This document shows, piece by piece, positions 1 through 64,000 of a DNA stretch of 64,000 bases; positions within the stretch are counted from its first letter, which is position 1; each line of letters opens with the position of its first letter. The stretch is taken from assembly GCA_009839745.1 (NCBI GenBank), contig VXPE01000042.1, positions 1 through 64,000 of the forward strand, written 5' to 3'. Source of the stretch: Candidatus Poribacteria bacterium (GTDB lineage Bacteria; Poribacteria; WGA-4E; WGA-3G). The notes beneath the pieces were generated by a model, which worked only from the letters and a program-made list of their open reading frames with translations, had not been told where the DNA came from and made no database searches. The position numbers were made by a program, and so were the translations under genes.

Positions 1-2
1 AT

Positions 3-194
3 GCCGCGAACGGTGTTGTGGTTCGGACGTTGCAGTTGGGTCAGCAGTCGGCTGGGTACTATACGGACCGTGAGCGTGCGGCGTATTGGGATGGTCGGAA
101 CGCTTCTGGTGAGCAGGTGGCGAGTGGCGTGTATTTTTACCAGTTGGAAACGGATGAAATTTCGTCGCTTCGCAAGATGGTAATATTGAAATAA
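3..194 (+). CDS. C-terminal fragment of a secreted protein with a FlgD/T9SS-like sorting domain (5' end outside window)
   Basis: Frame 3 is open from the left edge to a TAA and gives about 63 residues. It contains AYWDGRNASGEQVASGVYFY and ends in LRKMVILK. This is the typical end of a FlgD-like Ig fold (x-W-D-G-x-N-x-x-G-x-x-V-x-S-G-V-Y-x-Y) used as a C-terminal sorting domain by type IX-secreted proteins. The end of the PorU-like protein at 51780-58142 has the same architecture (VEWDGRDADGVEVANGVYYA, then KMMKLR). The ATG at position 1 belongs to another frame and is a shadow. What the rest of the protein does cannot be told. A rho-independent terminator follows about 210 bp downstream, after a tandem repeat. 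Confidence 0.8.
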   Translation, partial: AANGVVVRTLQLGQQSAGYYTDRERAAYWDGRNASGEQVASGVYFYQLETDEISSLRKMVILK

Positions 195-200
195 TTGAAC

Positions 201-365
201 GCAAACTGGGAAGTTTGCCCTACAAAGAGAGGGACGCAAACTGGGAAGTTTGCCCTACAAAGAGAGGGACGCAAACTGGAAAGTTTGCCCTACAAAGAGA
301 GAGACGCAAACTGGGAAGTTTGCCCTACAAAGAGAGGGACGCAAACTGGAAAGTTTGCCCTACAA
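201..365. repeat. Five tandem copies of a 35-bp hairpin repeat
   Basis: Copies begin at 201, 236, 271, 306 and 341 with an exact 35-bp period. Each unit holds a perfect 7-bp stem (GCAAACT / AGTTTGC) around a GGGA or GGAA loop, followed by CCTACAAAGAGAG. The last copy ends at CCTACAA. The period is not a multiple of three, so an 83-aa reading frame across it cycles through all three frames of the unit; I regard that frame as non-coding. Units differ only at the loop (GGGA/GGAA) and one spacer base, which suggests recent tandem expansion. The hairpin plus CTACAA tail matches single hairpins elsewhere in the window. Confidence 0.9.
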
Positions 366-372
366 GCATCGG

Positions 373-397
373 GTGCGGTTAGAAACCGCACCTACCA
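373..397 (+). repeat. Single hairpin with CTACC tail
   Basis: GTGCGGTT-AGA-AACCGCAC is a perfect 8-bp stem with a 3-nt loop, followed by CTACCAATT. It belongs to the same hairpin-plus-tail class as the tandem array just upstream and separates that array from the terminator. Confidence 0.7.
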
Positions 398-404
398 ATT
401 TGGG

Positions 405-437
405 AAAGGGCGCGGTGTAGAAGCTGCGCCTTTTTTT
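405..437 (+). terminator. Rho-independent terminator
   Basis: AAAGGGCGC pairs with GCGCCTTTT across a 12-nt loop and runs into seven T residues. It is placed to end the transcript of the secreted-protein gene at the left edge, with the tandem hairpins included in the 3' UTR. The stretch from here to the sulfatase start holds no gene. Confidence 0.75.
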
Positions 438-620
438 ACGGTCTGAATCGCGGATTTTCGCGGATTTTGGGGTTTTGGGTGTACCAACGGTTTTTGTTAA
501 GAAGGCGGGGTATTGAGGGTCAAAAACTTTACACCCCCCTCCTACAGCATCCTTCTTGAATTATTCTTTGTAAAGTGCTATGCTGATTTCCATCAATGAT
601 AAATACAATACAAAGGACTT

Positions 621-649
621 CTGTAGCGCAAGTTTTCGCTTGCAAGCTA
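621..649. repeat. Hairpin directly upstream of the sulfatase
   Basis: GTAGCGCAAG and CTTGCAAGCTAC pair around TTTTCG. On the minus strand it reads as a palindrome followed by GCGCTACAG, so it is another member of the hairpin class with a CTACA-type tail, here in reverse orientation. It ends about 11 nt before the sulfatase ATG and may affect its translation; that is inference. Confidence 0.55.
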
Positions 650-659
650 CGCGAAAATC

Positions 660-2171
660 ATGCCTGAAACCAGACCTAATATCCTACTTATTACGAGCGA
701 TCAACAGCATTGGAACACTTTGGGCTGCCTCAACCCTGAAATCCAGACCCCGCACTTGGACGCATTGGCACAACAAGGCACGCTTTTCAACAGAGCCTAC
801 TGCCCGAACCCGACCTGCACACCGACACGCGCCTCTATTATTACTGGAAAATACCCGAGTCAACACGGGGCGTGGTCTCTCGGCACGAAACTCTCTGAAG
901 ATGAGCATACGGTGGGTGAAGATTTCACGGATGCGGGGTATCGGACTGCCCTCGTCGGAAAAGCGCACTTTCAACCCCTTCACGGAACAGAGGAATTCCC
1001 GTCCCTCGAATCCTACCCAGTCCTCCAAGATTTGGACTTTTGGCGCAGTTTCAATGAACCGTTTTACGGGTTTGAGCATGTCGAACTCGCACGGAACCAT
1101 GCCGACGAAGCACACGTCGGACAGCACTATGCGATCTGGATGGAAGAGAACGGCTGCACCAATTGGCGTGACTATTTCGCGCCGCCGACAGGGAATGCAC
1201 GCGATCAATACCGCAAGTGGCACATTCCTGAAGAATACCACTACGACACTTGGATTGCTGAGCGGACCAACGCACTCATGGAAACGTATCAACAGAACGG
1301 TGAAAACTTTTTCCTTTGGGCGAGTTTCTTCGATCCGCATCCGAAATATCTCGCCCCAGAGCCGTGGGATACGATGTATGATCCAAATGCGTTGACGGTG
1401 CCTTCCGTAACCGAGGGAGAACACGATAACAATCCACCCCATTTTCAACTCACGCAACAAGAAAAGCCGGACTTCTCGGCTTGGCGCGAAAGTGGAAAGG
1501 GTGTTCACGGGTTCAACTCACATTTACGCGATCGCGATGAACTCGCTAAAGACATCGCTGTCTATTACGGCATGGTGAGCCTGATGGATAAGTATATCGG
1601 GAAAATCTTGGCGAAACTTGACGAATTAGGACTGGCAGAGAACACGTTAGTCGTGTTCACTTCCGATCACGGGCATTTTTACGGACAACACGGACTCGTC
1701 GCAAAGGGGGCGTTCCACTACGAGGATGTCATCCGAGTGCCGTTTATCGCGCGGTATCCAGGGGTCGTGCCTGCGGGGAAACACTCCGAGGCATTGCAGA
1801 CGTTGGTAGACTTAGCACCCTCATTCCTCAGTGCTGCTGGTATTGACGTTCCTCTTCCAATGACAGGCGTAGATCAAATGCCGGTCTGGTCGGGACAAGT
1901 AGAACAAGCACGCGACCATATCATCGTCGAAAACCATCATGAACCGACGACGGTACACGTCAAAACCTATGTTGACGATCGTTATAAACTGACCGTCTAT
2001 TATAACAGAGATTATGGCGAACTCTTTGATTTGCAAGCGGATCCTGGAGAAGTCAACAACCTATGGAACGCCACGGCGCATGCTGAATTGAAAGCGGATC
2101 TGGTGATGAAGTTGTTGTTCGCGGAGATGGGGAAAGAACCGTTATGGATGCCGAGAACTTCGGGGGCATAA
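660..2171 (+). CDS. Sulfatase (alkaline-phosphatase superfamily)
   Basis: A 503-residue enzyme expected to hydrolyse sulfate esters, probably of sulfated polysaccharides or related compounds. It starts MPETRPNILLITSDQQ, the usual first strand with metal ligand D14. C53-T-P-T-R57 is the sulfatase signature (C-x-P-x-R) whose cysteine is converted to formylglycine by FGE or anSME; no maturase gene is visible in the window. S-D-H-G at 335-338 supplies the second metal site. There is no clear signal peptide, so it may act in the cytoplasm. The length is normal for the family. The stop codon lies one base from the stop of the convergent oxygenase gene. Substrate is unknown. Confidence 0.93.
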   Translation: MPETRPNILLITSDQQHWNTLGCLNPEIQTPHLDALAQQGTLFNRAYCPNPTCTPTRASIITGKYPSQHGAWSLGTKLSEDEHTVGEDFTDAGYRTALVGKAHFQPLHGTEEFPSLESYPVLQDLDFWRSFNEPFYGFEHVELARNHADEAHVGQHYAIWMEENGCTNWRDYFAPPTGNARDQYRKWHIPEEYHYDTWIAERTNALMETYQQNGENFFLWASFFDPHPKYLAPEPWDTMYDPNALTVPSVTEGEHDNNPPHFQLTQQEKPDFSAWRESGKGVHGFNSHLRDRDELAKDIAVYYGMVSLMDKYIGKILAKLDELGLAENTLVVFTSDHGHFYGQHGLVAKGAFHYEDVIRVPFIARYPGVVPAGKHSEALQTLVDLAPSFLSAAGIDVPLPMTGVDQMPVWSGQVEQARDHIIVENHHEPTTVHVKTYVDDRYKLTVYYNRDYGELFDLQADPGEVNNLWNATAHAELKADLVMKLLFAEMGKEPLWMPRTSGA

Positions 2172-2172
2172 A

Positions 2173-2991
2173 TCAATACCGGCGTTTCCAGTGCCAACTG
2201 TCGCTTCCCGAAATGAGCGGACGGATGTCTTCGGGCAAGGTCTCAACAAACTCAGGACTGACTTCGTTGCCGGGCCATTCGCGCACCATTGGCGGTGTAT
2301 AGCCGGATATAAGGATGACACGCTCCTTATCGCTACGGATGGCAGTGGTGCTGTGAATCAACGCCTCAGCGAAAAGCAGGACGGATCCCGCTGATGCTTC
2401 GACTTGGTAGATGAGTTTGTCGTCAGAGAGTGCCGCTTCGATCATTTCTTTGTGATCCCACGTTAGGCGATGGCTCCCCGGTATAACGCACGTTCCTCCA
2501 TCATCAGGTCCAACATCGGTGAGGTAGGCGAGCGTCTTCACGAAGATACAGTGGAACTTGTTCTGTTCCATGTATGTGCCCCACCCGTGTTGCGTGCCAC
2601 GATGGAACCCTGTCGGGTTATAACGGCGTTTATAGAGTTCGTCCAATTCCATCTCTGGATTCCGACTATTAATAATCGCTTCGGTTTCCTCAAGACGGAC
2701 TGCGCCACCCACCACTTCTTCAACGAGAGGCACCAATTGGGGATGCGCCGCGTATTCTAAGAGTGCCGGGTCATACGCAACAAGATTGCCGAAAAGCACG
2801 TGGTGTTCACTTTTCCCACGGGCATAGACCCGCTTGGCATCCAGATCCGTGTCGGCTTTCATCCTGTAGAGAGCACCTTTCATACGTTCAATTTCATCGG
2901 CGTTTAGGACGTTCTCTAACAGGACAAACCCGTAGATATCGAAGTGGAGTCGTTGTGCAGGCGTTAGGCAAACTGTTTCACTGTTTTTCAT
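2173..2991 (-). CDS. Phytanoyl-CoA dioxygenase (PhyH) family protein
   Basis: 272 residues of the PhyH double-stranded beta-helix fold, a family of Fe(II)/2-oxoglutarate oxygenases. The ATG at 2991 is preferred over the TTG at 3003 because GGAGAAAG lies just upstream of it. The core GFHRGTQHGWGTYMEQ (near residue 130) occupies the place of the first metal-binding motif, but the expected H-x-D acid is not there: the sequence is H-R-G. The distal histidine region (ALIHSTTAIR, near 213) and the TDVGPDDGGTCVIPGSH segment are present. It may therefore be catalytically altered, or use another acidic residue. Members of this expanded family cannot be assigned a substrate from sequence. Confidence 0.85.
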   Translation of the reverse strand: MKNSETVCLTPAQRLHFDIYGFVLLENVLNADEIERMKGALYRMKADTDLDAKRVYARGKSEHHVLFGNLVAYDPALLEYAAHPQLVPLVEEVVGGAVRLEETEAIINSRNPEMELDELYKRRYNPTGFHRGTQHGWGTYMEQNKFHCIFVKTLAYLTDVGPDDGGTCVIPGSHRLTWDHKEMIEAALSDDKLIYQVEASAGSVLLFAEALIHSTTAIRSDKERVILISGYTPPMVREWPGNEVSPEFVETLPEDIRPLISGSDSWHWKRRY

Positions 2992-3071
2992 TTCTTTCTC
3001 CAAAACCGAGAGATATTCCCCACCTGGCGCAAACTAACAGTTTACGCTACAAATACCGAACCTATGTTTTC

Positions 3072-3821
3072 TTATAACCCGTGCTTGACCTGTCCCCAGA
3101 GGGTCGCGAGTTTCCCGTTCGGGTCAACGGCAAGGTCGAGTGGATCTTCCCCTTCATAAACCAATAAATCATCAACGTAACCGGGGGCAGTTATTCCCCA
3201 CGTATAGAAAGCGACCCACTTGGCAACGGGCCCGAGTGCAGCATTCCGAAACGGGAGTCCTTTTTCCGCTTTGGCACCTAAAGCGTCGTTTCTGTCGTCT
3301 CCTACGTAAAAATCGAATTCGCTTTTATCGACATTGGCAATAATTCGAACGTATTTCCATGTATCGGTTTCAAAGTCGCCAATAAGTTGCCACGCCGCGC
3401 CATCGTAAAGCCGGACAATGCCAGCATCCCAGTTGATGTAGGTGCACCCGTTGTTTTCGCCAATACCGTCAGCAGTAGCGACTTTGAAATTGAAAGACCT
3501 GCCACCACTCTCAATGTAAATCCAGAATTCAACCGAAATGATAGGATTCTCGGTCTCTATAGGCACACCGAGTCCATCTCCATCTCCACCGCCCAAAATA
3601 GCGAGTGCTTTTTTATCGGTTTTGACAGTGTCGCCAGAAATTTCAAAGTCCCCGCCAATGACCTCCCAATCTTTGGGCGGATTGCCGACCGCGAATTCCT
3701 CAAACCCAGTCTGCACATAAACTTCTTGTGCAATTGTGGTCTTCACGCCAGCGAAACTCAAAACAACGAGAGTTAGCAAGATATAGTGGTAAAAGCCAAC
3801 GCGTTTATCTTGGGTCATCAT
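3072..3821 (-). CDS. Secreted LamG-like jelly-roll protein with C-terminal W-x-x-V-K motif
   Basis: 249 residues. A signal peptide ends near TIAQE (residues ~14-32). The rest looks like a concanavalin/LamG-type beta sandwich: VEFWIYIESGG, NGCTYINWDAGIVRLYDG, WKYVRIIANVD, DFYVGDD. The final residues, LAVDPNGKLATLWGQVKHGL, match the end of the LamG protein at 14279-15103 (LAVDPTDKMATTWADVKIRY) and resemble those of the TolB-like protein at 28499-29461. Such proteins probably bind glycans or surfaces outside the cytoplasm. It lies between two oxygenase genes on the same strand. No enzyme motif is seen. Confidence 0.75.
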   Translation of the reverse strand: MMTQDKRVGFYHYILLTLVVLSFAGVKTTIAQEVYVQTGFEEFAVGNPPKDWEVIGGDFEISGDTVKTDKKALAILGGGDGDGLGVPIETENPIISVEFWIYIESGGRSFNFKVATADGIGENNGCTYINWDAGIVRLYDGAAWQLIGDFETDTWKYVRIIANVDKSEFDFYVGDDRNDALGAKAEKGLPFRNAALGPVAKWVAFYTWGITAPGYVDDLLVYEGEDPLDLAVDPNGKLATLWGQVKHGL

Positions 3822-3843
3822 TCACACCTCCATCAAATCTTCA

Positions 3844-4626
3844 TCACGGCATCCAGAGATTCCACTCCCCTTTTTTCTCCCATTTGCGACATGCGAGACA
3901 TAAGCACATAGATCGGATTGCGAAGCGCGGTGTAGAACCGACATTCATTGTGCCACAATGCGGCAATAGGTGGTGGAAAAACAGCACGTCTCCCTGTTTA
4001 GCAACGACTTCCATCGGTTCCCCTAAATCCATCTTTGGAAAGTGGGCACCAACATCGCGAACATGGTTTGAAAATTCTGGGTTTTTCTTACGGAATTCTC
4101 GAATCCGTTGTGCACCTTCGGGCCATATCACAGTCGCCCCGCCGTGTGATTTCACCTCGGTAAGATACGTTAAACTGGTTACTCGGAATGTCCCAGGATC
4201 CAGCCGTAAATCCCGAAAGCCACCATCCAAGTGAGGAGCCGGCGATTTCCACTCGGAATCCGAAACAGGAAATTGATTGAGTGCCCAGATGCCATCCGGA
4301 TGTTGACTCTTACAATGTGGAATTTCTGGATATCCGGAGGCGAGTTGCTTAATGATAGCGAGATACTCAGGTGTCAAACATGCTAAGACATCGAGATGGG
4401 TAACACCATAAAGTTCAACGCGCCTTCCATCTGCCATTTTCTCCATATAAAAACCGGAGAGCGGCGGACGTTTGAAATGTCCCCATGAATCCGGGTTATC
4501 CGCGTCCATGCCCATCATCTTCCACATCGCTGCCTCTGCTTTTGTGACAGTCTCCTGCGGAATCAATCCGGAAAGGAGTAGATAACCTTCTTCCTCAAAT
4601 TGTGTTAATTGTTGCTTTGAGAGCAT
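3844..4626 (-). CDS. Phytanoyl-CoA dioxygenase (PhyH) family protein
   Basis: 260 residues, a Fe(II)/2-oxoglutarate oxygenase of the PhyH type. The complete metal triad can be seen: H132-x-D134 in PAPHLDGGF, and the distal H223 in LLPHCGTMN, with TPRFAIR beyond it as the likely 2-oxoglutarate-binding arginine region. In this respect it differs from its relative at 2173-2991. The start is ATG at 4626, preceded by TTAAAA and, further up, CCAGGAGGCCAT; the same leader precedes the YCF48-like gene at 62189. Substrate unknown. Confidence 0.87.
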   Translation of the reverse strand: MLSKQQLTQFEEEGYLLLSGLIPQETVTKAEAAMWKMMGMDADNPDSWGHFKRPPLSGFYMEKMADGRRVELYGVTHLDVLACLTPEYLAIIKQLASGYPEIPHCKSQHPDGIWALNQFPVSDSEWKSPAPHLDGGFRDLRLDPGTFRVTSLTYLTEVKSHGGATVIWPEGAQRIREFRKKNPEFSNHVRDVGAHFPKMDLGEPMEVVAKQGDVLFFHHLLPHCGTMNVGSTPRFAIRSMCLCLACRKWEKKGEWNLWMP

Positions 4627-4653
4627 TTTTAATTAATGGCCTCCTGGACTGCG
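4627..4653 (-). repeat. Leader repeat with AGGAGG, copy 1
   Basis: On the minus strand this reads GCAGTCCAGGAGGCCAT followed by TAATTAAAA and the ATG at 4626. The copy at 62190-62217 before another gene differs at only a few positions. It offers a strong AGGAGG Shine-Dalgarno core, though 13 nt from the ATG, which is longer than usual. Confidence 0.6.
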
Positions 4654-4721
4654 CTCCGCTACGCTTACGCGCAGAAACTTGGTGATGTCGGAACGGACCC
4701 AATAACCTGTACCAAAACCCA

Positions 4722-4790
4722 AGCCTGCAACAACAGTGCACGGTATTTTTGATAGGGTATTTCTGCGTATTACTTGGGTGTTTCTTCAAC
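4722..4790. repeat. GCCTGCAACA-type dispersed repeat
   Basis: Contains GCCTGCAACAACA, then TTTTTGATAGGGTATT and TCTGCGTATT. These are pieces of the element seen at 17823-17908, 62348-62391, 49208-49252 and 19137-19226, here with the inner part inverted. The 4627-4850 gap holds nothing else I recognise. Confidence 0.5.
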
Positions 4791-4850
4791 TCGAACACAA
4801 AAAGCGTGAAGTTTCACACTGCGTTATTTACGCACAAGGAACATTTAAAA

Positions 4851-5663
4851 TTAGTCCCCGATCGTGAATTTGGTAATATCAACAGAAGGTTCGGGATACT
4901 CCATGTTCAGTTCTGTGAGCCTCTCAACGATACATTCCGTGATAACGAGGTTCCGATACCACTTCTTATTCGCAGGAATTACGTGCCACGGTGCCCAGTC
5001 GGTGCTACACTTTTGGAGCATCACTTCGTAGGCTTGCATATAATCGTCCCAATAGGCGCGTTCACGAACATCGGATTCCTCGACTTTCCAATGTTTCGTC
5101 GGATCACTAATCCGAGATTCAAGCCGCGCTTTCTGTTCATCTTTTGAGATGTGAAGGTAAAATTTCAGGACAATTGTTCCACTTTCAACGAGCATCTTTT
5201 CAAAATCGTTGATCTGCTGATAGCGCTGCGACCAAACCGCCTCTGGCACCAAATTGTGTACCCGCACAACGAGGACATCTTCATAATGTGAACGGTTAAA
5301 GATACCGATTTTCCCTTTCGATGGAACGGCTCTATGGGCACGCCATAAGAAATCACGGGAAAGTTCATCCGCAGAAGGGACTTTGAAATTAAAGACATCG
5401 CACCCCTGAACGTTGATGCCAGCCATTACCCGCCGAATGGTGCCATCTTTGCCACATGTATCCATGCCTTGCAGAATGATCAGAAGTGCATGCTGATTTC
5501 CAGCGTAAAGCAGTTCCTGAAGTTTCAGGAGTTGCTTATGGAGCCTCTTCAGCCTACGCTTGGTTTGACCTTTTTTTTCGTAATCCCCCGTGAAATCGGG
5601 GGCGTAATCGTTCAGATTGACGAATTCACCGGGTTTAATGATATTCTTCGTTTCAAGTTCCAT
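4851..5663 (-). CDS. ppk2: Polyphosphate kinase 2 (PPK2) family protein
   Basis: 270 residues; transfers phosphate between polyphosphate and nucleotides in the cytoplasm. The Walker A-like loop is GMDTCGKDG (66-74), and FNRSHYEDVLVVRVHNLVP (about 122-140) is the diagnostic Walker B/lid segment of the family. WNVIPANKKW-type text appears as WHVIPANKKWYRNL. The ATG at 5663 is chosen over an upstream in-frame start, because the first 48 residues of the longer frame do not look like PPK2 and AAGGAAAG precedes this ATG. That ribosome-binding site lies in a dispersed element (CCGCAAGGAAAGTTAAAAAT). Whether it makes ATP/GTP or polyphosphate cannot be decided. Confidence 0.92.
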   Translation of the reverse strand: MELETKNIIKPGEFVNLNDYAPDFTGDYEKKGQTKRRLKRLHKQLLKLQELLYAGNQHALLIILQGMDTCGKDGTIRRVMAGINVQGCDVFNFKVPSADELSRDFLWRAHRAVPSKGKIGIFNRSHYEDVLVVRVHNLVPEAVWSQRYQQINDFEKMLVESGTIVLKFYLHISKDEQKARLESRISDPTKHWKVEESDVRERAYWDDYMQAYEVMLQKCSTDWAPWHVIPANKKWYRNLVITECIVERLTELNMEYPEPSVDITKFTIGD

Positions 5664-5803
5664 ATTTTTAACTTTCCTTGCGGTTAAACAACGTAGGTTA
5701 GGCCGTTGAGGTGCCATCCTTAAGAACCGCCTTCCACTTCGTTTCAGGCTACGTACTTTTAGAAGATGGGCGGATCGGTGATGGCTACCCTGACGCCCCT
5801 CAA

Positions 5804-8800
5804 TCACTGCGACAAAGACTCGTAGTAATCATCAACAAGTCTACGGTACTCAGGCGGGACATCTTCCTTTACGACCTGAGCGAGCCGTTTTTTCTCCTGT
5901 AGCGTGTTAAGCCGTTCCTCGAGTGCGGATTCTAACTTACCAAGGTCCCGAATAACGAATTCGTAGTTAGGGAACGGATTTGAGCGATTTCCGGGTCGAT
6001 AATCCATTGTATCAAGCATACCGAGCCAGAGCCTATCAATCTCCCTGTCTGACTCCCTACCCCCTACACGAGCTTCCTGATCTGCGGGTTCATCGGAACC
6101 AGGTTGGTCCCCACTTAGTTCCCGTTGCATCGACGCTTGTGCGCGTTGCATTTGCTCTTGAAGCTGCTGCTGTTGCTCCGCGAGCTGCTCACGTCGACGT
6201 TGTTGCTCCTCCGTCTGCTCCTGACCTTCCATGGTTTGAAGTTCGCGTTGGATGTCCTGCACCCGTTCTCGCGCCCGTTGGAGTTGTTCCAGTGCAGCTT
6301 CAAGTTGCTCTTCTTCGGTAGCCGCCATATTGGCTTGAGCCTGCTGCAGGTCGCTTTGTGTCTGTTCCAATGCATCTAAGACATCTTGCTGATTCTGGTC
6401 AGCGGCTCGGAAACTACGCCATTGCAAGGCGCGTTGTGCAGTCGCCATATCCCCTGTAGTCTGTTCTTCAGCGAGACGCCTTGTCGCATCCGCTACATTT
6501 TGGGCTGCCTCTGGATTGTCTGGAGCAAGCTGTTCTTGGATGTTTCTCAGTGAGCGCTCAAATGCCTCCAGATTGCGTTGAAGTTCGCGCTGTTGATTGG
6601 CAAGTTCAGACGCTTTTCGGAAATCTTCAGGACGCATCTCTGATTGCTCAGAACGACCTCTGAGTTCTTGTGTCTGCTGCTGAACATCAGATTGGGCTTC
6701 TGTCAACTCCTGAAGTTGCTGAGAGGCTCTATCGAGTGCAGCGTCCGTGTATTCCGCGGCAACCTTTTCCAACTGTTCAACGGCTTCCTGAAGTCTTTCT
6801 TCCGCTTTTTCTCCTTTGGCGGCACTCAATTGCGGTTCTTCCTGTTGCATGCCCTGGGCGGCTTGCTCCATCTGCTCACCCGCCTGTTGCATCGCCTGTC
6901 CGGCTTGGTTTAGGCGTTGCCCTTGGGTGCCTTGTCCGTTCTGCTGCATGGCATCGAGCTGCTGTGCCATCTGTTGAGCCTGTTGTGCCAACTGTCCCTG
7001 TTGTTGGCTGTTCTGCTGCATTTCACTCGGCGAGGGTTGGTCTTCACGCCCTAATTGCTGGCTTTGTTGACTCAGTTGCTGCTGTTCCCCTAACATTTGA
7101 CGCGCCTGATCCAACATCTCCTGCGTCTGCTCCTGCATTTCCGCGTCGAGTTCGTTCTGCTGATTCTCGAGTTCGTTCTGGAGCTCCTCCATTTCAAGTT
7201 CAAGGTTCTCAGCGAGTTGCGGATTACTGTTCCGCATCTGCATCAGTATTTTGGGAATTTCAAGACTAACCTTTATGAGCAATTCAAGTGCTTCCTGTTC
7301 CGGTGGAATCGCTTCATCGGGACGGACAGCGTTCAAATGATCACTCGCCTCACCCATCCTGTCTAGTGCGTCCTCCAGGTTCATCAGAATTTCGGGCGTG
7401 ACGGCTGATTCCCCTTGCATCGCAGCACTAAATTCATCCACAACCCGCTGCGTCTTCTCCTTTAGCTCGGTTTGTTGTTCGCCCGTTTTCCTGACTGCAG
7501 CCTGATATGTCTCGGTAACCGCTGCTGGTTTCGTGTGACTATGCTTCGATGTCTCTCGGATAATCTCCTTTTGCGAACTAATTATATCCAAAAGTGGATT
7601 CGGTTCAGCCTCGCCCGGCTCGCCTTCGCTTTCACCTTCGTGGAAATCCTCATTAAAGGGACGAATTTCAATGAAGTAAATGTCGCTACTCGCTTCACCG
7701 GGCCCAGTGCGTGTGTTGTTATCAATCGCATGCGCGTAGTAGGAGATAATATCGCCCGGTTCAACGTCAAACTCCTCCAGATAAAAGGTATAGGTACCCT
7801 CTGCAATGTGCCGAGCATCTGCACCAGAGCCCGATCCTACAATCGGGGTGGAAACGGAGGATTCCATCACAAATTCCTGTAATTCATCCGATCCGATACG
7901 ATACATGAGTTTTAATTCCGCAATGCCGTAGTCATCCGTTGCTTCAGCGACGATTTCCACTTCATCTAACTTCGTAGCTTTCACATCCCGACCGGGCTCT
8001 TTGATAACGACCTCTGGAACAGCATCTGGAATGGCTTTGATCGTGTATTCGATCGGTATCTCATTGTTGAACCCATCAATACATAGCAGTTGAATAGCAT
8101 AACTTCCGTCCTCAACAACATCTATAGTGGTTGTCAGTGTATTTCCATTAGCAATAACCATTTGGCTATCGGCGGAATAGGGTTCAACAGTCAGATCGGA
8201 TTGCTGATGGCTGACGGTTTCTTGACTGATGGCTATTGACGCAGTTTGAATCGCTTTGTTCGTCGTCAGCCTTATTTCTGCTTGCGTGCCGACGACGGCA
8301 CGAATATCCCCGGTCCCCGTTTGCACAACAGATTTAAGACCCGTGTAGTCAGGATAGGTATAAGCGACCGAAATTTCAGTCACCTTCGGCATTTCAAAAA
8401 CTTCAACAGTGTAGCGTTCTGAAGTCGCCTCGTTTGCAACGACAGCGTATTCCATATCAGCATCAATGTTGAAAATTTCGTAGGCAAATCCGCGTTTATC
8501 GTCAGGATTTCGCAGCATGTTAATTATAGTTTTGGGCTGTTGCTGGTTTTTCTCAACCTCGGATGTAGAGAGTTGCTGCGCGCCAATATCTCCATACCTC
8601 AAGACGACTTTCTCAGTTGATTTACCGGTGACAGTGACATGAATCGGTAGGCTTTTACCGCGGAGGATACGCGCATTTCCGGGCGCCACAGCGAGTCTGG
8701 TTGTCAAAATCGGATCCGTTTTCTCCCAAGGGACCAACACACGGAGCAGGCTCGTATGGATTTCTGTCGGAAACAACAATGAAAGGATAACACACCCGAC

Positions 8801-9283
8801 AACAACCAAAGCGGCAATGCCGACATGCTTACGGGTTCGACTGTGATCGATCGTTGCTTTGAAATTGATCCCTTTTACCCGCTCAGTGGTATCCTCAAGC
8901 AAGCGTTGAAGCATGTGTGTCTCAATCGGATCCGTCGATTCTCGGTTTCCGAATTCGATGGCACTCACCAGTCTATCCTCAAGATCCGGATGATTTCGTT
9001 CAACGTTGAGGGCGACATCACGGAGCGTGAGCGATGCTTGAAGGGGTTGAACGAGATACTTATACAACAGGTAACCGATAACACCTGCCCCGACCACTAA
9101 TAAAGCAAGGCGTATAGCACTTGGAAGTGGCATCAGCCAATCCACCATGGCTTCTCCGACAAGTAAAGCGATAATACCGGTCAGAACAATAGCAAACCCT
9201 GTCCAGAAGAGACTCCGTTTCCAGACCCGCCGTGCGCCTGAAATTCTCGCTTGTAGTTCGGCATAACCTTCTCTTGTATTCAT
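5804..9283 (-). CDS. Giant DUF4175-like membrane protein with Q/E-rich coiled coil
   Basis: 1159 residues. The N-terminus has two transmembrane helices (about 22-48 and 55-78) and a third near 155-170. It is followed by beta-rich Ig-like segments up to roughly 540 (RLAVAPGNARILRGKSLPIH, VTEISVAYTYPDYTG), and then by some 550 residues of glutamine- and glutamate-rich coiled coil. The order matches DUF4175-type proteins, whose function is not established. The C-terminus (WLGMLDTMDYRPGNRSNPF, then EYRRLVDDYYESLSQ) looks globular. The gene is alone in its direction, 32 bp downstream of a Yip1-like gene. Several long reading frames on the opposite strand are shadows caused by the CAG/CTG-rich coiled-coil DNA. 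Confidence 0.8.
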   Translation of the reverse strand: MNTREGYAELQARISGARRVWKRSLFWTGFAIVLTGIIALLVGEAMVDWLMPLPSAIRLALLVVGAGVIGYLLYKYLVQPLQASLTLRDVALNVERNHPDLEDRLVSAIEFGNRESTDPIETHMLQRLLEDTTERVKGINFKATIDHSRTRKHVGIAALVVVGCVILSLLFPTEIHTSLLRVLVPWEKTDPILTTRLAVAPGNARILRGKSLPIHVTVTGKSTEKVVLRYGDIGAQQLSTSEVEKNQQQPKTIINMLRNPDDKRGFAYEIFNIDADMEYAVVANEATSERYTVEVFEMPKVTEISVAYTYPDYTGLKSVVQTGTGDIRAVVGTQAEIRLTTNKAIQTASIAISQETVSHQQSDLTVEPYSADSQMVIANGNTLTTTIDVVEDGSYAIQLLCIDGFNNEIPIEYTIKAIPDAVPEVVIKEPGRDVKATKLDEVEIVAEATDDYGIAELKLMYRIGSDELQEFVMESSVSTPIVGSGSGADARHIAEGTYTFYLEEFDVEPGDIISYYAHAIDNNTRTGPGEASSDIYFIEIRPFNEDFHEGESEGEPGEAEPNPLLDIISSQKEIIRETSKHSHTKPAAVTETYQAAVRKTGEQQTELKEKTQRVVDEFSAAMQGESAVTPEILMNLEDALDRMGEASDHLNAVRPDEAIPPEQEALELLIKVSLEIPKILMQMRNSNPQLAENLELEMEELQNELENQQNELDAEMQEQTQEMLDQARQMLGEQQQLSQQSQQLGREDQPSPSEMQQNSQQQGQLAQQAQQMAQQLDAMQQNGQGTQGQRLNQAGQAMQQAGEQMEQAAQGMQQEEPQLSAAKGEKAEERLQEAVEQLEKVAAEYTDAALDRASQQLQELTEAQSDVQQQTQELRGRSEQSEMRPEDFRKASELANQQRELQRNLEAFERSLRNIQEQLAPDNPEAAQNVADATRRLAEEQTTGDMATAQRALQWRSFRAADQNQQDVLDALEQTQSDLQQAQANMAATEEEQLEAALEQLQRARERVQDIQRELQTMEGQEQTEEQQRRREQLAEQQQQLQEQMQRAQASMQRELSGDQPGSDEPADQEARVGGRESDREIDRLWLGMLDTMDYRPGNRSNPFPNYEFVIRDLGKLESALEERLNTLQEKKRLAQVVKEDVPPEYRRLVDDYYESLSQ

Positions 9284-9315
9284 TATCTCCCTCCTCCAAC
9301 AGTATCCAGGGTGCT

Positions 9316-9990
9316 TCAGTTCGTCAATAGTGTCTCAAATAGCACACCGATGATCCAGAGAACAACTGCGGTGACACGGGCTCTATTTTTTTCCATATCG
9401 GCAAACACCGCGATGGCTATTGCCATCACTGCGATGGGCCATATACTCAGTGGATTGATGTAACTCAGGAAGAGCAGCAACTTCACGTTTGTCTCAGGAT
9501 CAAAGAGCATGTGTAGCCCCGGAATCATTTTGAAGTCTGCTGCACTTTTGACAGTCGCTATGTCTCTGAAAACCAGCAAGAGCGCGGTATTCACGAGTTG
9601 GATGATGCAATTGATCAGTGCGATATGGAGAATCGCGGCATAGATATGCCGGAACCTTAAGGTCTCATTTTTTAGGAGATAGCGCGCCCCTAATTTGAGG
9701 AGGGCACTGCTAATGAGAAACCCTACGACCGCAAAGATGGGTCCAACAAAAATAATCACCGTTCCCATCACGTTAGCGATGGTTTGAAGTTGTTCAGGAG
9801 GAGCCTCCGCTGCTGCCATCCCTTGAGACATCACTTGTTGCGTGTAGGGTGCAATCGCCCAGAGGAGGATAACAGAAAACAGATAGAAAACAACAAATGC
9901 TACGCCCCACCTCGGTTGCGATTTAATCCGTAAAAATGTTTCACTCGGTTGTGCGACGAGATCCCCAATGTTTTGCCAACTCTCTTTCAT
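9316..9990 (-). CDS. Yip1-domain membrane protein
   Basis: 224 residues. The ATG at 9990 is preceded by AGGAG at good spacing. MKESWQNIGDLVAQPSETFLRIKSQPRWGVA is the usual start of bacterial Yip1-domain proteins, with about five hydrophobic segments after it (near 36-56, 85-110, 130-150, 170-190, 205-220). The family is integral to the membrane and has no defined bacterial role. It lies just upstream of the DUF4175-like gene and is probably co-transcribed with it. Confidence 0.8.
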   Translation of the reverse strand: MKESWQNIGDLVAQPSETFLRIKSQPRWGVAFVVFYLFSVILLWAIAPYTQQVMSQGMAAAEAPPEQLQTIANVMGTVIIFVGPIFAVVGFLISSALLKLGARYLLKNETLRFRHIYAAILHIALINCIIQLVNTALLLVFRDIATVKSAADFKMIPGLHMLFDPETNVKLLLFLSYINPLSIWPIAVMAIAIAVFADMEKNRARVTAVVLWIIGVLFETLLTN

Positions 9991-10020
9991 GATTTCACTC
10001 CTGTAGTAGGGATTATCGAT

Positions 10021-10125
10021 TATAGTAAAACCCGTAATTACCTTTACACTTTTTTGCATCGGCGAGGTTAGGAAACCTCGCCTACCGGGGGCAGAAGTGT
10101 AAACTTATTTTCAAAATCTACTATA
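10021..10125. mobile_element. MITE-like element, TATAGTA family, copy 1
   Basis: Begins TATAGTA and ends TACTATA. Inside, TTTACACT and AGTGTAAA form an outer stem around a perfect hairpin GGCGAGGTT-AGG-AAACCTCGCC followed by TACCGGGG. A second copy with the same hairpin lies at 30812-30914, and one arm of that copy recurs alone at 15301. The remaining intergenic sequence to the cytochrome gene (10126-10373) holds a solo AGGACTTACGCAA end, the hairpin AGACTGACAGTCT with an ACGCTACAA tail (10251-10272), and no gene. Confidence 0.7.
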
Positions 10126-10373
10126 AACAGGACTTACGCAAATTGAGCAAAAAAGCGAAATATTTTAACCCAAGTTGCCAGTTTGTAGCATAACCTGTTA
10201 GGTTGTGCATCTCAGGGGCACACTGAAACTTTACACTACAAAAAACACGCAGACTGACAGTCTACGCTACAAAACGCCTACGAATCATGACCTATTTCAA
10301 TGAAAAACGTTATCTGTATGCTTAAAACCTTGTAAGTGTCTGGATGTCCCTTCAAGGACTGATATTGCGAGAA

Positions 10374-10742
10374 TCATTGTGTACCCTTCTCCCTATGTTC
10401 TGAATCATAAATCAGGAATTTAATAATCTTTTCGGTGGTCTTGGGCGTAAGCCCCGAACCCGGTTTCCGCATCATCTTATAGACATACTTTCGCCAGTCC
10501 TCTGCGTTAAAAGTAGAATTAATTGGGCGTGCAACGGTATGGCACCGGCTACATTTACGGGTAAAAAGTTCGTAAGCCTCCTGCATCTCAGGTGGATAGG
10601 TAGTAACATCAATAAAGTTAGGTCCTTTATCTGCTGGATAGGTTTTAGGGACCGCACGCGGGGCGCGCAAGGCGTAGATCATCCCAACCCCAACGAGAAG
10701 GATAACACCCAGGACAGCAATCCAAACAATAGGTTGTTTCAT
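10374..10742 (-). CDS. Membrane-anchored monohaem cytochrome c-like protein
   Basis: 122 residues. One N-terminal transmembrane anchor (about 6-25) leads to a small periplasmic domain with C64-S-R-C67-H68, the covalent haem c motif. FIDVTTYPPEMQEAYELF precedes it, and M90/M91 in YKMMRKPGSG could provide the axial methionine. The size suits a small electron carrier or a cytochrome subunit. It is separate from the Rieske/cytochrome b genes at 33.6-35.4 kb, so its partner is unknown. Confidence 0.85.
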   Translation of the reverse strand: MKQPIVWIAVLGVILLVGVGMIYALRAPRAVPKTYPADKGPNFIDVTTYPPEMQEAYELFTRKCSRCHTVARPINSTFNAEDWRKYVYKMMRKPGSGLTPKTTEKIIKFLIYDSEHREKGTQ

Positions 10743-10779
10743 CTGTTAGTGAACTTAGATCCCCGCAACATCACCTGAA

Positions 10780-11148
10780 TTAGGGCATCGCGTTAATACT
10801 TACATCACCGCCGTTTATAACATCCAATATCACGCGACTTCCATAAAGCAAAGACATTCCGACCAAGGGACCACCGTCTGTTTGCAGAGTGGAGACGTTG
10901 TGTTCTTCGCCATGCCACAGGACGGACAAGAGGTACTTCTGTAAGACTACCTCAGTTCCATCCCCAAGAATTACCGCTTGATTATCAATCTGTCGGAGTT
11001 TGAGCAGGTTGATTAAATCGCCTGGCAAAGCCAAATAGCCAGAAAAGCCTGTATCAACGACAGCCTCAATTTTTTCACGCCTATTTAATCCAATGACAAC
11101 CAATTCGATGACCACTTCCAGATCGGTTGTAACTTTTCCTATAATCAT
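10780..11148 (-). CDS. Clan AA (retropepsin-like) aspartic protease
   Basis: 122 residues. V-V-D32-T-G-F-S-G-Y-L-A-L-P carries the single D-T-G active site of retropepsin-like proteins that work as dimers. LVGMSLLYGSRVILDV near the C-terminus is the usual second hydrophobic motif. The gene starts at an ATG that overlaps the stop of the upstream gene (TAATG), so the two are translationally coupled. Small stand-alone proteases of this kind often occur in such a pair; their substrate is not known. Confidence 0.85.
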   Translation of the reverse strand: MIIGKVTTDLEVVIELVVIGLNRREKIEAVVDTGFSGYLALPGDLINLLKLRQIDNQAVILGDGTEVVLQKYLLSVLWHGEEHNVSTLQTDGGPLVGMSLLYGSRVILDVINGGDVSINAMP

Positions 11149-11420
11149 TATTTTTGTGCTGAAAATTTAAAGCCAATTCGATGAGCAGCTCGATACCCGA
11201 TGCGTAAACTATAAATAAGAGCTTCAGGTCTCTTAGCAAGGAGACGCATAGACGGAGATAAATCGTCGGTGTCAACTTCATAATCCCCTGTTTCGATGTC
11301 AACAGACAAAAACTTGCCTTTATGCTGCGGTTCAACCTTTTCACGTATTTGCTGTTGATATATCTCTTTGCCGCGAGCAGCAATAACTTCGGGAGTATAA
11401 TTAGGACGTGGCATAGTCAA
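11148..11420 (-). CDS. Small partner protein of the aspartic protease
   Basis: 90 residues, no membrane segment. EIYQQQIREKVEPQHKGKFL and SVDIETGDYEVDTDDL, then RIGYRAAHRIG, are familiar from small cyanobacterial and other proteins encoded next to clan AA proteases. The stop and the following start share one base, so the two proteins are probably made in a fixed ratio. It might be the protease's substrate or inhibitor; the pairing is seen, that role is inference. Confidence 0.75.
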   Translation of the reverse strand: MTMPRPNYTPEVIAARGKEIYQQQIREKVEPQHKGKFLSVDIETGDYEVDTDDLSPSMRLLAKRPEALIYSLRIGYRAAHRIGFKFSAQK

Positions 11421-11451
11421 TTTCCTTTAGTTTTAAACCCCACCCAAGGCT

Positions 11452-13296
11452 TCAACTGACGCGCTTCACCTGCTGAATAATAGCATTTGCGCTAATGCCG
11501 TGATGTTCCAAAAGCTCCTCCGGTTTCCCGGACCTCGGCACGCCTGTAACGGCAAGTTTGTGGACGCAGACGCCTTCAGTTGCCACAGCATCAAGGACAG
11601 CATCACCCAGACCGCCTTCAGGATAATGGTCTTCAACGGTGATTAGGGTGTTGTTCGTCTCAGATGCCGCCTTTTGTAGCGCTTCCTTATCAATCGGCTT
11701 GACGGAATACAAATCTATAATTCGGACAGCGATCCCTTCTTTAGCGAGTATGTCGTGTGCTTTCAACGCTTCGTGAAGCGCAACCCCTGCCGCAACGATG
11801 GTCACCTTATCTTCACTGCTTTCGCGAATAACTTTACACCCACCAATTGGGAAACTCTCATCAGCATCGTAGAGAATGGCGGTTTTTGGACGCGAGGTGC
11901 GGAGGTAAACAATACCTTCATAAGCCGCGGCTTCTGCGACGAGCCGTTCAGCGGTAACTGCATCGCTTGGATACAGCACGACTGCCTCCGGAATCGCACG
12001 GAACATCGCGATGTCCTCTAACCCCATCTGTGAGGGACCGTCTTCACCGATTGAGACCCCACAGTGTGAACCTGCATATTTAATATTCGCTTGTGAGATC
12101 GCAGACATCCGAATCTGATCATAGGCACGTGATAAAAACGCAGCAAACGTCGAGACAAATGGAATCTTCCCACGTTTTGCCAGACCGATGCCAGCACCGA
12201 CTAAATTCTGTTCTGCGATGAACATCTCGAAATAACGGTTCGGATGGAGTGTCATAAATTGCTCGGCATACGTAGAATTTTTAGTATCTCCATCCAAGGC
12301 GACGACATTCAGGTTCGCGTTGCCGAGTTTTGCGAGCCCTGCACCGTACCCACTACGCGTTGCTACTTCTTCGTCCGCTGGATAGTCAGGCGGTTCGCAT
12401 TCGGTTACGGCTGAACGATCAGCACTCCCATTTATAGGATTAGGGGCTTCAATCCGAACGGGAACATCCGAATGCAACGGACCGAGTTCAGCTAACCCCT
12501 TATCAAGTTCCTCACCTTGGGCAAGTGCTTTTCCGTGCCAATTGTCGGCGTTTTCAAGGAACGAAATCCCTTTCCCTTTAAAAGTTTTGGCGACTATCAT
12601 CGTCGGTTTCTCGTCTGAAACCTTTGCTCGGTCGAGTGCCGGAAGGATTTCATCAAAATCGTGTCCATCAATACCGATGGTTTGCCAACCAAACGCCTCA
12701 AAACGCTGACAATACGTGTCAACATCGAAGGCGTACATAGTCCGCTGGCTCTGTCCAAGGGCATTGACATCCACAATTCCAATCAAATTATTAAGTTTGT
12801 AGTGTGATGCTAAAGCAGCCGCCTCCCAGACCCCACCTTCGGCAGTCTCACCATCGCCGAGGAGGACATAGACCCGGTAGTCAGCGTCGTCTAAGTATTT
12901 GCTATTGAGAGCCATGCCGAGTCCAAGCGATAAGCCTTGTCCAAGGGACCCCGTTGCGACCTCTGTCCATTCAAACCGAGGGGTTGGATGTCCCTCTAAG
13001 ATACTATCAATTTGTCGCAGCGTGCGCAGTTTTTCGGTTGGGATAATCCCCGCTTCCGCATAAGCCGCGTAAAGTAGTGGTGCCGCATGTCCTTTAGACA
13101 AGATGAATCTATCGTTGTTGGGGTTCTGAGCATCGGTTGTATCATAACGCATCGCGTGAAAAAAGAGTGCGGAGACGATATCCGCAGCCGAGAGACACGT
13201 GGTTGGATGTCCTGAACCCGCCTCCGATGTGGAGATAACGGAATGAATGCGTAGGTTAGTCGCTTTTTGTTTGAGAAATTCTTTTAAGGTTTCCAC
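11452..13296 (-). CDS. tkt: Transketolase
   Basis: 614 residues in a single chain. It transfers two-carbon ketol units in the pentose phosphate pathway using thiamine diphosphate. GSGHPTT (28-34) and SKGHAAPLLYA (67-77) carry active-site histidines; GDGETAEGGVWEAAALASHY (147-166) is the TPP/Mg motif ending in YKLNN. The pyrimidine-domain portion (MFIAEQNLVGAGIGLAKRGK) and the C-terminal domain (VPRSGKPEELLEHHGI) are present. It is somewhat shorter than E. coli TktA (about 660 residues), as in archaeal/eukaryote-like variants. The gene is complete and shows no frame damage. Confidence 0.95.
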   Translation of the reverse strand: METLKEFLKQKATNLRIHSVISTSEAGSGHPTTCLSAADIVSALFFHAMRYDTTDAQNPNNDRFILSKGHAAPLLYAAYAEAGIIPTEKLRTLRQIDSILEGHPTPRFEWTEVATGSLGQGLSLGLGMALNSKYLDDADYRVYVLLGDGETAEGGVWEAAALASHYKLNNLIGIVDVNALGQSQRTMYAFDVDTYCQRFEAFGWQTIGIDGHDFDEILPALDRAKVSDEKPTMIVAKTFKGKGISFLENADNWHGKALAQGEELDKGLAELGPLHSDVPVRIEAPNPINGSADRSAVTECEPPDYPADEEVATRSGYGAGLAKLGNANLNVVALDGDTKNSTYAEQFMTLHPNRYFEMFIAEQNLVGAGIGLAKRGKIPFVSTFAAFLSRAYDQIRMSAISQANIKYAGSHCGVSIGEDGPSQMGLEDIAMFRAIPEAVVLYPSDAVTAERLVAEAAAYEGIVYLRTSRPKTAILYDADESFPIGGCKVIRESSEDKVTIVAAGVALHEALKAHDILAKEGIAVRIIDLYSVKPIDKEALQKAASETNNTLITVEDHYPEGGLGDAVLDAVATEGVCVHKLAVTGVPRSGKPEELLEHHGISANAIIQQVKRVS

Positions 13297-13324
13297 AAAT
13301 TTTGCTAATCCTTTTTTAGTAGTT

Positions 13325-13349
13325 GCGGGTTTTCGTAGAAAACCCGTCC
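13325..13349. repeat. Hairpin CGGGTTTT/AAAACCCG
   Basis: CGGGTTTT-CGTAG-AAAACCCG followed by TCCT. Perfect 8-bp stem between two genes of the same strand; a member of the hairpin-plus-tail class. Confidence 0.55.
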
Positions 13350-13370
13350 TGATAACGCTTCCTCTGACAG

Positions 13371-14090
13371 CTATTCTGGGTTCAACTGAGATGTTCTTCG
13401 CTTTGCGGCTAACGAAAGGTAATGTTCTTTATAAGTCTGGCTGAGATTCTCAAAAGTCACAATGGCTTGGGGAATGTCTTGCATTTTAACGTAAGCTTCC
13501 GCCTGCCAGTACATCGCCTTCGCTACGATCGAATTGGAATCTGCCACATTTCCGCCCGTATCTTGGGCTTCATTTTCTATAGCCTCTCTAAATTTTTCGA
13601 TTGCGCGTTGATAATCTTTCTCTTCATAGTAGGCTTTCATAGCATCTGCATAAGCGAGATTGTCTTGCTCCTGTGGTCGGAAAAACTCAACCTCAACCGG
13701 AGGTAATTCCAACGGTGGGATGTCCACCTCTAAATCTTCTTCGTCCGGCAATGCATCTATCGCTTCAGCAAGTCGTTGTTCGTATGCCTCAGTGCCCTCG
13801 TTATATGCTTCTTCGGTAGTGTTTTCCTCTTCGTCTTTAGGCTCTTCTACTGCCTTTTCATCTTCAGGCTCTTCTACTGTCTCTTCCTCTTCCTCTTCCT
13901 CATCTTCTTCTACTACCTCAGTTGCTGTGGCTTCACGAAATGCGTGAGAGAGTGCAGTAGCTGCATCATCTAACTCGTCTTCCAAACCAACAACATCGGC
14001 ATCCTCTTCATCGAGATAGGAATCTTCTGGTTCATCATCAAAATTATCTGTTTCTTCAAAATCATCTGTTTCTTCAAAACTAAATATCAT
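13371..14090 (-). CDS. Acidic TPR-like protein
   Basis: 239 residues. The ATG at 14090 has GGAGGAAAAA directly before it; a GTG four codons upstream would lie inside that site. The first ~110 residues are an extremely acidic, low-complexity region (runs of E and D). After it, NLAYADAMKAYYEEKDYQRAIEKF and KAMYWQAEAYVKMQDIPQAI look like two or more TPR units, as in periplasmic YbgF/BamD-type scaffolds, but no signal peptide is seen. Likely a cytoplasmic scaffold; function unknown. Confidence 0.7.
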   Translation of the reverse strand: MIFSFEETDDFEETDNFDDEPEDSYLDEEDADVVGLEDELDDAATALSHAFREATATEVVEEDEEEEEEETVEEPEDEKAVEEPKDEEENTTEEAYNEGTEAYEQRLAEAIDALPDEEDLEVDIPPLELPPVEVEFFRPQEQDNLAYADAMKAYYEEKDYQRAIEKFREAIENEAQDTGGNVADSNSIVAKAMYWQAEAYVKMQDIPQAIVTFENLSQTYKEHYLSLAAKRRTSQLNPE

Positions 14091-14134
14091 TTTTTCCTCC
14101 ACGTTTCTGTTTTTTTATATCCGTTTCTTATAGT

Positions 14135-14188
14135 TTTAACCATCAACCCGTGCCTTTGGAAAATGTAGAAGACGAGTTGATGGTTAAA
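14135..14188. repeat. Long inverted repeat (13-bp stem)
   Basis: TTTAACCATCAAC pairs exactly with GTTGATGGTTAAA around a 28-nt loop, upstream of the acidic protein gene and next to a TTATCAGTTGTCAGT motif. It could be a terminator for the LamG gene's opposite side or a small mobile remnant. No poly-T follows on either strand. Confidence 0.5.
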
Positions 14189-14278
14189 GTTATCAGTTGT
14201 CAGTAGGTGATTAAGACGTGTGGCGGTTGTATATTGCGTGAATTCCACAGACTTTTTTTAACCGATAACGGATGCCCT

Positions 14279-15103
14279 TTAGTATCTGATCTTAACATCT
14301 GCCCAAGTGGTTGCCATCTTGTCAGTCGGATCAACCGCTAAGGCTGAAAGCATACCGTCCAACATCGTTTCAATGTCCGCTTGCTCCAAAGCGACATCAA
14401 AGATTACAACCTCGTCGATAGTCGCCGCACCAAAGCGCGCGCCACCGCAGCAGTCATCAAATCCGATATTGACGGGACCGTTGTCGGCATCAATAGGATT
14501 CTTGGCGATATCCATTGTGCTCGCTTCTTCTGCATCAATATAGATAGCCCATTTACCGGTCTTGCTATCAAAAGTGGTCGTGTACATGTGCCACTGCGTA
14601 ATATCTTTGGTGCCAACATTACCGTCATTCCAACCGCCGGGCTTATTCCAGCAGCCTCCGTTGCAAATGGGCCAGGCAATATTTTTCGTCCCTTGGTTGG
14701 GATGAATGATATAGGCGTTCCGCTTCTCAACCATCCAACCGTGTTGGTTCCAAGTATCACCTGCGCTCTTCGCCCACACTGAGACCGTGATCGCTTTCGT
14801 TGGGTTATCATGATCGGCGATCCGAACGAAAGCACCTTTACCATCAAATTCAAGGGCTTGCCCAAACTGACCCTTAACCCATTTCGGTTTACCTTCAAAT
14901 TCGCCTTCCAGTCCATTTCCGGAATCATCGGTTGCGACATTTCCTTTGCCCTCATCAAACAGCCACATCCCGACAATAGTACCAGGATCGATCTCGGCAG
15001 AAACGGTAGAGACAAACAAAACACCAACACCAAAAAGACTGAAACACACGAGGACTAAACTCACAAGCAAAAACTTGCTGCCAGAAATAATACCGAAATT
15101 CAT
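14279..15103 (-). CDS. Secreted LamG-domain protein with C-terminal W-x-x-V-K motif
   Basis: 274 residues with a signal peptide (hydrophobic core FLLVSLVLVCFSLFGVGVLF). The mature part opens IDPGTIVGMWLFDEGKGNVA, followed by DDSGNGLEGEFEG and FDGKGAFVRIADHD, the standard LamG/laminin-G-like jelly roll. WHMYTTTFDSKTGKWAIYID and DGPVNIGFDDCC complete it. The last residues ALAVDPTDKMATTWADVKIRY match the end of the LamG-like protein at 3072-3821. Probably binds carbohydrate or other surface ligands outside the cell. No operon partner on this strand. Confidence 0.85.
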   Translation of the reverse strand: MNFGIISGSKFLLVSLVLVCFSLFGVGVLFVSTVSAEIDPGTIVGMWLFDEGKGNVATDDSGNGLEGEFEGKPKWVKGQFGQALEFDGKGAFVRIADHDNPTKAITVSVWAKSAGDTWNQHGWMVEKRNAYIIHPNQGTKNIAWPICNGGCWNKPGGWNDGNVGTKDITQWHMYTTTFDSKTGKWAIYIDAEEASTMDIAKNPIDADNGPVNIGFDDCCGGARFGAATIDEVVIFDVALEQADIETMLDGMLSALAVDPTDKMATTWADVKIRY

Positions 15104-15300
15104 TTTGACCTCCTGCTCAATATTACAAATTCAAGGACTTTGCACAAATATCTGTGCGATTCATACGGATACAACGATTGTGCGAAAGCATAAATCGCTG
15201 CTAAAACACCACATACATCTATCATATCAGATTCACACAGATATGTCAAGGAAAAATTGAAAGCGGATTTCTTCAAGGATTGTATCCTCGTCCCTTTAGC

Positions 15301-15329
15301 GTGTCCAATTAATTCTAAGCTTTACCATA
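15301..15329. repeat. Solo arm of the TATAGTA MITE family
   Basis: GTGTCCAATTAATTCTAAGC followed by TTTACCATA is the reverse complement of the left arm of the element at 30812-30914. No partner arm is seen nearby, so this is a relic. The 366-bp gap 15104-15469 otherwise holds a promoter and a leader hairpin for the downstream gene. Confidence 0.6.
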
Positions 15330-15359
15330 AATGCCCGACTCTATTTAAATAAAAAATCG

Positions 15360-15388
15360 TTGACATGAACGGCATTTTCATCTACAAT
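15360..15388 (+). promoter_or_regulatory. Sigma70-type promoter for the bactofilin-like gene
   Basis: TTGACA, a 17-nt spacer and TACAAT: near-consensus -35 and -10 boxes at ideal spacing, about 80 bp before the ATG at 15470. The implied 5' UTR holds a nested hairpin, GTTTCT(..)GGGGTGTTTCCCC(..)AGAAAC, at 15426-15452. Confidence 0.75.
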
Positions 15389-15469
15389 ATTCTCATGCAC
15401 TTATCTCAATATAGGAACTCGGGATGTTTCTGTTGGGGTGTTTCCCCAGAAACCCCTCCCATAGGAAAT

Positions 15470-16528
15470 ATGAAGCGGATAGGATTTATTTTTTTACTCT
15501 TAGTTTTTGGTATCTTGCCCGTATTTGGACAGCCTGCAAATAGCAGCCTGCAAGTTTTAGACGCACAACACCCCAACTTTGAGGACAAAAAACAGGTAAG
15601 AGGTGTTCTTATTGCGCAAGGCTTAATGGCACAGAATTTGGAAGAGGTTCCTGATGCGTCCACAATGCAAAGTGATGTCACTGATTCAGAGAACGGAAAG
15701 ACCACAGATGAAGGGCATCTACAGCGAAAAGAAACACGACGGATATTTAAGATTATTAACAACTATCAGTTAGCAGAAGGTAAGGTCCTCACAACACTCG
15801 TTATAATCGCGGCAGACGCAAACTTACAAGGGCAGGTGACCGGCAACGTATTAGTCATCGGCGGAGATGTTTACTTGTCGCCAGAGGCACAAGTGAATGG
15901 AACTTTACACATTATCGGTGGGCAAATTACTGGAAATACACAAGGCATCGCTAACCTTCAAGTCAGCAATGATTGGCATCTGGTACCCGCTGCGGCTCAT
16001 CTTGCTATGCATCCACATACCTTCTGGGGTATCAGTAAGCAAGCGAATTTTCGCCTGACCCTCATTAAAATTGGATTTTCCCTCTTGATGTATCTGTTGA
16101 TAGCAGCCGTGCTTTTAAAGCCGATAAATGAGATAAGCGAACTTTTCGCGAGGCGACCGATCAGCAGTATATTATTCGGTATCCTGATGTTAGTTATGAT
16201 ACCTTTCTTCCTCGCGGTGTTGACGCTGTCAATCATCGGTGTGCCATTCATGCTACTGTCCCTTTCGCTTTTAGTTCCCTTTGCTATTTGTGGAAAGGCA
16301 GCGATTTTCTTGACGCTCGGGAGTACCCTCTTTTCAGGGCGATGGAGACCGCTCGCAGTCATATTTGGTTATATCCTCTATTACATGGCAACATCCGTGC
16401 CGTATATTGATTGGGCAGCGTTTCTCATAGTCAATAGTATCGCTATTGGACTCTGCCTGCTAAGCGGCATCAGTATGATACGTTCGCAAGAACCCCGTAG
16501 AAACATTTCTTGGTCGGAAAGAGTGTAG
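15470..16528 (+). CDS. Membrane protein with a bactofilin-like (polymer-forming) domain
   Basis: 352 residues. The ATG at 15470 follows AGGAAAT; an earlier in-frame ATG would add a 35-residue tail translated from the leader hairpin, which is unlikely. A signal peptide ends near VFGQPA. Residues ~120-180 (LVIIAADANLQGQVTGNVLV, GGDVYLSPEAQVNGTLHIIGG) are a short beta-helix of the bactofilin type. At least four transmembrane helices follow. This is the common exported polymer-forming/membrane design; the role is probably envelope-related but unproven. It overlaps or abuts the VWA gene downstream. Confidence 0.75.
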   Translation: MKRIGFIFLLLVFGILPVFGQPANSSLQVLDAQHPNFEDKKQVRGVLIAQGLMAQNLEEVPDASTMQSDVTDSENGKTTDEGHLQRKETRRIFKIINNYQLAEGKVLTTLVIIAADANLQGQVTGNVLVIGGDVYLSPEAQVNGTLHIIGGQITGNTQGIANLQVSNDWHLVPAAAHLAMHPHTFWGISKQANFRLTLIKIGFSLLMYLLIAAVLLKPINEISELFARRPISSILFGILMLVMIPFFLAVLTLSIIGVPFMLLSLSLLVPFAICGKAAIFLTLGSTLFSGRWRPLAVIFGYILYYMATSVPYIDWAAFLIVNSIAIGLCLLSGISMIRSQEPRRNISWSERV

Positions 16529-16533
16529 TCAGC

Positions 16534-17592
16534 ATGCAGTTAGCCTCCCCGTTTTTTCTTAGTTTGTTCATTGTAATTCCGCTCCTGATATTCGCTTTGC
16601 GGCACCTCCGTAGGGGCGAGGTGACCTCGCCCGTCCACAGGCAGGGACTCCGGTTACGTTGGAAACCGACAATCGCCCCGGTGGCGCGCTTTTCTGATTT
16701 CAAACATGGGTTCGCAGCGAGTATTCAACAGATGCGACATACTTCTTCAGTTAAAGCGTTTCCGATACTGAGAGTCATCAGGTTTACTGTTCTCGCGCTC
16801 CTCATTTTCTCCCTGGCGCGTCCGCAGCTGTCTCAAAGCCGGGAGCACCAATTCACTGAAGGCATCGATATCTTCTTAGTCCTTGACATTTCGGAGAGCA
16901 TGCGCGCAGAGGATTTTGAAGGGTCCAATCGCATCCAAATCGCTAAATCCGTCGTTAACGATTTTCTGACGCACCGCCAAAACGATCGTATCGGTTTAGT
17001 CGTTTTTGCGGGTGAAAGTTTCACGCTCTGCCCACTAACGTCAGACTCTTCGGTGTTAGTGGAATTGCTCCGAGATGTAGAGATCGGACACCTCGAGGAT
17101 GGCACGGCTATAGGGGACGCGCTTGCAACCGCCACCCATCGGCTACGCGCCTCGAAATCCCAAACGAAGATTGTCATCCTCTTGACCGACGGTGAAAATA
17201 ACGCTGGCAGCATTGAACCGGGAGTCGCAGCTTCTCTCGCACAATCCTTCGGGATTAAGGTTTACACGATCGGTATGGGAAAAGAGGGGGGTGCACGCAT
17301 TCCCTATGCGGATACGACCTTTGGCAAACGCTATCGCGAGGGGCTAACCTACCTCGACGAGGATACCCTAAAACAGATTGCCAACATAACAGAAGGTCGT
17401 TATTTTCGCGCCACAGACACGCAATCGTTGAAACACATCTACGCAGAAATTGATCGCTTTGAAAAAACGAAATTTGAGACAGTCAACATCGTTGCCCACA
17501 AGGAGCTGACGGCATATTTTCTAATACCTGCAGTGCTCCTACTGGGAACCGAGATTCTATTGAGCAACACAGTCTTACGGAAAATCCCTTAG
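16534..17592 (+). CDS. VWA-domain membrane protein (BatA-like)
   Basis: 352 residues. The ATG at 16534 gives a clean start (MQLASPFFLSLFIVIPLLIF); a TTG at 16510 lies inside the previous gene. Two N-terminal hydrophobic helices (2-22 and ~80-96) flank a loop, then a von Willebrand A domain with the MIDAS D118-I-S-E-S122, followed by LLTDGENNAG and a C-terminal helix near 325-345. BatA/BatB proteins sit in the inner membrane with MoxR ATPases; none is seen here. Odd: residues 26-34 (RRGEVTSPV) are encoded by a palindrome (GGGCGAGGTGACCTCGCCC) that also occurs between genes and in the PorU-like gene. Confidence 0.85.
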   Translation: MQLASPFFLSLFIVIPLLIFALRHLRRGEVTSPVHRQGLRLRWKPTIAPVARFSDFKHGFAASIQQMRHTSSVKAFPILRVIRFTVLALLIFSLARPQLSQSREHQFTEGIDIFLVLDISESMRAEDFEGSNRIQIAKSVVNDFLTHRQNDRIGLVVFAGESFTLCPLTSDSSVLVELLRDVEIGHLEDGTAIGDALATATHRLRASKSQTKIVILLTDGENNAGSIEPGVAASLAQSFGIKVYTIGMGKEGGARIPYADTTFGKRYREGLTYLDEDTLKQIANITEGRYFRATDTQSLKHIYAEIDRFEKTKFETVNIVAHKELTAYFLIPAVLLLGTEILLSNTVLRKIP

Positions 17593-17675
17593 CGGGGTTA
17601 ACGGTTAACGGAAAAGGCGTTATCGGTTATCAGTTAACGGTTAAAAAATTTTCGTTAAAAAGGATAACAGTGATG

Positions 17676-17822
17676 TAATACCATTTCTAAAAGTTTATAT
17701 CGCATTAACCGCACCTTCCTGCACAGAGTCTTTGCGAATGCCACACGCGCATTCGCCAGTCTATGCTACAAGAAAGCACAAGACAAAAGTTTATGCTATA
17801 ATTTCAATCAGAAATGGTATAA
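17676..17822. mobile_element. MITE-like element, TACCATTTCT family, copy 1 (147 bp)
   Basis: Ends are TAATACCATTTCT and AGAAATGGTATAA, an inverted repeat. The interior starts AAAAGTTTATATCGCATTA and ends GTTTATGCTATAATTTCAAT. A second copy at 40527-40647 shares both ends and these flanks. The middle differs: here the hairpin GCGAATG/CATTCGC, there AGACTAACAGTCT; both are followed by (C)AGTCTATGCTACAAG. No coding capacity, so it would depend on a transposase elsewhere. Confidence 0.8.
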
Positions 17823-17908
17823 GCCTGCAACAATACGCAGAAATACCGGATTTAGTCTGGGAATAGACTAAATCCATTCCTTGTATTACATTGCAAAAAC
17901 ACGCAGGC
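17823..17908. repeat. GCCTGC...GCAGGC dispersed element carrying a 28-nt palindrome
   Basis: Bounded by GCCTGC and GCAGGC. Its core at 17848-17875 is a palindrome with arms GGATTTAGTCT and AGACTAAATCC around GGGAAT. Read on the minus strand, the core and the preceding TGTAATACAAGGAA match 48165-48210 inside the namZ coding sequence. The element at 62348-62391 has the same ends but lacks the palindrome, so the palindrome looks like a separate insertion. Confidence 0.8.
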
Positions 17909-17955
17909 GGGTATACGGATAGAAACGTTACTTAACCAATTCACCTGAACGAACC

Positions 17956-17974
17956 GCAAGGTAAAATTAAAAAG
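17956..17974 (+). promoter_or_regulatory. CCGCAAGGTAAAATTAAAAA element providing the ribosome-binding site
   Basis: ACCGCAAGGTAAAATTAAAA ends one base before the ATG of the isomerase; AAGG is the likely Shine-Dalgarno core. Similar elements in the same orientation precede genes starting at 5663, 32307, 42545, 46170 and about 51588, and reverse copies lie at 19122, 19232, 49147 and 62431. Confidence 0.7.
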
Positions 17975-18736
17975 ATGGAAAATATTATTGCATGTAATTT
18001 GGGCAGCTACCGACAGTTTCGAGACGTGGCATACACCCACTTAGCAGAGATCGGTTTAACGAATGTGGAGATCGGTGTGCCTGCCTCTGAATCTGTTGAT
18101 GCCCTCCGTGCGGAATTGGACGCGCACGGACTCACCGCCACAAGTCTGCTTGGCAGTTGTGACGTTCAATCTGAAACGGTCGTCTCAGATTTTCAGACGA
18201 CGCTGGACATCGCTGATCAGATGGGTGTAAAGATTATTTTCGTCAGCGTGCACGCCGGTGAAGCAGATATCAACGCGGTCTATGATCGGCTTCGTGCCAT
18301 CGGCGAAAACGCTGCCCCGACAGGCATTAAGGTCTGTCTGGAAACACATCCTGATATGGTGCATAATGGCGATATCGCACTTAAAACGATGCAAGCCGTG
18401 AATCATCCGAATATTTGCGTCAATTTCGACACGGGGAATGTTTACTACTACAACCACAATGTAACGGCTGTTACGGAAGTCCAGAAAGTCATTGAACACG
18501 TTGGTGCCGTCCACCTCAAGGATACAAACGGTGGCTATCGAACCTGGAATTTCCCAGCACTCGGGGAGGGCGTTGTCGATTTTAAAGCGGTATTTCAAAC
18601 GTTGAACGACGCGGGTTTCTACGGGCCCTTCACGATGGAATTAGAAGGGATCGAGGGTGAAAACCTCGATGCGGCAGGTGCCAAGGCACGGGTGGCAGAC
18701 TCGCTGCAACACTTGAAAGATATTCGCGTAATTTAA
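17975..18736 (+). CDS. Sugar phosphate isomerase/epimerase (xylose isomerase-like TIM barrel)
   Basis: 253 residues of the AP-endonuclease-2/xylose isomerase-like TIM barrel, a metal-dependent sugar isomerase or epimerase fold. ICLETHPDMVHNG (as VCLETHPDMVHNG), NICVNFDTGNVYYY, VGAVHLKDTNGG and GPFTMELEGIEGEN carry the usual E, D, H and E metal ligands in order. Cytoplasmic; substrate not predictable. It is followed after 19 bp by a cupin and then an aldo/keto reductase, an arrangement typical of small sugar or inositol catabolic operons. Confidence 0.87.
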   Translation: MENIIACNLGSYRQFRDVAYTHLAEIGLTNVEIGVPASESVDALRAELDAHGLTATSLLGSCDVQSETVVSDFQTTLDIADQMGVKIIFVSVHAGEADINAVYDRLRAIGENAAPTGIKVCLETHPDMVHNGDIALKTMQAVNHPNICVNFDTGNVYYYNHNVTAVTEVQKVIEHVGAVHLKDTNGGYRTWNFPALGEGVVDFKAVFQTLNDAGFYGPFTMELEGIEGENLDAAGAKARVADSLQHLKDIRVI

Positions 18737-18755
18737 GGGACACAGGAGCAACGAA

Positions 18756-19121
18756 ATGGATACGAATCTTTGTGTTATCCGACTGAGTGAGGGTGAGCGT
18801 ATCGGTGATGCCCTCGGGAAAGTTTTAGGCACTCCAGACATGACGACGATTGGGGCTTTCGCTGTTTCCAAAGAAAACCCCACCGAACTTCACTATCACG
18901 ATTTCGACGAGTACTGGTATTTCACAGAAGGCACGACGACAGTGACACTCCGAAACGCTGATGGACAGTCCGAATCTTATCGCATCGGTCCCGGGGATTT
19001 AGTTGTTACGCCAAAAGGTGTTGAGCACGGACATACCCCAGACGATGTCGTTAAAGGCGTGCAGTGGGTGAGTGTGATTCCCCCCGATGCTCGTCGTGGA
19101 CATTTGCATCGAGATTTTTAA
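18756..19121 (+). CDS. Cupin-domain protein
   Basis: 121 residues; a single small beta-barrel. NPTELHYHDFDEYWYFTEGT is cupin motif 1 with H-x-H, and GPGDLVVTPKGVEHGHTP is motif 2 with the last histidine. Such proteins bind a metal and act on or sense small sugar-like molecules. ACAGGAGCAACGAAATG supplies its ribosome-binding site. The stop codon lies inside a reverse copy of the CCGCAAGG element. Confidence 0.85.
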   Translation: MDTNLCVIRLSEGERIGDALGKVLGTPDMTTIGAFAVSKENPTELHYHDFDEYWYFTEGTTTVTLRNADGQSESYRIGPGDLVVTPKGVEHGHTPDDVVKGVQWVSVIPPDARRGHLHRDF

Positions 19122-19255
19122 TTTTACCTTGCGGAGGAATACGCAGAAACACCCAAGCAAAAACACGTGCGTTTAGACTTTAGCGTGCCAGTCTCATATC
19201 CGCCTGCGCCGATGTTGCAGGCTACTTTTTAATTTTACCTTGCGGAGGATAGACT
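19122..19255. repeat. Two reverse CCGCAAGG elements flanking a GTTGCAGGC repeat
   Basis: TTTTTAATTTTACCTTGCGG, with the gene stop inside it, occurs at 19117-19136 and again at 19229-19248, each followed by AGGA. Between them lies AATACGCAGAAACACCCAAG and CCTGCGCCGATGTTGCAGG; the latter recurs at about 49233. The second copy provides GCGGAGGATAGACTATG, so here the reverse orientation gives the Shine-Dalgarno for the aldo/keto reductase. Confidence 0.75.
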
Positions 19256-20158
19256 ATGTTGACAAGATCATCCCCGTTGCCAGTGCGACGCTTAGGACGA
19301 ACAGAATTAGAGGTTACATGCCTCGGCATGGGAGGCGCAGGCGTTGGTAGAGGTGATGTTACCGACGATGAAGCGATTGAAGCCGTTCACCGAGCCATCG
19401 ACTTAGGGATAAACTATCTCGACACCGCACCGCTTTACGGTGAAAGCGAAAGACGGGTAGGGCTTGCACTCGCCGACGGCTGGCGTGAGAAGATTTACCT
19501 CGCCACGAAGATAGGAACACATCCTGAATGGCGCGGCGATTTTAGTGCATCAGGGACGCGTCGAAGCGTCGAAAATAGCCTACGTCTACTCGGCACCGAT
19601 TGTCTCGATGTCTGCTTGGTGCATGACCCAGACAGCATGGACCCCGTTGTGGCAAAAGACGGGGCATTCGACGAACTCCAACGCATGCGCGAGGAAGGAC
19701 TGCTTAAGTTTATCGGACTCGGGGTTCGACAACACGAATTTCACAAAATCGCCATCGAAACCGGTGTCGTTGATGTAATTCTAACGTATTTGGATTACAC
19801 GCTCCTGAGTCAGACCGCAAACGATTGGTTGTTACCGCTTGCCGCTGAAAACGACATCGGGATTATCAACGGGAGCCCCATTGCGATGGGATTGCTTTCA
19901 GGGATTGAGCCAGATGTATCCGCCGAAAGGATGCACTTAGGGAGGTCTGATGCTGAAAAAGCACACCGACTCTGGGAGTGGGCAACCGACAACAATCTGA
20001 ATGTCCTGAATCTCGCCATTCAATTCTGTTTCCGTCAACCTCGCATCGCGATGAGTCTGACGGGTTCTAAGAATGCCGCAGAAGTAAAGCAGAATTTCGC
20101 CGCCGCCACGACCCCCGTTCCCGACGATGTATGGGAACAGTTACAAGCACTGTTATAG
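19256..20158 (+). CDS. Aldo/keto reductase
   Basis: 300 residues, a TIM-barrel NAD(P)H-dependent oxidoreductase of the L-fucose/D-threo-aldose dehydrogenase type. Seen: VTCLGMGGAGVGRG, then the catalytic D and Y in INYLDTAPLYGESERRVGLAL, and the catalytic lysine in YLATKIG. LCLVHDPDS-type text appears as VCLVHDPDSMDPVVAKDG. The C-terminus (SLTGSKNAAEVKQNF) is the usual NADP-binding end. Together with the isomerase and cupin it forms a small sugar-processing operon. Confidence 0.9.
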   Translation: MLTRSSPLPVRRLGRTELEVTCLGMGGAGVGRGDVTDDEAIEAVHRAIDLGINYLDTAPLYGESERRVGLALADGWREKIYLATKIGTHPEWRGDFSASGTRRSVENSLRLLGTDCLDVCLVHDPDSMDPVVAKDGAFDELQRMREEGLLKFIGLGVRQHEFHKIAIETGVVDVILTYLDYTLLSQTANDWLLPLAAENDIGIINGSPIAMGLLSGIEPDVSAERMHLGRSDAEKAHRLWEWATDNNLNVLNLAIQFCFRQPRIAMSLTGSKNAAEVKQNFAAATTPVPDDVWEQLQALL

Positions 20159-20230
20159 ACACTGCCGGTTTCGAGTTCAATGAATTTGTAATCCGCCCCT
20201 TGCTTATGACAGGTTTGACAGAAAAACGAT
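20155..20230 (-). pseudogene. Fragment of a c-type cytochrome
   Basis: On the minus strand a short frame reads SFFCQTCHKQGADYKFIELE, with C-x-x-C-H. It is directly downstream of the sigma-factor fragment and has neither a recognisable start nor the rest of a cytochrome. It overlaps the stop of the aldo/keto reductase by a few bases. It could be chance, but it fits the general decay of this stretch. Confidence 0.35.
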
Positions 20231-20248
20231 AGAAGATGGTATAGGGTT

Positions 20249-20640
20249 TCACACGGATTCAAGATTGTCAGAGCTGTTCAGATACGGGGTCAAGACTTCT
20301 TGGAGTTGGAGGCGTGCGTTGCGGAGATGGCTTTTGATGGTGCCTTCAGAACCGTTCAAACGGGCGGCTATGGCTTTAATAGGTAGTTCGTCATGGTAAT
20401 ATAACACGAAGACACGGCGGCGGATGGGGGTGAGTTCGGCGATGGCTTCTCGGAGCTGCGCGCGAAGTTCGGCGCGTTCGAGGTCTCGACACGGGCTGGG
20501 GTGTGTCTGTTGGATGCGGTGAGAGTCAATGGCATGTAAGGGTTCAAGGGCGTGGTCGCGCTTTTGCTTGCGGAAGTGATCGGTGATGACATTCTCGGCG
20601 ATACGATACACCCAGGAATAAAAAGACGACGATTCCTAAC
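20249..20640 (-). pseudogene. ECF sigma factor lacking its N-terminal half
   Basis: The frame begins after a TAG and reads ESSSFYSWVYRIAENVITDH, which enters the family in the middle of region 2. Region 4 is intact: IAELTPIRRRVFVLYYHDEL, KAIAARLNGSEGTIKSHLRN, and an ARLQLQEVL helix. The -10-binding half upstream is missing, and sequence upstream belongs to another gene fragment. It therefore looks like a truncated remnant rather than a working sigma factor. Confidence 0.75.
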
Positions 20641-20658
20641 AACGTTTATCTATTCCTT

Positions 20659-21060
20659 TCATTTGATTAAGGGTGTCATGTTGAGGGTGAAGGTTCGGTG
20701 TTGACCGTTTCTTTGGAGTGTTACCTGTTTCGACTGGATGTCGGTGACGGTGGTGTCAGCGTCAAGTTTATTGCCGATACGGACGGTGTAAGTCCTTCCC
20801 GCAGGGGCCTTTTGGAGAATCGCCTGTTTGGGGGTGTTTTCCGTTCTGGGGATGAGGGTGCCGATCAAGCGATAGGGTTCTCGCGGGTGTGGCGGTGTCC
20901 ACCCGAGCGGATGGAACAGGTTGTTGTCAACGATGGTGCAATAGAACTCGGTTTTTTGAAAGTCCGCGAGCGAGTCGTGCGGTGTCGTGGAACAGCTGCG
21001 GAACACTCGGGGAGAGACATCGATTGTCTCCAGCTGTTGCGGTGTTGAGTCCAACCGTCC
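20659..21060 (-). pseudogene. GspC/PilP-like fragment
   Basis: The convincing part is DNNLFHPLGWTPPHPREPYR, LIGTLIPRTENTPKQAILQK and the small beta barrel after it (GRTYTVRIGNKLDADTTVTD, VTLQRNGQHRTF). This resembles the homology region of type II secretion GspC or pilus PilP proteins. The N-terminal membrane anchor expected for either is absent: upstream, the frame runs into the end of the next gene in another frame. It is likely a fragment left by deletion. Confidence 0.5.
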
Positions 21061-21769
21061 CCTTAGCGAGTTCACCTGTGAGTGTTTCATACTCCGCTGC
21101 CCCTAAATAACCGTTGAGCAGACCGATCAATTGCCCGGTCTGTAAGTACGGATATAATTGCGTTGTTATGACAGCAGTTGTTCCCGCAGCAATTTTTACG
21201 TCATACTTCGTCTGTGCATAGATTATCCAGTATTCTACAGTGTTGCTGCTGGCAATATCGAATACAAGGTCTATATCATTATAGTTGACAACCTCCCGCA
21301 TCAATAGTATTTCGCTCACGGGGGTGCCTGCATAATCCGTTCCAAAGATATTCGCTATGTTCGTCCCCATCCCGATCATAACTAAGACAGGGCCTGGGCG
21401 ATAACCTAAGAATACATAATCTTCGCCTTCCACAGCCCCTTTTTCTTTTGCAATTTGCTGGAGTGTCGCAACAGCCAGTGGAATCCCTTCCGCGAAAAGA
21501 GTCAGGCCGATCACTTTTACGCCTCTCGTGAAGCAGTGGCGTAAAACGGCTTCCGCAATCGCGGTCGGTTCTGGCATCGTCGAAGGTCCATAATCAAAGC
21601 AGATCATGACCGTCGCACCAGGGGGAAGATTCTCAATGTAATCATAAACGTTTTGTGTCGGCACAGTGACAGAAACGGGCATGCTTTTTATCCAGAGTGT
21701 AGGAATGATAACCGCGAGTGCGACTGATATAAAAATAATCCGTCTATCAAGGTTTATGATTTTTTTCAT
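20927..21769 (-). CDS. Membrane-anchored protein of unknown function, C-terminus probably replaced
   Basis: The ATG at 21769 (MKKIINLDRRIIFISVALAV) gives a clean N-terminal anchor. The body reads NLPPGATVMICFDYGPSTMP, LRHCFTRGVKVIGLTLFAEG, KIAAGTTAVITTQLYPYLQT and GLLNGYLGAAEYETL. I know this as a conserved but uncharacterised bacterial family with one N-terminal helix; I cannot name its function. After about GELAKGTVGLN the remaining ~40 residues look like random sequence and overlap the GspC-like fragment in another frame, suggesting a deletion junction near 21000. Confidence 0.6.
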   Translation of the reverse strand: MKKIINLDRRIIFISVALAVIIPTLWIKSMPVSVTVPTQNVYDYIENLPPGATVMICFDYGPSTMPEPTAIAEAVLRHCFTRGVKVIGLTLFAEGIPLAVATLQQIAKEKGAVEGEDYVFLGYRPGPVLVMIGMGTNIANIFGTDYAGTPVSEILLMREVVNYNDIDLVFDIASSNTVEYWIIYAQTKYDVKIAAGTTAVITTQLYPYLQTGQLIGLLNGYLGAAEYETLTGELAKGTVGLNTATAGDNRCLSPSVPQLFHDTARLARGLSKNRVLLHHR

Positions 21770-22043
21770 ATGTTCCCAACTAGATTTTGTTGGCAAGAAC
21801 TTCATCGCACAAAAATGGGAGAGACGTAGGCTGCTGATTGGGAAAACCTAATCTTCTATCTGATCAGAGATCACTCTCATTGCACCGGTATTTTTGTAAA
21901 GTTAGGTCGCAGATGCTACCAAGAAAAACAGCGCGATCATGACATTTATAACTCAAAGACATACAGTTACAATGAATGCTCGTAAGAGCGATACCTTGCC
22001 CTGGGTTCTGCGAAGATATCCCCAATGTTTTGCAAATGGGTCT

Positions 22044-22295
22044 TCATGTTTTTCTTTGCTGCTTCTCTATTTTCTTGTCCTGTTGACGTTCCTGGTATTG
22101 GACATAAGCCTCACGGGCAGGTTTGTGTCGGGATGGATACAAACGGAATATATGATTAACGACAAGGAGTATAACCACAGCGATGGCAGTCCCCCAGAGA
22201 AAAACGGTCGCGGGAGCACCCAGCCGGTATGCAGTATAAATGCATGTACCCGCAAGGAACCCCAATATATACAGAAACCACTTCTTATTTTTCAT
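22044..22295 (-). CDS. Small membrane protein, two helices
   Basis: 83 residues. Two hydrophobic helices (about 5-24 and 29-48) are followed by a basic and glutamine-rich tail (YQERQQDKKIEKQQRKT). Its ATG lies within the last codons of the upstream 51-residue frame (11-nt overlap), so translation is probably coupled. No known family recognised. Confidence 0.55.
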   Translation of the reverse strand: MKNKKWFLYILGFLAGTCIYTAYRLGAPATVFLWGTAIAVVILLVVNHIFRLYPSRHKPAREAYVQYQERQQDKKIEKQQRKT

Positions 22296-22440
22296 CCGAA
22301 CTCACCTCACTCACCTGAAAAAAGGGCGGATATGGGCATATCCGCCTGAATAACGGGGTTATGGACTTAATGAACGTACGAATCACTGGGGTTATAACCA
22401 CCGCTCCAACTATTGCCTGAGCAACTACCTGATGATTCAT
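22285..22440 (-). CDS. Hydrophobic 51-residue peptide preceded by a conserved leader
   Basis: MNHQVVAQAIVGAVVITPVI is a hydrophobic start; the tail contains FRRICPYPPF, encoded by a palindrome (GGCGGATAT-GGGC-ATATCCGCC, 22327-22348). I chose the ATG at 22440 because the 27-nt leader shared with the sigma factor ends 10 nt before it; a longer in-frame start at 22554 would translate that leader. No homolog recognised, so it is a tentative gene. Confidence 0.4.
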   Translation of the reverse strand: MNHQVVAQAIVGAVVITPVIRTFIKSITPLFRRICPYPPFFQVSEVSSDEK

Positions 22441-22450
22441 CACTACCTGA

Positions 22451-22526
22451 TGAAAAAGACAGAAAAGGTCACGGTGCGGCAGAAAATTACTGTATTTCTT
22501 GCCATACCCTCTGTTTTGTGCTATAG
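22451..22526 (-). promoter_or_regulatory. Leader and promoter-like region shared with the ECF sigma gene, copy 1
   Basis: On the minus strand CTATAGCACAAAA (22513-22525) resembles a -10 region. It is followed by GCACCGTGACCTTTTCTGTC plus TTTTTCA (22451-22477), which is identical over 27 nt to 26022-26048. The rest of 22527-22778 contains nothing I recognise; it ends at the IS target site. Confidence 0.65.
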
Positions 22527-22778
22527 TTGTTACGTTGTGTTTACATTCCATCATAAAAATCGTCCGGAAGTCAGTGCCTATCAGAATTTACGTCTATAGA
22601 TCAAATGGATATTGCAGAACTATGGAAGCCTTGCCATGACTGGATCCGGAGCCACAATGTAAACACTACCTAGCAACATTGAGAGCATTGATAAAACAGA
22701 ACCATTCAGGACTAACACATTTTGGACTGGGGTCCTTTGTGTGATTGAATTCATTTTCTTTTCCTTTCATAAAGTTTT

Positions 22779-23906
22779 ACGCCTTGTGCTAATTAGAATT
22801 TCATAGATTTTTGGTTATGCGAGAACGAGGTCTCTGAGTTTCATCAAAGGACGTCCGAGACACTGATTCAAGAACGCACCGAGCAGAGCAGCACCGAACT
22901 TATGACTCATTCGGGTTTGAAGTCCCCACTGCGTCCGCGCCCGCACCCGAGAAACACCGAACTGTTCGGTGAGTTGACCGATCGTCGTCTCAATGCGTCT
23001 GCGCACCCGGACTTGGAGTTTCCTGAAAGTCTCGGGATATTGATACTTCTGATTGCTTCGCAGCGTCGCGAGTAAACAAGTGTTTTCGGTTTCCAATAGT
23101 TCGTCTTGGAGGGGCTCCGAAATATACCCTTTGTCTCCAAGAAGGATCGGATACCTTCCCCTTTGAGAAAGCCAAGGGACCACCTCTCGGTCATCTATAT
23201 CCGCTGCGGCAATCGCAAAATCAACAGGCACGCCTGTCCCCGTCGTGATCAGGTGTCCGCGAAACCCCAAAAACGTTCCGAGACTTTTCGTGGAGAACCC
23301 AGTGTCCATAAGTCGCAAGCGTTCCTGAAGCGTCGGTCTCCCATTTCAGGTCAGACTTTGAGGACTTGGCGCGTTTGAAGTCGCAAATCGGTATCGGAAA
23401 AGAATCCACGAGAAACACCTCCGTCTGGGGTAAGAAGGCCACCAATGCCCGACGCAACACTTCACTCGCTCCTGAGAGGGTGCGTCGCCGGCGATTGAAG
23501 CGAGAGCGTTCGGGTAAAGAGGGGAAAACCGTTTTCAACGCAACTTTCAAACGCTTATATCCCGAATGTTCGCTGTCCGCACCGATGTATTCAAGCAGCC
23601 ACCCGATGGCGATGATGTCGCTGTCCGGAGACACCGGGTTCCGACCGGGTCTACGATTTTCAGCATTGGGAAAGTGGCATCATAAAGCGTTTTCATGATC
23701 TTCTGAACCACAACCGCAACATCTAAGAGCGTCCGTGGGGTATTTTTCAGTTGCAGAACAGCGTCTTGTAAAGTATACTCTAAGTCCATCCTTGTGTTTC
23801 CTTTTGTTGTTGTTGAACTTATAGGATAACATAAGGATGGATACATTCACAGAAAAACAAAACGCTGTTCCTCTCAAATACGGGAAAAACAATTAGCACA
23901 AGGCGT
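22779..23906 (-). mobile_element. IS982-family insertion sequence (1128 bp), inactivated
   Basis: Terminal inverted repeats ACGCCTTGTGCTAATT and AATTAGCACAAGGCGT are exact over 16 bp. The element is flanked by an 8-bp direct repeat, AAAGTTTT (22771-22778 and 23907-23914). Size, 8-bp duplication and transposase type fit IS982. It lies between the gene at 23959 and the small genes below 22440 and may separate a former operon. Confidence 0.88.
22815..23846 (-). pseudogene. IS982-type transposase with two frameshifts
   Basis: Three reading-frame segments follow one another. The first starts MDLEYTLQDAVLQLKNTPRT, the second carries the DDE start EVFLVDSFPIPICDFKRAKS, and the third reads GTFLGFRGHLITTGTGVPVD, then LLGDKGYISEPLQDELL and RRRIETTIGQLTEQFGVSRV. 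These are the IS982 catalytic D, D and E regions in order. Frame changes fall near 23645 and near 23300. No known programmed -1 slippery site is obvious, so I read this as decay. Confidence 0.8.
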
Positions 23907-23958
23907 AAAGTTTTACGTTTCCGCAATGAAGTCTTTGAAACATAGCGAATGTTGAATA

Positions 23959-24645
23959 TTACCAATTAAATTGAGAGAGATGCTCCTCAATTTGATCATG
24001 AGTCATATATTGTGAAAGCAGCCGTCGCGACCCCTCCAAAACTTGCTGTTTTTCTGCGTCGCTCAACTTGGGAATATACTTGTTAGCAGCACGAATCATG
24101 TCCGCTTGCAAACCATCGGCTTGCCGTTTCAATTCCCGAGCACCTGTCTCCGTCTCTATCAGTTTTAAAATCTCGGATTCTGGCAAAGATAGGAGCGGAT
24201 ACTGATTCATAATCATGTTGTACGCCTCTTGCATCTCTCGTCCGAAATTTTCTGCCGAAAAATTAGCAAGGTATGGATCCTCGGTTGGCTCAATAGTTTC
24301 AGGAGGCTGAGTGGTAATCTCCTCGGTTGGGGTGGACGTAGGCACCTCTGCTTTAAACATTTCCACCGATCCGAGTTGCGTTTCAACAGAATCGACTGTC
24401 TCTGTAGACGGTTGCGTTTCAACAGAATCGACTGTCTCTACAGACGGTTGCGTTTGATCCACACCCCCCTGATGCACCTGTGTTTTCTCTGAAGATTTCA
24501 CCACCGGCGGGGGGTGGGTTGTCTTGTAAACCTTCACAGGCACTCGTCGTGCCTGTGACTTGTAAGTATTGACTCCCAAGAATCCTGCGATTCCGATACA
24601 AACGAGGACACAGCACCAAAAAAACTTAGATTCAAACAAAGACAT
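23959..24645 (-). CDS. Membrane-anchored protein with repetitive linker
   Basis: 228 residues from the ATG at 24645 (MSLFESKFFWCCVLVCIGIA), a single N-terminal anchor. A proline/threonine/glutamate-rich linker follows, including two tandem 12-residue units (SVETVDSVETQP / STETVDSVETQL) encoded by a 36-bp direct repeat at about 24380-24451. The C-terminal part (NFGREMQEAYNMIMNQYPLL to LSQYMTHDQIEEHLSQFNW) is helical. It is probably periplasmic and belongs with the small membrane gene upstream and the ECF sigma factor. No family recognised. Confidence 0.65.
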   Translation of the reverse strand: MSLFESKFFWCCVLVCIGIAGFLGVNTYKSQARRVPVKVYKTTHPPPVVKSSEKTQVHQGGVDQTQPSVETVDSVETQPSTETVDSVETQLGSVEMFKAEVPTSTPTEEITTQPPETIEPTEDPYLANFSAENFGREMQEAYNMIMNQYPLLSLPESEILKLIETETGARELKRQADGLQADMIRAANKYIPKLSDAEKQQVLEGSRRLLSQYMTHDQIEEHLSQFNW

Positions 24646-24791
24646 AATAGAACAACCTCTCCTTGATTTTCGCAGAAAAAGACACAACACGCATTCTCTG
24701 GACGTAAAAAAATGTGTCTTTTCGGCTCAGAAAAAGACAATTACACCTGTTGGGTATAGAAAAAAGCGGCTTTGTTGCCAACGGTTCGGAT

Positions 24792-25142
24792 TCACATCAG
24801 ATATTCGGAACCTTTACGGATTTCCTCGATCGCATAAGCCACAGCGACCCCTATCATGGCTGCCCCCCCAAATGTGATGATGACACCACCCAGGGTCGTT
24901 ACGGTCGCTGCGACCCCGCTACCCACACAAATAGCTCTCGTAATCCAGATGATTCCGATACTTCCCGCGATAGCACCCGAAAAAAACCATTCGCACGTTT
25001 GCGTCCAACCGGCGGGCGGGTAAATCGGCAAAAAATGAAAGTATACCATGTGAACGAATATCAATACCGTTAGAATTTCTAACGGAGTGATCATATTCTG
25101 GCTCCATGCAAGGGGGTGCCAAAGTCTTTTCATCTTGAACAT
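24792..25142 (-). CDS. Small integral membrane protein
   Basis: 116 residues with AAGGAGATAAAA before the ATG. Three hydrophobic helices (about 20-40, 51-70 and 73-101) with a glycine-rich third helix (GSGVAATVTTLGGVIITFGG). It lies between the ECF sigma gene and the anchored protein at 23959. Possibly part of the stress response controlled by the sigma factor; no known family. Confidence 0.65.
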   Translation of the reverse strand: MFKMKRLWHPLAWSQNMITPLEILTVLIFVHMVYFHFLPIYPPAGWTQTCEWFFSGAIAGSIGIIWITRAICVGSGVAATVTTLGGVIITFGGAAMIGVAVAYAIEEIRKGSEYLM

Positions 25143-25414
25143 TTTTATCTCCTTATTGTTGTATTCTCTGGCAATCCTCTTGTTGTATAAAGTGCTAACC
25201 TAAAAGACCCAGAAAAGATAACCTATTCTATGCTACAATTAGGTTAGTGCTGTCCATACTCTATCTATGGCAGTGCAGCGTCGATGGGTGCTGGAATCCC
25301 CCTCGGCGCACCTCAAAACTCTGAGAGGCTGCCAATGCTTACAAATAGCGATTTTATTCAAACAGATAAAAATCGTCAAGAAAAAATCCCCCTGCACACC
25401 ATTGAATTGCAGGC

Positions 25415-26005
25415 TCACTTTGCTTTTTTGAGCGTAAGTGGCACACCGAGACGCTCACGCACTACTTTTCGTATCTTGTTCCGTCGAGACTTCACGGTGT
25501 TTGGCGAGATCTTTAGCATGGCTGCTGATCCAGCCTCCGTCAGCCCCCGCTCCCACAACTCAAAGACTTCTATGTAAATGGAGCCCAACCCCTCAACTAT
25601 CTCCCGAATTTCATAGACACGTTCATCCAAGTGATACTGACGAACACGTTTGCTCACTTCCTGTTCAGAGACACCCATGTAGCGTTCGTCAGCAGCTTCC
25701 CTGATGAGTCCGCGTTTTTTGGCATCCGCAAGGAACGCTTTGCATTTACTACGCGCTATCTGTTTCACCCACTGTTCCACGGATACTATATCATCTGCTT
25801 GTCGGCGGACGCGTCGCACAATCGCGAGGACGGTCTCTTGATAGATATCCGATTCTTCCTCGACATTGTGGATTTCATAATGGATGATGGTCCTGAGGAG
25901 CCGCTCATATTTCTTTATGAGAACCCCAAGTGCGTCATTATCTCCGTTCTGAATCCGCGTCAGCAATATTGCATCCGAAAGATTTGTGAGGTTTTCTGTC
26001 TGCAT
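25415..26005 (-). CDS. ECF-type RNA polymerase sigma factor
   Basis: 196 residues. Region 2 is DALGVLIKKYERLLRTIIHY, then EEESDIYQETVLAIVRRVRR and VEQWVKQIARSKCKAFLADA. Region 4 contains a helix-turn-helix (LTEAGSAAMLKISPNTVKSR, then RNKIRKVVRERLG). It should direct polymerase to a small regulon. No anti-sigma gene is obvious next to it, although the two membrane proteins downstream could serve. Its leader is repeated before the 51-residue frame at 22440, suggesting a shared regulon or autoregulation. Confidence 0.88.
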   Translation of the reverse strand: MQTENLTNLSDAILLTRIQNGDNDALGVLIKKYERLLRTIIHYEIHNVEEESDIYQETVLAIVRRVRRQADDIVSVEQWVKQIARSKCKAFLADAKKRGLIREAADERYMGVSEQEVSKRVRQYHLDERVYEIREIVEGLGSIYIEVFELWERGLTEAGSAAMLKISPNTVKSRRNKIRKVVRERLGVPLTLKKAK

Positions 26006-26021
26006 TCATACAACAAGCCCT

Positions 26022-26170
26022 TGAAAAAGACAGAAAAGGTCACGGTGCTGAAAAAACTCACTCTTTTTGCAGAAAATCTCTGTTTTATCAAAAATCAAGC
26101 GATTTTTTATTGTGGTGTAGTTCCAATTATGCTGTTGCTACACCGTCTAATTTGTGCTATATTTGTAGAA
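26022..26170 (-). promoter_or_regulatory. Leader and promoter-like region of the ECF sigma gene, copy 2
   Basis: On the minus strand, ATATAGCACAAA (about 26151-26162) looks like a -10 region, and GCACCGTGACCTTTTCTGTC plus TTTTTCA (26022-26048) lies 16 nt before the ATG. Both parts match the copy at 22451-22526, while the sequence between them differs in length and content. The two parts are therefore conserved independently. Confidence 0.65.
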
Positions 26171-26244
26171 GGAAAAAAATAAAAAAGAGAGCTTCAATCT
26201 ATTTCCAGATCAAAACCGTATAGTAGGGAGGTTCATTAACGCTG

Positions 26245-26994
26245 ATGAGATACAAGGGAAGGGTTGCATTGGTAACCGGCGCGAGCCGTGGGATAGGACA
26301 AGCAACCGCACTTAAACTCGCCAGTGAAGGAGCGACTGTCGCCGTCCACTATTCTCGCGCCGTTGAAAAAGCCGAAGCCGTCTGTGAGCAGATTCGCAAC
26401 TTGGGACAAACAGCAATACCTGTTCAAGCCGATATTGCTGATAGAGATGCCGTAAACAGAATGGTCACGAGGGTGGCGGAAGAACTCGGGACAATCGAAC
26501 TATTGGTAAACAATGCCGGAGAGGTCGGTGATGTGGCGTTTGACGAACTCGCGCCTGAACATTGGGACAGGATTATTGCGATTAATCTGACAGGTCCCTT
26601 CAACGTGTTATGGGCAGTCAAACCCGGGATGATTGAGAGGCAGTTTGGGCGCATCGTCAACGTGTCCTCAATCGCTGCGTTGGCAGTCCGTCCGAACCAA
26701 TTGCCTTATGCAGCAGCGAAAGCCGGCGTCATTGCCTTGACGAAATCGTGCTGTGGACCGCTTGCACCGCACAACATCCGTATCAATTCAGTCGCACCCG
26801 GGGCAATCGCGACAGATATGTTAGGGGAAGTCTCAGCAGAGATGGTGGAACACCTTCGGTCTACGACACCCCTCGGCAGGCTCGGTGAACCGGAAGAGAT
26901 GGCAGATGTAATAGCGTTCCTCTTGAGCGAGGAATCGAGTTATATGACAGGTTCGACGGTCATTGCGAGTGGTGGCAGAATCCTTATTCCTTAA
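26245..26994 (+). CDS. Short-chain dehydrogenase/reductase (FabG-like)
   Basis: 249 residues. The Rossmann start VALVTGASRGIGQATALKLA holds T-G-x-x-x-G-I-G, NNAG is present at LLVNNAGEVGDV, and the catalytic S-Y-K triad is in VNVSSIAAL and Y-A-A-A-K (LPYAAAKAGVIALTK). It reduces or oxidises a carbonyl with NAD(P)H; 3-oxoacyl-ACP reductase is the nearest general match but substrate is open. Its end overlaps the convergent gene by 11 bp. It starts with a probable ATG after TTAACGCTG; no strong Shine-Dalgarno. Confidence 0.88.
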   Translation: MRYKGRVALVTGASRGIGQATALKLASEGATVAVHYSRAVEKAEAVCEQIRNLGQTAIPVQADIADRDAVNRMVTRVAEELGTIELLVNNAGEVGDVAFDELAPEHWDRIIAINLTGPFNVLWAVKPGMIERQFGRIVNVSSIAALAVRPNQLPYAAAKAGVIALTKSCCGPLAPHNIRINSVAPGAIATDMLGEVSAEMVEHLRSTTPLGRLGEPEEMADVIAFLLSEESSYMTGSTVIASGGRILIP

Positions 26995-28285
26995 CCGAAA
27001 GAATTGTGTCACCAACCTCCAAATCGAACGCAACGAAGGTCTGTTTTCCTTCAACGAGAAACGTATCCCTCTGAAAATCGCGTCGGGAACGGACTTCGCG
27101 GAGATCCCACCCGTTAACCTGAACATGACGGATCGGTGTATCAAGAGCCAGCGTAAAATTTGCTGTTGGGAATTGGGTGGAGAGCTTAACCCCCCTACCC
27201 CCCTTATCAGGGGGGCAAGAAGAATCTCGTTCTAAGACTTCAATATCGGTAAGTTCACGTGCCATATAGTAGTGCCCAATCTCCGAATTTTTCATCCAGA
27301 GCGTTTTCGTGCCATCTGGGTCATAAGCGTCGAGCCGTGCCTTGACGGTTTTTAGTATATCAAACCCACATTTTTCACCGTTGAAATAGAATCCGGGCCA
27401 ATGCCCAACGAGGACACACGGAAGTTCCTTTTCGAGAATCGGTGGCAAGCGACCCCCCTGTAAATCTTCTGTAATGAACCGATCGGCATCCCCCAAATCG
27501 TAGCCTGTCCAGCCACCGAACCAGTCCCCCGCACACGAGACAATACTGGCAATCGCAATTCCTGCCTCTTTCTCAGGATAATAGATGGGCACATCCGGCA
27601 GTTCATCATGCTTGAGCCAGAGGAAATAGAACGGACGCGGGTTGTTATTGACATGTTGAGAAGCGGTTAGCACGGCTTCTGCATACGCCGCTTCCTGACG
27701 TTTTCCAAACGCACCGGGACTCGTCACACCCTCACACGGAATACCGACATTATCAAGCATTTCCATCGCTGTGATGATGTAGTCCGTGAGTCTATTATCA
27801 ACGGGCGGATCGACCCATTCGACCTGTTCCCATTCTTCGGTGAGGCTGAATGTGTCCAGATCAACGACAGCGGTATGTGTGAGCATCTCCGGTGTCAGGT
27901 CGAAACTCGGCCAAATCAGTTCCCTATAGATGCGCAGCCACGCCTGATATTCGTGTGTTGGAAAGTCTGGAAACCCTTCGTCGACGCGTCCGACACCTGC
28001 CGGGTAGGGAATCAGGCTAAATTTTCCCTTCACACCATTTTCCCAACACCATTCTGCCCACTCCCACGCGAAATCTGAGGGGATTGTGGGGGGGATACTT
28101 TTCAGTTGCGTGGCGTTGCCTTCCCAACGTTCTGGAGGGATATTCGGCTGATGTCGTGCTTTCCACGCGTGCCGTTGGTGTATCCAGTAGTAGGTAAGAT
28201 TGACCACCGGACACGAATCGTCAACGATCAGCGACAAAGGGGTTCTTAACAATGGGTTGCAGGGGGTGACCTTCAAATTATACAT
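26984..28285 (-). CDS. Polysaccharide deacetylase-like protein of unknown function
   Basis: 433 residues. LRTPLSLIVDDSCPVVNLTY resembles the first metal-binding strand of NodB-type deacetylases (D-D), and CWENGVKGKFSLIPYPAG looks like a following strand. The rest (LWLKHDELPDVPIYYPEKEA, SIVSCAGDWFGGWTGYDLGD) I recognise only as a conserved bacterial hypothetical family. Near the C-terminus DSSCPPDKGGRGVKLSTQ is encoded by a palindrome, CCCCCCTTATCAGGGGGG (about 27195-27212), which looks like an in-frame repeat insertion. Confidence 0.55.
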   Translation of the reverse strand: MYNLKVTPCNPLLRTPLSLIVDDSCPVVNLTYYWIHQRHAWKARHQPNIPPERWEGNATQLKSIPPTIPSDFAWEWAEWCWENGVKGKFSLIPYPAGVGRVDEGFPDFPTHEYQAWLRIYRELIWPSFDLTPEMLTHTAVVDLDTFSLTEEWEQVEWVDPPVDNRLTDYIITAMEMLDNVGIPCEGVTSPGAFGKRQEAAYAEAVLTASQHVNNNPRPFYFLWLKHDELPDVPIYYPEKEAGIAIASIVSCAGDWFGGWTGYDLGDADRFITEDLQGGRLPPILEKELPCVLVGHWPGFYFNGEKCGFDILKTVKARLDAYDPDGTKTLWMKNSEIGHYYMARELTDIEVLERDSSCPPDKGGRGVKLSTQFPTANFTLALDTPIRHVQVNGWDLREVRSRRDFQRDTFLVEGKQTFVAFDLEVGDTILSVKE

Positions 28286-28288
28286 ATA

Positions 28289-28473
28289 TAGGACTTACGC
28301 AATATTGATAAAAATAGCAGGTTTTTGAAGTTGTTGTCGGATATAATCATCAAGTAAACTTTCTTTGAGTTGATAAACCGTTTGACGGGCTGCGCGTGCG
28401 ACCCGCGTCAAACTTACCCAGACCCATATAATGCAACAGTATAACACAACTCTAACTTACTGCGTAAGTCCTA
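28289..28473. mobile_element. MITE-like element with TAGGACTTACGCA ends (185 bp)
   Basis: TAGGACTTACGCA at the left and TGCGTAAGTCCTA at the right are exact inverted repeats of 13 bp. The interior has no long reading frame but contains a hairpin with TTGACG/CGTCAA arms around GGCTGCGCGTGCGACCCG. A single end, AGGACTTACGCAA, is also found at 10128. It fills the gap between the deacetylase-like gene and the TolB-like gene. Confidence 0.75.
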
Positions 28474-28498
28474 AGTATTTTTCCTATGAATCCCACTC

Positions 28499-29461
28499 TC
28501 ATTTCAATTTGCCCCACATCGTAGTCAGTAACTGAGGTTGTGGTGCAACCGGCAATGCATAAGCTGGGTCAAACCAATCTCCGAGATAATTCTGTCCAAT
28601 ATGAGTCAGTTGTTCTACCTGCTTATCGTCTATCCCAATTTTAAAAACTTGGTCGTCTCCGTGAATATAAAGCAGGGCATCCCCCTGTGGCGACCAAACC
28701 GGGTCGGCTGCCTGAGGCCCCGCTTCGTCAACAAGCTGCACAAGACCGGTGCCATCGCGATTGATGATGTAGATGGTTTGTGTGTCAGCAAAATCCGCCA
28801 GCGGCACCCGATGAAGCCAGGCAAAAGCGAGTTTATCACCCTTTGGAGACCAAACCACATGTCCTGATATCCATGAAGGGCGTGCCTTCGGTGGAAAGAT
28901 TACTTTTTGTTTTCGCGTGTCAAGGCTTAGTATACTGATGTGGCTCTGATCGGGCCGACCACTGACAAAGGCAATCTCCGTGCCATCCGGGGACCAAGTC
29001 GGGCAACTTCCAATTGCCACTTTTTCCTCGTGTTTACCATCAATCGTAGCGATATAAATAAAACTCCCGCTCGGCTCTCGCCGTCTATAAGCAAACTGTT
29101 TCCCGTCAGGTGACCACATCGGTTGAGATCTATCTGCTGACCTTGCAAATACGGCTCGCACATTGCCACCATCGGCATCCATTAGATAGATATCCCAATG
29201 TAACGGTTGCTTGTTCCGGTCTGATGAAAAAAGAATCTGTTCGCCTGTTGGGGACCAGGCAGACATATTATCTCTGGCGCGGTGGTTGGTTATTTTTTCC
29301 TGCTGCGTCCCATCCGGATTCATCAGGTAGATGTCCCGATTGCCCTCACGAAATGAGCTAAACGCGATTTTTGGGGTTTCGGGTGCTTGTGCCCAGCTGC
29401 GATAACTGCTTGAACACATAAGGATCAGGCTGAAAAGAACACCCATTGCTGTAAATTTCAC
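28499..29461 (-). CDS. Secreted TolB-like beta-propeller protein
   Basis: 320 residues, GTG start after AGGAGGAATGTATT. A signal peptide ends near RSWAQAPE. The mature protein contains at least five WD40-like/PD40 repeats: IAFSSFREGNRDIYLMNPDG, MSAWSPTGEQILFSSDRNKQ, PMWSPDGKQFAYRR, PTWSPDGTEIAFVSG, PVWSPQGDALLYI. These form a six-bladed propeller as in TolB. It ends LLTTMWGKLK, resembling the W-x-x-V-K end of the LamG proteins. It lies downstream of the cysteine-rich peptide gene on the same strand with a hairpin in between, so they may share a transcript. Confidence 0.87.
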   Translation of the reverse strand: MKFTAMGVLFSLILMCSSSYRSWAQAPETPKIAFSSFREGNRDIYLMNPDGTQQEKITNHRARDNMSAWSPTGEQILFSSDRNKQPLHWDIYLMDADGGNVRAVFARSADRSQPMWSPDGKQFAYRRREPSGSFIYIATIDGKHEEKVAIGSCPTWSPDGTEIAFVSGRPDQSHISILSLDTRKQKVIFPPKARPSWISGHVVWSPKGDKLAFAWLHRVPLADFADTQTIYIINRDGTGLVQLVDEAGPQAADPVWSPQGDALLYIHGDDQVFKIGIDDKQVEQLTHIGQNYLGDWFDPAYALPVAPQPQLLTTMWGKLK

Positions 29462-29532
29462 AATACATTCCTCCTATTTTGAGGTAGCAGACACTTCCGT
29501 CTCCTCAGAAGGAACGTGCCTGCTCACCTATA

Positions 29533-29562
29533 GAGGGAGGCGACAAAAGCCGCCATCCCCTC
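29533..29562 (-). terminator. Hairpin after the cysteine-rich peptide gene
   Basis: On the minus strand GAGGGGATGGCGGC pairs with GTCGCCTCCCTC around TTTT. There is no T tract, so it may slow polymerase or protect the upstream mRNA rather than terminate fully. It lies between the peptide gene and the TolB-like gene. Confidence 0.45.
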
Positions 29563-29580
29563 TGTAGCAAGGAAATCGCT

Positions 29581-29790
29581 TTAGACACAAGTGCCATGAC
29601 TGCAGTTCCCATTTTCACAATCATGATTATTGACGCACATCCACGCTTCAGCCCGTGGTGCACCAATGATAGCTTGTGCCAGTAGCACACTACCCACCAC
29701 CGCACCGAGCGTCAGTGGAGATTTGACTCCCACCTTGCCTTCCTCGGAGTGGACAAACTCGCGGATTTTACCGCGCAGATTCTTTTTCAT
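29581..29790 (-). CDS. Putative secreted cysteine-rich peptide precursor
   Basis: 69 residues; AAAGGAG at ideal spacing before the ATG argues for a real gene. The N-terminal MKKNLRGKIREFVHSEEGKV is a charged leader, followed by a hydrophobic segment (PLTLGAVVGSVLLAQAIIGA) and A-E-A, a plausible signal-peptidase site. The remaining 20 residues, WMCVNNHDCENGNCSHGTCV, carry four cysteines at spacing 5-4-4. Such a small product with an exported cysteine core suggests a disulfide miniprotein or modified peptide. The adjacent upstream gene encodes a possible modifying enzyme. No exact family known to me. Confidence 0.65.
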   Translation of the reverse strand: MKKNLRGKIREFVHSEEGKVGVKSPLTLGAVVGSVLLAQAIIGAPRAEAWMCVNNHDCENGNCSHGTCV

Positions 29791-29884
29791 ATCGGTTGTT
29801 CTCCTTTCTGCCGGTGCTTCTCTTCCCGCAAGATTGACTTCCCACCCCCAGTTGGGAAACCCATTTCCAAGACGAATTCATTCG

Positions 29885-30721
29885 CTACGGAAGTAAGCCT
29901 TCCCCTTGGAAATGTCTGAAAACTGCCTCGATTTCAGCAGGTGTATGCTGTTCCGCTAATATCTCTGCTAAGGCGGTTTCAAGGCAGTCGTATCTATTGC
30001 TCCCCGCTCGGTACGCACTGGACTCGGTGGTTCCAGACCCCGGATCATACCGACGGCAGAAAACCAGCGGAGACACATTTCTTTCTCTTCTAAAGGCATT
30101 CGCGCTTTGCTGATGCCCCTCTTCAAAGCACTGAACGATTTCTTGTGCTACTTTTTCCCAAGTGAATTTTTGAGCCAAACCCTTTGCAACGTCTTCGCAT
30201 TGGACGCGAGCAACGCAAGGTTTCAACAACGTGTGTATCGTTTCAGATAACGTCGCCATAGGGACCTGGAAATTACCGGAATGATCCCAGTCCGACTCCA
30301 CAACAGCACCGGCATCCGCAACTTCCGCAGGCATCCCATACTTCGTCATTGCAACATACGGTGCACCATACGCCATCGCCTCTAAGACAATCGACAACGG
30401 GGTACCCGGCATCGCAGGGAAACAGACGAGATCCAACGCTTGGAAGAATATCGGTAAAACTGACAGCGTCTCCTCATCATCGGCACTGAAATTGAACAGC
30501 AAGCCCTCTTTCTCGAGTTCTGTGAGTCTCTCAAACGCCTCAAGGATAGCTTCCTCTGCATAAGAGGCGCGGAGTGTTCTGACAATTTCAGTATGCGTCT
30601 GCGTTTCCGCGAGTTTTAGGATGTCCGCCATCGCAGCAGAGAGTTCGACGACACGCGCTTTCTCAAGGTCTGCTGCATACGACGCGCCCGCCTCTTCAAA
30701 GAAATAGAGGGCGTGCAACAT
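29885..30721 (-). CDS. Hybrid of a maturase-like peptide-recognition domain and half of a GT-B glycosyltransferase
   Basis: 278 residues from the ATG at 30721. Residues ~2-77 (HALYFFEEAGASYAADLEKA to AFERLTELEKEGLLF) resemble the N-terminal peptide-binding (PqqD/RRE-like) region of SCIFF-type radical-SAM maturases, where a beta strand, ILxLAE, and x-A-x-x-x-L-x-E-L-x-x-E-G-L-L-F occur in order. Residues ~84-224 (FFQALDLVCFPAMPGTPLSI, VLEAMAYGAPYVAMTKYGMP) are the C-terminal Rossmann half of a GT4/GT-B glycosyltransferase, including the second Glu of the E-x7-E motif; the first is replaced. The acceptor half of the GT is missing. The cysteine-rich peptide gene lies 94 bp downstream. Confidence 0.6.
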   Translation of the reverse strand: MLHALYFFEEAGASYAADLEKARVVELSAAMADILKLAETQTHTEIVRTLRASYAEEAILEAFERLTELEKEGLLFNFSADDEETLSVLPIFFQALDLVCFPAMPGTPLSIVLEAMAYGAPYVAMTKYGMPAEVADAGAVVESDWDHSGNFQVPMATLSETIHTLLKPCVARVQCEDVAKGLAQKFTWEKVAQEIVQCFEEGHQQSANAFRRERNVSPLVFCRRYDPGSGTTESSAYRAGSNRYDCLETALAEILAEQHTPAEIEAVFRHFQGEGLLP

Positions 30722-30796
30722 TTTTGGAAAATCGAGCAATTTTTATGTGCCTTTCCGTTTTTTTTATGAGACTTCGGGTTCCTATTCTTACTAAAC

Positions 30797-31190
30797 TTTG
30801 GACAATTTTTTTATAGTAAAGCTTAGAATTAATTGGACACTTCACACCGGCGAGGTTAGAAACCTCGCCTACCGGGGAACGGAACATGTCTATTTATTTT
30901 TAGGATCCACTATAAGAATACACATATCGCCCCGCTGGGGCTTAGGTCTTGGGGGGTTGGGGTTTCTATACACATTCCGCCCCGCTGGGGCTGCCGTTGG
31001 GTGCATCGGGGTTTATTTTCCTGTGAGTTGGGTGTGTTTCAGAAACTTTCAGAAAAATCAAAGCATGAACCCGACCGAAATTGTCCAAACTATAGTATTC
31101 TTAAAGACTGCACTTTTGCGTCGGTTTGGTGCATAAAATGAAAAATTTGACACTATCTAATGGGGCGAGGTTGGGAGACCTCGCCAGCAG
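30797..31190. repeat. Composite repeat region with nested MITE and hairpins
   Basis: This fills the 30740-31209 gap and holds no gene. TTTGGACAATTT (30797) and AAATTGTCCAAA (31078) are exact inverted ends. Inside are a complete TATAGTA-family MITE (30812-30914, with GGCGAGGTT-AG-AAACCTCGCC then TACCGGGG) and two copies of CGCCCCGCTGGGGCT 50 bp apart (30928, 30978). A third GGCGAGGTT-GGGAG-ACCTCGCC hairpin lies outside at about 31164. This looks like serial insertion. Confidence 0.7.
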
Positions 31191-31209
31191 GGGAAGAATA
31201 TTTAAGTTC

Positions 31210-32307
31210 CTAATAATCCGCGATGGAGCCATCTGGTAGCCTACTATCGGGCCACGTGAAACGTCTGCCTGCTTCCTGTCCGACCTCAATCACTTTTGCC
31301 TCATCAACGGTAACCCCTAAGCCGGGTCCTTCTGGAAGTGAAACGTAGCCCTCTTCGTCCATCTCCCAGGTTTTGTGGGCAACGCCGTCTGGAAGGACGT
31401 TCTCATACCCCTCATGGATGAGGAAAAACGGCACAGCAGCGGATAAATGAAGACTCGCAGTGAGACCGAGGTAGGACATCGTGCAGTGTGGCGCGATTGG
31501 CACGTGATGTGCCTCGGCGAGTGCTGCAACTTTCTTAACTTGCGTAATACCGCCGCCGTGTCCAACATCGGGCTGAAGGATGTCAATCACTTGTGCTTCA
31601 AGGATTTCGCGGACCTCCCATATTGTGCGGTCGCGCTCTCCTGTAGCGAGCGGCACAGGAACGGATTCCCGGATTTTGCGCATCACTTCAATATTCCCCG
31701 GAACCCATGCCTCCTCTAAAAAAAGGAGGTCGTCCGGCTGGAGATAACTCGCGAATTGTTTGACAATCGGCGGGGGCAGACAACTATGTGCGTCAAACAT
31801 CACTGCGCCATCGGAACCGACTTTCTCTCGGGCATCCCGCACGCGTTGGACGAGATCGGCGATCTCATCGGGGCTGCCAGCAAACGGCTTAGAGCCGCCG
31901 GGCCCCGTCTTAATCGCTTTCGGACTCGGATACTTCCAAATCTTATCGCGACAGGGACCCCCGAGCAAGCGATAGACGGGTACGCCCCAGAGTTTCCCGG
32001 CTATATCCCACAGTGCCATATCAATGGCGGAGATGGTATGCACCATCAAACCGCCGCCCCGGATGTTGCGGTGTGCGCGAAACAAGCGTTGCCAGTGATG
32101 CTCAATGCGCGTCGGGTTTTCCCCGATAATCAACTCGGACAACGAACGCGCTAACGCACAGGTAACGGTTGTCTCCATATTGTTGATCTCGCCCCATCCC
32201 GTAACACCCATGTTCGTTTCAATCTTGACGTAGGCTTTCACACCCATCGGGAAAGCCTCAAGGTTCGTCACTCGAATCTGCGAACCTTTATCTTCATAAT
32301 CTGCCAT
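31210..32307 (-). CDS. Mandelate racemase/enolase superfamily dehydratase
   Basis: 365 residues, a probable acid-sugar dehydratase of the galactonate dehydratase type. The three metal ligands are in MFDAHSCLPP (D), LFLEEAWVPGN (E) and LATGERDRT (E). VPIAPHCTMSYLG provides the catalytic His of this branch. The N-terminal capping domain (YVKIETNMGVTGWGEINNME) is intact. Start ATG at 32307 follows two tandem A-rich repeats, CCGCAAGGAAAACTTAAAAA and GGAACAATTAAAA. It is divergent from the Gfo/Idh gene, which may act in the same sugar pathway. Confidence 0.9.
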   Translation of the reverse strand: MADYEDKGSQIRVTNLEAFPMGVKAYVKIETNMGVTGWGEINNMETTVTCALARSLSELIIGENPTRIEHHWQRLFRAHRNIRGGGLMVHTISAIDMALWDIAGKLWGVPVYRLLGGPCRDKIWKYPSPKAIKTGPGGSKPFAGSPDEIADLVQRVRDAREKVGSDGAVMFDAHSCLPPPIVKQFASYLQPDDLLFLEEAWVPGNIEVMRKIRESVPVPLATGERDRTIWEVREILEAQVIDILQPDVGHGGGITQVKKVAALAEAHHVPIAPHCTMSYLGLTASLHLSAAVPFFLIHEGYENVLPDGVAHKTWEMDEEGYVSLPEGPGLGVTVDEAKVIEVGQEAGRRFTWPDSRLPDGSIADY

Positions 32308-32424
32308 TTTTAATTGTTCCTTTTTTAAGTTTTCCTTGCGGTTCGGTCAGGTGGATTTGATGCCTAAAGTGTCTTTGCGTATAATAGTTTGCAATGTTTT
32401 TGAAGGTTTGTCAAGGGAAACGAT

Positions 32425-32454
32425 TTGACAAAAAGAGCAAGGGAGTGATAGAAT
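32425..32454 (+). promoter_or_regulatory. Sigma70-type promoter for the Gfo/Idh gene
   Basis: TTGACA and TAGAAT separated by 18 nt, with the start codon about 60 bp downstream. AAGGAG lies nine bases before the ATG at 32516. Confidence 0.7.
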
Positions 32455-32515
32455 AGTTCAACACGATCTCAAACAGTTGGCTTACAAACTACGCCAAGAT
32501 AAGGAGATTCAACAG

Positions 32516-33583
32516 ATGGCAAATCAGACATATCGCGTTGGAATCATTGGCTGCGGTGGAATGGGTAGATCTCATTCCAGAGCATGGACCGCACATCCGA
32601 AAGCACAAGTTGTCGCAGCCATGGACATCTATGAAGAAGCGGCGCAACGCGTCTCGGATGAATACGATGTTCCGGCTATCTATACAAACGTTGATGAAAT
32701 GTTGGCAAAAGAGGACTTGGACATCGCCAGTATCACAACCTGGCAGGGACCGCGGGCAGAAGCCACGGTTGCAGCGGCGAAAGCAGGCGTAAAAGGCATT
32801 ATCGGTGAGAAACCGATGGCAGCCTCACTCGGACAAGCCGACGCTATGATCGCTGCCTGTGAAGAGAACGATGTCAAGCTTATCATCGGCCACCAAGGTA
32901 GATATGCGCCGGCAAATATAGAGACTCGCAGGCTCGTCGCCGCAGGGGCGATTGGTGAACCAACAACCGTCCACCACAGTGCGAAAAGGCACGCAGGATT
33001 GTTGAACACAGGCACACACGCAATCGATGGTTGGCGTTTCATGCTGTCCGATCCTGAAACACTCTGGGTCATTGGGCAGACCTCTCGGACGACCGATCGG
33101 TGGGAACGCCGCACGATTTGTGAGGACCTCTGTATGGGTTTAGTCTGCTTTGAAGGCGGGGCACGCGGTATCTACGAAGGCGATCTGCCGGAACCGTCAG
33201 TCTCCCATCCCAGAATCGCTGGAACAGAGGGACAAATCCGTAACGGACCTGACGGCACACTTCTGCTCCAAAATGGGGACGCGCAGGGCTGGCAAACCAT
33301 TACACCCCCCCCACAAACAAAAAATCAGTACGATGAATTCATCGAGTGGATCGAAGGTGAAATCCCTGACCATCGCGGCAGTGGCGTTCAAGCACGCTAC
33401 ACGCTTGAAATCATGATGGCTATCTATGAATCTTTACGGATCAAGAACGTCGTCCAGATCCCGATGGAAACCAAGGAACTGCCGCTTGAGCTTATGGTTA
33501 ACGACGGCACGCTGCCGGTCTTAGAAGAAGGACGATATGATTTGCGCAAACCCTTTGAAGGGCAAACGTGGAAAAAGCCGTAA
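32516..33583 (+). CDS. Gfo/Idh/MocA family oxidoreductase
   Basis: 355 residues. The N-terminal Rossmann fold starts YRVGIIGCGGMGRSHSRAWT (G-x-G-G-M-G), and GIIGEKPMAASLGQADAMI carries the conserved E-K-P. The C-terminal substrate domain contains NTGTHAIDGWRFML with the catalytic D and H region. It is an NAD(P)-dependent dehydrogenase or related enzyme for a sugar, inositol or derivative. ATG at 32516 is supported by AAGGAG; an upstream TTG would extend it 13 residues. The Rieske gene starts 12 bp after its stop. Confidence 0.92.
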   Translation: MANQTYRVGIIGCGGMGRSHSRAWTAHPKAQVVAAMDIYEEAAQRVSDEYDVPAIYTNVDEMLAKEDLDIASITTWQGPRAEATVAAAKAGVKGIIGEKPMAASLGQADAMIAACEENDVKLIIGHQGRYAPANIETRRLVAAGAIGEPTTVHHSAKRHAGLLNTGTHAIDGWRFMLSDPETLWVIGQTSRTTDRWERRTICEDLCMGLVCFEGGARGIYEGDLPEPSVSHPRIAGTEGQIRNGPDGTLLLQNGDAQGWQTITPPPQTKNQYDEFIEWIEGEIPDHRGSGVQARYTLEIMMAIYESLRIKNVVQIPMETKELPLELMVNDGTLPVLEEGRYDLRKPFEGQTWKKP

Positions 33584-33595
33584 AGGAGAAAATGG

Positions 33596-34063
33596 ATGGA
33601 GAAAAAGGGGAGACGTTCATTTTTTGAAATTGCAACAGCATTCATTGGCGGCATAATAAGCCTCGCGGCGGGTATCCCGCTTATCGGCTTTGCGATTTCA
33701 CCTGCCTTCAAGAAAGGGGAATCGAAATGGGTCGATCTGGGTCTCGCCGCCCGACTCAAAAACAGCCGTTTTAAAAAGGTGGACTATACCTTCACTGCAA
33801 AAGACGGCTGGGTCAAAGCAACGAAAAAACGTTCTGTCTACGTAACTGACGTAGGTAACGGAGAGTGGCATGTCTTCTCACGCATCTGTTCACACCTCGG
33901 CTGCCTTGTCCGATGGGATGAGCAGAAGGAATCCTTCCTCTGTCCGTGTCACGGTGCGGTGTTCGATAAAAACGGAATTGTTGTTGCCGGCCCCCCGCCG
34001 CGTCCCTTGCAGAAACTCCAAACGAAGGTCGAAGCCGGCATTTTATACGTAAAGGATTTTTAA
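33596..34063 (+). CDS. petA-like: Rieske iron-sulfur protein of a cytochrome bc/b6f-type complex
   Basis: 155 residues. RRSFFEIATAFIGGIISLAA is a Tat-like signal anchor with a twin arginine. The [2Fe-2S] motifs are C-S-H-L-G-C and C-P-C-H-G, about 19 residues apart, and PPPRPLQKLQTKVEAG is the conserved proline loop. The protein transfers electrons from quinol, with the cytochrome b encoded 134 bp downstream. The gap holds a hairpin CGGGGTTT(..)AACCCCG followed by ATCTACAATT. No cytochrome c1/f is seen beside it; a distant cytochrome could fill that role. Confidence 0.93.
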   Translation: MEKKGRRSFFEIATAFIGGIISLAAGIPLIGFAISPAFKKGESKWVDLGLAARLKNSRFKKVDYTFTAKDGWVKATKKRSVYVTDVGNGEWHVFSRICSHLGCLVRWDEQKESFLCPCHGAVFDKNGIVVAGPPPRPLQKLQTKVEAGILYVKDF

Positions 34064-34077
34064 CTATTATGTCTGGT

Positions 34078-34110
34078 CGGGGTTTCCGTTGTCAACCCCG
34101 ATCTACAATT
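34078..34110. repeat. Hairpin with CTACAA tail between Rieske and cytochrome b
   Basis: CGGGGTT and AACCCCG pair around TCCGTTGTC, followed by ATCTACAATT. Member of the hairpin class with constant tail; located in an operon's intergenic space. Confidence 0.65.
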
Positions 34111-34197
34111 GTTAAACACTCTTTTTTTGGTTATGAATTTACCGAAAACCCGATTTCCGACAACAGAGGAAACAGTCCCAGAAACTAATCGTTAAAA

Positions 34198-35439
34198 ATG
34201 CAATTTCTCAACGAACGTCTCCCGTTAGCGGAGTTCTCCGCACATCTACGCAAACCTTTGCCGAAACACATCAATCTGCTTTTCTCACTGGGCAGTTTGG
34301 CAATGTTCCTGCTGCTGCTTCAGGCAGCGACGGGTGCGTTTCTGGCATTATATTATTCGCCTTCACCGGAGCATGCCCATAATGCGGTAACGTATATCAG
34401 CGAAGAGGTGCCGTTCGGGTCATTCGTGCGTGGGTTACACCATTGGGGTGCAAGTGCGATGGTTATCATCGTCTTTCTGCACCTGCTCCGTGTTGTGCTT
34501 TATAGTTCATACAAATCCCCACGTGAACTTACATGGATCGTCGGGGTTCTCCTGCTGTTAGTCGTCCTCGGCTTCGGATTCACGGGTTACCTTCTTCCGT
34601 GGGATGAGAAAGCGTATTGGGCGACGGTTGTCGGTGTCGAAATCGCCAGCACTGCCCCCATCTTAGGCGATTTTGTTGCGAAGGTCTTGCGCGGGGGAAC
34701 TGAGATAGGTGCGGTGACACTGTCTCGATTTTACGCCCTCCATACAATCTGGTTGCCGTGGTTGGCTTTCGGCTTGGTCGGTGTGCACCTCTTCTTCGTC
34801 CGCTACTACGGTTCCTCGGGTACCCCAGAGAACACCCCAGAAGAGATAAAGATGGGTAAACCGTTCTATCCGGATCAGGTCTTTGAAGATGTTGTTGGTA
34901 TGCTCATCCTCTTTGTTGCTTTGGCGGCCGCTGCGTTGTTCATGTCTGTGCCGCTTGAAGATGTCGCCGACCCAACGAATGCCAGTTATGATCCGCGACC
35001 CGAATGGTATTTCCTATTCCTGTTTCAACTGCTAAAGTATTTCCAAGGTCCTCTCGAAATTGTGGGGACGTTTGTAATCCCGACGGTTGGTATGGTGCTC
35101 CTGCTATTCCTCCCGTTCTTAGACAAAAGCGAACGCGCCGTCCTCTGGAAACGCCCCGTGGCACTGACGGTCACGACTGTCTGTGTTGTCGGAATTGTAG
35201 GGTTAACGGTGCTGGGTGCGAGTTCTCCAAAACTTGAAACAACAGAGGCCACCACAACCCAAGAGGCACCACAACCCACAGAGGAAGTTCAAGAAGTCAG
35301 CAGACCAGATACAGAGACAGTGGAAGTCGAGGAAGGGGAAGCGGTTTTCGATTTTCAGTTGACGGAAGAAGAAATTGAAGGAACGGAAGAAGGGGAAGCA
35401 GTTTTTGATTTTCAACTCACTGAAGAAGAACTGCAATAG
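34198..35439 (+). CDS. petB-like: Cytochrome b (full length) with acidic repeated C-terminal tail
   Basis: 413 residues with about eight membrane helices; both N- and C-terminal halves are fused as in mitochondrial-type cytochrome b. Haem ligands are in HHWGASAMVIIVFLHLLRV and FYALHTIWLPWLAFGLVGVH. The quinol-oxidation motif is P-E-W-Y in DPRPEWYFLFLFQLLKYF. After the last helix (~345-365), a tail rich in E, T and P ends in two nearly identical units containing EEGEAVFDFQLTEEE. The tail is not part of the normal cytochrome b fold and would be a soluble extension. Confidence 0.92.
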   Translation: MQFLNERLPLAEFSAHLRKPLPKHINLLFSLGSLAMFLLLLQAATGAFLALYYSPSPEHAHNAVTYISEEVPFGSFVRGLHHWGASAMVIIVFLHLLRVVLYSSYKSPRELTWIVGVLLLLVVLGFGFTGYLLPWDEKAYWATVVGVEIASTAPILGDFVAKVLRGGTEIGAVTLSRFYALHTIWLPWLAFGLVGVHLFFVRYYGSSGTPENTPEEIKMGKPFYPDQVFEDVVGMLILFVALAAAALFMSVPLEDVADPTNASYDPRPEWYFLFLFQLLKYFQGPLEIVGTFVIPTVGMVLLLFLPFLDKSERAVLWKRPVALTVTTVCVVGIVGLTVLGASSPKLETTEATTTQEAPQPTEEVQEVSRPDTETVEVEEGEAVFDFQLTEEEIEGTEEGEAVFDFQLTEEELQ

Positions 35440-35457
35440 CGTGTTTCACAGCAGCTT

Positions 35458-36894
35458 ATGAAAAACTGTAATCTGAAAGCACAATTCGGGAGCGGTTTGC
35501 AAACCCATATTGAAGGCATACTTTTCCCTACAGACCCCGAACCTGAGGTCCCAACAGACGACACTGAATCTGATGGCGTAGCGTTGGTTTCGTTTCGAGA
35601 ACTCGTCCCTGAAATCAAGGATACCGGTTATCTGACACACGCTATTTTCGCGTATCCTGCGAAATTTATCCCGCAAGTCGTCCGGTACGCTATTAACACC
35701 TACACAAAGGAAGGAGATTGGATTATCGATCCGTTCGCCGGTTCAGGGACCGTAGGTGTCGAAGCGTATCTGTGTAAACGCAATGCTGTTCTACTCGATC
35801 TCAACCTACTCTTAAACCATATCATGCCACTGAAAATTTACAGTGGAAAAGACAGATTGGATGAAGAGCATTTGTGTAAACTGTTAGATGGTATGAGAGA
35901 AAGTAGCCACCTGTTTATACCTGCTTGGTCGAATGTTACATACTGGTACGCACCTGAAATCCTCGAAGTTTTATCACGCTATTGGGGTTTCATCAATAAT
36001 ATGGACGGTGGTGTCTATTCTACCATTATCAAATCGGCATTGCTAAAGGTGAACAGACGCTTCTCCTATACAGAAGACAGAACACCTAAGCTTGCCAAAT
36101 CCAAGCGTAAATTGAACGTGATAGCGGAGCTGCTCAAGGAAAATTGGCGAGAACAGTTAGATGAGATGGTATATAGTCTATCCTTGAAAACATTAAAAAA
36201 CCTCAATGACTTCGTGATGCATACACAGCACCAGTGTGAACATCTGGGGACGGTTGAATTTCATGGGGGTGTGGATTCGTCTTATGTCCCCGTGTCAAGA
36301 GAATGCGATGCGTTAATCACATCGCCGCCGTATCTCCAAGCGCAAGAATACATCCGCTCTACAAAGAGGGACCTCTTCTGGTTAGGACACACTGAAGAAG
36401 AGATTCGTGAATTATCACGGCTTGAAATCCCATATCGGAAAGCAGATCGACTGATTCAGACCGAAACGTTGAACAAAATCAGGGAGATGCTCACTCGGGA
36501 CGACCTACAGAAACGGCTCGACTCCTATTTCTGCCATACGGTCAACGCACTTGAAAATTCGATGAATCAACTGAGACCGGGGGCAGCCGCTTGTATTTTC
36601 GTCGGCAATCCACGGATTGACGGCATAACGGTTGAACTGTGGCGGATATTGGTGGAGTATTTTACGGAACGTGGGTTTGTGTTTGAAAAAGTCTACGAGG
36701 ACAAAATTAAGACGCGGAAACTCTTCGGTGCCCGAAAAAATAAGAACCCGGATGGAATGAAGTCAGAATTCCTGCTGATTTTAAAGAAAAGCATTACCTA
36801 TCAAGCATCTTCTCGGCAGTGCGGATCTGTTCTTGAAGATAAGGAATATCCTTCGCGCGTTCCAAGAAAATCTCCAGATAGCGACGCATCATGA
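35458..36894 (+). CDS. Class I DNA methyltransferase (N4-cytosine/N6-adenine, TSPPY type)
   Basis: 478 residues. IIDPFAGSGTVGVEA (89-103) is the SAM-binding motif I, and ALITSPPYLQAQEY (285-298) is catalytic motif IV. The order I then IV with a long spacer fits an alpha-like arrangement. No restriction enzyme or specificity subunit is nearby, so it is an orphan methylase or could act on RNA (TRM11-like proteins share this pattern). Starts 18 bp after the cytochrome b stop. The last ~33 residues overlap the convergent TPR gene by 101 bp and look unstructured (QASSRQCGSVLEDKEYPSRV), possibly because an original stop was lost. Confidence 0.8.
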   Translation: MKNCNLKAQFGSGLQTHIEGILFPTDPEPEVPTDDTESDGVALVSFRELVPEIKDTGYLTHAIFAYPAKFIPQVVRYAINTYTKEGDWIIDPFAGSGTVGVEAYLCKRNAVLLDLNLLLNHIMPLKIYSGKDRLDEEHLCKLLDGMRESSHLFIPAWSNVTYWYAPEILEVLSRYWGFINNMDGGVYSTIIKSALLKVNRRFSYTEDRTPKLAKSKRKLNVIAELLKENWREQLDEMVYSLSLKTLKNLNDFVMHTQHQCEHLGTVEFHGGVDSSYVPVSRECDALITSPPYLQAQEYIRSTKRDLFWLGHTEEEIRELSRLEIPYRKADRLIQTETLNKIREMLTRDDLQKRLDSYFCHTVNALENSMNQLRPGAAACIFVGNPRIDGITVELWRILVEYFTERGFVFEKVYEDKIKTRKLFGARKNKNPDGMKSEFLLILKKSITYQASSRQCGSVLEDKEYPSRVPRKSPDSDAS

Positions 36895-37621
36895 GCGGAT
36901 CATCATTCTTTTGATACGCTTGCGCGAGACGATAATAAGCCTCTACATCGCTGTCATCAAGGGACAACCCTTTTTCATAGGATTGGATAGCGCGAAGAAA
37001 TTCCCCATTCTCCTCGTAAGCGAGACCGAGGTTAAAATAGGTATCGGCATCGCCCTCCTCTATCTCAAGGGCTGCCTCGTAATTTTGAATAGCATCCTGA
37101 TACATTTCGCGGTGGAGGTAAGTACTCGCCATATTGTAGTAGGCATCAGCAAAGGTTGGTTCTGTTTCAATTGCGTTTTGAAAGGCGGCAAGAGCCTCGT
37201 CGAACTGGTCTGTCATGTCGTAAGCATAGCCGAGATTATTGTAGAAGGCGGGGTTTCCCGGGGATAACTCAAGCGCGGTATGGAACGTCTCAATCGCAAG
37301 GATAAACAAGCCGAGATCGGCGTAAACCAAACCGAGGTTGTTATAGGCGTGATGGTGCCTATCATCAAGTGCGATAGCATTTTGAAAAGACTCCATAGCG
37401 TTCTCATATTCACCGAGTTCACGATAGGCTATACCGAGTTGAATATACCCTTCCGCATCTGTCGGATTGAGTGCCTGCCCCATTCTGAGCCTTAACACAT
37501 CGCGTTGCAGTTCCCGATTCTGTTGCTGTGTTTGGTCAGAAGGATTACATCCAAACAGCAAACAGGTTAAGAACCCTATTATGATAAAAGGAAAAATTAA
37601 AACATGATTATTGATACACAT
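36794..37621 (-). CDS. TPR-repeat lipoprotein
   Basis: About 275 residues from the ATG at 37621 (MCINNHVLIFPFIIIGFLTC), with a lipobox LLFG-C that would be lipidated. From residue 50 on there are at least seven TPR units, such as AEGYIQLGIAYRELGEYENA, HAYNNLGLVYADLGLFILAI and ADAYYNMASTYLHREMYQDA. It resembles PilF/NlpI-type assembly factors in the periplasm. Its start overlaps that of the divergent amidohydrolase by 18 bp, so the two promoters must lie inside the opposite genes; a longer start at 37843 would worsen this. Confidence 0.82.
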   Translation of the reverse strand: MCINNHVLIFPFIIIGFLTCLLFGCNPSDQTQQQNRELQRDVLRLRMGQALNPTDAEGYIQLGIAYRELGEYENAMESFQNAIALDDRHHHAYNNLGLVYADLGLFILAIETFHTALELSPGNPAFYNNLGYAYDMTDQFDEALAAFQNAIETEPTFADAYYNMASTYLHREMYQDAIQNYEAALEIEEGDADTYFNLGLAYEENGEFLRAIQSYEKGLSLDDSDVEAYYRLAQAYQKNDDPLMMRRYLEIFLERAKDIPYLQEQIRTAEKMLDR

Positions 37622-38440
37622 ACACATTTCTACGATCCAACGCGCCCCGAAGGTGTCCCGTGGCCAAATCCAGATGATGATGTGCTTTACCGAAAAGTGA
37701 TGCCAGAAGATTACAAAGCACTCGCTGTTCCCGAAGGCGCGACAGGCACTGTCGTCGTTGAGGCGAGCAAATGGCTCGAGGACAACCAGTGGATTCTGGA
37801 CCTCGCCGCAGATGAGCCTTTCATTGTGGGGTTCGTTGGACACTTAGAACCCGACGACGTAGATTTTGAAGCCTCCCTATCAAGGTTTTCTGCGAATCCA
37901 CTCTTTCGCGGGATACGCCTCGGCGGGGGACACCTACGTGCCATCAGTGACAACACGTTCTTAGCTAATATTGAAAAATTGGCAGCGAAAGCACTCACCT
38001 TGGACCTGTTGATTAATCCTGAGATGCTATCAGTTTTACCAACCTTAGTTGAACATACACCAGAGATGCGTATTGTCATCAACCACATCGCAGGTGCGCG
38101 AATATCAGAACAGCCCCCCGACCCAGGGTGGGTTTCCGCAATCCATGAAGTGGCTCGCTACCCAAACATCTATTGCAAAGTATCCGGACTCGCAGAACAC
38201 ACTGGGCAAATCCCTGCCCCTACGGATGTCGCCTATTACACCCCAACGATAGATGTGTTATGGGATGCATTCGGTGAGGATAGGCTCATCTACGGGAGTA
38301 ATTGGCCCGTATCTGAACGCTTCGCGCCGTATAAAGTCGTGCAACAGATTGTGAACGACTACTTCAGTGCGAAAGGTGAGGCAGTCAAAGCGAAGTTCTT
38401 TTGGCAGAATGCCAAGGCAGCGTACCAGTTAGCCATTTAG
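37604..38440 (+). CDS. Amidohydrolase family protein (TIM-barrel lactonase-like)
   Basis: 278 residues. MIIDTHTHFYDP is the classic amidohydrolase-2 start with H-x-H metal ligands. Later motifs are MRIVINHIAGARI, IYCKVSGLAEHT and ERLIYGSNWPVSE-type text (as RLIYGSNWPVSERFAPY), where D is replaced by N in the last metal position. This group includes L-rhamnono- and fuconolactonases. AAAGGAAAAATTAAAAC provides the ribosome-binding region. It starts divergently, overlapping the TPR gene by 18 bp. Confidence 0.88.
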   Translation: MIIDTHTHFYDPTRPEGVPWPNPDDDVLYRKVMPEDYKALAVPEGATGTVVVEASKWLEDNQWILDLAADEPFIVGFVGHLEPDDVDFEASLSRFSANPLFRGIRLGGGHLRAISDNTFLANIEKLAAKALTLDLLINPEMLSVLPTLVEHTPEMRIVINHIAGARISEQPPDPGWVSAIHEVARYPNIYCKVSGLAEHTGQIPAPTDVAYYTPTIDVLWDAFGEDRLIYGSNWPVSERFAPYKVVQQIVNDYFSAKGEAVKAKFFWQNAKAAYQLAI

Positions 38441-38456
38441 GGGACACCGTCTCCCC
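38440..38456. terminator. Hairpin between convergent genes
   Basis: GGGGAC and GTCTCCCC pair directly after the TAG of the amidohydrolase. A second inverted repeat, GAGAACG/CGTTCTC, spans 38480-38526. Both could stop transcription from either direction, though no T tract follows. Confidence 0.45.
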
Positions 38457-38543
38457 ATCGGCCATTAGGAACTGTGGTAGATGAGAACGTTTGACCCGAA
38501 CTGACCACTGACGGTTGACCGTTCTCACTGCGAAGCAAGCCAA

Positions 38544-39113
38544 TCATGCCACCCAGCGGATAAACTCGCCTGCGGGTTGTCGCTTTGGTGCGCCGATGTC
38601 GGCGGGATACCCCGTGTAGAAGAAGCCGATGATGTACTCCTGTGACGAATCAATTCCCAGCAACTGATACGTCTGCTCTTCGAGCGTGATTCTACCGGTG
38701 CTCCACTGCATCCCGACCCCAGCATCCCATGCGGCGAGTTGGACGTTCTGCACAGCACAGCAGGCGGCAGCATAATCTTCCCGTCGACGTTGTTCATCAC
38801 CCTCTTGTATGCACGAAACGGCGATAATCGTCGGCTTGGACATGAATTTCTCGTAAGCCAACTCACCGATTTTGGCAAGATTTTCGGCATCAACGTGGTC
38901 GGGTGTATCCTCTATCTTGATCTCTCGGTAGCGGTCTGCGAGGATCAACTTCGTCTCCTCGCCAATAACTGTGAACCGCCACGGCTCTGTGACATGGTGA
39001 TTCGGTGCCCATATTCCGTAACTGAAAACCTGTTCGATGACATCGTTTGGCACTGGTTCCGGTTTGAACTTAAAAATCGTGCGTCGTGAAAGAATCGCGT
39101 CTTTAACATCCAT
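38544..39113 (-). CDS. Nitroreductase family protein
   Basis: 189 residues, an FMN-dependent NAD(P)H oxidoreductase of the small nitroreductase fold. ILSRRTIFKFKPEPVPNDVI and SYGIWAPNHHVTEPWRFTVI are FMN-contacting start motifs; AACCAVQNVQLAAWDAGVGM and LLGIDSSQEYIIGFFYTGYP complete the domain. Likely substrates include quinones or nitro compounds. AAGGAGG precedes the ATG at 39113, and a consensus-like promoter lies further upstream. Confidence 0.92.
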   Translation of the reverse strand: MDVKDAILSRRTIFKFKPEPVPNDVIEQVFSYGIWAPNHHVTEPWRFTVIGEETKLILADRYREIKIEDTPDHVDAENLAKIGELAYEKFMSKPTIIAVSCIQEGDEQRRREDYAAACCAVQNVQLAAWDAGVGMQWSTGRITLEEQTYQLLGIDSSQEYIIGFFYTGYPADIGAPKRQPAGEFIRWVA

Positions 39114-39140
39114 TATGTCGTATCCTCCTTATGGGATTTA

Positions 39141-39170
39141 ATTATACGCTATAAATGTAGTTAATTGCAA
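39141..39170 (-). promoter_or_regulatory. Sigma70-type promoter of the nitroreductase gene
   Basis: On the minus strand TTGCAA and TATAAT are separated by 18 nt, ending 28 bp before the ATG; AAGGAGG lies between. Confidence 0.7.
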
Positions 39171-39190
39171 GCAGTAGAAATCATCCTACC

Positions 39191-39535
39191 CTAAGGCAGT
39201 TTCAAGACGTTCCACCACTTCAAGAGAAGCGTATAATGACTGTGCCCGTACACATCTTCGGTCCACCGACGTTTTATTGGTCTCCTAAGTTGTATGTAGT
39301 CTTTCTCCCGGGTTACACCCTCACCTTCAAAAATCACTTCATCACTTCCGTCTCCGCTTAACCATGTAACAATGAAAGTAATCTTCGTAAGTGCTTCTTC
39401 CAGAGGCATTCCCAGTTTAACAAAACCTTCAGCAGATTCTTTCCGCGGTTCCGTCACAGGCGATTGTTGTGCATGGATAGTCTGCTGGCTCAAGGCGAAT
39501 ATCAGTAGGCAGATGAGTATGTAAAAGGTTTTCAT
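39191..39535 (-). CDS. Small secreted protein of unknown function
   Basis: 114 residues. A clear signal peptide (MKTFYILICLLIFALSQQTIHAQ) leads to about 90 residues with ESAEGFVKLGMPLEEALTKI and SDEVIFEGEGVTREKDY. The end, LLLKWWNVLKLP, resembles the W-x-x-(V/L)-K endings of three other secreted proteins here. It lies between the nitroreductase and prepilin peptidase genes. No known family. Confidence 0.65.
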   Translation of the reverse strand: MKTFYILICLLIFALSQQTIHAQQSPVTEPRKESAEGFVKLGMPLEEALTKITFIVTWLSGDGSDEVIFEGEGVTREKDYIQLRRPIKRRWTEDVYGHSHYTLLLKWWNVLKLP

Positions 39536-39559
39536 ATTTTCTCCATCGCATTAAATGGC

Positions 39560-39609
39560 GACGGCACACGCCGTGTGCTTGATCGGGATTACAAATCCCT
39601 CCTACAATT
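39560..39609. repeat. Two hairpins, the second with CTACAATT tail
   Basis: GCACACGCCGTGTGC and GGGATT-ACA-AATCCC are adjacent, and the second runs into TCCTACAATT. This sits immediately after the stop of the prepilin peptidase gene. Confidence 0.6.
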
Positions 39610-40396
39610 AATTCCATCCAACGAATCGCAAGTAGGTCCCCCAGAGTCTATCCCCCCATAAAAGCACAAGCACAGCGGCACCGGCGAGGAAGGGGCCATA
39701 CGGGATAGGGCTCTGCCGACCTTTCCGTCCAGAGAGAATCAAGGCACTCCCGACGATCGCACCACTCAGGGCAGAGAAGGCGATTACCATCACGAGTTCG
39801 GGCCACGCACCGAGGAACAATCCGTTGAGTGCCATCAGTTTGATGTCGCCACCCCCCATCGCTTTTTTGCGTAAGATAGCACTCCCAACTACGGCAATCA
39901 ACCATAACGCCGTCCATCCAGCAACGGCACCGATGAGGCGCGTGAGCAGATACGACACATCGGCACGTTGATATGCGATCGCACAGACAATCACTGAACC
40001 GAGAATCAATCCCGTCACGATGAGGACGTTTGGAATAATATAGTGCCTTCCATCGATGACAGAGATCGGCAACAACACAGCGATGAAAGCAATTGCGAGT
40101 AGAAATTCGAGGGTTACCCCGAAGTGGTAGAACATGAACAGAAACAAGGCAGCTGTCGCTAATTCAACCAACGGGTATATAACGGAAATTTTCGCCTTAC
40201 AAGACCGACACCTTCCTCGCAAAAGCAGATAACTCAAAACGGGGATGTTGTCATAAAAGTTTATCGGTTTCTTACATTCAGGACAAAAAGAGCGGCGTGG
40301 CGAATGAATCGATACGTCTGAGAGCGGAATACGGTGGATACATACATTGAGAAAACTGCCGATTGCCAGCCCAAAAAGAAAAATAAAGACCCACAT
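39608..40396 (-). CDS. pilD: Prepilin peptidase (type IV leader peptidase)
   Basis: 262 residues, an integral membrane aspartic protease that cleaves and N-methylates pilins and pseudopilins. The N-terminal CPECKKPINFYDNIPVLSYL and CRSCKAKISVIYPLVE form the C-x-x-C zinc pair. The catalytic aspartates are in VIDGRHYIIPNVL and MGGGDIKLMALNGLFLG. About seven transmembrane helices. The pseudopilin gene lies upstream on the same strand, separated by a MITE. Confidence 0.93.
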   Translation of the reverse strand: MWVFIFLFGLAIGSFLNVCIHRIPLSDVSIHSPRRSFCPECKKPINFYDNIPVLSYLLLRGRCRSCKAKISVIYPLVELATAALFLFMFYHFGVTLEFLLAIAFIAVLLPISVIDGRHYIIPNVLIVTGLILGSVIVCAIAYQRADVSYLLTRLIGAVAGWTALWLIAVVGSAILRKKAMGGGDIKLMALNGLFLGAWPELVMVIAFSALSGAIVGSALILSGRKGRQSPIPYGPFLAGAAVLVLLWGDRLWGTYLRFVGWN

Positions 40397-40400
40397 ATTT

Positions 40401-40435
40401 TTTAATAGTTGTCAGTTATCAGTTTTCAGTTGTCA
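40401..40435. repeat. GTTATCAGTTTTCAGTTGTCAG array
   Basis: AGTTGTCAGTTATCAGTTTT and CAGTTGTCAGTTAAG: head-to-tail variants of a 7-bp motif (TCAGTTA/TCAGTTG/TCAGTTT). Related arrays occur near 17595, 44698, 44767, 58150 and 58283. Confidence 0.6.
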
Positions 40436-40526
40436 GTTAAGCGGGTTTCTTGTAACAATTTTCCAAACCCTGGAATATTCCAAGTTTTTGGTGAATTGTT
40501 ACCGAACGTCTCTTGTGACTGAAAAC

Positions 40527-40647
40527 TAATACCACTTCTAAAAGTTTATATTGCATTAGCAGCCCCTGAGTGCACAGACTAACAGTCTATGCTACAAGCA
40601 TGCACGAACTGAAGTTTATGCTACAATTTCAATCAGAAATGGTATAA
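40527..40647. mobile_element. MITE-like element, TACCATTTCT family, copy 2 (121 bp)
   Basis: Ends TAATACCACTTCT and AGAAATGGTATAA match those of the copy at 17676-17822, as do AAAAGTTTATATTGCATTA and GTTTATGCTACAATTTCAAT. The middle carries AGACTAACAGTCT followed by ATGCTACAAGC. It ends about 1 bp from the stop region of the pseudopilin gene. Confidence 0.8.
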
Positions 40648-41082
40648 CTACCACCAATACTTCTCACCGAGGCGCGCGTCCGCATGATAAACTCTACTAA
40701 TCTCCGCGACACCGCCGATTCGGTATTTTTCGGGAACACGCGGGTGATTTTTCGCAATCCCTATCTTGTAGGTGTTTTGATGGAGAACATAATCCCCACC
40801 CCATGGTGTCTCTGGAACAGATTCCAGATAGTTCCCACGCCATCCTTCAACGCCAGGATTCGTTACCAAGACATCTAAATTCGTTGGATACCGCCCGGTA
40901 TGCTTGACGTATTTCTGGATAGCAATAGCGATGGTTTCGACATCTATATCCGCCGCGCTCACTTTTCGATACTCCCGCCAGGGTGGAAAGGAAAGTCCCC
41001 CAATGATAATGGCTATAATAACAAGGATGAGCAGCTGAAGTAGCGTCATCCCACCGTTTTCGTTGATGTTTTTCTGTATCAT
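40648..41082 (-). CDS. GspG-like pseudopilin with an unusual +5 residue
   Basis: 144 residues. ENGG-MTLLQLLILVIIAII is the prepilin leader and hydrophobic helix, with cleavage after G11. The usual +5 glutamate (F-T-L-x-E) is a glutamine here (M-T-L-L-Q), which matters because E5 is needed for assembly and often methylation in type IV pilins. The C-terminal domain (YPTNLDVLVTNPGVEGWRGN, YLESVPETPWGGDYVLHQN) matches the T2SG domain. It is 35 bp downstream of a response regulator gene and upstream of the prepilin peptidase. Confidence 0.82.
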   Translation of the reverse strand: MIQKNINENGGMTLLQLLILVIIAIIIGGLSFPPWREYRKVSAADIDVETIAIAIQKYVKHTGRYPTNLDVLVTNPGVEGWRGNYLESVPETPWGGDYVLHQNTYKIGIAKNHPRVPEKYRIGGVAEISRVYHADARLGEKYWW

Positions 41083-41091
41083 GGTAACAGT

Positions 41092-41119
41092 CGGGAATCA
41101 GGGTTCCCGCCTACAATTT
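41092..41119. repeat. Hairpin CGGGAA/TTCCCG with CCTACAATTT tail
   Basis: CGGGAA-TCAGGG-TTCCCG followed by CCTACAATTT. It lies between the pseudopilin and response regulator genes and reaches the regulator's stop codon. Confidence 0.6.
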
Positions 41120-42545
41120 AACTCGCAGAACTTGGCCGAGAAATGCCATACCGGTTCATTTTTTTGTACAAGTTACTCCGCTCTACCTTTAATGCTTCTG
41201 CGGTCCGTCGGATGTTCCATTTATTATTTTCCAAAGCGGCAAGGATACATTGAGCCTCGGCAGTATCCACCATCTTACTCAGCGCCATTCCAGGTTTGTA
41301 GAGCGGTATCCCAAGAGAAGAGTGTAAGGCAATTTGATCCAGCGCCGCACTTGGCGATGGATGCGGGGAAGTAGATTGCGGGATCAATGCCAAAGCCTCG
41401 GCGACATCGGGTGCCATGACAACATCTCGATTTACCATAATCAGGAGGCGTTCAACGATGTTTTTTAACTCCCGGATGTTCCCTGGCCAATTGTAACTTT
41501 GAAACACAGCATAAGCTGCTGGATCAATGACTTTCGGGGTGGATGCAATATTGAGTTGTAAACGCTCGGCAAAATATTTCACTAACAGCGGAATATCCTC
41601 TGTCCGTACTCGAAGCGGTGGAACGTTAATAGGCACGACATTCAGTCGATAGAAAAGATCGCGCCGAAACCGCCCCTTTTCAATTTCTTCAGGGAGGTGT
41701 TTGTTCGTCGCCGCGATAATGCGAACATCTACCGTCCGAATCTGATTTCCTCCGAGACGTTCGACTTCGCCGGTTTCAATGACGCGAAGGACCTTTGCTT
41801 GCGCCTTTAAACTCATATCGCCAATTTCATCGAGAAAGATGGTGCCACCGTGAGCAAGTTCAAAGCGTCCTTGTCTTCGTGAGTCAGCACCAGTGAACGC
41901 ACCCCGTTCATGTCCAAAGAGTTCACTCTCAATGAGTTCATCGGGTAAAGCGGCGCAGTTGAGCGGGATAAAGGTTTTCGCGGCACGTCTGCTCTGTCGA
42001 TGGATCGCATTCGCGACAAGTTGCTTACCCGTGCCGTTCTCACCAGAGATTAAGACACCGAGTTTACTTTCCGCGACCCGCTGAATCTGCGAGCGGAGAT
42101 GCGAAATAACTGCACTCTCACCTACCATTTCGTCGGCGGGCGTAATTTGTGATTTCAGAATCTCATTTTCTTGTGATAAACGGGATATGTCTAAAAACGG
42201 CTGGACACTGGAGAGAATTTTATCAATACTGATCGGCTTTGTAATATACCGCTTCGCACCGAGTTCCATTGTTTTAACGGCAATTTCAATATCTTGTTGC
42301 GCAGACATCATCACCACATTTAATTCCGGGTAACGTTCACGAAGTTTGACAAGTGTCTGAACACCATCCATCCCATTTTCCATACAGATATCTAACAATA
42401 CAAGATCCACATCCGACCGGATGCACTGTTGCAATGCTTCTTCACCACTCGCAGCTGTAAGTGCCTGATACCCACGCATCTTGAGTCCTTGGGACAACAT
42501 CTTAAGCGTATTTTTTTCGTCATCTACAATCAGAATCGTTTCCAT
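41118..42545 (-). CDS. NtrC/NtrX-type sigma54-dependent response regulator
   Basis: 475 residues. Receiver domain with the phosphorylation aspartate D52 (LVLLDICME) and K104-like site in YITKPIS. The AAA+ domain has Walker A GENGTGKQ (usually GESGTGKE), GAFTGA for sigma54 contact (ELFGHERGAFTGAD), and the R-finger region RRDLFYRLNVVPI. A Fis-type helix-turn-helix ends it (NNKWNIRRTAEALKVERSNL). It activates sigma54 promoters when phosphorylated, presumably by the kinase 61 bp upstream. The ATG is preceded by CCGCAAGGTGAAATTAGAAA, a copy of the dispersed start element. Confidence 0.94.
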   Translation of the reverse strand: METILIVDDEKNTLKMLSQGLKMRGYQALTAASGEEALQQCIRSDVDLVLLDICMENGMDGVQTLVKLRERYPELNVVMMSAQQDIEIAVKTMELGAKRYITKPISIDKILSSVQPFLDISRLSQENEILKSQITPADEMVGESAVISHLRSQIQRVAESKLGVLISGENGTGKQLVANAIHRQSRRAAKTFIPLNCAALPDELIESELFGHERGAFTGADSRRQGRFELAHGGTIFLDEIGDMSLKAQAKVLRVIETGEVERLGGNQIRTVDVRIIAATNKHLPEEIEKGRFRRDLFYRLNVVPINVPPLRVRTEDIPLLVKYFAERLQLNIASTPKVIDPAAYAVFQSYNWPGNIRELKNIVERLLIMVNRDVVMAPDVAEALALIPQSTSPHPSPSAALDQIALHSSLGIPLYKPGMALSKMVDTAEAQCILAALENNKWNIRRTAEALKVERSNLYKKMNRYGISRPSSAS

Positions 42546-42606
42546 TTTCTAATTTCACCTTGCGGATAAGTTTCAGTTTCGTGATAAAAATCTTAGGAAT
42601 TCCGTG

Positions 42607-44682
42607 TTAGAGTTGTGGTATTAATTCTTCAGTCGCCGATGTAAACTCCTCGGAGCGAGTTCCTTGATGCGTTTGAAAATGGATACGGACAGTCGTGCCT
42701 TCGCCTTCAGTGCTTTGGAAGTCTATATCGGCACCATGCTCTGTGACAATCCTTCTAACAATTGGCACACCGAGTCCTCTACCATTCGCCTCTGATTTTG
42801 TCGTGTAATAAGGCACAAAGAGATTCGCCCTAGTCTCCTCGGACATACCGGACCCCGTATCTTGGATTTCCAGTGAAACCGTGCCATTAATGACTTTCGG
42901 GGCATGACGGTTGCTATCATCTTCAGTTGCCGCGAGATTCTCTCGTTGACCCCTACTTGGTGTATAACGATTGTTATCATTTTCTTCTGTCACAACGTGC
43001 TCTGACGGACTGCCATTTGGTGTGAAATGGGTTTTCACCTGAAGCAATCCACCTTCAGGCATCGCTTCAATTGCATTTTTCAAGAGGTTGCCGAGTGCCT
43101 GTGTAATCTGTTCCGGATCAACTAAAAGTAGAGGCAGCGGGTCTAATTCGGTCCTAACTTTAATTTTCGAGATATTTTCAAGCCAGAACTTCTCAGTAGA
43201 ATCCTGTAGTACCGAATCCACCTGCTCTGAACTCATCGGTGCGACTTCATTTTCCTGTTCAAGGTCAGGTATGTGTCTACCGGTGTAGAGTGTCAGGACA
43301 GTTCTCACAATGTCATTCAATTGGCTCCATTTTCGCTGCGGTTTCGGCATTCGCGCGAATTGATGGAACTCGTCAATGAGTTTACCGATCCGATCCACTT
43401 CTTCAATGACCGTGTCCGTACATTCACTGAATATTTGCTCAAAAACCTCAGGATTGGATTTCGCCTGCTGCAGATTTTCAACAGAGAGCCGAATCGGAAA
43501 GAGCGGGTTTTTAACTTCGTGTGCCACTTGCCGAGCGGCATCTCTCCAAGTCGCGGCACGCTCTGCCGCTATACGCTCCTCCATGCTTTGCTTCAGGTCC
43601 CGTGCCATTTGATTGAACCCTTCAGCCAGCTGTCCCACCTCGTTACGCGATTGGATTTTAACGCGATGATCAAGATCCCCCGCCGCGATATGGCTAACCC
43701 CCTCACGTAGCACCGCGATAGGACGCGTCATCCGCCGGCTAATGATATAACTGATGAGATAAACCAACGCGAGTCCACCGATGCCACTCAAAAGCAGTGT
43801 AATCGTAAGTTGCCGCTGCCATCTCACTTGACGTTCATGCGAATATGCAACGATTAAGCCAACAGCGGGTTTCTCGCGCGTGGTCGCGAAGGGTGAGTTG
43901 AAAGGTGTTATCCGAAAAGCAGTAAAAGCGCGTCCACTGGTCTCTTCTGTTCCCTGTAAAAAGATTTTTCGCTCTGGGAGCCAACTCGGCAGTGATTTAA
44001 ACCATCCTCTCCCGTGCGCCGTCTGAGCTGCGAAATTTAGCGGGAGCCAATCTTCTGCCGCTGTCGCTTTCGGTTCGGTGTCAAAGGATGTTGCGTCCGA
44101 CATTTGGGACCTTCCTACAAGGAAGATGGGATGCTCATCTGATTGGATAGTGGTTTGGGTCGTCTCCAGCCACGTCTGCAAGAGGTAGCCTCCTGTTACG
44201 AACCCCCACTCGCCGGCTTCCGTTCCCTGAACCATATACTGCAACCCCAGATCACTCTGTAGCGGAATACTTCTGAGCCGTATATGCCCCTCATCGTCGT
44301 CCAACGAATTATACGTTCGCGTCCTTTGTCCTATCTTCGTGTCCGGATATAGCAATCTGCCATCCGCGGTCCCATACTCCAAGAGATCAAACTCGGGTGC
44401 CGGTAGATAAGGGAAGCGCGATTCGCTTTCTATGACGCGGTGCAGTCTTGCATCATTCGCTGTGGCGTGGACTTCTTTTTGAACTTTGTTGAGCAACTTT
44501 TGATAATTGTTTGAAATTTGAGCTTGAACTCTCCCAACATAAGAGTCAATTTCCCTCTTAAAAGCAAGCCGAATCAGGAAACTGGTACTCCCAAAGACAA
44601 CGCCAAACATGACAAGGAAGACCAAACCATAGGCGATAAATATTTTATCATGGAATCGTAAAGCAGAGAGTTTATTCCTCAT
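42607..44682 (-). CDS. NtrY-like sensor histidine kinase
   Basis: 691 residues. An N-terminal helix (~15-40), a periplasmic sensor region, a second helix (~293-315), HAMP (SRRMTRPIAVLREGVSHIAA), HisKA with H388 in QVAHEVKNPLFPIRL, and a HATPase with NLLKNAIEAMPEGG, IQDTGSGM and GRGLGVPIVRRIV. It should phosphorylate the regulator encoded next. Odd: about 35 extra residues sit between two HATPase strands (~562-597), containing two related units, TEENDNNRYTPSRGQREN and TEDDSNRHAP. That is likely a short duplication or repeat insertion. Confidence 0.92.
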   Translation of the reverse strand: MRNKLSALRFHDKIFIAYGLVFLVMFGVVFGSTSFLIRLAFKREIDSYVGRVQAQISNNYQKLLNKVQKEVHATANDARLHRVIESESRFPYLPAPEFDLLEYGTADGRLLYPDTKIGQRTRTYNSLDDDEGHIRLRSIPLQSDLGLQYMVQGTEAGEWGFVTGGYLLQTWLETTQTTIQSDEHPIFLVGRSQMSDATSFDTEPKATAAEDWLPLNFAAQTAHGRGWFKSLPSWLPERKIFLQGTEETSGRAFTAFRITPFNSPFATTREKPAVGLIVAYSHERQVRWQRQLTITLLLSGIGGLALVYLISYIISRRMTRPIAVLREGVSHIAAGDLDHRVKIQSRNEVGQLAEGFNQMARDLKQSMEERIAAERAATWRDAARQVAHEVKNPLFPIRLSVENLQQAKSNPEVFEQIFSECTDTVIEEVDRIGKLIDEFHQFARMPKPQRKWSQLNDIVRTVLTLYTGRHIPDLEQENEVAPMSSEQVDSVLQDSTEKFWLENISKIKVRTELDPLPLLLVDPEQITQALGNLLKNAIEAMPEGGLLQVKTHFTPNGSPSEHVVTEENDNNRYTPSRGQRENLAATEDDSNRHAPKVINGTVSLEIQDTGSGMSEETRANLFVPYYTTKSEANGRGLGVPIVRRIVTEHGADIDFQSTEGEGTTVRIHFQTHQGTRSEEFTSATEELIPQL

Positions 44683-44689
44683 TTTTTAT

Positions 44690-44790
44690 AGTTTATAGTT
44701 GTCAGTTGTCAGTTAAGCACACTGTGGCAGGTATATTTTCAGTTACCACCACAGGAGTTATGCTGAAAACTGTTAACTGTTAACTGAAGA
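44690..44790. repeat. TCAGTTG arrays in inverted arrangement
   Basis: TTGTCAGTTGTCAGTTAAG at 44698 and AACTGTTAACTGTTAACTGA at 44767 are inverted relative to each other and bracket about 50 bp. The second reaches into the stop region of the phosphoglucose isomerase gene. Similar bracketed arrays occur at 58146-58312. Confidence 0.55.
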
Positions 44791-46170
44791 CCCTAAAAAA
44801 GATCGGAAATTCCGTTTATAACCTTCAACCCCGTCTTGCAGGTATGTTAACTCACTCCCCCCATTATTGTCAAGGTGTAACCCTTGGAGCCTGCCCTTTA
44901 CGGCAATCGTATCCATTAAAAGACGCATCAACCGGCAAATAAACCGGATATTCCGCTTTGGAACGGTTAGCGTTGCATTAGGGACCCCGTTCTCACTAAA
45001 ATCTAAAGCAGTCCCGCGATACGAAGCGGTCTGCATGTGTGTCATGGCTAATCCTTCAAACTCGATTAATTTGCTGTCCATTCCAGTCTCTGTCGGCAGG
45101 ACTAAGCCGGGACCAAGTTCCTCCCAATGGATAAATAAAACGACTTTATCCCTGGGGCCCGCGATAATACCGTTGAGAATAGAGTGATTACTCGTGGGTC
45201 CCTTCGCATTTATGACATTAGCACCACCGCCGCGTTCCTGAATAGATTCCGTATAAAGTTGGACGAACCATTCACCAAGGCAACTACTATCGGCGTAGTT
45301 GTAAAAAACAATATTTCCTTTTCCATCGACCTCCTCAAAGAGATGAATCCAGCGCGCCAATTGATACGCAATGTTATCCTGATGATTATAAGCAAGATTA
45401 AAGGCTTCATGTGCCTGACTCACACCTTCGACAGCGGCACGAATTCGGGCATTCGGAGTTTCGCCCTTTCCTGCGGTCATAGCAAGAAAGAACAACCCGA
45501 CTGGAGAGAAAGCTGAAAACCGTCCACCGACACCATCACGGACAGGAAGCAGCGTGTCCCCGTAGAACGGCGATTGCTTATGCATTCGGAAGAGTACACT
45601 GTCGGCAGTTAATCCGGTCGTCGCGAGGATTTGTTGATGCCAGTTTACATCATCAAGTGCATCACGGATAATCATCAACGTCGCCATAGTTTCGGTTGTT
45701 GTTCCGGATTTGCTAATGACATTGAAAAGCGTCTTATGAAGGAGATTTCTCGCCTTGAGCATTCCAAGTAAGCCGATAAGCCGGCATGGATCGAAGGTGT
45801 CGCCTGTGAAATAGACTTCTGGGGCACCTCCGCGTTCTTCGACCGACAGCAAATTATGATACGGATGGTTGAAAGAATCGTGAAAGACGCGGGCACTCAG
45901 GTCGGAACCCCCGACGCCAATAGTGACTAACACGGAGAATGCCTCACGCGCGCGTGTAGCTAACACCACGACTTGAGCAATATCCTCGGCTTCGAGATGA
46001 CTTCGGGTCCACGCACGAAGTCCACGCTCCAGCTCGGAAAGCGGTGCTTCTGCTTCATCCTGAAATAGAAGGTGAATGCTTTGCAAAGCGGTATCAACCT
46101 TCTGTTGTGCCTTCTGGGGGAACGAACCGGCTATCTCATTGTCAACCCCAAAATGTAGCTTACTGTCCAA
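44773..46170 (-). CDS. pgi: Glucose-6-phosphate isomerase
   Basis: 465 residues; interconverts glucose-6-phosphate and fructose-6-phosphate. Seen: VTIGVGGSDLSARVFHDSF, NVISKSGTTTETMATLMIIR (phosphate-binding S-K-S-G-T-T), SPVGLFFLAM and NGIIAGPRDKVVLFIHWEE. It starts at a TTG, directly after two tandem copies of the A-rich element (CCGCAAGGTATAATTAAAAA and AAGGTATAATTAAAAA). Length is typical for the bacterial short form. The neighbouring cupin acts on mannose-6-phosphate, so both feed fructose-6-phosphate pools. Confidence 0.9.
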   Translation of the reverse strand: MDSKLHFGVDNEIAGSFPQKAQQKVDTALQSIHLLFQDEAEAPLSELERGLRAWTRSHLEAEDIAQVVVLATRAREAFSVLVTIGVGGSDLSARVFHDSFNHPYHNLLSVEERGGAPEVYFTGDTFDPCRLIGLLGMLKARNLLHKTLFNVISKSGTTTETMATLMIIRDALDDVNWHQQILATTGLTADSVLFRMHKQSPFYGDTLLPVRDGVGGRFSAFSPVGLFFLAMTAGKGETPNARIRAAVEGVSQAHEAFNLAYNHQDNIAYQLARWIHLFEEVDGKGNIVFYNYADSSCLGEWFVQLYTESIQERGGGANVINAKGPTSNHSILNGIIAGPRDKVVLFIHWEELGPGLVLPTETGMDSKLIEFEGLAMTHMQTASYRGTALDFSENGVPNATLTVPKRNIRFICRLMRLLMDTIAVKGRLQGLHLDNNGGSELTYLQDGVEGYKRNFRSFLGSSVNS

Positions 46171-46224
46171 TTTTTAATTATACCTTTTTTTAATTATACC
46201 TTGCGGAGGAACGACGGGCGTTGC

Positions 46225-46596
46225 TTAAGTCCGTCTGCCATACTTGTCCGAAAGACGGACAATATCTTCTTCGTCAAAGTGCCCAAACGCTATTTCGAGG
46301 ATTCGATAGTCCTTAGATTCACCGATGAGCTGATGTTTGGCACCTTGTGGAATAAACACCGGTTCCATAGGGGCGGGACGTTGAATGGTGCCCTCAAGGT
46401 TTACACAAGCACCCTCATCAAGCGGAATCCACAACTCACTTCGGTGGTGGTGATACTGATAACTAACCTGCTCGCCTGCCCGAATTTCTAAAATTTTGAC
46501 GGTAACGGGTTGATTGAGGACATATTGTATGAAGCCTCCCCAAGGTTTTTCAATTGTTATAATTTCCTGAAGTTCTTTCGGGCATAAAGTTTCCAT
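46225..46596 (-). CDS. Mannose-6-phosphate isomerase type II-like cupin
   Basis: 123 residues from the ATG at 46596, preceded by CGGAG. EKPWGGFIQYVLNQPVTVKI, LEIRAGEQVSYQYHHHRSEL and VFIPQGAKHQLIGESKDYRI are the cupin motifs of the isomerase half of ManC/PMI-II proteins. Here it stands alone, without the nucleotidyltransferase. Its stop lies 54 bp upstream of the phosphoglucose isomerase start, and they are likely co-transcribed. Confidence 0.88.
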   Translation of the reverse strand: METLCPKELQEIITIEKPWGGFIQYVLNQPVTVKILEIRAGEQVSYQYHHHRSELWIPLDEGACVNLEGTIQRPAPMEPVFIPQGAKHQLIGESKDYRILEIAFGHFDEEDIVRLSDKYGRRT

Positions 46597-46761
46597 GATC
46601 CAATTCTCCGGGTTTCGCAATCGTTTGAAAACCTACCTGCAGATGAAAAAATACTTACCAAAAGATAATAGATAGTGTATCATATAAGTAGGCTGTTCGT
46701 CAACTCAAAAGGGGCGTGCGTGTAGCGCCATCAAATATGCGCATTCTGTTAGGAAACTCAA

Positions 46762-47796
46762 TTGTTAAAAGGAACAATTTCAACACTTATTGAGAATAGC
46801 ATCTCCGAGAAGGTGTTTCCCGGTGCCGTCGTCTGCATCCTGACGGATAAAAAGGTGCTTTACCACGAGGCGTTTGGGTATCGATGTGTGAAACCGAAAA
46901 GGCTACCGATGTTTCACACGACGTTATTCGATTTGGCATCGCTGACGAAACCGGTTGTTGTAGGAACGCTTTGCATGCAGTTCGTTGAGAGCGGCAAACT
47001 CTCTTTGGATACGCCTGCAGAGAAATACCTGCCGGAGTTCAAACAGAAGGGGGTGACACTTAAACACCTGCTGACACATACCTCAGGACTCCCCGCATGG
47101 TTACCTGTCTACCTGCGTGTCCGATCACGAAAAAATGTAATCTCCTACCTCGGAGGGGTGCCATTGGAATCTCAACCCGGGAAAAAAGCCGTGTATAGTT
47201 GCTTGGGGTATATCGTTTTAGGAGCACTTCTTGAAAGAGTGGCTGGACAATCCTTGGACAAATTGGCACACGATCGGATTTTCGCGCCACTCGGTATGGA
47301 ATGGACGCGGTTCAATCCGCCACAAGCATGGCGCAACTACTGTGCAGCAACAGAGGATTCCAACAGTTTTGAACGTCGGATGGTGAACTACGAACGCTAC
47401 GATTGGCGAGAGGGCGTAATCATCGGACAGGTTCACGATGAGAATGCGCATTTCCTTAGCGGCGTCTCTGGCAATGCCGGGCTTTTTTCTACATCAACAG
47501 ATCTCAGTAAGTTCTGTAGAACACTGATGGACAACGGTGGAGACCTCTTACGCCCGGTGAGCCTTTGTAGGATGCAACAGATCGCCCCAGCGGTAGGAGA
47601 ACGTCGAGGTATCGGCTGGATTGTGACAGATGACGGCTGTCTCTACCACACAGGATTCACTGGCACTTCAATACGAATCTGTTTAAAAAGGAAACTTGCA
47701 GCGATCCTGTTGACAAATCGGGTGCATCCGGATGCCGATCGGCGAGGCATTATCGAATTCAGGAAGATATTCCATAATATTTTATTCGCTTCGTAG
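46762..47796 (+). CDS. Serine hydrolase of the beta-lactamase family (AmiE-like)
   Basis: 344 residues from a TTG, with AGGAAA upstream. The catalytic S60-x-x-K63 is in DLASLTKPVVV, and YSCLGYIVLG gives the Y-x-N-like element (Y145-S-C). No signal peptide is visible. In Bacillus subtilis the beta-lactamase-family amidase AmiE (YbbE) is encoded next to NamZ (YbbC), and the same order is found here. An N-acetylmuramyl-L-alanine amidase role is therefore plausible but inferred from context. Confidence 0.85.
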   Translation: MLKGTISTLIENSISEKVFPGAVVCILTDKKVLYHEAFGYRCVKPKRLPMFHTTLFDLASLTKPVVVGTLCMQFVESGKLSLDTPAEKYLPEFKQKGVTLKHLLTHTSGLPAWLPVYLRVRSRKNVISYLGGVPLESQPGKKAVYSCLGYIVLGALLERVAGQSLDKLAHDRIFAPLGMEWTRFNPPQAWRNYCAATEDSNSFERRMVNYERYDWREGVIIGQVHDENAHFLSGVSGNAGLFSTSTDLSKFCRTLMDNGGDLLRPVSLCRMQQIAPAVGERRGIGWIVTDDGCLYHTGFTGTSIRICLKRKLAAILLTNRVHPDADRRGIIEFRKIFHNILFAS

Positions 47797-47847
47797 CAAC
47801 GCGCTACGGTCTAACTTCCGAACCGGAACTTTACACACAAACCTCCT

Positions 47848-49182
47848 ATGTCTTTCACGACAAAATCACAGAAAATTGAATTAGGATTGACAGTCCTGCT
47901 CACAGAAAAAAAGGACTGGATTCGCGGGAAATCAATTGGTCTGATTACAAACCACACGGGAGTTGATGCCACTTTACGAAGCAATTACCGACTTTTCGCG
48001 GCGGCATCATCGTGTCGGCTTTCTGCGATCTTCTCTCCGGAGCACGGGTTCTGGGGCGCGGTTCAAGATGGCATCGCTGTCAATAGCCTCGATGTCTCAG
48101 ATGAAAACGCATCGCGAAGAAATGAAGAAATCCGCAGAAATACCGCGCTGAATGCCACAGGCGCAAATGTAATACAAGGAACGGATTTCGTCTATTCCCA
48201 GACGAAATCCAGCGTTGATTCGCACAAAACACCCCACCTCACGAGCGTCCCGGTCTATAGTCTGTATGGACAATCAGTGCGTCCAACAGCACGCCAACTG
48301 GAAGATATTGATTTGCTTATCTACGATATGCAAGATGTCGGAACGCGTTATTATACCTATATCTCAACGCTGCTACATGCAATGGAAGCCGCCAGCGACC
48401 ACGACATTGATTTCGTCGTCGCAGACCGTCCGAATCCGATTGCGTGCAATGCTGTGGAGGGACCGATATTGGAAAGCGGGTTTGAATCGTTTGTCGGCAT
48501 ACATACAATGCCTGTCCGTTACGGCTTGACAATCGGTGAATTGGCAACACTGTTAAAGATGGAGCGTGTCCCAGGGTGCCGTTTAAACGTTGCATGGATG
48601 CCCGGGTATGAACGCGGAATGTGGTATGATGACACCGGCTTGCAGTGGGTGCCCCCCTCGCCCAATATGCCGACACTCACAACGTCAACACTCTATCCCG
48701 GCTTATGCTTGTTTGAAGGCACAAATATGAGCGAGGGCAGAGGAACGACAAAACCCTTTGAATATATCGGCGCGCCTTGGTGTAATGGTGAAAAGTGGGC
48801 TGAGACCCTAAATGCTTTGTCTCTCCCGGGTGTTCTGTTCCGTCCAACTGTTTTTACGCCTGCCCCAGTTGCTGAAACCACAAAGCACGCGAAACAACCA
48901 TGCGGCGGCGTTGCAATCCATATTACCGATAGAGAACGTTTTCTGCCAGTAGAGACGGCTATCTACATGTTATCCACTTTAACTACTGAATACGGCGACC
49001 ATTTTGCGTTCCGACCCGAGCACTTTGATCGATTAGCAGGAAATAATTGGCTCCGAGATGCGCTGTTAGATAGAGAGCCATTGGATAAGATTCAGGCACA
49101 GTGGACTGAAGAGCTTCAGATATGGCGTGAAAACACAACCCAGTTTTTTAATTATTCCTTGCGGAGAAACGGAGGACGTTAG
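47848..49182 (+). CDS. namZ: Exo-beta-N-acetylmuramidase NamZ-like (DUF1343), with in-frame palindromic insertion
   Basis: 444 residues. The family removes terminal MurNAc from peptidoglycan fragments. GKSIGLITNHTGVDATLRSN, AIFSPEHGFWGAVQDG, PVYSLYGQSVRPTARQLEDI, DLLIYDMQDVGTRYYTYIST and VADRPNPI are its hallmarks. Between EHGFWG and PVYSLYG the usual short loop is replaced by about 50 residues (82-132). Residues 112-121 (TDFVYSQTKS) are encoded by a palindrome that also occurs between genes at 17848. The last 12 residues (FFNYSLRRNGGR) are translated from a reverse CCGCAAGG element. No signal peptide is clear. Confidence 0.88.
   Translation: MSFTTKSQKIELGLTVLLTEKKDWIRGKSIGLITNHTGVDATLRSNYRLFAAASSCRLSAIFSPEHGFWGAVQDGIAVNSLDVSDENASRRNEEIRRNTALNATGANVIQGTDFVYSQTKSSVDSHKTPHLTSVPVYSLYGQSVRPTARQLEDIDLLIYDMQDVGTRYYTYISTLLHAMEAASDHDIDFVVADRPNPIACNAVEGPILESGFESFVGIHTMPVRYGLTIGELATLLKMERVPGCRLNVAWMPGYERGMWYDDTGLQWVPPSPNMPTLTTSTLYPGLCLFEGTNMSEGRGTTKPFEYIGAPWCNGEKWAETLNALSLPGVLFRPTVFTPAPVAETTKHAKQPCGGVAIHITDRERFLPVETAIYMLSTLTTEYGDHFAFRPEHFDRLAGNNWLRDALLDREPLDKIQAQWTEELQIWRENTTQFFNYSLRRNGGR
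48163..48210 (+). repeat. Dispersed palindrome inside namZ
   Basis: Contains ATGTAATACAAGGAAC and then arms GGATTTCGTCT and AGACGAAATCC around ATTCCC. Compared with the intergenic copy at 17848-17895 (opposite strand), the stem pair A-T is changed to C-G on both sides. The frame is not broken. Confidence 0.85.
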
Positions 49183-49267
49183 GACTTTGACGTGCGTTGC
49201 TTAAATCTGAAGAAATACCCTATCAAAAACCCTGCGCCGATGTTGCAGGCTAAGGTATCATTAAAAA

Positions 49268-50458
49268 ATGAAAAAATTTTATGAACTTTTGAAAAAAAAG
49301 AGAAAGTATGTTATCGGTCTGATGTCTGGCACTTCCGTTGATGGCATTGATGCAGCCGTTGTTGAAATCACGGGGCACGGTTTAGAAACGACAGTAAACC
49401 TGATCGCTTTTGAGACTTTTCCCTTTCCGCCCGATGTGCCACAACGCATCCTCGCTCTCTGCCAACCCGATACGAGCCGCGTTGACGACATTTGTGAAAT
49501 GAATTTCTACATTGGACATCTCTTCGCGGAGGCTGTCAAACATACCCTACAAAAAAACGGAATGTTTGCGAGAGACATTGATCTCATCGGCTCACACGGT
49601 CAAACGATTCACCACTTACCCCGCCTCAACGAACCGCAAGGTAAAGTTCCATCGACACTGCAGATTGGTGAACCTGCGGTCATCGCACACGAGACCGGTA
49701 TTCCTACTATCGCTGACTTTCGGGTGGCAGATATGGCGGCAGGCGGGCAAGGTGCACCGTTAGTGTCATATCCAGACTATCTGTTGTTTCGTGAGACCGC
49801 TAAAACAGTGGGCCTCCTGAATATCGGAGGGATCGCGAACCTCACCGTGCTTCCCGCTAACGGATCGTTTGATTCGGTCTCCGCGGCAGACACAGGACCG
49901 GGAAATATGTGTGTTGATGCAGTCGTGAGCGAGATAACGGATGGAACAGAACGTTATGACGAAGCCGGTCGGCGTGCCGCGCAGGGAACTCCTCACCAAC
50001 CGCTCATTGACGAATGGTTAAAGCACCCTTTTTTCCATCTCCCATCCCCAAAAACAACAGGACGCGAGATGTTCGGACACACCTTCGCACTGGAATGTCT
50101 GACAGTATGTCGTGAACACAATCTCTCAGATAGGGACTCTGTTGCAACAGTGACCGAATTGACAGTCCAAACAGTTGCCCTTTACATTTCACAATTTGTG
50201 TCGGAACAGAACCCAATAGACATCCTCTACGTGAGCGGCGGCGGCGTACACAACCAGACCCTCATGCAAAGGCTCAGCGAGGTCTTAGCAAATACAGTTG
50301 TTGAACCTGTAGATAGCTCTGGCATCTCGGCGGATGCCAAAGAATCAATAGCGTTCGCAATCCTCGCGAATGAATCCCTTCATGGACAGGCTGGAAACTT
50401 GCCTTCAGCGACAGGCGCGTCTGTGCGAAAAGTTCTGGGAAAATTCGTGTGTCCGTAA
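49268..50458 (+). CDS. anmK: Anhydro-N-acetylmuramic acid kinase
   Basis: 396 residues. Phosphorylates 1,6-anhydroMurNAc to MurNAc-6-phosphate during cell-wall recycling. VIGLMSGTSVDGIDAAVVEI, DLIGSHGQTIHH, RVADMAAGGQGAPLV, NIGGIANLTVLP and ADTGPGNMCVDAVV are the family motifs of this actin-like kinase. Odd: after GSHGQTIHH, where the family goes nearly straight to LQIG, there are extra residues LNEPQGKVPS. These are encoded by CAACGAACCGCAAGGTAAAG, a copy of the dispersed start element. The gene follows namZ, completing a salvage set. Confidence 0.93.
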   Translation: MKKFYELLKKKRKYVIGLMSGTSVDGIDAAVVEITGHGLETTVNLIAFETFPFPPDVPQRILALCQPDTSRVDDICEMNFYIGHLFAEAVKHTLQKNGMFARDIDLIGSHGQTIHHLPRLNEPQGKVPSTLQIGEPAVIAHETGIPTIADFRVADMAAGGQGAPLVSYPDYLLFRETAKTVGLLNIGGIANLTVLPANGSFDSVSAADTGPGNMCVDAVVSEITDGTERYDEAGRRAAQGTPHQPLIDEWLKHPFFHLPSPKTTGREMFGHTFALECLTVCREHNLSDRDSVATVTELTVQTVALYISQFVSEQNPIDILYVSGGGVHNQTLMQRLSEVLANTVVEPVDSSGISADAKESIAFAILANESLHGQAGNLPSATGASVRKVLGKFVCP

Positions 50459-50493
50459 TTTCTTAACTACCGCGTCCTTGCAGGCAACGATTA

Positions 50494-51588
50494 CTAAAAC
50501 CTAATTCGGAGAGATATGCGATGGCTGCCCCCTAATGCCGGGTGTTTCGCAAACGCATAGTCTAATCCCGCCCCCGCGCCTGTGACGAATCGGAGGTTCA
50601 ACCCAACCCCTGCTGTCAGTTGGCGAACACTCTCAAGACTCCCACTCCGTTCCGCCATTCCAATTCGCAAGGCAAGTAGATCGAAAAGCGTCCACTCGGC
50701 ACCCGCATGTAACTCAACAGGACTTCCCTGGGGTGCCTCGGCTTGAGATTGACCCTGATTTTGGATGTAGGTATCCAGTGCAAGAATGAGTGTGCTTCGG
50801 AAGATAGGGAGCGAGTGTATCGTGGCAATACCAATCTTCAGATGCGGCAGTATCGTTTCGGTATGGGATGTTTGCTCTGACGATTGTGGCGGTGTATTCC
50901 AATAGAGTTTTGTCGTAAAGGCATCGCTCCCCTGCAATCCGAGCATGAGTTGGTGAGATTTTTCTGGGTTTGTCATCGCGATAATACCGACATCTGCCCC
51001 ACCACCAATGGCATTTGTGCTTCGATACCCACTCATATAGAGAAGTTTGAGCGTCCCACCGAGATGTAAATGAATACCACGAAAAGCAGGTAATCTCCAA
51101 CCGTTAGCAAAGAGAAAGGCGTTATCGGTATTATTGAAAGACCCAATGACCTCCGGACGGTTCATAGGTCCAACAGGACGACTGACCACAGGTAGACTGG
51201 TAATAGGAATATCGTCAACACCGACGCGGAGCCAACTGACACCGATCGCGCCTCGTTTTTTTAGTGTATGACTTTTGTCTTGCAAGTTGTGGTTTGCAAG
51301 CGGCACCACAAAACTGACAAAATCGTAAGCATCCTCTCCATTGAGCGTGGAGTGCATAAAACTGACTTCATATCGAGTGAGCTGTCCCAATCCAGCGGGA
51401 TTCCAATAGGGCGCGTAAGCATTGTCACTCAGGGCAGTCCCCGCACCGCCCATAGCAAGTGCGCGGGCACCAACCCCAAGTGTTAGGAAATCAGCAGTGT
51501 ATCTTGCCTCAGCGGATTGGAGAACCACCACACAGAACGTAATTACACACCCCAGAAAATAGAAGATATTTTTTTTAAGATTTTTAAT
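50494..51588 (-). CDS. PorV/PorQ-like outer-membrane protein (UPF0164 type)
   Basis: About 365 residues. After a signal peptide (IFYFLGCVITFCVVVLQSAEA) comes FLTLGVGARALAMGGAGTAL, SDNAYAPYWNPAGLGQL and YEVSFMHSTL, the start of PorV/PorQ and UPF0164 beta-barrels; it ends SHRISLRIRF with a terminal aromatic. Related barrels act as shuttle proteins in type IX secretion. Its start is uncertain. No ATG, GTG or TTG precedes the signal peptide; an ATT at 51588, directly after CCGCAAGGAAAA, is in frame, while the first GTG (51531) would remove most of the signal. It follows the PorU-like gene on the same strand. Confidence 0.8.
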   Translation of the reverse strand: MKNLKKNIFYFLGCVITFCVVVLQSAEARYTADFLTLGVGARALAMGGAGTALSDNAYAPYWNPAGLGQLTRYEVSFMHSTLNGEDAYDFVSFVVPLANHNLQDKSHTLKKRGAIGVSWLRVGVDDIPITSLPVVSRPVGPMNRPEVIGSFNNTDNAFLFANGWRLPAFRGIHLHLGGTLKLLYMSGYRSTNAIGGGADVGIIAMTNPEKSHQLMLGLQGSDAFTTKLYWNTPPQSSEQTSHTETILPHLKIGIATIHSLPIFRSTLILALDTYIQNQGQSQAEAPQGSPVELHAGAEWTLFDLLALRIGMAERSGSLESVRQLTAGVGLNLRFVTGAGAGLDYAFAKHPALGGSHRISLRIRF

Positions 51589-51600
51589 TTTTCCTTGCGG
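51579..51600 (-). promoter_or_regulatory. CCGCAAGG element before the PorV-like gene
   Basis: On the minus strand CCGCAAGGAAAAATTAAAAA lies where other genes have this element immediately before their ATG. The in-frame codon at the corresponding site is ATT. The rest of the 51601-51779 gap shows no gene; it contains ACGACGTGCGTTAAGAC, a sequence that flanks other copies. Confidence 0.6.
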
Positions 51601-51779
51601 AGAAACGACGTGCGTTAAGACTTTTACGTGCGTTGCTCAAATCCGCCCTCCATTTCATTACGGACTACGAGTTTTGGTTTATCCAAGACAGCCGCCTGTA
51701 ACAACGGCACAGACGGATATACGGAAAAACACTTTATGCATCAAACTCACCTCACCGATGCACCCTAATTTTAAAACCA

Positions 51780-54700
51780 TTAACGCAATTTCATCATTTT
51801 CAGTATTTCGGTTATATCTTTTTCACCGTCGCGCTGGATTCGGAGTTTAGCATAGTAAACGCCATTTGCTACCTCAACGCCATCCGCATCCCTGCCGTCC
51901 CATTCCACCATAAGAAATCCAGGCGTTGGTGGCATGGCGAGTTCCCGGATAAGCCTTCCACTCAGCGTATAGATTTTCACAACAAGTGAATCAGCGGGGG
52001 CTGTTAATTCGCAGGTGAGCGTTGTTTTGCGCGGGAAAGGGTTTGGATAGTTGAGAAACGATAGCAGTTGTAAAGTATCATGGACTCGAAACGTGATGTT
52101 CACTGTATCCGTATTTCCATGGACATCGCTTGCGGTTAGGCGAACCTCATATTCCCGCGGTTCAAGCTCTGGAGAGGGATATGTTAAAATGAGTTGATTT
52201 GAACCGGGGTGATGTGTCACCTGATACGCCTCCGGTTTAATGTGCTCATATTCACCGAACGAATCTCCGATTTCCAATAATAGCGGACGAGTGAGATAAT
52301 CGAGTCCGCTTAGGTCAGTTAATGTTGCCCCGATGAGCGGTTCCGAATCTGTTGCATCCCCTGGAACAAAGTGTTGTTGATTGCCGATAGTGAGTTGTAT
52401 ATCTGGTGGCACAGTATCGTCAGTATACAGGAGCGTAATTGGTCCGAGTCGATCCGTTGTAGCCCGAATAGTGCCGACAGATCGGGTTTGAAACCGAAAT
52501 CTATCACCAGGCGCAAAGGAGCGTTCGCCTTGCGTGAGTTGAAAACGCAAGCCGTAGGGCTCATAATGGAAGGGTTCTCCGACCGTTCCACGCAATGGCT
52601 GGTTTCCATCAGTTTGGGAACGCAAAATACCGGTTCTCTCACCTTCAACCTGAAACAGACTATCCGTCAGGAAGAAGATAATCCACTTATCCTTCGGCAT
52701 AGTGGTGTCCGGCGAAAGTTCAACGTAACTGACGGTCCCCGTGCCGCGGTTGGTATCCCTGAACCCAGAGGCATACCAACGCTGCTCTTGTTGAGGGGCA
52801 TCAAAATCTGGCTCAACATCTACTGATTGTACAAGCGAAGTTATGTTGAATGTCAAGACATCCCCGAATACAAAAGGTTTTTCAAAATCGAGCTCTACAT
52901 TAAGCGAGAAGCCGTGTCTGGAGTTTGGGGAATCCGTAGTAAAGTTTGCAAGCTGCTCCGCGGATGCAATAACTTCCAATGGTTCAAATACCCGTATGTC
53001 ATCCGTTGAAGGAGCAAGGAAAAGCCGATAGGTTTGAGGACCCGTGAAGAAGAGGACGTATTTGCCGGTCCGAGCACCTTCGGGTTGGACGCGAACATCG
53101 CGAAGCGCGCTTTCTCCAACGTTATCCTCACTTACGTTTGTTACCTGTATCCGCTGCTGTAACGTCCCCGTAGCATCGGCAAGTTGTTGAGAAGGAAGCC
53201 TCGTCCAATTTCCGAGCGTCGAGTTAAACATATAAACACCCAACTCACGTGCCCGGGATGCAACGGCGGCTTCAACGGATGCGCGTATGGCATCCGAGGA
53301 CAATGTATCCGTACCCCCAAATTCATTGGGCTCCTCTTCCAAAAGTGTATCTTCGGATTCCGTGCCGCCCAACAATTCTCGCGTGAGTTGGGTTCTGAGA
53401 GCATCAAGGTCAAAGCTTAAGTCGATCGCCACCGAAGAGGTAAGTTTAATAGAGTCTATTGCGGACGAGGCTGCCTCGCCACTCCGGTCACCAACAACGA
53501 TCTCATATCCGTAAGCGGAGATGCCAGGAAGCGGTGCCCGTTTGGACATTCCCTGTAAGGCCGAGGTGCCCTCGCCCCTACGTGGAGATGAGGCTTTCGG
53601 AGTCGTATCAAGAGAACCCGCCCCTATAGTTTCTACAAACTTTCGTTCATCTAACGGACGGACTGCCAATACTGCTGCTTCTTGGAAACCACTAGGCGGA
53701 ACAGTGATCACGCAGTTCCGGTCCAAACTGGTAACCTGACTTGAAGAAGTCGTTCCCACCGCATTTATATCGACAAAGAGTCGTCGGTAAGCGATATTGT
53801 CCTCCTCATCGTTTTCAAGGACATTACCTGGCTGATCCGCTTCAGTTTCTATCACATCAATATAGACGAATATGTCCTGTGTGCCGAGCGGTAAGGCATC
53901 TTTCAGATTTAAAGTAGCGGTTGCAATTGGTAGTGTATTTAGGGGATCTGGTTCATACACATCCTTCTTTGCACCAGGGTTTGCCAACGGCGTGCGTTGC
54001 CTCCAGTCGTTGGGCTGGATTCGGGTAGTTCCGATGAGATTCACATCGTTGTCAACAAGCATATCATCGTTAACATCTGGATTGCCGCTGAAAAAAGCAA
54101 CCTCAATAGGGATCTCTATGCCTTCGCCTTCTACCTGTACATCCGCCGAGAGATACCATTGCTCCGTTTTCGTATTGTAGCCGTACCCAACCCTATCAGT
54201 TCTGTCGACCTTTACAACCGTAAGATTAGGATATACGTAGGGATAATACTGAAGTCTGTTGCTTGTAACCGTGTTGTTGTCTATATCCGTGACTTGAAGA
54301 TTATACCGGATAGAGGAACCATCCATAGGCGCGTTTAGGGGTTCAGGCACCGTCCACCATCCGTCTTCCGACAACGGAGGATCGGCGGGAACGAGCCGAA
54401 CATTCTCCCACGCTCGACTCTGTGGGTTGCGCCATTCCAAGAGCACCAGGAACAGCTCTTCTTTTTCATCGGAAACCTGAACAGAGATGCGGAACTTGCC
54501 TGCATCGACTAACTCGGGTTTAATGTCAAGGATTTTTGGGATGTTGACGGTAAATCCATCACCTCCAACAGCAACAGTCGTGTTACTTTGCGCGTAGTAC
54601 TCGACATGGGCATCACCACTGTCAATGTTTTTCGGAACAGAAAAAGTCAAAGCAGGATAAGCACCGCGGTTAACATTTGCCGTTTTTGTGAGAATCACGT

Positions 54701-57700
54701 CTCCAGTGTAGTATTTCACTGGACCCGCAACACCTTGAGCCGTAGCTGTTTTCCCAGGAAATAAAGCTTTAACGGTGAGTGTGCCGTTAAAAGAGGTATC
54801 GGTAACAAAACGTTTTGTTTGACTTGGGGCATCGTAAGTGGCAGTCTGGACGTGCCCCCCTGCAATTCGGAGGGTATCCCCAGGGGCAACTGTTTTTGTC
54901 TCAATAGTAGGTTGAATTTCACCATTAGCGATAGCAATTTGTAGGGCAGGATCTCCGAAAAGGGTATATTCCATCATAATATCAATTTGACCCGTGCCTT
55001 CTGTCATCAAAAGTTCAACCTTTGAATCGAAACTCAAGGGACCAAGTTGCCGGATGTTCCGTTTAAAGAGCATGTCAAAAATGATACGGTTGAGAGCGTC
55101 GTTTCCGCTACCGTATGTGAGACGGGTCGCGCTCAACATGCCGATGATACCGCCTCTCTCTTTACGTAACAACTTCTCCGCCATGCTCGGTTCCCCCGGC
55201 TTGTCAAAATAGCCGTTGTAACAACTCAGAACCAACATGAAAGGGATTTTATCGGTTTCCTCAACTTGATCGACGGAGGCATTATCAAAGATGGCTTCGT
55301 GCGCCCAGACGATTCTGCCGCCGTGTCCGGCATATTGTGCAAGTACAGCCCCTTCTCCAAGTGCCTCGATGATTTGATCTTTCGCCACGCGTTGGGGCAA
55401 GAGTCCCGGGTAATCCGCTGGATGTGCCTCCACTTGGTCAATAACATCTTCAAGGAACACCTCAACCGTTTCATATCCAAGACGGGTGTGATCTTTCGCT
55501 ATTTCATCAAGGCTTTTCTTAAAGATAAAATCTCCAGAGTTACTAACTTCGTCGTCGGCAACAGAAATAATTCTTCTCCGCCAGTCCCCGTTAGGGGGTG
55601 CTTGTTCGTAGGCGATGATCTTGTCAACGACTGCATCGGCTTGATTAGGAGTCTCAACACTGAGTCTACCTATATAGAAATCCGTGAATTCATCGTGTCC
55701 GGAAACAGTCGCATACCAATGATCTGCCGCGGTCCGTCCGAAGGAATCGGTTCGTATATAATGGGTCGGAATGTATCCAGTTAGCTCGGGCGGTTCAGCA
55801 TAAATATCCGTGTCAATGCCTCGAAAATCGAAGGTGCCATCGCCAAAGAGGACTACATAAGTCAGTGACGGCGGGGTCCAAGACTGAAACGCATGCTTTA
55901 GAAACGCCTTAATAGTTTTCGGATTTACATCCCCATCCCCAAAAGTATTGTAAATATCATCGGTTGTAACAACTTTGGTGCGGTATCCGCCGCCGCCAGG
56001 TGCCGATCGCCACGCCGCCAATCGTTGGGCGGCAGAAAGGAAGTTAGGATGTGTCACAATTAGATAGTCGGCACCGTGAACTGCAGTCGCTAAGTCGGTA
56101 GGCACAACGACCTCAACGCGATCAGGCTGACGCAATGCCGTATTGGAAACGGCGATAAATTGTGTGCTTCGGGTATCAGGCACTTGGAAAAGTGCGTTAT
56201 AGGAATCGCGGTTAGAAACCCCTCCCACATCTACTTCCACATTCACACCCTGCATCTGGGCAGTAAGGTAGGTCCCATCCGTCTCAAAGATATGTATCCC
56301 CGGGTCACGGAACGCCTCAATTTTATACTGGAGTTTACGCCCTCCAGGAAGTTTCCGCTCTTGGGAGGTTGCATCGGCAGTGGGCGATCTGAACCATAAC
56401 TCATCAGCAACAGCCCGGAAAAGGCGAGTATACTCGACAGAAAAACGGTTGAGGTAGACGTGATAGGGGTATCGAGTGGTATCCTCATCAACGTTGCTGT
56501 CAACTCTGGCTAAAGACAACACGTTCTGTTCGCCTTTGACGTTGTCCTTGAGCGTATCCCAAGTGCGCAATGTGCGTCCAATGGTGAGTGTGTCTTGCTG
56601 TTCCCACTTAGCAAAATCGATCCGGACTCCATTAATAGCGACCAAAATCTCGTGTGATACCGGTGTGCCGCCTTGTAAATCAACGGAGATGCGTGGTGGA
56701 TCGAAGCTTTTTGCGACATCATAGAGCGGAAATTGGAGACGCATCTCGGCAGCATCGCCTCCATTTTTGATACCGTCCCAGTACCAGAAGTCCAAAGCAT
56801 CAAACCAACCGTGCTTGTCACCAGGTGAAACAGTCTCGGTATAGACAAATTCGAGGTTACTCGTCAGGTGATCCTCTTCAAAATCCACTTTAGAACGGAA
56901 GGTGGGAACCTGTGTCGCCGTTTGGTCTGTGGGGCTGGCGGTAATCTGTGGCACTCGTGTCGGAAGGCGAGTAGGTGTGGCGCCATTGTCAATCGTGAGC
57001 CAATAGACATTCCAACGACTATACCGATTTTTAGGCTTATGACCAAGGAAGAAGATAGCATCGTTCGGGTCAAAACTTCCATCCGCCGCCCCGCTGATGT
57101 AGATAGGAATGTTTCTGTTGCCTTGTGTGAGTTGCAATCTTGTCGGATGCGTGCCGATGAGATCTATACCCCAATCGTTCTGCAGAGATGCCGCTGTCAC
57201 TGCGTAGATACCTGTCTCTTGGACAGACAACTTATAGCGTGTTCCGTTACCCGGGTTAGGGATGAGTGTTGGTGCTGCAGGCACTAGTGGACGGGGTGCT
57301 CGAAAACGGGCGGCTTGCTCAGCGTTCAAGAGTTGATGTGAAAAGGCACGCTCAAAAGCCTCCGATTCTGGGGCAATTGTCCCTTGGACAGGAAAAATGT
57401 GTGAACCGCTTCCTTGCGCTGTTAGCGGTCCTTCTTGTTCCGTATAGGAGAAACGAATGTTCACTGTGAAACGTGAATACAAACGCAGCGTCCGGGTGTT
57501 CGGCAGATATTGCACCGGATAGAGTGCCAACGCGATAACCCGCTGACTCCGAATATAGCCTTCGCGCACGATCCGAGCAAGCGGATGTCCAGGGTATGAG
57601 CGGTTTCCAGCAAACGCGCCATTTTCTTTTAACCGATATGCGCTCCCGCTTTCTGACCAGTGCTGCGAAGCTGCGTGTTGTGAATTGCGTTCATGTATAT

Positions 57701-58142
57701 CAAAAATCGGAACTGGAACGAGACGCACGCCGGTGCGTGTCTCAGCAGACGCAGTAGAGACATCGACTGCTTCAATTGTAGCCGTCGCGGGTATACCGAG
57801 CATGAGGCGCGTGACAGGAACTCTGGGGTTTCCCGGTTCGTCGGTGAAGTGACACTCGGCGTAACGCACCTCTTGGTAGCGGACATTATTCCGAGTTACT
57901 TCAGATACAGTCAGCTCCGGCAGGGTGAATTGAAGCGTAATTCCGTCTGTTGATGTCGTTTGGGTAATCTTTGCGAAAGAATCGAGGTGTTTTTGCTGGG
58001 TGTTTTTGCTTGGGTCTTTTCTGCGGATTTCCGCACAAACCTCTCCTACAAAGATGAAAACACAGATGCCCAGTAGAATACCAAACTTGAATAAAGCATA
58101 TACAGGTTTGCGCCCCGTTCCTATCTGTTTTGAGAATAGCAT
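51780..58142 (-). CDS. porU-like: PorU-like C25 (gingipain-type) peptidase with FlgD-like C-terminal domain
   Basis: 2120 residues. A signal peptide (about 15-38) leads to FTLPELTVSEVTRNNVRYQE and a region typical of PorU. The C25 catalytic pair is H near residue 940 (LAQYAGHGGRIVWAHEA) and C near 973 (FMLVLSCYNGYFDKPGEPSM). About 1000 residues of Ig-like and propeller-free beta sequence follow. The end is LSFLNYPNPFPRKTTLTCEL, LMVEWDGRDADGVEVANGVY, KMMKLR. PorU is the sortase of type IX secretion, usually near 1100-1300 residues, so this one is enlarged. Two inserts, RSGEAASSA and RRGEGTSAL, are encoded by palindromes. Confidence 0.86.
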   Translation of the reverse strand: MLFSKQIGTGRKPVYALFKFGILLGICVFIFVGEVCAEIRRKDPSKNTQQKHLDSFAKITQTTSTDGITLQFTLPELTVSEVTRNNVRYQEVRYAECHFTDEPGNPRVPVTRLMLGIPATATIEAVDVSTASAETRTGVRLVPVPIFDIHERNSQHAASQHWSESGSAYRLKENGAFAGNRSYPGHPLARIVREGYIRSQRVIALALYPVQYLPNTRTLRLYSRFTVNIRFSYTEQEGPLTAQGSGSHIFPVQGTIAPESEAFERAFSHQLLNAEQAARFRAPRPLVPAAPTLIPNPGNGTRYKLSVQETGIYAVTAASLQNDWGIDLIGTHPTRLQLTQGNRNIPIYISGAADGSFDPNDAIFFLGHKPKNRYSRWNVYWLTIDNGATPTRLPTRVPQITASPTDQTATQVPTFRSKVDFEEDHLTSNLEFVYTETVSPGDKHGWFDALDFWYWDGIKNGGDAAEMRLQFPLYDVAKSFDPPRISVDLQGGTPVSHEILVAINGVRIDFAKWEQQDTLTIGRTLRTWDTLKDNVKGEQNVLSLARVDSNVDEDTTRYPYHVYLNRFSVEYTRLFRAVADELWFRSPTADATSQERKLPGGRKLQYKIEAFRDPGIHIFETDGTYLTAQMQGVNVEVDVGGVSNRDSYNALFQVPDTRSTQFIAVSNTALRQPDRVEVVVPTDLATAVHGADYLIVTHPNFLSAAQRLAAWRSAPGGGGYRTKVVTTDDIYNTFGDGDVNPKTIKAFLKHAFQSWTPPSLTYVVLFGDGTFDFRGIDTDIYAEPPELTGYIPTHYIRTDSFGRTAADHWYATVSGHDEFTDFYIGRLSVETPNQADAVVDKIIAYEQAPPNGDWRRRIISVADDEVSNSGDFIFKKSLDEIAKDHTRLGYETVEVFLEDVIDQVEAHPADYPGLLPQRVAKDQIIEALGEGAVLAQYAGHGGRIVWAHEAIFDNASVDQVEETDKIPFMLVLSCYNGYFDKPGEPSMAEKLLRKERGGIIGMLSATRLTYGSGNDALNRIIFDMLFKRNIRQLGPLSFDSKVELLMTEGTGQIDIMMEYTLFGDPALQIAIANGEIQPTIETKTVAPGDTLRIAGGHVQTATYDAPSQTKRFVTDTSFNGTLTVKALFPGKTATAQGVAGPVKYYTGDVILTKTANVNRGAYPALTFSVPKNIDSGDAHVEYYAQSNTTVAVGGDGFTVNIPKILDIKPELVDAGKFRISVQVSDEKEELFLVLLEWRNPQSRAWENVRLVPADPPLSEDGWWTVPEPLNAPMDGSSIRYNLQVTDIDNNTVTSNRLQYYPYVYPNLTVVKVDRTDRVGYGYNTKTEQWYLSADVQVEGEGIEIPIEVAFFSGNPDVNDDMLVDNDVNLIGTTRIQPNDWRQRTPLANPGAKKDVYEPDPLNTLPIATATLNLKDALPLGTQDIFVYIDVIETEADQPGNVLENDEEDNIAYRRLFVDINAVGTTSSSQVTSLDRNCVITVPPSGFQEAAVLAVRPLDERKFVETIGAGSLDTTPKASSPRRGEGTSALQGMSKRAPLPGISAYGYEIVVGDRSGEAASSAIDSIKLTSSVAIDLSFDLDALRTQLTRELLGGTESEDTLLEEEPNEFGGTDTLSSDAIRASVEAAVASRARELGVYMFNSTLGNWTRLPSQQLADATGTLQQRIQVTNVSEDNVGESALRDVRVQPEGARTGKYVLFFTGPQTYRLFLAPSTDDIRVFEPLEVIASAEQLANFTTDSPNSRHGFSLNVELDFEKPFVFGDVLTFNITSLVQSVDVEPDFDAPQQEQRWYASGFRDTNRGTGTVSYVELSPDTTMPKDKWIIFFLTDSLFQVEGERTGILRSQTDGNQPLRGTVGEPFHYEPYGLRFQLTQGERSFAPGDRFRFQTRSVGTIRATTDRLGPITLLYTDDTVPPDIQLTIGNQQHFVPGDATDSEPLIGATLTDLSGLDYLTRPLLLEIGDSFGEYEHIKPEAYQVTHHPGSNQLILTYPSPELEPREYEVRLTASDVHGNTDTVNITFRVHDTLQLLSFLNYPNPFPRKTTLTCELTAPADSLVVKIYTLSGRLIRELAMPPTPGFLMVEWDGRDADGVEVANGVYYAKLRIQRDGEKDITEILKMMKLR
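53462..53482 (-). repeat. In-frame palindrome in the PorU-like gene (GDRSGEAASSA)
   Basis: On the coding strand GGCGAGG-CA-GCCTCGTCC. It is read as S-G-E-A-A-S, in the same frame as the other two GGCGAGG palindromes found in coding sequence. Confidence 0.6.
53558..53590 (-). repeat. In-frame palindrome in the PorU-like gene (SPRRGEGTSAL)
   Basis: On the coding strand CGTAGGGGCGAGGGCACCTC followed by GGCC, nearly the same DNA as in the VWA gene (CGTAGGGGCGAGGTGACCTC). Both are read as R-R-G-E-x-T-S. Confidence 0.75.
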
Positions 58143-58145
58143 TCA

Positions 58146-58312
58146 GTTTTAGAGTCGTCGGTTGTCAGTTGTCAGCGAATCAGAAAGTTTGCAAGTGTGC
58201 TAAAGTTTGCAAGTCGGTAAAGTTAGGGAAAACCCTCTTCTGACTTCTCAACTTTCCAACTTTAGAACATTTTACAGATTTATTGAAGACTGATAACTGA
58301 AGACTGATAACT
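58146..58312. repeat. Inverted TCAGTTG arrays around AAAGTTTGCAAG repeats
   Basis: GGTTGTCAGTTGTCAGCG at 58153 and GACTGATAACTGAAGACTGA at 58285 face each other. Between them are GAAAGTTTGCAAGTGTGC and TAAAGTTTGCAAGTCGG. The 58143-58383 gap has no gene. Confidence 0.55.
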
Positions 58313-58383
58313 TTTCCCCCGATATTTTGAATACAAAACTTTGTGTTATAAGTGTTTGGTATAGCACAGATTCTTCACTTTTT

Positions 58384-59364
58384 CTATCTCACCTTTAAAA
58401 TAATTTTCCCGAAGTTGCGATTCGCTTCCATGTATTCGTGGGCATCTGATGCCGCTGCTAATGGAAAAACGGTGTCAATAATGGGGCTGATTTTGCCGCT
58501 CCTCAATTCGGGCAACCAACGATCCATAAAGCGTTGCGTGACACCGATTTTTTCGTCAATGGATCGAGTCCGCAGGACAGAACCTATCAGTTGGAGCCTA
58601 TTGCGCATCACTGTGTTGAGGTTAATTTCTGTGACTGAACCGCTGATTAATCCGAGTTGTAAAAGCCGACCTTTTGTTTTCAGCACAGAAAGGTTCCGTT
58701 CAAGATAAGCTGCTCCGATAAAGTCCACAACAACATCTACACCTTGACCTTCTGTCAAACGTAGAATCTCAGCAACGAAGTTGCTTTCTTTGTAGTTGAT
58801 GCCCTCTTCCGCACCGAGTGCCTTGCAATTTTCAATTTTCTCCGGGGTCCCTGCGGTGATAAAAACCTTAGCACCAGCGTGATGCGAGATTTGGACACCA
58901 GCGGTGCCAACACCGCTTCCTCCTGCATGAATCAGGATTGTCTCACCGGCTGATAATCCGCCCTGTGTGAAAATATTGTCACTTGCTGTAAAAAATACTT
59001 CCGGTACCGCGGCGGCTTGTTCGAAAGTCCATTCGTCAGGCATCGGCATTGCCATCCGGTAATCAATGACGGCTTGTTCTGCATAACCGCCACCCCCAAC
59101 GAGTCCAAAAACGCGATCCCCTTTCGACACTTCTTTTACAGCGCGACCCACCGCTGCAACAGTGCCAGCGATTTCTAAACCGAGGACCTCGGAATCCCCC
59201 GGCGGCGGGGGATATCCCCCGCGGCGTTGAATCATATCGGCTCGATTTAAGGCAGTCGCATGGACATCTACCAAGACTTGTGTTTCTGTTGGATTCGGCG
59301 ATGGAATTTCGCCTAATTGCAGGACTTCCGGTCCGCCATCACCCGTTCTAATAATCGCTTTCAC
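58384..59364 (-). CDS. NAD(P)H quinone oxidoreductase (PIG3-type, MDR superfamily)
   Basis: 326 residues. MKAIIRTGDGGPEVLQLGEI and ALNRADMIQRRGGYPPPPGD are the distinctive start of the PIG3/zeta-crystallin-like group, which lacks zinc. LIHAGGSGVGTAGVQISHHA is the cofactor Rossmann loop (A-x-x-G-V-G), and VVDFIGAAYLERNLSVL and GKIILKVR-type end (FGKIILKVR) complete it. Reduces quinones with NADPH in the cytoplasm. Confidence 0.93.
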   Translation of the reverse strand: MKAIIRTGDGGPEVLQLGEIPSPNPTETQVLVDVHATALNRADMIQRRGGYPPPPGDSEVLGLEIAGTVAAVGRAVKEVSKGDRVFGLVGGGGYAEQAVIDYRMAMPMPDEWTFEQAAAVPEVFFTASDNIFTQGGLSAGETILIHAGGSGVGTAGVQISHHAGAKVFITAGTPEKIENCKALGAEEGINYKESNFVAEILRLTEGQGVDVVVDFIGAAYLERNLSVLKTKGRLLQLGLISGSVTEINLNTVMRNRLQLIGSVLRTRSIDEKIGVTQRFMDRWLPELRSGKISPIIDTVFPLAAASDAHEYMEANRNFGKIILKVR

Positions 59365-59599
59365 TGTTTGTACCCCGTTTTCTCTTTTAATATTTCATCT
59401 AATTTTAGCATATTTACGAAGGTGATACCACGTTTAAAGGCAGGTTTCAGATCTCCAATTAGTCAGAGCCTGAAGAGAAGAAGAGCAACATAAGGCATAT
59501 AATAGAAAAGTAAGAGGGTTACAACTTTTTAGGTTTCTTAGCGTCTAACAGAATTGAACCCTAACAGGACGAAAAACTATATAAGGAAAGGAACAGGAA

Positions 59600-60070
59600 A
59601 TGGGAAAAAGGAAGGTTAGAAACGCAAAGAAAACTGAGAATCGCCGCTTCAACCCAGTAAAAGCGAAGTTGGAATCTATAAATGAATGTTTTGACCAATT
59701 ACGGTATGGGTTGCCGGCAAATCAAGAAGAATATATTGAAGCGGATAGGATTACACATTCTTATGTTAAAAGCTGCTTCCTTATGATTATTCAGCGTGCT
59801 GTGGACATCAACAACGTTATTATCGAATTTAGCGGACAGCCACCGCCACAGCAGAAGTATCAAAGCTTCCGTGCCTTGTATCAAAACGGTGCGATCAATC
59901 AGGAAACCTTGGATTTCTTCATCAAGGCTTTAGATTTCTATGAAAAGATCGCGAATCCCTACCAAGAACTCGCTCTTTCCGAACTGTATGATGCGGCTCT
60001 CCAACTTTTGAAATACGGTGAAGCCTACACCCACCAACTCGAAAATTTCTTTGTGAACCATTCACCTTAA
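59600..60070 (+). CDS. HepT-like (DUF86-type) helical protein lacking the R-N-x-x-x-H motif
   Basis: 156 residues, all helical. LESINECFDQLRYGLPANQE, RITHSYVKSCFLMIIQRAVD, FRALYQNGAINQETLDFFIK and FYEKIANPYQELALSELYDA follow the HepT/DUF86 pattern. In HepT toxins the third part reads F-R-N-x-x-V-H-x-Y; here it is F-Y-E-K-I-A-N-P-Y, so the catalytic arginine and histidine are gone. No MntA nucleotidyltransferase is adjacent. It may be a non-toxic relative. AAAGGAACAGGAAATG supplies the start. Confidence 0.6.
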   Translation: MGKRKVRNAKKTENRRFNPVKAKLESINECFDQLRYGLPANQEEYIEADRITHSYVKSCFLMIIQRAVDINNVIIEFSGQPPPQQKYQSFRALYQNGAINQETLDFFIKALDFYEKIANPYQELALSELYDAALQLLKYGEAYTHQLENFFVNHSP

Positions 60071-60077
60071 CGAGAAA

Positions 60078-60099
60078 AGGCACGGCATAAACCGTGCCT
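60078..60099. terminator. Bidirectional hairpin between convergent genes
   Basis: AGGCACGG-CATAAA-CCGTGCCT is a perfect 8-bp stem between the HepT-like gene and the CsgG-like gene. A-rich sequence precedes and CTAAA follows; the T tract is short on both strands. Confidence 0.65.
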
Positions 60100-60108
60100 C
60101 TAAACGCT

Positions 60109-60939
60109 TTAATTAAACTCAACAATACCGCCTGTCCCTTTGAGCACCATGTCCGGTTTAAGCAGAATCTTCTCTTCGGGTTCTAACTTTAACCCAGTTG
60201 GATAGAGAACATAAGCGATTCTGAGCGGGAGATATTGACCTAAATCGGCAAGCCTATCCATCCGGTTCTTAAATATTTGCTGTTCGCTCTGCTGGGTCTG
60301 ATAGGCGTACCAATACTTGAGATACGATCCGACACGGTTGTTGAAAATAATCTTATTCGAGTTTGCATCAATGACTCTGACGCGAGTCAGTCCCCTGGCA
60401 GTAAGGCGGGTGCGAATATAGGTGGATGTACCGGAAATCCCCCCTTGTCTACCCTGTTTCATAAGAAGTTGGTTGTAGTCCTGATCGGTCATCTTCGGTT
60501 CTTCCACGCTTCCGATGATAACCATATCAGAGCCGAGTTCCTGTCCGAGTTTCGCTGCCAAAGCAGGATCTCCATAGACTTGCTCCGGCGTTAAACCTAA
60601 TTCCGTGAGTTTATCTGCAACCGGTTGAACCTTGTTTGAGATGTCATAAACCCATTCTGCCTCTTTGAAGATCAGTTCCAGACGGGTTGCGAGGTTCACG
60701 CCGATGCGTCCAGCTAACTTTTCAACGTCTTCCGATGCTCCGGTTTTGGCAAAGAATGGGACAATTGCAATGCGCTTTGCCTCACTGATCGGGGGTGGTA
60801 TATCAATGTTATCATAACCATCACCACCATCACCACTACACCCTATCATTGTGATGCAGAGAAGCGATGTAAATAAAAGTGTAAAGAAACGTGCCACTGA
60901 AGTATGCCTCCTATATTTTGGGCGTAACTTGAAAGCCAA
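60109..60939 (-). CDS. CsgG-like lipoprotein
   Basis: 276 residues with signal peptide and lipobox (SLLCITMIG-C34). AKRIAIVPFFAKTGASEDVE and GVNLATRLELIFKEAEWVYD, then LAAKLGQELGSDMVIIGSVE, resemble the CsgG/TolB-N-like fold of curli-assembly lipoproteins. TRLTARGLTRVRVIDANSNK is the conserved strand before the C-terminal region. No curli subunits are nearby. Start could be at 60939 or slightly downstream; the signal peptide is kept in either case. Confidence 0.7.
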   Translation of the reverse strand: MAFKLRPKYRRHTSVARFFTLLFTSLLCITMIGCSGDGGDGYDNIDIPPPISEAKRIAIVPFFAKTGASEDVEKLAGRIGVNLATRLELIFKEAEWVYDISNKVQPVADKLTELGLTPEQVYGDPALAAKLGQELGSDMVIIGSVEEPKMTDQDYNQLLMKQGRQGGISGTSTYIRTRLTARGLTRVRVIDANSNKIIFNNRVGSYLKYWYAYQTQQSEQQIFKNRMDRLADLGQYLPLRIAYVLYPTGLKLEPEEKILLKPDMVLKGTGGIVEFN

Positions 60940-61226
60940 ATTTTTGTAGACTGGGTCAGAAATTCTGTCTCCCCTCCCAATCTATAACTCGCGAGATTTC
61001 TGATGCGCTTGCGTCCACTTAAAAATCTCGTCGGCATGTTCGATGTCTTGGGCACGCGGGGGTTTCGGTTTCCCGACGATCAGATGGGTAAACCTGTTTC
61101 ATTATGGACGCGATGGCTTAATCACGCCCATATATTGGAAACCGAACTGTGCCATCAAAGCACAATTCGCTTGTGCCCTACATTTTACCAACAGCATACC
61201 ATAAATTACAGAAATAAGTCAAGCCT

Positions 61227-62189
61227 TTAACCGATAGCCAATGCTCGAACTTCGCCAAATTCGTGATCAAGTTTGGTCCACGCATTGCCTGAATCTGTAC
61301 TACGGTAGAGTTGCCCACTCACGCTGCAAGCGATAAGAAGGTTATCAAACTGCGGATTATGAGCAAAACACCAGATTGTGCTATTTGCTGTTCTACCGAT
61401 GTCCGCTCGGTTCCACGTCTTTCCAGCATCACGCGTCGAGAAGATCCCGCCTTGATCACCGGGAGGACCGTTCCCAGCACCGATGAAGACTTGACCGACA
61501 TCGCCGTTAAGGAAAAATGCTGCACGACAGTAGGGCCATGGATAGTGTGCCTTGACGTTTAGTGGTGTCCACTGTTGCCCCATGTCCGTCGTTACACAAA
61601 CATCATTGTTTGTCGCAGCGATAATCGTTTTGGGTGAACCTGGAACCACGCAGAGTCCGTGGATATCAAGGCTACTGAGTCCCTCACTACGCTCAACCCA
61701 TGTGTCGCCCCCGTCTGTACTAAGGCGCATGCCATCAATCTCAATTCCAGCATAGAGCGTTTGCGAATCTTCGGGATCAATCACAAATGTCGTGACGCGC
61801 GGAATAATCGGAACCCCTTCGCATTCTTGTGCGAGATCAGCGTTGAGTTGTTTCCAGTTATCACCACCGTCAGTGGATTTGAAAAGCGCGGAAGGACACG
61901 TCCCCGCGTAGAGTGTGTCCGGCGTTCCTCGATCAATAGCGATTGCCCAAACTTCCAATTCATCCATAGGACTTGAGAGACGCTGCCATGATTCGGCGGC
62001 ATCGTTTGATCGGAAGATACCTTTTTCGGTCCCGGCATAGAGAACGTCTGAGTTGCTTGGATTAACTGCTATGGCGCGAACGTCGGCTTCTGGAAAAAGC
62101 TCATTACTCGCCCTGCGCCATGTGTCTCCGTTGTCAGTACTGCGCCAGACACTTTGTCCAATGGTTCCGGCATAGAGTGTAGGTTGCAT
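61227..62189 (-). CDS. YCF48/BNR-repeat beta-propeller protein
   Basis: 320 residues. Repeats of the form D-x-G-x-T-W occur throughout: VWRSTDNGDTWRRASNELFP, IFRSNDAAESWQRLSSPMDE, LFKSTDGGDNWKQLNADLAQ, RLSTDGGDTWVERSEGLSSL, IFSTRDAGKTWNRADIG, LYRSTDSGNAWTKLDHEFGE. These make a six- or seven-bladed propeller of the sortilin/YCF48 type. There is no signal peptide (MQPTLYAGTIGQSVWRSTDN). The upstream leader repeats the CCAGGAGGCCAT sequence found before the oxygenase at 4626. Confidence 0.87.
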   Translation of the reverse strand: MQPTLYAGTIGQSVWRSTDNGDTWRRASNELFPEADVRAIAVNPSNSDVLYAGTEKGIFRSNDAAESWQRLSSPMDELEVWAIAIDRGTPDTLYAGTCPSALFKSTDGGDNWKQLNADLAQECEGVPIIPRVTTFVIDPEDSQTLYAGIEIDGMRLSTDGGDTWVERSEGLSSLDIHGLCVVPGSPKTIIAATNNDVCVTTDMGQQWTPLNVKAHYPWPYCRAAFFLNGDVGQVFIGAGNGPPGDQGGIFSTRDAGKTWNRADIGRTANSTIWCFAHNPQFDNLLIACSVSGQLYRSTDSGNAWTKLDHEFGEVRALAIG

Positions 62190-62217
62190 TTTTTAACTAT
62201 GGCCTCCTGGGCTGCCC
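62190..62217 (-). repeat. Leader repeat with AGGAGG, copy 2
   Basis: On the minus strand GGGCAGCCCAGGAGGCCATA, then GTTAAAAA and the ATG at 62189. Nearly the same as 4627-4653 before an unrelated gene. Confidence 0.6.
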
Positions 62218-62283
62218 TCTAAATGTAAAGCAAAGACAAATTATGCCATTTAAGGCATAATTTCATTTCGGGCAGGTTCGTAG

Positions 62284-62306
62284 GGGTTGGGTAACCCAAC
62301 CCTTAC
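62284..62306. repeat. Hairpin GGGTTGGGT/ACCCAACCC with CTTACAG tail
   Basis: GGGTTGGGTAACCCAACCC is a perfect palindrome followed by TTACAGTG. It belongs to the intergenic hairpin class. Confidence 0.55.
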
Positions 62307-62347
62307 AGTGTGTGACTGAGTTATACATCTGTACATCAAAAACGGTA

Positions 62348-62391
62348 GCCTGCAACAATACGCAGAAATACCCTATCAAAAACACGCAGGC
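62348..62391. repeat. GCCTGC...GCAGGC element without the inserted palindrome
   Basis: GCCTGCAACAATACGCAGAA, ATACCCTATCAAAAACACGC and AGGC. The ends match the element at 17823-17908, but CTATCA stands where that one carries the palindrome and its flank. Confidence 0.7.
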
Positions 62392-62442
62392 GAATTTAAG
62401 GAATACACGTAAAGGTCCTAACACACTTTCTCCGCAAGGTAA

Positions 62443-64000
62443 TCAAAAGTCGGTTAAGGTTCCTTTACTAACGGGTCTTGAATCAAGCGAAACTTGATAT
62501 ATCACAGACTTCGGTTCTATTTCTGGTTCAAGAAGGAACGAGAATCGATACAAGCGGTTATCCCGCAGATCCTGTGTTACGAGATACATCGCTTGCGCTT
62601 CCCGATATGGTCGTTCAGTCTTACTGTCAGAGAGCATTAGCGTTACAGTGGGTGTCAATCCGACGAGGGACTCCGTAGATTCAGCGATGATGTCCCAGTA
62701 ACGCGGATGCACCGGGTTAGGAAGAGCAGCAGTAGTAAAGGTAATATGTGCGCCGCGAGTTGCACTATATTGATATGTCAAACTTTGCCCATGGAGGTTG
62801 ATCGCTTCCATTTGTAAACTGGGAACAAGAATGACCTCTGTGGCGGTATTCGATAACACAAGGGAACCAGTATTACCGGCTGACAATTTTATTTCGTTGA
62901 TATCGATGGCACCCGTGTTATGAAATTCAATGGCATGAACAGCATTACTCGCTGGGGAACTGCTTGAGAATCCGAGTGTCAACCCTCCGGCATTTCTAAA
63001 GCCGATATATTCTGCTGAGAAGTTGCTCAACTGCCCCTGCTGCGTGCCGCTTGGATAGGAGTCATACCAACGGCGAGGCGTGAGAGAAAGTTCAATAGCA
63101 CGATACTCAGATAAATAGTTAGTCAATTTCCATTCGATGAAAATGTCAGGAATTGCTTTGATGATACCTCGAGATGCAAGGGCATCTGAGATACCGGTGA
63201 GCGATGTGCCGCGATTTTGGACAATTTCAATGAGTGTTCCTATACCTCCGTATTGCTCATGAAGATAGAGCATCCATAAGAAAGCTGCACCGTAGTGTGG
63301 AAGCGAGTTTGCGTTTCCCTTGGGCCACGTCACAAGTGAGATAGATGGCATTTTTTCAAATGCTGCTACATGTTCCTGCACAGAATAACCGCAGAGAAAT
63401 GAGGCATACACCGCACATCCTTCATCTACCCAAGTGACTTCTCTGGCATCATGACGCCAATTGAGAAGATGTTGAAATTCATGTGCAATAACATTGTGTG
63501 CTCTTTCGCTGTTCGGATTCAGAGGTTGCGTATCAATGTATAGTATCTCTGCTTCGTTACTACGAATTGGGAACCCGCGAAATCCAGGGTTTCGAAGTAA
63601 ACCCCGTTGCTGGTCGGCAGGATTGAAAAAGCCCGCTGTGTAACGGTTCGCGCCGTGTGCGTCCTGAATATTAAGCAGAAGTAAAATAATCCTGCCATTT
63701 CCATCAATATCAGGTGGGGCTCCGAAGAACTTCGTCAACGTCGGATAAATACCTTGCTGTGGATTCGCGGGTGTGGCGGTATCAAAAGCTCGGATTATTG
63801 CCTGAACGGTTCTGGCGGTAACCCGTGTGTTCCATTCAGCTTCCTCAACAAAAACATAGCAGAAACTACCTACACCCCGGAGAACGGCGGAGACGGTGTA
63901 CTGTTGCATACTTCTAAAATCAGGGGCGAAGAAGGTGCGTTCTGTGCCAATTGGCAACGCAGGAGCAACAGGCAACGCAGGAGCAGCCCGGTTTCCGAGC
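62443..64000 (-). CDS. Secreted M30-like zinc metalloprotease (N-terminus outside window)
   Basis: The frame stays open to the right edge, so the N-terminus is missing; upstream residues LGNRAAPALPVAPALPIG are a proline/alanine-rich linker repeat. The zinc motif H-E-F-Q-H is in VIAHEFQHLLNWRHD, with the third ligand likely in TWVDEGCAVYA, a gluzincin pattern as in hyicolysin (M30). DIDGNGRIILLLLNIQDAHG and YLHEQYGGIGTLIEIVQNRG fit the family. The C-terminal ~170 residues are beta-rich. A reverse CCGCAAGG element follows the TGA stop directly. Confidence 0.82.
   Translation of the reverse strand, partial: LGNRAAPALPVAPALPIGTERTFFAPDFRSMQQYTVSAVLRGVGSFCYVFVEEAEWNTRVTARTVQAIIRAFDTATPANPQQGIYPTLTKFFGAPPDIDGNGRIILLLLNIQDAHGANRYTAGFFNPADQQRGLLRNPGFRGFPIRSNEAEILYIDTQPLNPNSERAHNVIAHEFQHLLNWRHDAREVTWVDEGCAVYASFLCGYSVQEHVAAFEKMPSISLVTWPKGNANSLPHYGAAFLWMLYLHEQYGGIGTLIEIVQNRGTSLTGISDALASRGIIKAIPDIFIEWKLTNYLSEYRAIELSLTPRRWYDSYPSGTQQGQLSNFSAEYIGFRNAGGLTLGFSSSSPASNAVHAIEFHNTGAIDINEIKLSAGNTGSLVLSNTATEVILVPSLQMEAINLHGQSLTYQYSATRGAHITFTTAALPNPVHPRYWDIIAESTESLVGLTPTVTLMLSDSKTERPYREAQAMYLVTQDLRDNRLYRFSFLLEPEIEPKSVIYQVSLDSRPVSKGTLTDF

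Follow-up and report, generated by a model that had tools for sequence, protein, structure and literature searches.

A 45-nt hairpin unit nested in frame in namZ of Candidatus Poribacteria, a probable miniature mobile element of one genus

The namZ gene and its composite insert

The window (the whole stretch of DNA that was analysed, 64,000 nt; G000:C42:1-64000) belongs to a Candidatus Poribacteria MAG of 5.04 Mb in 141 contigs. It carries a namZ gene, the product of which matched Pfam NamZ_N (8.2e-74) and NamZ_C (1.1e-53), and the close NamZ relatives among named records were all Candidatus Poribacteria MAGs. The gene holds an insert built of several repeats, among them a 45-nt unit, here called H1, and a second hairpin, H4. 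Both also occur as cores in copies of a dispersed repeat, the outer repeat. The features are as follows.

47848..49182, + strand: namZ (exo-beta-N-acetylmuramidase, DUF1343/GH171 family), 444 codons, bearing the nested repeat insert
48117..48144, + strand: left arm, duplicated (AAGAAATGAAGAAATCCGCAGAAATACC) as against the empty allele (AAGAGATACC) in the junction alignment with L071/L072; resembles the outer repeat arm
48145..48165, + strand: first part of the second hairpin core H4, GCGCTGAATGCCACAGGCGCA; the core also occurs in intergenic copies, and a complete H4 lies in L161
48166-48210, + strand: H1 copy in namZ, reading NVIQGTDFVYSQTKS in the namZ frame; stem-loop at 48183-48210
48211..48222, + strand: remainder of H4, AGCGTTGATTCG; H1 stands where H4 has TTC
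48223..48235, + strand: right arm, CACAAAACACCCC, one base longer than in the repeat (CAAAAACAC), which keeps the frame open
17848-17892, - strand: intergenic H1 copy with an A-T stem pair, forming inverted pair I2 with the namZ copy
17823..17908, + strand: intergenic outer repeat GCCTGC...GCAGGC with H1 as its core
62348..62391, + strand: outer repeat with the short core CTAT, without H1

Same-genus NamZ orthologs aligned to residue 94 at most and resumed at about residue 126. An earlier note on this DNA had put the addition at about 50 residues; measured against the nearest ortholog, the insert came to less, a net 93 nt or 31 residues. One simple insertion was rejected because the insert splits into a left arm duplication (+18 nt), the second hairpin core (+32), H1 (+42) and an extra right-arm base (+1), and the gene records a stepwise nested build-up instead. 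The second hairpin core and the arms beside it are part of a larger family of dispersed repeats.

The palindrome insert was absent from the namZ of relatives. The two closest orthologs (L071 and L072) were about 93% identical to namZ on both sides of the insert and carried only a short seed (AGAGATACCCAAGCAAAAACGCC), which resembles the outer repeat and lies in a variable loop after the EHGFWG motif. L071 reads GCATCGCGAAGAGATACCCAAGCAAAAACGCCCCACC at the insert site, similar to the short outer repeat AGAAATACCCAAGCAAAAACAC, and in the more distant L074 and L075 even the seed was absent. In L083 this loop held a different in-frame palindrome, GTAGGGGCGAGGTAACCTTGCCCCTAC, of which L081, L084, L085 and L087 carried degenerate forms, so the loop has taken up such inserts repeatedly. 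Outside the insert, the dN/dS of namZ against L071 was about 0.13-0.17, and such purifying selection would fit a working enzyme. The AlphaFold model of NamZ (18 sequences) had a mean pLDDT of 49, which was too low to place the insert.

Other repeats were observed in the window. The NamZ C-terminus YSLRRNGGR (window 49142-49182) comes from a further dispersed repeat (TTTTTTAATTATTCCTTGCGG...); the orthologs stop earlier. Tandem repeats were present as a 35-nt unit in about 5 copies at 199-365 and a 36-nt unit in about 2 copies at 24375-24455.

Anatomy, distribution and hosts of the H1 unit

H1 (AATGTAATACAAGGAAYGGATTTAGTCTATTCCCAGACTAAATCC) consists of a conserved 17-nt 5' part outside the stem and a 28-nt hairpin (nt 18-45; stem-loop 11+6+11), and the palindrome described in the earlier note is its 3' part. 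As that note had claimed, the namZ copy matches the reverse complement of the intergenic copy (93% over 45 nt), and an A-T stem pair is exchanged for C-G on both sides of the 28-nt palindrome; one linker base (C/T) differs as well. The match was not unique in the genome. By pattern search, on which all H1 counts rest, a 43-nt H1 pattern with up to 3 mismatches gave 10 matches in the own genome, the exact string TGTAATACAAGGAA occurred 13 times, every time in family context, and a 21-nt 5' pattern was found in all 38 genomes of the genus at 1-35 copies each, while the reversed controls of the 43-nt and 21-nt patterns gave 0. The palindrome is therefore not a product of chance. Outside the genus, one of the 46 checked phylum genomes held H1, as two diverged copies. 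A search of viral contigs, phages and plasmids gave no H1 matches, and a search of the window against Rfam 15 gave no family at or above the gathering score.

Coding copies were a minority in the two genomes of which all or nearly all copies were read, 1/13 in the own genome and 1 or 2 of 21 in G041. Frame 1 is the sole open frame of the H1 consensus (NVIQGMDLVYSQTKS), and the copies in genes use it. Besides namZ, H1 was found in frame in LpxK of G041 (Pfam 4.2e-85), an ATP-grasp ligase, a metallo-beta-lactamase (two genomes), a TPR protein, an alpha-2-macroglobulin (A2M) protein, an M28 peptidase and several TnpB genes, some of these genes lying in the single-contig assemblies G005 and G053. 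Clean empty orthologs exist for NamZ, LpxK and TnpB. For example, most of about 25 LpxK orthologs were empty at the H1 place, and the LpxK of the own genome has a GTAGGGG...CCCTAC palindrome there, without H1. One LpxK loop in the genus has been entered in frame by several different repeats (L334, L414, L415, L373, L419).

In TnpB genes of five genomes (L434, L435, L436, L439, L463, L388), H1 sits immediately behind the Asp of SVGAD (taken here as the RuvC-I Asp), and the insertion might affect the nuclease. The 5' flanks of the H1-bearing TnpB genes fell to 54-59% identity although H1 had hardly changed, a pattern that points to repeated entry or to homogenisation. The TnpB tree needed three changes, and the AU test put a single origin of H1 only at the border of rejection (p = 0.05). 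All filled TnpB copies shared one stem variant, so the entries may not be independent.

Most H1 copies occupy the centres of other repeats, mainly other palindromes. The outer repeat (GCCTGCAACAATACGCAGAAATACC-core-CAAAAACACGCAGGC) gave 91 pattern matches in the own genome (control, 0), 60 in G008 and 47 in G023. It is nearly always intergenic, and its core is either short (CAAG or CTAT) or a hairpin of one of several kinds, H1 included. In G023, orthologous intergenic sites had flanks of about 94-96% identity around differing cores. Its terminal stem varies in pairs (GCCTGC/GCAGGC, GCTTGC/GCAAGC, GCCCGC/GCGGGC and CATTGC/GCAATG; e.g. L174, L186, L198, L199). The motif GAACCGCAAGGTAAAATTAAAAA (window 17950-17975, with similar sites at other copies) precedes several gene starts beside the outer repeat and could serve as a common leader or as a ribosome-binding segment. 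That the short outer core has many coding copies in the own genome was considered and rejected, the candidate ORFs being mostly spurious-looking or N-terminal extensions.

An empty form was identified for six host types, and in all six H1 occupies the place of a single TTN trinucleotide. The empty forms read GCAGAC-TTC-GGTATG in TnpB, CACACGCGCA-TTC-AGCG in the H4 arm, GTTTTTGC-TTG-GGTATTTC in the outer repeat and GGA-TTT-AGTCT in H1 itself, which is host to self-nested copies; further hosts were the palindromes GTAGGGGTTGGG-TTA-CCCAACCCCTAC and GGTAGGTTCGG-TTT-CCTAACCGAACC. Only for TnpB is the same gene compared on both sides; in the palindrome pairs, the empty and filled forms are different copies of a repeat. 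That TTN replacement holds generally is inferred from these six host types. Entry adds a net 42 nt (14 codons) and is frame-neutral. At the sites examined, TTN was lost and target duplication was absent.

Origin of the copies and of the namZ insert

We believe, with a probability of roughly 0.7, that H1 is a non-autonomous miniature mobile hairpin of one Poribacteria genus and that namZ received it by import of a core. Its ends are fixed across hosts with unrelated flanks. No site with H1 both present and absent inside one population was seen, so its current mobility is something that we only infer.

The strongest alternative is that H1 is no transposable unit and that all copies, the namZ copy included, owe their spread to gene conversion across short arms that they share, together with template switching at hairpins. 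Cores have indeed been exchanged between shared arms at orthologous sites, nested hairpins and self-nesting are template-switching hot spots, and no H1 mobiliser is known. However, the same two H1 ends recur in hosts without shared arms (TnpB, the GTAGGGG and GGTAGGT palindromes and the outer repeat), and we consider this explanation unlikely.

The stem of H1 bears on a second alternative, in which H1 is a selected functional RNA hairpin (a terminator, an mRNA stability element or a regulatory element) within and between genes. Pairing holds in 95.9% of the stem cells of 44 distinct H1 sequences, three of the 11 pairs vary on both sides, and 15 two-sided changes were counted against 2.3 in shuffles (0/500 shuffles reached this); one-sided mismatches were also present in some copies. 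The covariation is thus real, and selection for the hairpin is one reading of it; the mostly intergenic position of the copies would agree with an RNA function. The earlier note had spoken of pressure to keep a hairpin, and in that form the claim was not supported. Studies have shown that template switching between stem arms can make and restore paired stems without selection (PMC8794818), and paired changes are expected from this process as well. The C-G pair of namZ is also present in the intergenic copies C42:107276 and C80:40481, with the same composite core, so it is no evidence of selection in namZ and was, judged from these sequences, probably imported with the donor core. In addition, an Rfam match was absent, the gene context was not fixed, and outer repeat copies lay in both orientations relative to neighbour genes. 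A selected RNA is therefore very unlikely as the explanation of H1. Covarying stems in such repeats need not signal functional RNA.

That namZ is a pseudogene in decay or a product of faulty assembly, its insert having no evolutionary meaning for proteins, is scarcely credible, because for all that this is a MAG assembly and every other genome's namZ is without the insert, the frame stays open through it with the help of the extra right-arm base, the dN/dS is as given above, and similar in-frame H1 copies occur in other genes, including those of the single-contig assemblies.

Under the mobile-hairpin reading, the filling of namZ could have proceeded as follows. The composite core of namZ is nearly the same as that of the intergenic copies C42:107205 and C80:40410, and cores are exchanged at orthologous sites; both points argue that the namZ seed got its core from a dispersed copy. 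The seed centre would have been exchanged for the composite core, that is, the second hairpin already holding H1, by ectopic conversion between shared arms with a donor like one of these two copies. The arm duplication and the +1 indel would then have left the frame open, and the 31-residue insert would be tolerated because the loop is naturally variable. The paired stem changes may come from arm-to-arm copying (template switching), from a structural need for mobility or from both, rather than from a role in NamZ.

With less confidence, we suggest that H1 travels as a single-stranded DNA hairpin, perhaps mobilised in trans by a Y1 (RAYT/IS200-type) transposase. The own genome has seven Y1 transposase matches. 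One Y1 (RAYT-like) gene (L295; G000:C51, around 15902-16201) has several copies of a palindrome (GGTAGGTGCGGTTTCCTAACCGCACC; host palindrome B) on both sides and is likely a REP/RAYT unit with them. A complete H1 was found near none of the seven Y1 loci of the own genome, and the search gave no autonomous partner of H1. It is a tentative proposal that H1 represents an undescribed mobility mode, in which a 45-nt hairpin replaces TTN, prefers palindrome loops, inserts into itself and is frame-neutral (+42 nt), and that several palindrome families thus accumulate stepwise in the same protein loops (NamZ, LpxK).

Comparison with known palindromic repeats

Studies have shown that Rickettsia palindromic elements (RPEs) are 105-146 bp (about 150 bp) long, have 12-bp terminal inverted repeats and lie in frame in 19 Rickettsia genes (PMC2229807; PMC10969869). 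The earlier note had proposed an RPE-like system, and part of this stood: like RPEs, H1 is a lineage-specific palindrome dispersed in and between genes, mostly intergenic, fused in frame through one open frame to unrelated proteins (NamZ and at least six other families), with the mobiliser not known (PMC2229807, PMC10969869). The size and anatomy differ. H1 has 45 nt instead of 105-146 bp, has no 12-bp terminal inverted repeats, and forms a hairpin at its 3' end only rather than one whole-element stem-loop; it also replaces TTN, nests in other palindromes and occurs in Poribacteria. H1 is therefore an in-frame coding palindrome like RPE, yet it is not an RPE, being set apart by RPE size and ends as described, and it is best filed among protein-coding palindromic repeats. 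The guanylate kinase of R. conorii is reportedly active with its RPE insert.

REPs are stem-loops of 20-40 nt with complementary stem variants, some within genes, and Y1 transposases have been proposed as their movers (PMC3733652). H1 resembles them as a short stem-loop with complementary variants of its 11-bp stem, and host palindrome B (GGTAGGTTCGGTTTCCTAACCGAACC), which includes GTAG, lies on both sides of a Y1 gene, as in the REP/RAYT arrangement (PMC3733652). In contrast to REPs, the H1 consensus ends without a GTAG or CGTC tag, H1 has a 17-nt 5' part, REP-like palindromes serve as its insertion site, and the Y1 gene is flanked by host palindrome B and not by H1. With ERIC/YPAL and MITE-like elements, H1 shares that it is non-autonomous, structured, mostly intergenic and occasionally fused to genes (PMC2229807), whereas those elements are about 100-200 bp long, several with target-site duplications, and H1 is 45 nt long with TTN loss and no duplication.

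Outside Rickettsia, coding palindromes are mentioned for Wolbachia and Methanocaldococcus, as cited in PMC2229807; their likeness to H1 is one of kind, drawn from description and not from sequence. A literature search for Poribacteria together with palindromic elements gave no paper on such elements among those listed, judged by titles and abstract openings; most subscription papers were outside its reach, so an earlier description may exist.

Most known coding palindromes come from Rickettsia, few having been described in other organisms, and their mode of movement has long been an open question. H1 shows RPE-like coding palindromes arising in an unrelated phylum. The H1 set offers 38 related genomes, several hosts with exact empty sites and a simple candidate target rule, and it makes the frame-preserving entry of palindromes into genes directly testable. 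In Poribacteria, proteins gain loop peptides from selfish DNA.
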